Source: Clostridiales bacterium
GTDB lineage: Bacteria; Bacillota_A; Clostridia; Lachnospirales; Lachnospiraceae
Direction: 5' to 3'
NCBI GenBank assembly: GCA_030154385.1
Contig: JASKJZ010000012.1
Span: 1-18,800, forward strand
Length of the DNA: 18,800 nucleotides
In this document: one piece after another, positions 1 to 18,800 of the stretch
Position numbering within the stretch: position 1 is the first letter of the stretch
Layout: every line of letters starts with the position of its first letter
Notes under the pieces: generated by a model
What the model saw: the letters and a program-made list of their open reading frames with translations, nothing else
Databases searched by the model: none
Told to the model about the DNA's origin: nothing
Position numbers and translations under genes: made by a program

Positions 1-2
1 TA

Positions 3-3000
3 GAAAAATTAAGAAAACAGGGTGCAGATTTGGTAGTTGTGCTTTCTCATAGCAGTTTTGGAAGCGAAAATCCAGATTATTTTGCTGGAGATGCAACCTA
101 TGCACTTTCCAAAATTGATGGGGTTGATGCCATCATGGCAGGGCATGGGCACCTAAACTTTCCTTCGAGTGATGCAAATGTGAAAAAGTTTTATTCTTAT
201 CAAAATGTGGATAAGAAAACCGGACTTATGAATGGTAAGCCTGTTATTATGGTTGCAGATCATGGGGCAGGTATTGGAGTGGCGGATTTAAAGCTTACGA
301 TAGTAAATGGAAAGGTAACGGTAGCTGGCAGTAATGCCAATATACGATATGCAAAAAAGGATACGCCGCTCGATAAGACGGTCACAAAATATCAAGCGAT
401 TTATGATGAAATCATAAAAAGTACATATTCTGAAGTAGTAGGGGAAATGAAATCAGGAGAAATACTGACAAATTATTTTGGAATTATTGAGGATAATGCC
501 GCGATTCAGCTGTTAAATGAGTCGAAAATACGCATGGGCTTGGAATATTCTCATACAATCAATACCGAATATGAGGATTATCCTGTAATAGCGGCTTCAT
601 CCTTTAAAAAATATGGTGTTGAAAACCAGGATGATTATATTCATATCAATGGCAATATTACGATGGCGGATGTACTTAGTATTCAGTCATATTATCATAA
701 TTATCCTTATGTTTACTGGATTACTGGAAAGCAATTGAAAGAATGGTTAGAATGGACAGCAAGTGCTTATACAAGTCCCAATGTCAAGCAAAAGAGCGGT
801 GATGATATGCTGGATTCCTATGTCGGAAATAGAAATATGCTTTCTCTTGTCGATAAGGATTGGATGGGAGAATGGAGCAATTTAAGCCTTTTCGACGGGG
901 TTGAGTATGAAGTCGATCTCACCCAACCAGCCAAATATTCACAGCAGGGAAAGCTTATTAATAGTACGGCTTCTCGCATTTTAAATTTAAGCTGCAACGG
1001 AAGCAAGGTGTCAGATTCGACCCGATTCCTTCTGGTCTCGGATATCATCAGTGCGAGTGATCCTGTGCTTGGAAAGGAACTACCATCCCAAAGACTATAT
1101 AAAGGAACGCAGTATAGTACAAATCTCTTAAAAGAATATATCGAAGAGCAAAGTTCGTTTCATGGAATAGATATCGAAGCAGATAATAATTGGCGTCTGG
1201 TGGCACCAAGCTCCAGTTCCTATGTATTTCGTGCCAGCTCTCTTTCGGTAGAGGAAGCAAAGAAAAAAAGCTGGTATCGGGGTACGTTAGAACTTAGCGA
1301 AGGATATGCCTATTATAGTGCGAAATTTTCACAATATAATACGGATTCAAGTGGTCCGACCTTAGTAGTTCTCCCATTAATTAAGGTGAAGACAGATAAA
1401 GATGTTCCAGTGGTGATACAATCCAATGACATGTCTACGACCACAGCGCTTCGCTATGCAGTTGGAGAATTTGAAGCGAAAGATCCAATTTGGTCAACTA
1501 GTGTGAGCGCAAGTATTGAAAATAGCCAGTTTTTTGTCAAACAGAATGGGATCTATAGCATTTGGGCAATGGACAATGCTGGAAATGCGACCGTAAAGCA
1601 TATTAAAATTTCCAATATCAACCGGGGAGCACTTGAAATGCCAAAGGTCAATCGCGTGACCAATAAGAGCAAAAAAGTTACAGGAACCGCGAATCCCGGT
1701 GCTACAATTATAATCTCGACACCAGGAAAAACGTACACAACAAAGGTAAAAAGTGATGGAACCTTTAGTCGAAAAGTTGCCTTTCAAAGGGCAGGAAAAA
1801 CAATTACGGTCATGCAAAAGGATGATACTGGAAAAGAAAGTGATGCTACTCAGGTGAGCGTTTTGCGTGCTGGTCCAAACCGTCCTGAACTGGTTTCTCT
1901 CGATAATACGAGTACCAGTATTGTTGTAAATTTAAAGGATGATAATAGTCAGATTTTTGCCTATATAGGAGATAAGGTCTATGTTTCGGGGAAAGAGGGA
2001 AAGGAAGCCTTTATGGAATCCTTCTACTACGACGGTACCCATACCATCGTCGAAGCAAACGATACAAGAGATGGTGATGAAGTTTCAATGGAAATACCGG
2101 TTCAGACTTCTGGAACAGAGGTGCTAATCTATGCAGTGGATAGCATCGGACGAGCCAATTATCCAATTAAAGTAGTGGTACCGCATGTTGCTCCAGAAAT
2201 GCCAGTGTTATATACAAGCTGTGATGGAGAACATTTTGTGTATGGTTACATTTCCGATTCCAAGAAAAATACATATGACATTAAGGTAACGATTGATGGG
2301 AATGAGTACAAGGGAACGAGTGATTCCAATGGCCAATTTAAAATTGATGTGGGCAGCCTAGAGGCAGGTCAGATAATATATGCATCGGCAGTTGATGTAG
2401 TGGATGGAAGTGTACGAGAAAGCGCAAGCGGCAGCAGAGAAGTTCGGCCGAGTCAATATTACATGAATTCAAATGACCAAATAACAGCTTTACTGAATCC
2501 TATGAATGATAAAGATTTGACCATAAAGGGTCTGGTATCTGGGTTTCAGGGAAATATATATATAAAAGCAGCTGGTGTCTTTTATGACCTGGAAGGTATG
2601 CAGAATCCTTCTGTTGAAATACCATTAGCTGCACCGTTAAAAGCGGGAGAACGTATTACGATGGTGCTTCGAAATAAATTTGGAAACATCAAGCTTGCTA
2701 CGAGTATCGTAGTAGCAAAATCCCTGCCGGATAGGCCTGTTCTGGTAAATAAAGCAATTTATACCACTACAAAAACTATCAAGCTCCAAAGTAAGGAGGC
2801 CTGTGTGGCAAATGCGAAGGTAGGAGGTACCGTCTATTCCAGTAAGAAAGGAATTTACGATGAGGAGACTGGCATTTATACGTACAAAATAACAATAAAA
2901 AAACCAAAAGAAAAGCAAACGGTCTATTTTTATATGGAAAATGAAGCGGGAAAGAGTAAGCGAATCAAAATGACCGTGCAGATAAAGGAAAAGAAAAGCG

Positions 3001-3005
3001 AGTAA
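3..3005 (+). CDS. Bifunctional 5'-nucleotidase / 2',3'-cyclic phosphodiesterase, 3' part
   Basis: Only the C-terminal ~1000 residues are in the window: the frame is open from base 3 and the true start lies upstream. The first part is the end of a calcineurin-like metallophosphatase domain, with the metal-binding pieces VVLSHSSFG and IMAGHGH (GHxH motif). Next comes a 5'-nucleotidase C-terminal substrate domain (from about YSEVVGEM to DIISASD). The last ~500 residues are beta-rich, with Ig-like repeats such as VTGTANPGA...SDGTFS. Members of this family are exported and hydrolyse nucleotides or cyclic nucleotides outside the cell to scavenge phosphate and nucleosides. I see no LPxTG sorting signal or C-terminal membrane anchor; the protein ends in a Lys/Glu-rich tail. 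The family is clear; the exact substrate is not. It converges on cotJC and shares a bidirectional hairpin with it. Confidence 0.9.
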   Translation, partial: EKLRKQGADLVVVLSHSSFGSENPDYFAGDATYALSKIDGVDAIMAGHGHLNFPSSDANVKKFYSYQNVDKKTGLMNGKPVIMVADHGAGIGVADLKLTIVNGKVTVAGSNANIRYAKKDTPLDKTVTKYQAIYDEIIKSTYSEVVGEMKSGEILTNYFGIIEDNAAIQLLNESKIRMGLEYSHTINTEYEDYPVIAASSFKKYGVENQDDYIHINGNITMADVLSIQSYYHNYPYVYWITGKQLKEWLEWTASAYTSPNVKQKSGDDMLDSYVGNRNMLSLVDKDWMGEWSNLSLFDGVEYEVDLTQPAKYSQQGKLINSTASRILNLSCNGSKVSDSTRFLLVSDIISASDPVLGKELPSQRLYKGTQYSTNLLKEYIEEQSSFHGIDIEADNNWRLVAPSSSSYVFRASSLSVEEAKKKSWYRGTLELSEGYAYYSAKFSQYNTDSSGPTLVVLPLIKVKTDKDVPVVIQSNDMSTTTALRYAVGEFEAKDPIWSTSVSASIENSQFFVKQNGIYSIWAMDNAGNATVKHIKISNINRGALEMPKVNRVTNKSKKVTGTANPGATIIISTPGKTYTTKVKSDGTFSRKVAFQRAGKTITVMQKDDTGKESDATQVSVLRAGPNRPELVSLDNTSTSIVVNLKDDNSQIFAYIGDKVYVSGKEGKEAFMESFYYDGTHTIVEANDTRDGDEVSMEIPVQTSGTEVLIYAVDSIGRANYPIKVVVPHVAPEMPVLYTSCDGEHFVYGYISDSKKNTYDIKVTIDGNEYKGTSDSNGQFKIDVGSLEAGQIIYASAVDVVDGSVRESASGSREVRPSQYYMNSNDQITALLNPMNDKDLTIKGLVSGFQGNIYIKAAGVFYDLEGMQNPSVEIPLAAPLKAGERITMVLRNKFGNIKLATSIVVAKSLPDRPVLVNKAIYTTTKTIKLQSKEACVANAKVGGTVYSSKKGIYDEETGIYTYKITIKKPKEKQTVYFYMENEAGKSKRIKMTVQIKEKKSE

Positions 3006-3047
3006 AAAAGTGAGGCATGCAATCTTTATTAGGATTGCATGCCTCAC
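3004..3047 (-). terminator. Hairpin terminator of cotJC, probably bidirectional
   Basis: A perfect 15-bp stem (3010-3024 with 3033-3047) has an 8-base loop. On the minus strand it is followed by a run of six T (3004-3009), which makes a canonical intrinsic terminator 14 bases after the cotJC stop. On the plus strand it follows the nucleotidase stop directly, but with only a weak T tail. Confidence 0.85.
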
Positions 3048-3060
3048 CTTTACGTTGGGT

Positions 3061-3477
3061 TTATTTTTTGCTCCCAGGCATATCAAATTCTGGATTAAAA
3101 GCGTAAAAGTTTTTGAAATTCAATTCATCTTGCACTCTTCGAAGTGCTTCACCGAAACGTTGATAATGAACGAGTTCCCGCTGTCTTAAAAATCGAATGG
3201 GGTCACAGATCTCTGGATCTTTTATCAAACGTAAAATATTGTCATATGTCGTACGTGCTTTTTGTTCTGCTGCCAGATCTTCGTTCAGATCGGTGATAGC
3301 ATCTCCTTTTGACTGAAATTCGCAGGCATTAAAGGGAATCCCACCTGCTGCCTGTGGCCAAAGAGCAGTCGTATGATCGACATAATAATTAGCATAGCCA
3401 GAACGCTCGATTTCGTCCGGGGTTAGATCCTTTGTTAATTGATATACTATGGTCGAGACCATTTCCATATGAGCCAA
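3061..3477 (-). CDS. cotJC: cotJC C-terminal piece (exon 3), separated from the rest of the gene
   Basis: This encodes the last 138 residues of a CotJC / manganese catalase-like spore coat protein, beginning ELAHMEMVSTIVYQLTKD and ending in GSKK. In the rebuilt protein it supplies the metal ligand His68 (ELAH), Glu136 (AAEQKAR) and His169 (RELVH), matching the family's diiron-like dimanganese ligands. It has no start codon of its own: TTG 3477-3475 is an internal Leu codon, and no Shine-Dalgarno precedes it. Upstream of 3480 the frame runs into A/T-rich element DNA with no CotJC similarity. The rest of the gene lies 4.0 and 8.0 kb away on the same strand (7505-7606 and 11480-11572). Joining them across the GA core at 3479-3480 keeps phase exactly. 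Family assignment is firm; restoration by excision is inferred. Confidence 0.95.
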   Translation of the reverse strand: MAHMEMVSTIVYQLTKDLTPDEIERSGYANYYVDHTTALWPQAAGGIPFNACEFQSKGDAITDLNEDLAAEQKARTTYDNILRLIKDPEICDPIRFLRQRELVHYQRFGEALRRVQDELNFKNFYAFNPEFDMPGSKK

Positions 3478-3478
3478 T

Positions 3479-3490
3479 TCGTTGGTTCGT
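3479..3490 (-). other. Element 1 attachment half-site beside cotJC exon 3
   Basis: On the minus strand the arm ACGAACCA (3490-3483) is followed by AC, then the core GA (3480-3479), then cotJC exon 3. The matching arm TGGTTCGT is at 7503-7496, the same distance from the GA core at 7507-7506. Confidence 0.85.
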
Positions 3491-3526
3491 TTTCCTGATA
3501 ATAAAAAAGACTTGAAATTCAGATAA

Positions 3527-3555
3527 TAATAGTATAGAATGAGATAAAATACAAA
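3527..3555 (+). promoter_or_regulatory. Weak sigma-E-like promoter before the nitroreductase
   Basis: TAATAGT (3527-3533), 14 bases, then AATACAAA (3548-3555) resembles the Bacillus sigma-E pattern KMATATT-N14-CATACAMT (6/7 and 6/8). The stretch is very A/T-rich, so a chance match is quite possible. Confidence 0.25.
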
Positions 3556-3633
3556 ATAAAAATAATTTATCAGAAAAAATAAAGGAAATGAACAAAAAAA
3601 TATAAATAATTGAATTGAAATGGAGGAAACAAT

Positions 3634-4230
3634 ATGAAGGATTTATATCAGGCAGTAGCAGACAGAAGAACTTACTATGCAATACAAAAGGAAGCACCTG
3701 TTTCCGATGCTCGGATTAAAGAAGTGATGGAACATGCCATACGCCATACGCCAACTGCGTTTAATTCACAAAGCGGAAGGGTGGTCTTGTTGCTTGGCAA
3801 GAAACATGATCGTTTATGGGAGATTGCAAAGGAAGCTTTACAAAAGGTGGTACCAGCGGAACAATTTGAGGCAACTGCCGGGAAAATTAACAGTTTCCAA
3901 AATGGTTATGGAACCGTACTTTATTTTGAAGATCAGACAGTTGTAGAGGGTCTTCAGCAGCAATTCCCACTGTATAAAGACAATTTCCCAATCTGGTCGC
4001 AGCAGGCGAGTGGGATGCTGCAATATGTGGTGTGGACATCCCTTGAAGCAGAAGGATTTGGTGCTTCTCTACAGCATTATGGAGAATTGATAGAACCTTT
4101 GGTGAAACAAGAATGGGGGCTTCCAGCGCATTGGAAACTAATTGCACAAATGCCATTTGGTGCACCAGCAGCAAATCCAGACGAAAAGCAGTACCAGCCA
4201 TTAGAGGAACGATTTGTGATAAAGGAATAA
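3634..4230 (+). CDS. Nitroreductase family protein (Frm2/Hbn1-like)
   Basis: A 198-residue FMN-dependent nitroreductase-fold protein, close to the usual ~200 residues. The N-terminus (YQAVADRRTYYAIQKEAPVSD) has the typical FMN-phosphate-binding Arg pair, followed by RHTPTAFNSQSGRVVLL. The later stretch SGMLQYVVWTSLEAEGFGASLQHY is characteristic of the Frm2/Hbn1 branch, which reduces nitroaromatic or quinone-like compounds with NAD(P)H in the cytosol. ATG 3634 follows a good Shine-Dalgarno (ggagg, 3622-3626). It lies inside element 1 and is transcribed towards the MCP gene, but a strong terminator separates them. Its role on a sporulation-linked element is unknown. Confidence 0.88.
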   Translation: MKDLYQAVADRRTYYAIQKEAPVSDARIKEVMEHAIRHTPTAFNSQSGRVVLLLGKKHDRLWEIAKEALQKVVPAEQFEATAGKINSFQNGYGTVLYFEDQTVVEGLQQQFPLYKDNFPIWSQQASGMLQYVVWTSLEAEGFGASLQHYGELIEPLVKQEWGLPAHWKLIAQMPFGAPAANPDEKQYQPLEERFVIKE

Positions 4231-4244
4231 AATGAATATGGATT

Positions 4245-4307
4245 AAAAACAAGGATTTTTTCTTGAAGACCAGCATTTTCTTCAAGAAAAAGTCCTTTGT
4301 TTTTTGT
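4245..4307 (+). terminator. Intrinsic terminator after the nitroreductase gene
   Basis: A long, nearly perfect stem pairs AAAACAA-GGATTTTTTCTTGAAGA-type sequence at about 4245-4269 with its complement at 4279-4302, around a 9-base loop. A T-rich tail follows. Confidence 0.85.
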
Positions 4308-4369
4308 AGAAAACGACGATTTTACAAGCATTTTGACAAATGTAGCGTTTTGTATCTTGTATTTAAAAG

Positions 4370-4377
4370 CATACATT
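4370..4377 (+). promoter_or_regulatory. Sigma-E-like -10 box upstream of the MCP gene
   Basis: CATACATT matches the sigma-E -10 consensus CATACAMT at 7 of 8 positions, 46 bases before the MCP start. The -35 region is poor. A TTGACA hexamer at 4333-4338 could instead serve a housekeeping promoter, but I find no good -10 at 17 bp from it. Confidence 0.35.
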
Positions 4378-4423
4378 GATAGGATGGTGAGAGCAAAATT
4401 TATATAAGGAGAGTGACAGTAGT

Positions 4424-6160
4424 ATGAAGCGAATCAAAAATATGAAGGTAACCCAGAAATTGTTTTTATTGTACATACCATCTCTTATTGCGGTGCTAGG
4501 ATTGCTAATACTGTTTGTATATAATGCAAACAGTATCAATCAAAAAACTAGAACCATTTATTACGATGAGGTATATACCAGTACGGAATTAATATTAAAT
4601 GCAGATCGTGACTTTTACCAGGCTGTATTAGCAGAAAAAGAACTTTTTTTAAGCGGAAGCACTCTTGATGCAAGCAGGAAGGAGAGCTTAGAAAAAGATT
4701 ACACAGATAATATAACGCAGACAGAGGATCGCGTACGGCAAGCTGTTGAGAATGTAAAAGAAAATAAATCACTGTATCATGATTTTAAAAATCCGGCAGA
4801 CCAAGAGACATTAGAGTCCTTATATGAAGCATTTACCAATAATATGCAAACATGGAAGGATTCTTATGACATTAGCACGTTAACAGGAGATATGGATACC
4901 CATTTGTCAGCCTTTGATACCGCACGTGGAAATATCAATAGTATGACCGAACTCCTGGAGGAATATGCGAAGGATAGTGCAAACTCCATTACGCAGGATA
5001 TTCAAACAAAAATTATTATTTTGGCAGTAGCCTTTGTGATTTTGATTGTATTATTATCAATTGTTGCGGGTATCATTGTACGTTATCTGAAAACGAGCAT
5101 TTTACATACCACACAGGATATGAAAAAGTTAACGGAACGTGATTTGTCCTTTGAACCCTTTCATCAGCAAACGAAGGATGAATTAGGGGAACTTTCCGAT
5201 TCTGTAAAAGAAATGGTTTCGTCCCTGAAAAAAATGGTAGGACTTTTAGATGAGACCTCAACAAGATTAAGTGAATCTTCTGGTACCTTGCGTCTGAATT
5301 CGGATGAAATAACGACTTCTATGAATGAAATTGCAAATACAGTTGGAGAAATTGCTGAGTCGGCAGGACAACAAGCACAGGACTCCGAAATGGCTTCCAG
5401 AGAATTTGTGGAACTAGGAACCATTATTGTGCAAAATACAGATAGCACCCAAAAGCTAAAGGATGCGAGTAAACAGATGGAGATTGTTAGCAAGGAGGGG
5501 CTGGATACCGTTACCCAGTTATCCGATGTGACACAGAATAATAAAAAGGCCTTTCAATTAATTTTTGACACCATTTCGCATACCAATGAAAGCGCAGGAA
5601 AAATCGGAGAAGTAAGTGCTATTATCGCAGGAATTGCAGAACAGACCAATCTTTTAGCACTCAATGCTGCAATTGAAGCCGCAAGAGCAGGAGAGGCTGG
5701 TAAGGGCTTTGCTGTCGTAGCAGATGAAATCCGAAATCTGGCAGAACAATCCGCACAGTCGACCAATTCGATAAAAGAAATTCTGGATGTCTTGATGGGA
5801 CAAATCACAAATGCAAATATGCAAAGTACGGAGGTCAAAAAGGCCGTTGAGGTGCAGGCTCAAAGTGTGGAGGAAACGATGAACCGCTATCGGACTATTG
5901 TTGATACTCTAAAGTTTGTAAATGAAGAGATTATCACATTAGATCAGCTATCAAATACCATGGAGGCTAGCCGCCATAAGGTACTAGATATCATAACTTC
6001 ACTTTCTGCAATCGCGCAAGAAAATGCTGCCAGTACCGAAGAAACCTCTGCTACAACCGAGGAAATTCTAGCCTCAATGGTCACAATCAATGAGGCTGTA
6101 TCGCTAGGAGATCAGCTTGCTAATAATTTAAGAGGAGTCATACAGTCATTTCGTTTGTAA
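4424..6160 (+). CDS. Methyl-accepting chemotaxis protein
   Basis: A 578-residue transmembrane chemoreceptor. A first membrane helix (about residues 13-33) is followed by an extracellular region of ~160 mostly helical residues, 4HB-like. A second membrane helix (about 196-220), a HAMP linker (~221-270) and a cytoplasmic coiled-coil signalling domain follow. The conserved hairpin tip is at ~403-440 ([20 protein letters not shown], then [13 protein letters not shown]). The ligand cannot be read from the sequence. ATG 4424 is preceded by aaggagag (4406-4413). The gene sits alone inside element 1 and its last 23 bases overlap the 3' end of recombinase 1, which runs the other way. A chemoreceptor is unusual cargo for a sporulation-excised element. 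It may simply be host-derived DNA that is removed only in the dying mother cell. Confidence 0.95.
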
Positions 6161-7436
6161 GAGGTAACCTTGGGTAGACCGAGAGTACGATATGAGAGGA
6201 GGGATCCTCACCAGGCTGGCACCGGTTGACTTTCTCATAGACAATGTGATCCAATAGGATTCGTAAGTATTCATTTTTTTGTGCGGGCAGACATGGAAGA
6301 GGATAGGTTTTTACCGTATGAAAATATTGGTTTATAAATAGGAGAAGGATAGACTCTAACGCCTCAAAATCGCAGCCAATTGTTCTGCAGCCTTTAGTGG
6401 GACAAATTAATAGTTCCTTGTTTGTCTTTGTTATGATGCGACGAAGCAGCGTATGTCCACAATATGGACAACGAAGAAGTCCTGCAAAGGAATTTTTTAT
6501 CGTAGGATTCTTTTTTAAGGGACTTTTTTTATAAAAGGAGCGGAGCCTTTTGGCTGCATCAAAGGTTATGGGGTCAATTATGGGAGGATGGATACCATCA
6601 ACAATTTGGTAGATGGTATTTTTTTTTCTCTTTTTTTGGATAACCCCCCGATGAATGGTTTCGATTGTTTGGTTGTATCCGATTTTAACTTTCCCAAGAT
6701 AGGTTTCATTTTCTAACATAGAAGCAATCGTGGATGGTTTCCATGTATTATCCCTGCTGTTTGGTATCTGCATTTTGTTTAGCTGATTGCAGATTGCTTG
6801 CATGCCAAGCGTTTCAGTTTTACCTTCCGCCTGTTGATAGCCTTTTGTATACCATTCGAAAATAAGAGAGACGATGGCAGCCTTCTCTTCCTCTGGTTGG
6901 AGGGTGTAACCTTTTTCATGCATTAGCCTTACAATCTTGTATCCATACGGGGCGCTCCGGTAAGGCCATTTCCCTTCCAGTGCAGCTTGAATTCTTCCTC
7001 GTATCAAGCGCCTTTTTATGGCATAGTATTCCCTTCGGCTTAAAAAAAGTCCAAACTCAAAAGCATCGTTATCAAACTCATTGTTGGGGTGGTATTCCTT
7101 GGAGGGCGTAATAATCGTGGTGTTTGTGATGCGGAAAATACGCTGGATGGTGCCCTGATCAGCGGTATCGCCTCTTGCCAGTCGCTCTAACTCAACCACA
7201 AATACACCCGTCCATCTTCCGTTTTCCACATCTCGAAGGAGGGAGCACATCTGAGGGCGGGAATCAATGCTGTCTCCAGAACACACCTCACAGTAAAATT
7301 TTTCAATCTCAATCTGTTTATCTGCCGCGAGTTTGCAAAGGATATTTTTATGGCGAGCTAGCGTTTCCTCAGTGCTTATGGCATTCCGCTCTTCATCCAT
7401 ACGGGATTTTCTTAAATAGGCGCAATAGTGATCCAT
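6138..7436 (-). CDS. Large serine recombinase 1 (excisionase/integrase of element 1)
   Basis: A 432-residue site-specific serine recombinase. The catalytic domain begins [11 protein letters not shown] with nucleophile Ser11, and conserved arginines lie in ERLARGD (~84-89). The recombinase domain (~150-270) contains [15 protein letters not shown] and [14 protein letters not shown] zinc ribbon is at ~323-350 (CPYC...CPTKGC). Such enzymes cut at a 2-bp core through a Ser-DNA bond. The gene lies at the edge of element 1, 47 bp after the point where the middle cotJC frame stops, with RBS gggag before ATG 7436. Sigma-E-like boxes lie just upstream (7461-7489). It is short for the family and clearly different from recombinase 2. 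Its predicted substrate is the GA-core site pair at 3479/7506. Confidence 0.95.
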
Positions 7437-7460
7437 CTCTTTCTCCCAGGGTTTTTTATT

Positions 7461-7489
7461 AGCCTATGAGGGTTGCGATTCATTTATGC
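7461..7489 (-). promoter_or_regulatory. Sigma-E-like promoter of recombinase 1
   Basis: On the minus strand GCATAAA (7489-7483), 14 bases, then CATAGGCT (7468-7461), about 24 bases before ATG 7436. Five of seven and six of eight positions match the Bacillus sigma-E consensus. CATAGGCTA also fits the sigma-K -10 pattern CATANNNTA. The promoter lies wholly inside element 1. Confidence 0.5.
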
Positions 7490-7495
7490 AGTACC

Positions 7496-7507
7496 ACGAA
7501 CCATTTC
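7496..7507 (-). other. Element 1 attachment half-site beside cotJC exon 2
   Basis: On the minus strand the core GA (7507-7506) is followed by AA, then the arm TGGTTCGT (7503-7496). This arm is the exact reverse complement of ACGAACCA at 3490-3483, at the same distance from the core. Confidence 0.85.
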
Positions 7508-7606
7508 TTCGGTTCCGATGTCAGTCAGAAGCCCTGCAACCTCTCGATATGGCATTGTGTAGCGTTGTGAAAGATAGCGCATGCTGGCGGCTAGCTCTCC
7601 ATCTGG
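7505..7606 (-). CDS. cotJC: cotJC middle piece (exon 2), between the two elements
   Basis: Too short to be seen as an ORF. On the minus strand it encodes PDGELAASMRYLSQRYTMP followed by YREVAGLLTDIGTEE, 34 residues. This is exactly the CotJC / Mn-catalase segment missing between the N-terminal piece (ending ISQFGG) and the C-terminal piece (starting LAHMEM). It carries metal ligands Glu35 (GELAA) and Glu65 (last residue, beside the junction). Before PDGE the frame reads YGG from element-boundary bases; after TEE it continues MVRGTA and stops at 7484-7486. The 104-bp stretch 7506-7609 is all the host sequence left between the elements. Its 5' end overlaps the last codons of recombinase 2, read in another frame. 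Confidence 0.93.
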
Positions 7607-9018
7607 TCCCCCGTATTGCAAGATACGCTTTCTTTTTGGGGCAGATAAAAAGGAAGGAAAAAGGTATTGGTATCTTTCTCAAAAACAATGGGATGAAGGA
7701 TGGAGCGAATTGCATTTGCTTTTTGGAAATCGGCGATAGAATCCAAGGAAATGAGTTCGTATAGGGAACGAATCTGTTTCGGAAGGGGGTATTTTACAAG
7801 TGGGGAGGAATTTATTTCGATCAGTGTATCAAGAAGCGCTTCTGTTTGGGGAGACTTATTTGTTAGGCGGTAGCCAGTCAAAAGCCCATTTGTTTCAAAA
7901 GGTTGAAGAGCAAGCAGTAAAATTTTGGTGGCTTTTGATAAGGAAAGGGAGCTAATACTTTGACACATTCCCTTTGTATAGCCCCAACATCGAAATTGTT
8001 GATATACCGACCCCTTCTTTTGAATTGTGGATAACGTAAGTGTACGCTTGCAGGCAGCACATTGAAAGAGCCCGGAAAGCCAGTGTTTGCAATAGGAAGC
8101 ATCGTGACTTCCCTTTTTTGTCTGGTTTTGCTTTATGCGCTGACTGACTTCATGGAAGAGACTTTCTGTGATAATTGGAGCGTGCAGACCGTCTGCTAAT
8201 ATGATGTCATTTGCGTCGCGATAACAGCAATGAGATCGATCATAATAGTTCCACCGTACCTTACCGATATAAAATGGATTTTGCAAAATGTAAGAAATGG
8301 AACGTCCTTCAAAATGACCGCCTCTTTTGGTATGATAACCTGCATCATTTAAAAGGCGTGCAATCTGGGTATAGCTATATCCTTCTAAGTACGATTGAAA
8401 AATGAATAAGATGATGGATTTTTCCTGTTCGTTTATTGTGGGAGGTTTTTTATTTCCAGCGAAATCGTAGCCAATTGGCGGGGCCGATTGATAGGCACCG
8501 CGCCTGGCATTTTCTTTCATGCCCCGCAATACCTCATCGGAAAGACGGATGGAATAGTATTCATCCATCCATTCGATAATACGCTCATTGAGCTTGCCAA
8601 AGGGACCCTCTTCGAGTGGTTCGGTGATGCTAATGACTGCAACACCATAATGAGAGAGCAGCTTTTTATAAACGATGCTCTCCTCTTGGTTTCGGGCAAA
8701 GCGCGAAAAACGCCATACCAGGATTGCAAGAAAGGGTGGAGTCTTGCTTTTTGCAAGTGCAAGCATTTCGCGAAAGGCGGCGCGTCCCTTTACGCTTCTC
8801 CCAGAAACTCCATTTTGTTCCAGAAAAATATATTCTTTTGGGAGAAAAAAATGATGGCTGGCAGCATATTCAATGCCAAGCTTAAGCTGAGTAACGGGAG
8901 AGAGTTCGGTTTGTTCCTCTGTGCTGACTCTAATATAGAGCGCGGCGGTTTTTTCCCAGGAATTCGAAGTATCCGCATCTGGTAGAGAAGCGATAATTTT
9001 TTGTATTTCATGATCCAT
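7591..9018 (-). CDS. Large serine recombinase 2 (excisionase/integrase of element 2)
   Basis: A 475-residue serine recombinase with catalytic Ser32 in LYIRVSTEEQTE and conserved arginines in VWRFSRFARN (~102-110). A recombinase domain follows (~165-300; GAYQSAPPIGYDF, QNPFYIGKVRWNYYDRSH), then a zinc ribbon (~320-352; CAAC...CWGYTKGMC). ATG 9018 has a good RBS (ggagtg). The last codons (DQMES) and the TAG stop (7593-7591) lie beyond the GG core, inside host cotJC exon 2, so the normal C-terminus depends on the integrated state. In an excised circle the frame would run on ~33 codons past the junction. It is transcribed in the cotJC direction from a sigma-E-like promoter. It belongs to a different branch from recombinase 1, which suggests an independent insertion. 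Confidence 0.95.
   Translation of the reverse strand: MDHEIQKIIASLPDADTSNSWEKTAALYIRVSTEEQTELSPVTQLKLGIEYAASHHFFLPKEYIFLEQNGVSGRSVKGRAAFREMLALAKSKTPPFLAILVWRFSRFARNQEESIVYKKLLSHYGVAVISITEPLEEGPFGKLNERIIEWMDEYYSIRLSDEVLRGMKENARRGAYQSAPPIGYDFAGNKKPPTINEQEKSIILFIFQSYLEGYSYTQIARLLNDAGYHTKRGGHFEGRSISYILQNPFYIGKVRWNYYDRSHCCYRDANDIILADGLHAPIITESLFHEVSQRIKQNQTKKGSHDASYCKHWLSGLFQCAACKRTLTLSTIQKKGSVYQQFRCWGYTKGMCQSISSLSLSKATKILLLALQPFETNGLLTGYRLTNKSPQTEALLDTLIEINSSPLVKYPLPKQIRSLYELISLDSIADFQKANAIRSILHPIVFEKDTNTFFLPFYLPQKESVSCNTGDQMES
7608..7621 (-). other. Element 2 attachment half-site beside cotJC exon 2
   Basis: On the minus strand the arm TTGCAATACG (7621-7612) is followed by GG, then the core GG (7609-7608), then A and cotJC exon 2. 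The reverse-complement arm is at 11478-11469, at the same distance from the core at 11482-11481. Confidence 0.87.
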
Positions 9019-9050
9019 TTCGTATCACTCCAGTAATATGGTTGCTATCT

Positions 9051-9079
9051 AGTATATTTTGCGGACAAAAAGGCTATTC
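9051..9079 (-). promoter_or_regulatory. Sigma-E-like promoter of recombinase 2
   Basis: On the minus strand GAATAGC (9079-9073), 14 bases, then AATATACT (9058-9051), 32 bases before ATG 9018. Matches to KMATATT-N14-CATACAMT are 5/7 and 6/8. The sigma-K -10 form CATANNNTA is also met at 8 of 9 positions. The spacer is the same as in front of recombinase 1. Confidence 0.5.
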
Positions 9080-9161
9080 CAAAAGAATATTATCGGGTAT
9101 AATTAAGTTAGAAATAGAAGCAGAAGGTATTACAATATCATGTAGGAAAGGTGGACTTATT

Positions 9162-9578
9162 ATGGAGCGTACCCTAGTTATTATCAAACCAGAGGCCGTA
9201 AAAAAGAAGTTGGTTGGGAGAATTATTTCAATTTATGAGGACAATCGAATGGAAATCATTCATGCCCACAGAGTCCTTCCAACGAAGGAAGTATTGGAAA
9301 AGCATTATGCAGCACATATCGGAAAAGATTTTTATGAGAGTCTGGTAGACTTTATGTCCTCCTCCGAGGTTATGGTTTTGATTTTGGAGGGAGAGGAAGT
9401 GGTCAACCTAGTTCGTGCAATCAATGGTTCTACGAATCCACTAAAAGCAGCACCGGGAACCATCCGTTATATGTTCGGAGAAACTGTGCAACGAAATGCG
9501 GTGCATGGTTCGGAATCGGTAGAGGCTGCCAAAGCTGAAATTGAAATATGGAGGGAACTTATTCGGTTTGAAAATTAA
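9162..9578 (+). CDS. ndk: Nucleoside diphosphate kinase
   Basis: A 138-residue protein, the normal length for the family. The start ERTLVIIKPEAV carries the conserved Lys of the NDK fold. The active-site signature RNAVHGSES holds the catalytic His that is phosphorylated, and the C-terminus EIEIWREL is typical. It moves the gamma-phosphate between NTPs and NDPs in the cytosol. ATG 9162 has an RBS (aaaggtgg) just upstream. The frame is open further upstream to 9042, but the homology begins here. A TATAAT hexamer at 9098-9103 could be its -10; I find no convincing -35. It diverges from recombinase 2 and leads a run of three plus-strand genes within element 2. It looks intact, and whether the host has a second ndk copy elsewhere cannot be seen. 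Confidence 0.96.
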   Translation: MERTLVIIKPEAVKKKLVGRIISIYEDNRMEIIHAHRVLPTKEVLEKHYAAHIGKDFYESLVDFMSSSEVMVLILEGEEVVNLVRAINGSTNPLKAAPGTIRYMFGETVQRNAVHGSESVEAAKAEIEIWRELIRFEN

Positions 9579-9610
9579 TCGCTTCGCATAGAATATATGG
9601 GAGGTGTTCT

Positions 9611-9910
9611 ATGCGAAACGAAACAGAACCGAAGCTAGTCTATTCCATTCAATACGGGAAAGATCCTCCGATTTTCTTGGATACGCTTTCCATAGAGGAG
9701 AGGGAAGCGGTTTTTATGGCACTTAATGATGCCGCGCTTCGCTCCTTAGCGTACGAGCCTTTGCAACGTGAAAAGGAAAAAAGATGCAAGAAAGGAAGGG
9801 CGAATGGAACAAGAGGTTTCGTTTATACCACCGAAAAATCCAAGCCGTGCACAAAGAGAACAGATGATTCGAAAAGCACTTCTAGAAGCGAAGCATCCGG
9901 AGGATTATGA
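9611..9910 (+). CDS. Small hypothetical protein overlapping the amine oxidase start
   Basis: I do not recognise this 99-residue product. A strong RBS (gggaggt) precedes ATG 9611, 32 bases after the ndk stop, so co-transcription with ndk is likely. Residues 1-55 look like a genuine soluble protein (KLVYSIQYGKDPPIFLDTLS). From about residue 56 it becomes Lys/Arg/Ser-rich and low in complexity, and its last 107 bases overlap the amine oxidase in another frame. Either the tail is fortuitous or a frameshift has altered an originally shorter protein. Because serine-recombinase elements often encode a small directionality factor, it is a candidate for that role by position only. Confidence 0.55.
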   Translation: MRNETEPKLVYSIQYGKDPPIFLDTLSIEEREAVFMALNDAALRSLAYEPLQREKEKRCKKGRANGTRGFVYTTEKSKPCTKRTDDSKSTSRSEASGGL

Positions 9911-11492
9911 CAATTTAATGGAGCTTCTTCGACCACCAAAGGATATTTTACAGGTAGCACCAGCTGGTATTGCAAAGGGAATGCATATTGGGATTATTGG
10001 CGCAGGATTGGCAGGACTATGTGCTGCCTATGAACTACAAAAGCTTGGTTTTGACATCACCTTTTTGGAGTTACAGCAAAACCGCATAGGCGGAAGGGTA
10101 CATACCTATTATTTTAATCCGGGCAAAAGCTTGTATGGGGAGCTTGGCGCCATGCGGATTCCTGTGATTCATGAAACGGTGTGGCATTTTATTGATTTGT
10201 TTGGGCTATCTACCAGACCATTTGTTCAAAACAATGAGAATGCATGGATTTATGTCAGAGGGCAGAGAGTCAGAAATGATGCGGATGGCTTAGCGGTTAT
10301 GCAAAAGATATACCCTTTGTTTCCGTTGACGCAGAAAGAAAGAAAAACACCGTGGCAAGTGCTCTTAGATACAGCGCTTACAAGCTATTTCTATACCATT
10401 CCGGTTTCGATGCGTCGTGAAATTCTAGAAATAAAAAAGCACTATAGTGAATTAATTACTGCGCTGGATTATCAGAATATACGAAAGGTCATGGAAAGTA
10501 CGGGACTTAGTCAGGGCGCGATTAATATGCTCTCTGGCATCATGCCCTTTGTCGGTGAGACCTTGTATCGAAGTTATTTTGAAAGCCTGCAAGAGACTTA
10601 TACGGTAGATTCTGCGTATCGTTATGAGATTGAGGGAGGTATGGAGAAACTTCCTCAATCTTTTTACAAATTTTTAAAAGAAAGAGCGAAGGAAGGAAAA
10701 AGGATACGCTTTAAAATGGGGTGCCGAGTTGATAAAATTATCCGAAAAGAGAACAAGCAGCTTCTTTTGTCCTATCAAAAGGAGAGAGGTAGAGAGAGGG
10801 TGTGGGAGGCCTTTGATTTTGTTCTTTGCACCATTCCGTTTTCGAGTCTTCGAAATGTACAAATCGATTCTGTACTATCTGCTGGTAAAATACAGGCAAT
10901 ACGGGAAGTTTCGTATATCTCCGCTCAAAAGAGCCTCCTTTTATGCAAGGAGCGCTTCTGGGAGAGAGGAGGGAGTGAACAAAGAATCGTAGGAGGAGGC
11001 TCCTATACGGATTTGTTGATTTCAAGTACATGGTATCCGTCAATACGAGCATATTCGCTCGTAGGGGAGGAAGACTGGAAACATATGGGGGTTTTGCTGG
11101 CTTCTTACAATCTGGGGCAGGATGCACTCCGCCTTGGAAATCTGGAACCTTCCTACAAAGAGCAAGTGCTTTTTTGGCAGCTAGAAGCATTGCACGGATT
11201 GCCAAAAGGCTATTTACGAGATATTGTTCTTTCGAGAAAATCCGTTTTATGGAATCATGAGGCTGGATTTTACGGTGGATTTTGTTATTATATGCCAGAA
11301 CAAAAACGGCTCTTTTCCTTTGTAAGCGGCAGTCCGGAATATGATGGACTTTTGTATTTTGCGGGGGAACATACCTCTTCTACTCATGGCTGGCAGCAAG
11401 GTGCAATGCATAGCGGGCTGCGGGCAGCCAACGAAATTGCAGCCAAGTTGCGAGACGGTAGTCGTCTTTTGCAATACGCTCCACCGAATTGA
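9804..11492 (+). CDS. Flavin-dependent amine oxidase
   Basis: A 562-residue FAD amine oxidase (monoamine oxidase / tryptophan 2-monooxygenase superfamily). The dinucleotide-binding motif GIIGAGLAGLCAAYEL is near residue 65, followed by GGRVHTYYF. The C-terminal flavin signature is LYFAGEHTSSTHGWQQGAMHSGLRAANEI. Such enzymes oxidise amines or amino acids to imines with release of H2O2. ATG 9804 is chosen for its ggaaggg RBS; an upstream in-frame ATG at 9768 lacks one. The last three codons (PPN, TGA) lie in host cotJC exon 1 beyond the GG core, so its stop codon depends on element 2 being integrated. The substrate is unknown. Proximity to a catalase-like coat gene (H2O2 producer beside an H2O2 remover) is suggestive only. 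Confidence 0.92.
   Translation: MEQEVSFIPPKNPSRAQREQMIRKALLEAKHPEDYDNLMELLRPPKDILQVAPAGIAKGMHIGIIGAGLAGLCAAYELQKLGFDITFLELQQNRIGGRVHTYYFNPGKSLYGELGAMRIPVIHETVWHFIDLFGLSTRPFVQNNENAWIYVRGQRVRNDADGLAVMQKIYPLFPLTQKERKTPWQVLLDTALTSYFYTIPVSMRREILEIKKHYSELITALDYQNIRKVMESTGLSQGAINMLSGIMPFVGETLYRSYFESLQETYTVDSAYRYEIEGGMEKLPQSFYKFLKERAKEGKRIRFKMGCRVDKIIRKENKQLLLSYQKERGRERVWEAFDFVLCTIPFSSLRNVQIDSVLSAGKIQAIREVSYISAQKSLLLCKERFWERGGSEQRIVGGGSYTDLLISSTWYPSIRAYSLVGEEDWKHMGVLLASYNLGQDALRLGNLEPSYKEQVLFWQLEALHGLPKGYLRDIVLSRKSVLWNHEAGFYGGFCYYMPEQKRLFSFVSGSPEYDGLLYFAGEHTSSTHGWQQGAMHSGLRAANEIAAKLRDGSRLLQYAPPN
11469..11482 (-). other. Element 2 attachment half-site beside cotJC exon 1
   Basis: On the minus strand cotJC exon 1 ends in the core GG (11482-11481), followed by AG, then the arm CGTATTGCAA (11478-11469). 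It pairs with the arm at 7621-7612. Confidence 0.87.
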
Positions 11493-11572
11493 CTAATAAT
11501 CACCATGGCCATCTGCGGATTGCATTTTGTAATGTTGATTGGATATTGCAGACGTTTTTCATAATTCCACAT
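11480..11572 (-). CDS. cotJC: cotJC N-terminal piece (exon 1)
   Basis: ATG 11572 overlaps the cotJB stop (TAATG), so translation is coupled as in normal cotJ operons. It encodes 31 CotJC residues, MWNYEKRLQYPINITKCNPQ then MAMVIISQFGG. After that the frame leaves the family (AYCKRR...) and ends at 11384. The next expected residues, PDGELAA, are at 7606 on the same strand. Read without rearrangement it could only give an ~62-residue truncated product lacking every metal ligand. Joined to exons 2 and 3 it gives a 203-residue protein, against ~190 for Bacillus CotJC, with a short extra C-terminal tail. Family assignment is firm, and its interruption is directly visible. Confidence 0.95.
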
Positions 11573-11844
11573 TAATTGCACACACCCCTTCCTTGTACCT
11601 CCCAAGGCCATGGACTTTGAACCCATGCCCAGTAGTTGTCGCTGATTACAGTTTCATCACTCAAAGGACCATAGAGTTTCGTATATTCCATGACCGACTG
11701 ATGACGCAGTTTTTTGTAGGTATCATAGTATTCTAATGCCTGCTGATCCTCTGGGTGTGTATCCAGATAGAGCACAACATCGTCTATGGCAAAACTTACT
11801 TCCGAGATAAACATAAGAAGCTTTTGCTGATCATCCATTCTCAT
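11572..11844 (-). CDS. cotJB: Spore coat protein CotJB
   Basis: A 90-residue protein matching CotJB in size and sequence: DQQKLLMFISEVSFAIDDVV, then LYLDTHPEDQQALEYYDTY, and a Trp/Pro-rich end (NYWAWVQSPWPWE). It is a small coat or coat-associated protein made in the mother cell with CotJA and CotJC. The start at 11844 overlaps the cotJA stop (ATGA), with aaggag about 11 bases upstream; a longer frame to 11889 is not needed. The stop overlaps the cotJC start. The gene is intact, unlike its partner cotJC. Confidence 0.95.
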   Translation of the reverse strand: MRMDDQQKLLMFISEVSFAIDDVVLYLDTHPEDQQALEYYDTYKKLRHQSVMEYTKLYGPLSDETVISDNYWAWVQSPWPWEVQGRGVCN

Positions 11845-12068
11845 CGCATCCCACATCTCCTTCCGTTTCCCATATTTCCTTCCCGGCAAACAGGGCTAGC
11901 AAAAAGGAACGGAAAAATAAGTTCACCAAAAATGGTTCCTTTTCGAAGTCCATTGGAGGCATCGTAGACATTTTTCCAGGTTTGCCAAGGGACATATGCC
12001 ATGGCAAGCGGCATTTCATCTAACGCTCTATTTTGACAATTGCAGCCATAAGATTTCATGCAATCCAT
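11841..12068 (-). CDS. cotJA: Spore coat associated protein CotJA
   Basis: A 75-residue protein with the CotJA core MAYVPWQTWKNVYDASNGLR and then KGTIFGELIFPF. The N-terminus is Cys-rich (CMKSYGCNC). ATG 12068 has an RBS (gagaggagtg) 8 bases upstream. It is the first gene of the cotJABC operon, with ATGA overlap into cotJB. A mother-cell-type -10 box lies ~47 bases upstream. In other spore formers CotJA is needed for proper incorporation of CotJC in the coat. Confidence 0.95.
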   Translation of the reverse strand: MDCMKSYGCNCQNRALDEMPLAMAYVPWQTWKNVYDASNGLRKGTIFGELIFPFLFASPVCREGNMGNGRRCGMR

Positions 12069-12114
12069 AAAAAAAACACTCCTCTCTAAAAAAACTCATT
12101 ATTTTCATTTACTA

Positions 12115-12142
12115 TAGTCTATGCAAGGAGTGTTTGATGGTG
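12115..12142 (-). promoter_or_regulatory. Mother-cell (sigma-K/E-like) promoter of cotJABC
   Basis: On the minus strand CACC (12142-12139), 15 bases, then CATAGACTA (12123-12115), about 47 bases before the cotJA start. The -10 fits the sigma-K pattern CATANNNTA fully and the sigma-E CATACAMT at 7 of 8. The -35 suits sigma-K (MACM) better than sigma-E. Confidence 0.5.
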
Positions 12143-12421
12143 CTTGCTATATTAAATTATTCCGTAGTTTATAATCCAAATAGTGGTATAGAAAAAGATA
12201 AAGAATCAGGCGAAGAAGGATACGAAACAGTAAAAAAAGAGCGGGTGCATATTGCAGCCAAAATAGTGTATAGGGTGATCGCAAATTTCGAAGCTGTAAG
12301 AAAAAAAGACATAGGGAATCTCCGAGAAAGCCATAGGTCATTCTTTTTAGCCGTGTATCCAAGTAGTGGTATTTTTTTGAAAAAGAGGGAAGAACGTCAT
12401 CCGTTCTTCCTTTTTTTATAG
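12137..12421 (+). CDS. Possible small hydrophilic protein, uncertain
   Basis: A 94-residue frame with ATG 12137 and a good RBS (aaggag, 12124-12129). The composition is Lys/Glu-rich, and it ends at TAG right after a strong intrinsic terminator stem, which is why it is listed. No family is recognised. It overlaps almost completely a minus-strand frame (12147-12608), and at most one of them is likely to be real over this stretch. Its RBS sits directly beside the cotJA promoter. Confidence 0.3.
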   Translation: MVLAILNYSVVYNPNSGIEKDKESGEEGYETVKKERVHIAAKIVYRVIANFEAVRKKDIGNLRESHRSFFLAVYPSSGIFLKKREERHPFFLFL

Positions 12422-12608
12422 AAAGGGATAGTAAAAAATCGCAGAAAAAAATAAAGGAAATACCATAAACAGCTTCGATTTGTTGAAAAGTGGAACTTTC
12501 ATACAAAAACAGAAAGATGAGAAATCCAATGGTCACGACATGTACAAAAAGCAAGGAAAGTAGTTTGCCTGTATTTTTAACGCGAAGTATTAACAATTCA
12601 TTTGACAT
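12147..12608 (-). CDS. Possible small membrane protein, uncertain
   Basis: A 153-residue frame from ATG 12608, with ggagg 11 bases upstream. The first ~65 residues look like a membrane protein with two hydrophobic helices (LLSLLFVHVVTIGFLIFLFL; YGISFIFFCDFLLSL). The rest is Leu/Phe/Tyr/Arg-rich and could be a shadow of the plus-strand frame 12137-12421. A terminator hairpin falls inside it. No family is recognised. The stretch 12124-12751 as a whole holds only these two doubtful frames, the terminator and a possible promoter. Confidence 0.4.
   Translation of the reverse strand: MSNELLILRVKNTGKLLSLLFVHVVTIGFLIFLFLYESSTFQQIEAVYGISFIFFCDFLLSLSIKKGRTDDVLPSFSKKYHYLDTRLKRMTYGFLGDSLCLFFLQLRNLRSPYTLFWLQYAPALFLLFRILLRLILYLFLYHYLDYKLRNNLI
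12388..12417 (+). terminator. Intrinsic terminator, plus strand
   Basis: A perfect 9-bp stem GGAAGAACG / CGTTCTTCC (12388-12396, 12402-12410) with a 5-base loop is followed by seven T (12411-12417). On the other strand it has a shorter CTCTTTTT tail, so it may act in both directions. Confidence 0.8.
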
Positions 12609-12653
12609 AGTAGGGGGAACCTCCGTGTGTTCTTGGTGATTATCCTATTAGTA

Positions 12654-12681
12654 TAAGGGAAATGTCTTTTTTTGTCGATAT
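12654..12681 (+). promoter_or_regulatory. Possible sigma-D (flagellar) promoter
   Basis: TAAG (12654-12657), 16 bases, then GTCGATAT (12674-12681) resembles TAAA-N15-GCCGATAT. It lies 70 bases before the EF-hand-like gene. The spacer is one base long and each box has one mismatch. Confidence 0.3.
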
Positions 12682-12751
12682 AGAATATGCATGCATATGG
12701 TGTGGGAGTACCATGCTGTGAGACATGAAAAAAACATGGAGGTATGTAGAT

Positions 12752-13159
12752 ATGAAAATAATGTCAAGTAATGTAGGCATGTCATCTGAACGGATGTACC
12801 TGTCACAGAAAGTGGATTTGTTTTCGTATTCTGGCTGGGGCAATGAAACAGCTGCATCTACATTGCCAACAGCTAAGGAGAGCGTGCAACAAATCGAAAC
12901 ACAGACAAAACGGGAGTGCCAGTTTTGTCTCACCTTGGAGGAAAAGCTGGAGGACCTCGAACGCGAACAAAAGGTATTTAAAAAAAAACAGACGAGTTTT
13001 GAACGTGCAAAAAAGAGTTCTTTCCAGGCAAAGAACCCCGTCGAGTATGATACCTTTCGTAATCTTTTATTGCTCCTATTTGGGACGGCGAAGGAAAAAA
13101 CGGATTGGTCAGCAGAGTTTCGAAGAATTTTGGCGAGGCGTCGCGAGGATTTTTCGTAG
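12752..13159 (+). CDS. N-terminal part of a split EF-hand-like protein gene
   Basis: A 135-residue frame starting MKIMSSNVGMSSERMYLSQK, chosen over 12725 because ggagg (12738-12742) is correctly spaced from ATG 12752. It includes a coiled-coil-like charged segment (EEKLEDLEREQKVFKKKQ). The frame ends at TAG 13157-13159, and the same frame resumes at once and continues to 13894 as the C-terminal part of what looks like one protein family. I know this family only as conserved clostridial proteins of unknown function with a C-terminal calcium-binding-like region. A single nonsense mutation is the simplest reading. Confidence 0.65.
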   Translation: MKIMSSNVGMSSERMYLSQKVDLFSYSGWGNETAASTLPTAKESVQQIETQTKRECQFCLTLEEKLEDLEREQKVFKKKQTSFERAKKSSFQAKNPVEYDTFRNLLLLLFGTAKEKTDWSAEFRRILARRREDFS

Positions 13160-13171
13160 GCAATTGCCATT

Positions 13172-13894
13172 ATGGGGGAGCGGGACGCTTCTAACTTCGA
13201 ATCCCTTGCTCCGAGTGAGGAATGGGGTAATAGCTACCAAGAGGTACATTATTTGGAAGAACAGGAAACAACGAGTTTTTATTCCTCTGGAAAGGTCGTG
13301 ACCGCAGACGGCAAAAAGATTTCTTTTGATGTCTCGGCTACGATGTCAAGAAGCTTTCATCAATACTCAAGTTTGGAAATTAATTACGCAAGAGCAGCCT
13401 GCGTTGATCCGCTGGTGGTTAACCTGGATACAAACAGCGCTTCGGTGCGGGAACAGAAATTTTTATTTGATATTGATTGTGATGGAACAAGGGATAACAT
13501 TTCCATGCTTTCGAATCAGAGTGGTTTTCTTGCCCTTGACAAAAATGGAGATGGAATCATAAACGATGGCTCAGAACTGTTTGGTGCAAAAACGGGAGAT
13601 GGTTTCTCGGAGCTAGCTGCGTTTGATCTCGATCACAATGGATGGATTGATGAGAACGACCCTATCTTTAACCAATTACGGATCTGGACAAAGGATGAAT
13701 CTGGAAGAGATAAGCTTGTAGGCCTTGGGGTACAAGGAATCGGGGCTATTTATCTTGGAAATATCGAGACTGATTTTTCGCTTATGAGTAAAAGCAATGA
13801 GGCTCAGGCGCAGATTCGAAGTACTGGCATCTATCTAAAAGAAAATGGTGAGGCGGGTACCATACAGCATATGGACGTTTCCATATCCAATTAA
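13172..13894 (+). CDS. C-terminal part of the split EF-hand-like protein gene
   Basis: A 240-residue frame from ATG 13172, in the same frame as the upstream part and 12 bases after its TAG. No Shine-Dalgarno precedes ATG 13172, so it is probably not translated alone. The core VTADGKKISFDVSATMSRSF is followed by three Asp-rich, calcium-loop-like segments: DIDCDGTRD (~100), DKNGDGIINDGSELF (~123) and DLDHNGWIDENDPIF (~152). These resemble EF-hand or dockerin-type loops. The function is unknown. With read-through of the stop, the joined product would be ~380 residues. Otherwise both parts are remnants of a broken gene. Confidence 0.65.
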   Translation: MGERDASNFESLAPSEEWGNSYQEVHYLEEQETTSFYSSGKVVTADGKKISFDVSATMSRSFHQYSSLEINYARAACVDPLVVNLDTNSASVREQKFLFDIDCDGTRDNISMLSNQSGFLALDKNGDGIINDGSELFGAKTGDGFSELAAFDLDHNGWIDENDPIFNQLRIWTKDESGRDKLVGLGVQGIGAIYLGNIETDFSLMSKSNEAQAQIRSTGIYLKENGEAGTIQHMDVSISN

Positions 13895-13978
13895 AGCGAT
13901 TTTTTTGTGCATGTTTTCCAGGTTTTTCTCCTTATGTTTCGGGGTTTTTATGTTCGGAGAAAGATTTAAAAATTTCCT

Positions 13979-14007
13979 TTGAAAAAAAGCCAGAATGTGT
14001 TTATAAT
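13979..14007 (+). promoter_or_regulatory. Sigma-A-type promoter of the mbl-flagellar operon
   Basis: TTGAAA (13979-13984), 17 bases, then TATAAT (14002-14007). This near-consensus housekeeping promoter leaves a ~105-base leader before mbl. The rest of 13895-14118 shows no gene. Confidence 0.7.
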
Positions 14008-14118
14008 GTATCTTGAGTATGTTTATTTAGCCGACGATTGGAAAAAATCAGATAGATAGAATAAATACATGAATTATGGATGAAGAGTAGTCGTTTTAGA
14101 AGGAAGGAGAACATCACA

Positions 14119-15108
14119 ATGATAGGCAGTGATATTGGAATTGATTTGGGAACCGCGAGTGTTCTTGTTTATATAAAAGGAAAGGGAGTGGTTCTAAAGG
14201 AACCATCCGTAGTAGCGTTTGATCGTGATACAAATAAAATAAAGGCAATTGGTGAAGAAGCAAGACTGATGCTTGGAAGAACCCCTGGCAATATCGTAGC
14301 GGTACGTCCGCTTCGCCAGGGTGTTATTTCTGACTATACGGTAACAGAAAAAATGCTCAAGCATTTTATCCAGAAGGCCGTTGGAAAGCAAAGACTTAGA
14401 AAGCCTAGAATTAGTGTGTGCGTACCAAGTGGTGTAACTGAGGTAGAAAAAAAGGCGGTAGAAGATGCCACATATCAGGCAGGAGCCAGAGAAGTAGCCA
14501 TCATTGAAGAGCCAATCGCTGCTGCAATTGGAGCGGGTATTGATATTGCAAGACCTTGCGGAAATATGATCGTGGATATCGGAGGAGGAACTTCAGATAT
14601 TGCGGTTATTTCGCTTGGAGGTACGGTAGTCAGCACTTCAATTAAAATTGCCGGAGACGATTTTGATGAGGCAATTGTTCGCTATATGAGAAAAAAGCAT
14701 AATCTGTTGATTGGAGAGCGAACCGCAGAGGATATTAAGATTAAGATAGGAAGTGCGTTTCGAAGACCAGAAAGTGAAAGCATGGACGTCAGAGGACGTA
14801 ATCTGGTGACAGGACTTCCAAAAACAATAGAAGTGACCTCAGAAGAGACCGAAGAAGCACTTAAGGAAACGACTTCTCAAATTGTCGAAGCAGTGCATAG
14901 TGTACTGGAAAAGACACCTCCAGAGCTTGCGGCTGATATTGCAGACCGAGGGATTGTTCTAACAGGAGGCGGCAGCTTGCTACGTGGATTAGAAGAGCTG
15001 ATTGAGAGTAAGACTGGAATTACGACTATGACGGCAGCAGATCCAATGCTTTGCGTTGCGATCGGAACTGGAAAATTTGTTGAATTTTTAAGTGATAAAA
15101 AAAATTAG
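14119..15108 (+). CDS. mbl: Rod shape-determining protein of the MreB/Mbl family
   Basis: A 329-residue bacterial actin. The phosphate-1 motif is SDIGIDLGTASVLVYIKGKG, the central ATP-binding motif is MIVDIGGGTSDIAVISLGG, and the adenosine motif is LTGGGSLLRGLEELI. Such proteins form membrane-bound filaments that guide peptidoglycan synthesis along the cell cylinder. ATG 14119 follows aaggaggag-like bases; a start at 14080 lacks an RBS. It leads a tight operon with flhO, flhP and flgJ-like genes (gaps of about 42, 36 and 24 bases), the order known from Bacillus mbl-flhO-flhP. That synteny is the reason for the symbol mbl rather than mreB; sequence alone does not separate them with certainty. 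Confidence 0.92.
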   Translation: MIGSDIGIDLGTASVLVYIKGKGVVLKEPSVVAFDRDTNKIKAIGEEARLMLGRTPGNIVAVRPLRQGVISDYTVTEKMLKHFIQKAVGKQRLRKPRISVCVPSGVTEVEKKAVEDATYQAGAREVAIIEEPIAAAIGAGIDIARPCGNMIVDIGGGTSDIAVISLGGTVVSTSIKIAGDDFDEAIVRYMRKKHNLLIGERTAEDIKIKIGSAFRRPESESMDVRGRNLVTGLPKTIEVTSEETEEALKETTSQIVEAVHSVLEKTPPELAADIADRGIVLTGGGSLLRGLEELIESKTGITTMTAADPMLCVAIGTGKFVEFLSDKKN

Positions 15109-15150
15109 GCAAGAAATGTTGTGCTTGACAGCTTTGATTGGAGGTTTGAC

Positions 15151-15927
15151 ATGGTAAGAGGATTATATACTGCTTATACAGGGATGGCAAATGAGCAGAA
15201 GCGTTTGGATATCATCGCAAATAACGTAGCAAATGCATCCACGGTGGGATATAAGAAGGAGAGTGTTACCAATCAAGCATTTGATGAAGTGCTGACTTTA
15301 AAAATCAGAGATGGATCAGAGGGCTTTCTGAATAAAAAAATTGGTACGATGAGCCTTGGCGTGAAGTTAGGAGAAGTCTATACCGATTATGGGCAGGGAT
15401 CGCTTCGACAGACCGGTAATAGCTACGATTTAGCAATCGAGGGAAAAGGCTTCTTTCAAGTAAGAGGAAGTGATGCCAATGGAACTGATGTCATTCGCTA
15501 TACCAGAGATGGTAACTTTACGACAACAAGTGATGGTTACGTGGTAGATTCGGAAGGAAACTTTTTACAAGGAGAAGGCGGAGACATTCAGGTGCCTGTG
15601 GATGCCGCAAGCGTTGCGATTGGAAGAGACGGTGGAATTTATGCAGATAGCATCAAGATTGATACCGTTGCTTTGACGGATTTTGAAGATTATGATTATT
15701 TAAAAAAGGTAGGCGATACCTCTTATGAGCTCTTAGATGGTGGAACGACTAAAGATGCAACAGGGGCTCTGATGCAAGGCTATACCGAGCAATCCAATGT
15801 AAATGCGGTTTCGGAAATGGTTAGTATGATTACAATCACCAGAGCATATGAAGCAAATCAAAAAGTAATATCCACAGTAGATGGAATGCTTGATAAATCT
15901 GTAAATTCGGTGGGACGAGTTGGTTAA
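15151..15927 (+). CDS. flhO: Flagellar hook-basal body protein, FlgF-like (FlhO)
   Basis: A 258-residue flagellar rod/hook-family protein. The N-terminal basal-body rod motif is LDIIANNVANASTVGYKKE, a central SYDLAIEGKGFFQV stretch follows, and the C-terminal FlgF/FlgG motif is SNVNAVSEMVSMITITRAYE. It has no signal peptide, as expected for a substrate of the flagellar type III export system, and would form part of the rod outside the membrane. ATG 15151 (MVRGLYTAYTGM) has ggaggt at the right spacing; the frame also opens at 15121, without homology. It follows mbl and precedes its paralogue flhP. Confidence 0.93.
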   Translation: MVRGLYTAYTGMANEQKRLDIIANNVANASTVGYKKESVTNQAFDEVLTLKIRDGSEGFLNKKIGTMSLGVKLGEVYTDYGQGSLRQTGNSYDLAIEGKGFFQVRGSDANGTDVIRYTRDGNFTTTSDGYVVDSEGNFLQGEGGDIQVPVDAASVAIGRDGGIYADSIKIDTVALTDFEDYDYLKKVGDTSYELLDGGTTKDATGALMQGYTEQSNVNAVSEMVSMITITRAYEANQKVISTVDGMLDKSVNSVGRVG

Positions 15928-15963
15928 TGATACGAGTGAAATAAAAGAAAGAGGTGCAGGCAT

Positions 15964-16779
15964 ATGATGCGGTCACTGTGGACCGGGGCATCTGGCATGA
16001 TGTCCCAGCAAATTAATGTAGATACCATCGCAAATAACTTATCAAATATTAATACAACTGGGTTTAAAACACAACGAGCAGAGTTTAAGACCTTACTTTA
16101 CCAAACAATCCAGGAAAAATCGACGGATACGAATGGTGAAGATAAGCCAATTGGTATTCAGGTTGGATTGGGAACTAGAAATTCAGCCATTACTTCCCAA
16201 TACACCCAGGGAACGTTAACAGAGACAGGGAATCAGTGGGATTTTGCAATAGAGGGGAATGGATTTTTTGCCCTTCAGATGATGGACGGTTCGATTGGCT
16301 ATACCAGAAGTGGTGCGTTTCAAATGTCAATTGGTGTCGGGGGTAATACCTTGTCGGATTCGGATGGTAATCCAGTGCTTGATTCAACTGGTGCGCCGAT
16401 TACCATTGATTCCACATACAGTCCGGCCGAAGTTACGGTGGATGCGGCGGGAAATCTCTATTATCCAGATGATTCTGGAAATGCACAGGCTATGGGCATT
16501 CAAATTGGGTTGGTGCAGTTTAATAATCCAAGCGGATTAGAAAAGGGCAGCGGCACCTTATTAAAAGAATCGGTGTCGTCTGGAACGCCTCGTTGGGAAA
16601 GCGCAGATGCCGCGTTGGAAAAAAGTGACATTCGCCAGAAATACTTGGAATCATCCAATGTACAGGCAGTGGACGAGATGGTAAACCTAATTGTTGCACA
16701 ACGTGCTTATGAAATGAACTCCAAAATTATTAGTGCTTCGGATACGATGTTGCAGCAAGCAAATAATTTGAGAAGCTAG
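15964..16779 (+). CDS. flhP: Flagellar basal-body rod protein FlgG-like (FlhP)
   Basis: A 271-residue protein beginning MMRSLWTGASGMMSQQINVD, with the rod motif IANNLSNINTTGFKTQ. It has the QWDFAIEGNGFFAL segment and the C-terminal SSNVQAVDEMVNLIVAQRAY motif. It is the closest of the two paralogues to FlgG, the distal rod subunit. Export is through the flagellar type III apparatus. The start could be ATG 15964 or 15967; both follow the aagaggtg RBS. The length is normal. Confidence 0.95.
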   Translation: MMRSLWTGASGMMSQQINVDTIANNLSNINTTGFKTQRAEFKTLLYQTIQEKSTDTNGEDKPIGIQVGLGTRNSAITSQYTQGTLTETGNQWDFAIEGNGFFALQMMDGSIGYTRSGAFQMSIGVGGNTLSDSDGNPVLDSTGAPITIDSTYSPAEVTVDAAGNLYYPDDSGNAQAMGIQIGLVQFNNPSGLEKGSGTLLKESVSSGTPRWESADAALEKSDIRQKYLESSNVQAVDEMVNLIVAQRAYEMNSKIISASDTMLQQANNLRS

Positions 16780-16803
16780 TAAACTAAAAAAGGAGGAACG
16801 TAT

Positions 16804-17142
16804 ATGAGTCTTTCCATCGATACTGCTTCCCTTTATCAAAACGTACAAACTACATCCAGTGATACAACAGGGAAAACGGATTCTCTAAAGAGTACACTAT
16901 CTGGTCTGGATATGCAAAATGCAACCGATAAAGAGCTTTTGGATGCGTGTAAAAGCTTCGAGACGTACTTCACAGAGCAAGTAATCAAAGAAATGAAAAA
17001 GACGGTACATAGTAGTGATGATGACAGTGATTATATGCAGTCCTTTGGAGATATTTTGACCGAGGGGTATGCACAGAATATAACAGATTCGGGTAGTCTT
17101 GGCATCGCACAAATGCTATATGAGTCTATGAAGAATCGTTAA
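16804..17142 (+). CDS. FlgJ-like rod-binding protein
   Basis: A 112-residue protein with the rod-binding domain seen at the N-terminus of FlgJ: LLDACKSFETYFTEQVIKEM, then YMQSFGDILTEGYAQNI and LGIAQMLYESM. It lacks the peptidoglycan-hydrolase domain found in proteobacterial FlgJ, as is usual in Firmicutes. It probably caps or nucleates the growing rod. A strong RBS (aggagg) precedes ATG 16804. It is the last gene of the mbl-flhO-flhP operon and is closed by a hairpin terminator. Confidence 0.88.
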   Translation: MSLSIDTASLYQNVQTTSSDTTGKTDSLKSTLSGLDMQNATDKELLDACKSFETYFTEQVIKEMKKTVHSSDDDSDYMQSFGDILTEGYAQNITDSGSLGIAQMLYESMKNR

Positions 17143-17157
17143 CGGTTCCAGATACAT

Positions 17158-17214
17158 AAAAGAGCGGCGCATCGGTTGAGGCTAGAACTCACATCGTTGT
17201 GCCGCTCTTTTCTG
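17158..17214 (+). terminator. Terminator of the mbl-flagellar operon
   Basis: An 11-bp stem AAAAGAGCGGC / GCCGCTCTTTT (17158-17168 with 17201-17211) has an imperfect inner stem including GAG/CTC. The T-run is formed by the stem's own 3' end. Confidence 0.85.
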
Positions 17215-17234
17215 GAGAAAATAGGAGAAAAACA

Positions 17235-18800
17235 GTGGCGGAAGAAATAGAAGGATATATCGAGCATATTATTTTTCGAAATACAGAAAATGGCTATACC
17301 GTTTTTGAATTAAATGGCGAGGATGAGGATATTACCTGTGTTGGTAGTTTTCCGTTTCTAAGTGAAGGGGAATATGTTTTGGTTTCTGGTAATCGAACCT
17401 CCCATCCGGTTTATGGGGAACAGATTAAAGTGGTCACATATGAGATTAAGGATCCGGAGGATGCTGTGGCGATGGAACGTTATTTGGGATCCGGTGCTAT
17501 TAAAGGAGTTGGGCCAAAGCTTGCCAAGCGTGTTGTAGCAAAGTTTAAAAAAGATACCTTTCGAATTATCGAACAAGAACCCGAGCGTCTTACTGCGGTG
17601 AAAGGCATCAGTGAGCGGATTGCCAGGGAGATTGGCTGTCAGTTTGAAGAGAAAAAGGAACTGCGCAATGCCATGATGTTTTTAACACAATATGGCATAT
17701 CCAATCATTTGTCGGTAAAAATTTATCAGTTTTATGGAGCCAGGATGTATGAGGTACTAAAACAAAATCCCTATCAGATGGCAGAAGATGTTCCTGGAAT
17801 TGGATTTAAGCTGGCGGATGAAATTGCAGAACGTGTAGGGGTTGCAAAGGATTCTGACTTTCGCGTAAAAGCAGGTATTTTGTATGCATTGCAGCAGGCA
17901 AGCGCAATGGGGCATACCTATCTTCCAAGGTCTGTTTTAGAACAAGAGGTTTCAAAACTCATTGGATCTTTGGCAGAGGGAATTGCCAAACAAATTACGG
18001 ATATGATGATTGATAAGCGGATTGTTTGCAAGGAAGAAGAGGGAGAAGAAAGGGTGTATGCCTCTATCTTTTATTATATGGAATTAAACTGTGCCAGAAT
18101 GCTTTTAGATCTCAATACCAATTATCCAATTCATCAGGAGGTTCTTGAAAATCGTGTTCACCGTATTGAGGCGGCAGATCAGATTTTTTTAGATCAACTG
18201 CAAAAAGAAGCAGTCTTAGAGGCAGCAAAAAATGGGGTTCTTGTCATAACAGGAGGACCTGGTACGGGTAAGACAACAACAATTAACGCCATCATCAAAT
18301 TTTTTGAGTCTGAAAATATGGAAATTCTGTTAGCTGCCCCAACGGGAAGAGCGGCCAAACGTATGAAAGAGACAACGGGGTATGAAGCGCAGACCATCCA
18401 CCGTATGCTGGAGCTTAAGTCTACTATCGGTGAAAAGGATGAGGGGCTTCATTTTGAAAAGAATGAAAGCAATCCGCTTGAGACGGATGTCGTGATTATC
18501 GATGAAATGTCTATGGTGGATATTCATTTGTTTTATTCACTCTTAAAAGCCGTGATGGTTGGAACGCGTCTGATTTTGGTTGGAGATGTGAGTCAGCTTC
18601 CAAGCGTGGGACCTGGAAATGTGTTAAAGGATATCATACACTCCAATCGCTTTTCCGTGGTCAAGTTATCGAAGATTTTTCGCCAGGCGGCCGAAAGTGA
18701 TATTATACAAAATGCCCATAAGATTAATCGGGGCGAGCAGATTTCTTTGGATAATAAAAGTCGTGACTTTTTTATGCTAAAGCGTAGTGATACCAACCAA
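17235..18800 (+). CDS. recD2: RecD2-type ATP-dependent DNA helicase, 5' part
   Basis: The first 522 residues of a RecD-like helicase that runs off the window end (family length ~740-800). GTG 17235 is chosen for aggag at 17223-17227 and because homology starts there (EEIEGYIEHIIFRNTENGYTVF). An N-terminal OB-like domain is followed by helix-hairpin-helix repeats (GAIKGVGPKLAKR; DVPGIGFKLADEIAE). The SF1B motor then has Walker A GGPGTGKTTT (residues 340-349), APTGRAAKRM, Walker B VVIIDEMSMVD (Asp423, Glu424) and GDVSQLPSVGPGN. RecD2 acts in DNA repair without RecB and RecC, unwinding 5'-to-3'. It is a separate unit behind the flagellar terminator. Confidence 0.95.
   Translation, partial: MAEEIEGYIEHIIFRNTENGYTVFELNGEDEDITCVGSFPFLSEGEYVLVSGNRTSHPVYGEQIKVVTYEIKDPEDAVAMERYLGSGAIKGVGPKLAKRVVAKFKKDTFRIIEQEPERLTAVKGISERIAREIGCQFEEKKELRNAMMFLTQYGISNHLSVKIYQFYGARMYEVLKQNPYQMAEDVPGIGFKLADEIAERVGVAKDSDFRVKAGILYALQQASAMGHTYLPRSVLEQEVSKLIGSLAEGIAKQITDMMIDKRIVCKEEEGEERVYASIFYYMELNCARMLLDLNTNYPIHQEVLENRVHRIEAADQIFLDQLQKEAVLEAAKNGVLVITGGPGTGKTTTINAIIKFFESENMEILLAAPTGRAAKRMKETTGYEAQTIHRMLELKSTIGEKDEGLHFEKNESNPLETDVVIIDEMSMVDIHLFYSLLKAVMVGTRLILVGDVSQLPSVGPGNVLKDIIHSNRFSVVKLSKIFRQAAESDIIQNAHKINRGEQISLDNKSRDFFMLKRSDTNQ

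Follow-up and report, generated by a model that had tools for sequence, protein, structure and literature searches.

How can a spore coat gene that lies in three separate pieces still encode its protein? The window analysed here (the whole stretch of 18,800 nucleotides from contig JASKJZ010000012.1 of a Clostridiales bacterium of the Lachnospiraceae) raises this question at cotJC. There, beside intact cotJA and cotJB genes, two elements (E1 and E2), each with a gene for a large serine recombinase (LSR), divide the coding sequence as follows.

11841..12068, minus strand: cotJA, intact (Pfam CotJA, 5.5e-17)
11572..11889, minus strand: cotJB, intact (Pfam CotJB, 2.2e-29); the true start may be internal to the ORF
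11480..11572, minus strand: cotJC exon 1, 31 codons, residues 1-31
7608..11482, no strand: E1, predicted circle of 3,873 bp
7591..9018, minus strand: rec1, LSR of the site-A clade, 475 aa, Pfam Resolvase and Recombinase domains; its stop lies inside exon 2
7505..7606, minus strand: cotJC exon 2, 34 codons, residues 32-65
3479..7507, no strand: E2, predicted circle of 4,027 bp
6138..7436, minus strand: rec2, LSR of the site-B1 clade, 432 aa, Pfam Resolvase and Recombinase domains
3061..3477, minus strand: cotJC exon 3, 138 codons, residues 66-203 and stop (Pfam Mn_catalase, 4.7e-23)

In silico removal of both elements restores the reading frame of this sporulation gene. A preliminary description of the DNA had seen three in-phase pieces of cotJC with a serine recombinase in each gap, and both points are borne out: the pieces join, with phase kept throughout, into 612 bp that translate to 203 residues plus a stop. 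The joined ORF is 91%–93% identical to intact CotJC overall, with 91% identity over 100% of the query for one intact protein (P0011) and 92% over 97% of the query for that of Velocimicrobium porci (P0007). The end-to-end alignment proposed in the preliminary description was thus obtained, and it rules out a chance match of fragments. All three exons are under purifying selection (dN 0.03–0.07 against V. porci, with dS too saturated to compute). The protein matches the CotJC/manganese catalase family (PF05067) and also has the metal ligand positions: E35, E65, H68, E136, and H169, which we take to be the dimanganese ligands, fall on ligand positions in the alignment to 1JKU.

The ends of the two elements carry att sites, whose outer limits are approximate.

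11462..11502, minus strand: attL1, crossover dinucleotide GG at 11481-11482
7590..7630, minus strand: attR1, GG at 7608-7609
7486..7528, minus strand: attL2, crossover dinucleotide GA at 7506-7507
3459..3502, minus strand: attR2, GA at 3479-3480

The two gaps first described are therefore real, and their junctions are here refined to 11481-11482/7608-7609 and 7506-7507/3479-3480. When the circle junctions are rebuilt in silico, each is a palindrome centred on the dinucleotide common to both ends of its element (GG for E1, 14 of 20 pairs in the dyad; GA for E2, 12 of 20 pairs). Judged from sequence, this anatomy is that of LSR attP sites. It is more than chance: in each element the central dinucleotide stands in register in attL and attR, and the palindrome of the circle junction has it at its centre. 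A wider set of 39 junctions (the window's two, 35 from 32 other loci, and two from a related genome, G167) was examined with corrected registers for two loci with small indels (L093 and L094). The central dinucleotide is common to both ends in all 39, in 37 it forms the exact centre of the attP palindrome, and the mean dyad is 13.0/20 for attP versus 6.1/20 for attB; this count is a consistency check and not a blind one, as clade positions were read from the dyads and then applied to all junctions.

The preliminary description had looked to relatives with an intact, singly interrupted, or doubly interrupted cotJC, and all three kinds were found. Among relatives the gene is interrupted in this way at four sites, which fall on or close to codons for the dimanganese ligands, and both split points of the window recur in other genomes. 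The LSRs group according to site, which gives five clades (A, B1, B2, C, and D): in a tree of 50 site-assigned LSRs, computed without L090 (the one LSR shorter than 350 aa), A, C, and D form one clade each and B forms two. One element, in genome G245, holds three LSRs, all labelled B. G167 has the same A+B double split on a single contig of 372,838 bp, with the same dinucleotides, orthologous LSRs, and, as in the window, a homologous 5'-nucleotidase gene beyond exon 3. An assembly artefact or chimera, to which we attach next to no probability, is rejected on this ground. Other double splits pair B with D and C with D on one contig, and B with C in a predicted provirus. The earlier reading of the locus as a double skin-like system thus stands as to its anatomy (att sites, one LSR per element, exon selection, and the double split of G167); the locus is not, however, a single curiosity, given four sites and further doubles.

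Both recombinases remain LSRs by domain content and descent, and we make no claim that they are directional integrases. The nearest solved relative of rec2 is SprA/YokA of SPbeta (E 1.4e-43), and its best Foldseek matches are the SprA complexes 9y66 and 9dxd. Neither enzyme carries the full C-terminal coiled-coil motif used to recognize large serine recombinases. The coiled-coil segment of rec1 is ~79 aa versus the usual ~128 (about 50 residues missing), and in rec2 it is nearly absent, at ~35 aa versus the usual ~136 (about 100 residues missing). Since the shared node the tree path is 0.80 for rec1 versus 0.48–0.53 for its orthologues, and 0.97 for rec2 versus 0.47–0.52, a difference expected from decay or from a change of role.

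These features agree with a reading in which two old phage-derived elements are decaying in cotJC, the recombinases having lost an essential domain, the gene being dead, and a paralogue serving the spore. Consistent with it, a phiC31 integrase without its coiled coil is reported to be inactive (PMC10754689), intact cotJC paralogues exist in G167, G136, and G274, and one related element (L089) looks dead, with a C-truncated LSR and no attP palindrome. Yet the three window exons are open and under selection, the att dyads are intact, and the coiled-coil deletions are in phase and leave the C-terminal unit in place. The same loss is seen in three other LSRs (L083, L086, and L097), with attP dyads of 18, 17, and 13 of 20; the first two are the highest or near-highest, against the mean of 13.0. 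On balance we regard decay as unlikely, though a live rival. The preliminary description had counted a second intact cotJC, with the split pieces decaying, against its own reading; in G167 that argument fails, as the intact copy accompanies a split one that still has conserved exons. Because G167 has this second copy, reconstitution need not be essential.

What the shortened coiled coils may do is suggested by their usual role. The coiled coil of LSRs blocks recombination of attL with attR unless a directionality factor (RDF) is present. The LI integrase is reported to lose directionality when deprived of its coiled coil, the mutant being weak (~2%) (PMC10754689). Given that this segment is much shortened in rec1 and almost gone from rec2, and that no clear RDF gene is seen in E2, the two enzymes are likely RDF-free and excision-biased. 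Across 36 of the 39 junctions (L089, L090, and L093 being left out, and element sizes being taken from coordinates), a link of coiled-coil loss to element size or att quality was rejected: elements whose LSR has a short coiled coil show no significant reduction in size (p = 0.23) and no significantly better preservation of their att sites (p = 0.10).

Besides its recombinase, each element carries a small cargo.

9768..11492, plus strand: flavin amine oxidase, E1 (Pfam Amino_oxidase, 3.5e-43); its last codons and stop lie inside cotJC exon 1
9162..9578, plus strand: nucleoside diphosphate kinase, E1, start taken at ATG 9162 (Pfam NDK, 1.8e-44)
4424..6160, plus strand: methyl-accepting chemotaxis protein (MCP), E2, 63% identical to the MCP in E2 of G167
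3634..4230, plus strand: nitroreductase-family protein, E2 (Pfam, 6.5e-18)

A 99-aa ORF of E1 (9611-9910), a candidate RDF, matches no family of PHROGs, NCBIfam, PADLOC, or Pfam. Outside rec2, the MCP, and the nitroreductase, E2 has no free ORF longer than 38 aa, and one 99-aa antisense ORF lies half over the nitroreductase; an RDF could be a short or antisense ORF of E2 or be encoded elsewhere.

The elements might instead be plain mobile DNA, that is, proviruses or remnants that have cotJC as a conserved integration target and exit randomly or in response to damage, with no developmental control. Some members of the wider group resemble this: 11 of 35 same-contig cotJC gaps measure at least 20 kb (counted by hand from a table, among the matches listed), and five IMG/VR contigs of 18–46 kb carry cotJC ends, four of them with a B1-type LSR. 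The window elements differ in being ~4 kb long with metabolic and chemotaxis cargo, and they match no phage family of known function besides integrases (the MCP was left out of the PHROGs comparison).

The promoters speak on both sides of this question.

12115..12141, minus strand: sigma-K-type promoter of the cotJ operon, AC-N16-CATAGACTA, pattern found at these coordinates
7460..7468, minus strand: sigma-K-type -10 (CATAGGCTA), 32 nt before rec2, with an imperfect -35 (promoter scan)

The pattern AC-N15-17-CATANNNTA, built on what we take to be the sigma-K consensus, occurs ahead of cotJA in 39 of 67 loci, the window among them, against an expectation of 0.6. A sigma-E-type promoter for cotJA was rejected, its pattern being found in none of the 67 upstream regions. 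The LSR promoters themselves are only weakly sigma-K-like, as plain mobile elements would have it. In a scan that left out open-ended LSRs and took as controls mechanical ORFs of at least 200 aa, some of which are surely not genes, LSR upstream regions as a group show weak sigma-K enrichment. The rec2 site scores 10.3, second among 51 LSR upstream regions and weaker than the cotJ promoter; the same scan found no sigma-K-like site before rec1, nor before the G167 orthologues of the window LSRs. Against this, the cotJ operon has its sigma-K-type promoter, and we consider mobile elements without developmental control rather improbable.

We favour, as probable, the reading that the window cotJC lies in three in-frame exons and that each element is cut out precisely by its own LSR, likely in the mother cell. 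Its basis lies in the DNA itself: exon phase, att cores, palindromic attP sites, an LSR per element, unlike dinucleotides, exon selection, and the double split of a relative. On this model rec1 would act on attL1 and attR1 and rec2 on attL2 and attR2, the two reactions presumably being kept apart because their central dinucleotides differ (GG and GA). Excision of both elements would allow intact CotJC to be made, likely in the sporulating mother cell, and its timing may be set by sigma K, acting at the cotJ promoter and at the sigma-K-like site before rec2. The two excisions might also be ordered, since loss of E1 would join rec2 to the cotJ promoter. The forespore chromosome is expected to keep both elements, and the split gene would thus be inherited.

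The window system is of the skin, SPbeta, and gin kind, but has two elements in one coat gene. Like the window elements, skin is an LSR element that splits a mother-cell gene in frame (sigK of Bacillus subtilis and Clostridioides difficile) and whose excision restores it; skin is one element in a regulator gene, its C. difficile LSR having a coiled coil and an RDF, whereas the window LSRs have only part of the coiled coil (rec1) or almost none (rec2). Excision of C. difficile skin is reported to need both LSR and RDF (PMC5025042). SPbeta, whose LSR SprA/YokA is a relative of rec2, rebuilds the spore-envelope gene spsM in the mother cell, but is described as a prophage with the RDF SprB and a single insertion (PMC4191935), in contrast to the three genes and 4 kb of E2. 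The gin element in gerE of B. cereus ATCC10987 shares a non-phage nature, a small mother-cell gene, and serine recombinases; as reported, it is a single element of 28.6 kb that has three recombinases plus an additional factor, GirX (PMC5595907), rather than two elements with one recombinase each. The yin element in yabG of C. botulinum likewise has an LSR and interrupts a clostridial sporulation gene, and it forms a circle on excision, as predicted for E1 and E2, but its report describes it as prophage-like, unique, and single, with a putative RDF (PMC10747680). Each spore-former case in the cited papers is one element in one gene: sigK, spsM, spoVFB, spoVR, gerE, and yabG (PMC5595907, PMC10747680, PMC4191935). 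Several elements per gene of a differentiating cell, as in cotJC, are reported for heterocysts (10 of 87 interrupted genes have multiple elements, with four in one nifD), although in cyanobacteria and in different genes (PMC4874684). Our literature search found no earlier report of intervening elements in cotJC.

A broader reading can be offered tentatively, and we think it doubtful as a whole: cotJC may be a landing platform of the Lachnospiraceae for five LSR families, each fixed on a single dinucleotide that makes up positions 1–2 of the codon for a conserved Gly or Glu at or close to the metal ligands, in single or paired splits. The window LSRs would then be one-gene, RDF-free, excision-only systems ("DNA introns"), and loss of E1 would put rec2 under the sigma-K-driven cotJ operon, a two-step lock on a coat catalase. 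If the coiled-coil-less enzymes do excise alone, they would show how domesticated elements escape the need for an RDF and would offer compact excision-biased recombinases. With its four sites, its five clades of LSR, its splits by one or two elements, and relatives that keep it whole, this gene of 600 bp provides a natural experiment on the passage from selfish elements to developmental DNA introns, and the five att positions represent as many LSR specificities within a single target. Across 55 genes that are intact and gapless, the conservation of the insertion points ranks in the top 4% for C, 6% for B1, 16% for B2, 18.5% for A, and 68% for D; the idea that the elements just sit in the best-conserved stretches holds for C and B1, is weaker for B2 and A, and fails for D.

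The preliminary description held that cotJC is present on the minus strand as three in-phase pieces whose joined product should align end to end with CotJC of related spore formers, and both parts hold. Joined, the pieces give a 203-residue CotJC that, across 97%–100% of the protein, is 91%–93% identical to the intact versions in the closest full-length relatives (best 120 of 7,994 matches). Against Velocimicrobium porci, dN is 0.061, 0.026, and 0.066 for exons 1, 2, and 3, and dS is saturated, past computing, in every one of them; the low dN combined with saturated dS argues that all three pieces are maintained under selection. The upstream operon genes cotJA and cotJB are both intact. Between cotJA and the MreB/Mbl gene (12147–13894) lie three ORFs (12147–12608, minus; 12725–13159 and 13172–13894, plus). 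None matches a Pfam family, and an NCBIfam search with the first and third was likewise blank.

As also described, each gap has its own serine recombinase; both are large serine recombinases (LSRs), rec1 in element E1 and rec2 in element E2.

Elements splitting cotJC in the window
E1: 3,873 bp; rec1, nucleoside diphosphate kinase, flavin amine oxidase
E2: 4,027 bp; rec2, methyl-accepting chemotaxis protein (MCP), nitroreductase

When six E1 and E2 proteins (the MCP left out) were compared to PHROGs, both integrases matched phrog_95, and the E1 amine oxidase weakly matched a family of unknown function. Outside its three genes, the free ORFs of E2 are all 38 aa or shorter; there is also a 99-aa antisense ORF, half of it over the nitroreductase gene. 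The rec1 and amine oxidase genes terminate within cotJC exons (7591–7609 and 11480–11492), spanning the att sites, and both C-termini would therefore alter upon the predicted excision. The protein P0128 seems to end similarly.

The dinucleotide shared by the att sites is GG in E1 (codon Gly31) and GA in E2 (codon Glu65). Each circle junction (attP), rebuilt in silico, is a palindrome centred on that dinucleotide: TTGCAATACG-GGGGAG-CGTATTGCAA for E1 and ACGAACC...GGTTCGT for E2. Since serine integrase exchange requires matching central dinucleotides, the unlike GG and GA should separate the E1 and E2 reactions, and should also shield exon 2 against loss.

We aligned attL and attR in register for 39 junctions (two from the window, 35 from 32 other loci, and two from G167, a relative with a double split). 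The central dinucleotide is identical in all 39, and the best attP palindrome is centred exactly on the clade position in 37 (exceptions L089 and L102). Mismatched attP halves, taken from other elements at the same site, score lower as palindromes (mean 9.5 vs 12.1, with three junction registers uncorrected).

Insertion sites in cotJC, with the dinucleotide at codon positions 1–2 in each
A: Gly31, GG
B2: Gly62, GG
B1: Glu65, GA
C: Glu136, GA
D: Glu175, GA

Every site dinucleotide is invariant across 55 intact gapless cotJC genes. The ligands of the manganese catalase 1JKU, which we take to be Glu35, Glu66, His69, Glu148, and His181, align to CotJC residues 35, 65, 68, 136, and 169. Sites B1 and C thus coincide with ligand codons; each of the other three sites (A, B2, and D) is at most six residues from one.

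In a tree of 50 LSRs, each assigned to a site from its position within the element, A, C, and D form one clade each and B forms two. The four site labels need three changes, the minimum for four labels; when the four reference proteins are given a label of their own, five changes are needed vs 25.5 for shuffled labels. rec1 groups in clade A with P0125 and P0127, and rec2 in B1 with P0245 and P0248. P0127 and P0248 share a single G167 contig with cotJC exons 1, 2, and 3; the joined G167 gene is open across 203 codons, with dinucleotides as in the window. The E2 MCP is 63% identical between G167 and the window, and a 5′-nucleotidase gene past exon 3 is common to both (55%). According to their records, P0125 and P0245 are both on 103,002-bp contigs named Velocimicrobium sp. 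Given the G167 evidence and the intact cotJC of V. porci (G001), the double split occurs in at least two lineages and is absent without a scar in a third. Gene order in E2 differs: rec2 (6138–7436) adjoins exon 2 in the window, and its G167 orthologue (L144, 9523–11124) adjoins exon 3.

Among the 80 top-scoring genome loci for CotJC exon 3, 60 have a single match starting at residue 1 or 2, six have at least two separated pieces within the locus, 13 begin to match only at residue 26 or later, and one (L009) at residue 10. In the V. porci family (397 genomes), cotJC was matched in 279 at E ≤ 0.1, 243 of them below 1e-5 (hand count). A re-search of 71 of the 279, picked because their best match was weak or partial, found colinear pieces on one contig in 32 (site A 4, B 19, C 7, D only 2; hand counts among the matches listed). 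Among these listed matches, nine of the 35 gaps are ≤5 kb and 11 are ≥20 kb, and in three of the 32 genomes a single contig carries three pieces (G265 and G352, B+D; G276, C+D). In G197, G114, and G262 there appear to be A+B doubles with their pieces on different contigs. The V. porci genus has one intact genome, one split at B, and one without a match. Intact, singly, and doubly interrupted genes, which the preliminary description proposed looking for, are thus all found among relatives. Class-wide, 251 of 391 genomes match at E ≤ 1e-5, and here, too, some matches are partial, at putative sites A and B. Five IMG/VR contigs have cotJC pieces starting at site B; the fifth (L151, 32 kb, a predicted provirus) carries the middle exon (residues 63–136) flanked by two LSRs, one of them B1-type, and is a B+C double.

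An intact cotJC paralogue accompanies the split copy in G167, G136, and G274. L087 (G063, contig C68) has tandem exon 3 copies (252–686 and 3792–4226), 3.5 kb apart near the contig end and equally identical to the query; an alternative exon, a duplication, and an assembly effect are candidates. Site-B elements may be small (L090 in G353, ~1.6 kb, with little beyond one recombinase ORF cut short at 305 aa; L088 in G259, ~2.4 kb) or, as in G245 (L110 and L111), span 25 kb with three LSR genes, two of them adjacent at the attR end and distantly related. L089 (G125), a site-B element whose LSR is truncated at the C-terminus and which lacks an attP palindrome, has the appearance of a dead element.

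Among the papers listed by literature searches that covered a minority of subscription papers, none dealt with elements interrupting cotJC, and the word "catalase" is absent from the main text of a survey of LSR targets (PMC10083194). C. difficile phi027 adjoins a CotJC homologue, according to PMC11222575.

Compared to relatives, rec1 and rec2 lack ~50 and ~100 residues, in phase, from the segment that links the zinc ribbon to the final helix-strand unit. On one alignment this segment has 79 residues in rec1 and 35 in rec2 vs 118–140 in most other LSRs. It is also short in L083 (A, 44), L086 (B2, 62), and L097 (C, 36), which keep their C-terminal ends, indicating coiled-coil loss in several clades. 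In AlphaFold models of rec1 and rec2 (pLDDT 83.5 and 79.6; pTM 0.57 each), the long coiled-coil helices are absent from the segment. rec2 matches SPbeta SprA at residues 16–329 vs 16–513 for its full-length orthologue. In PMC10754689, LI integrase without its coiled coil gives ~1.6% attB × attP and ~2.2% attL × attR recombination, a loss of directionality. Together with the coiled-coil loss and the lack of free ORFs longer than 38 aa in E2, this leads us to predict that rec1 and rec2 excise weakly without a partner. The same evidence would fit decay of both elements, and the same deletion abolishes phiC31 integrase activity (PMC10754689). Weak partner-free excision, for its part, would fit a terminal cell.

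According to PMC6957869, nearly all earlier intervening elements lie in genes of the mother cell, and the spore thereby retains the element. The motif AC-N15–17-CATANNNTA lies upstream of 39 of 67 cotJA genes, that of the window included (0.6 expected). Scored with a matrix from those sites, the region upstream of rec2 reaches 10.3 (rank 2 of 51); a score of at least 10 is seen for 2.9% of the 409 control ORFs and for 0.9% of shuffles. The same scan upstream of rec1 and both G167 LSRs found no such site, and LSR upstream regions taken together show only a slight shift (p = 0.0005).
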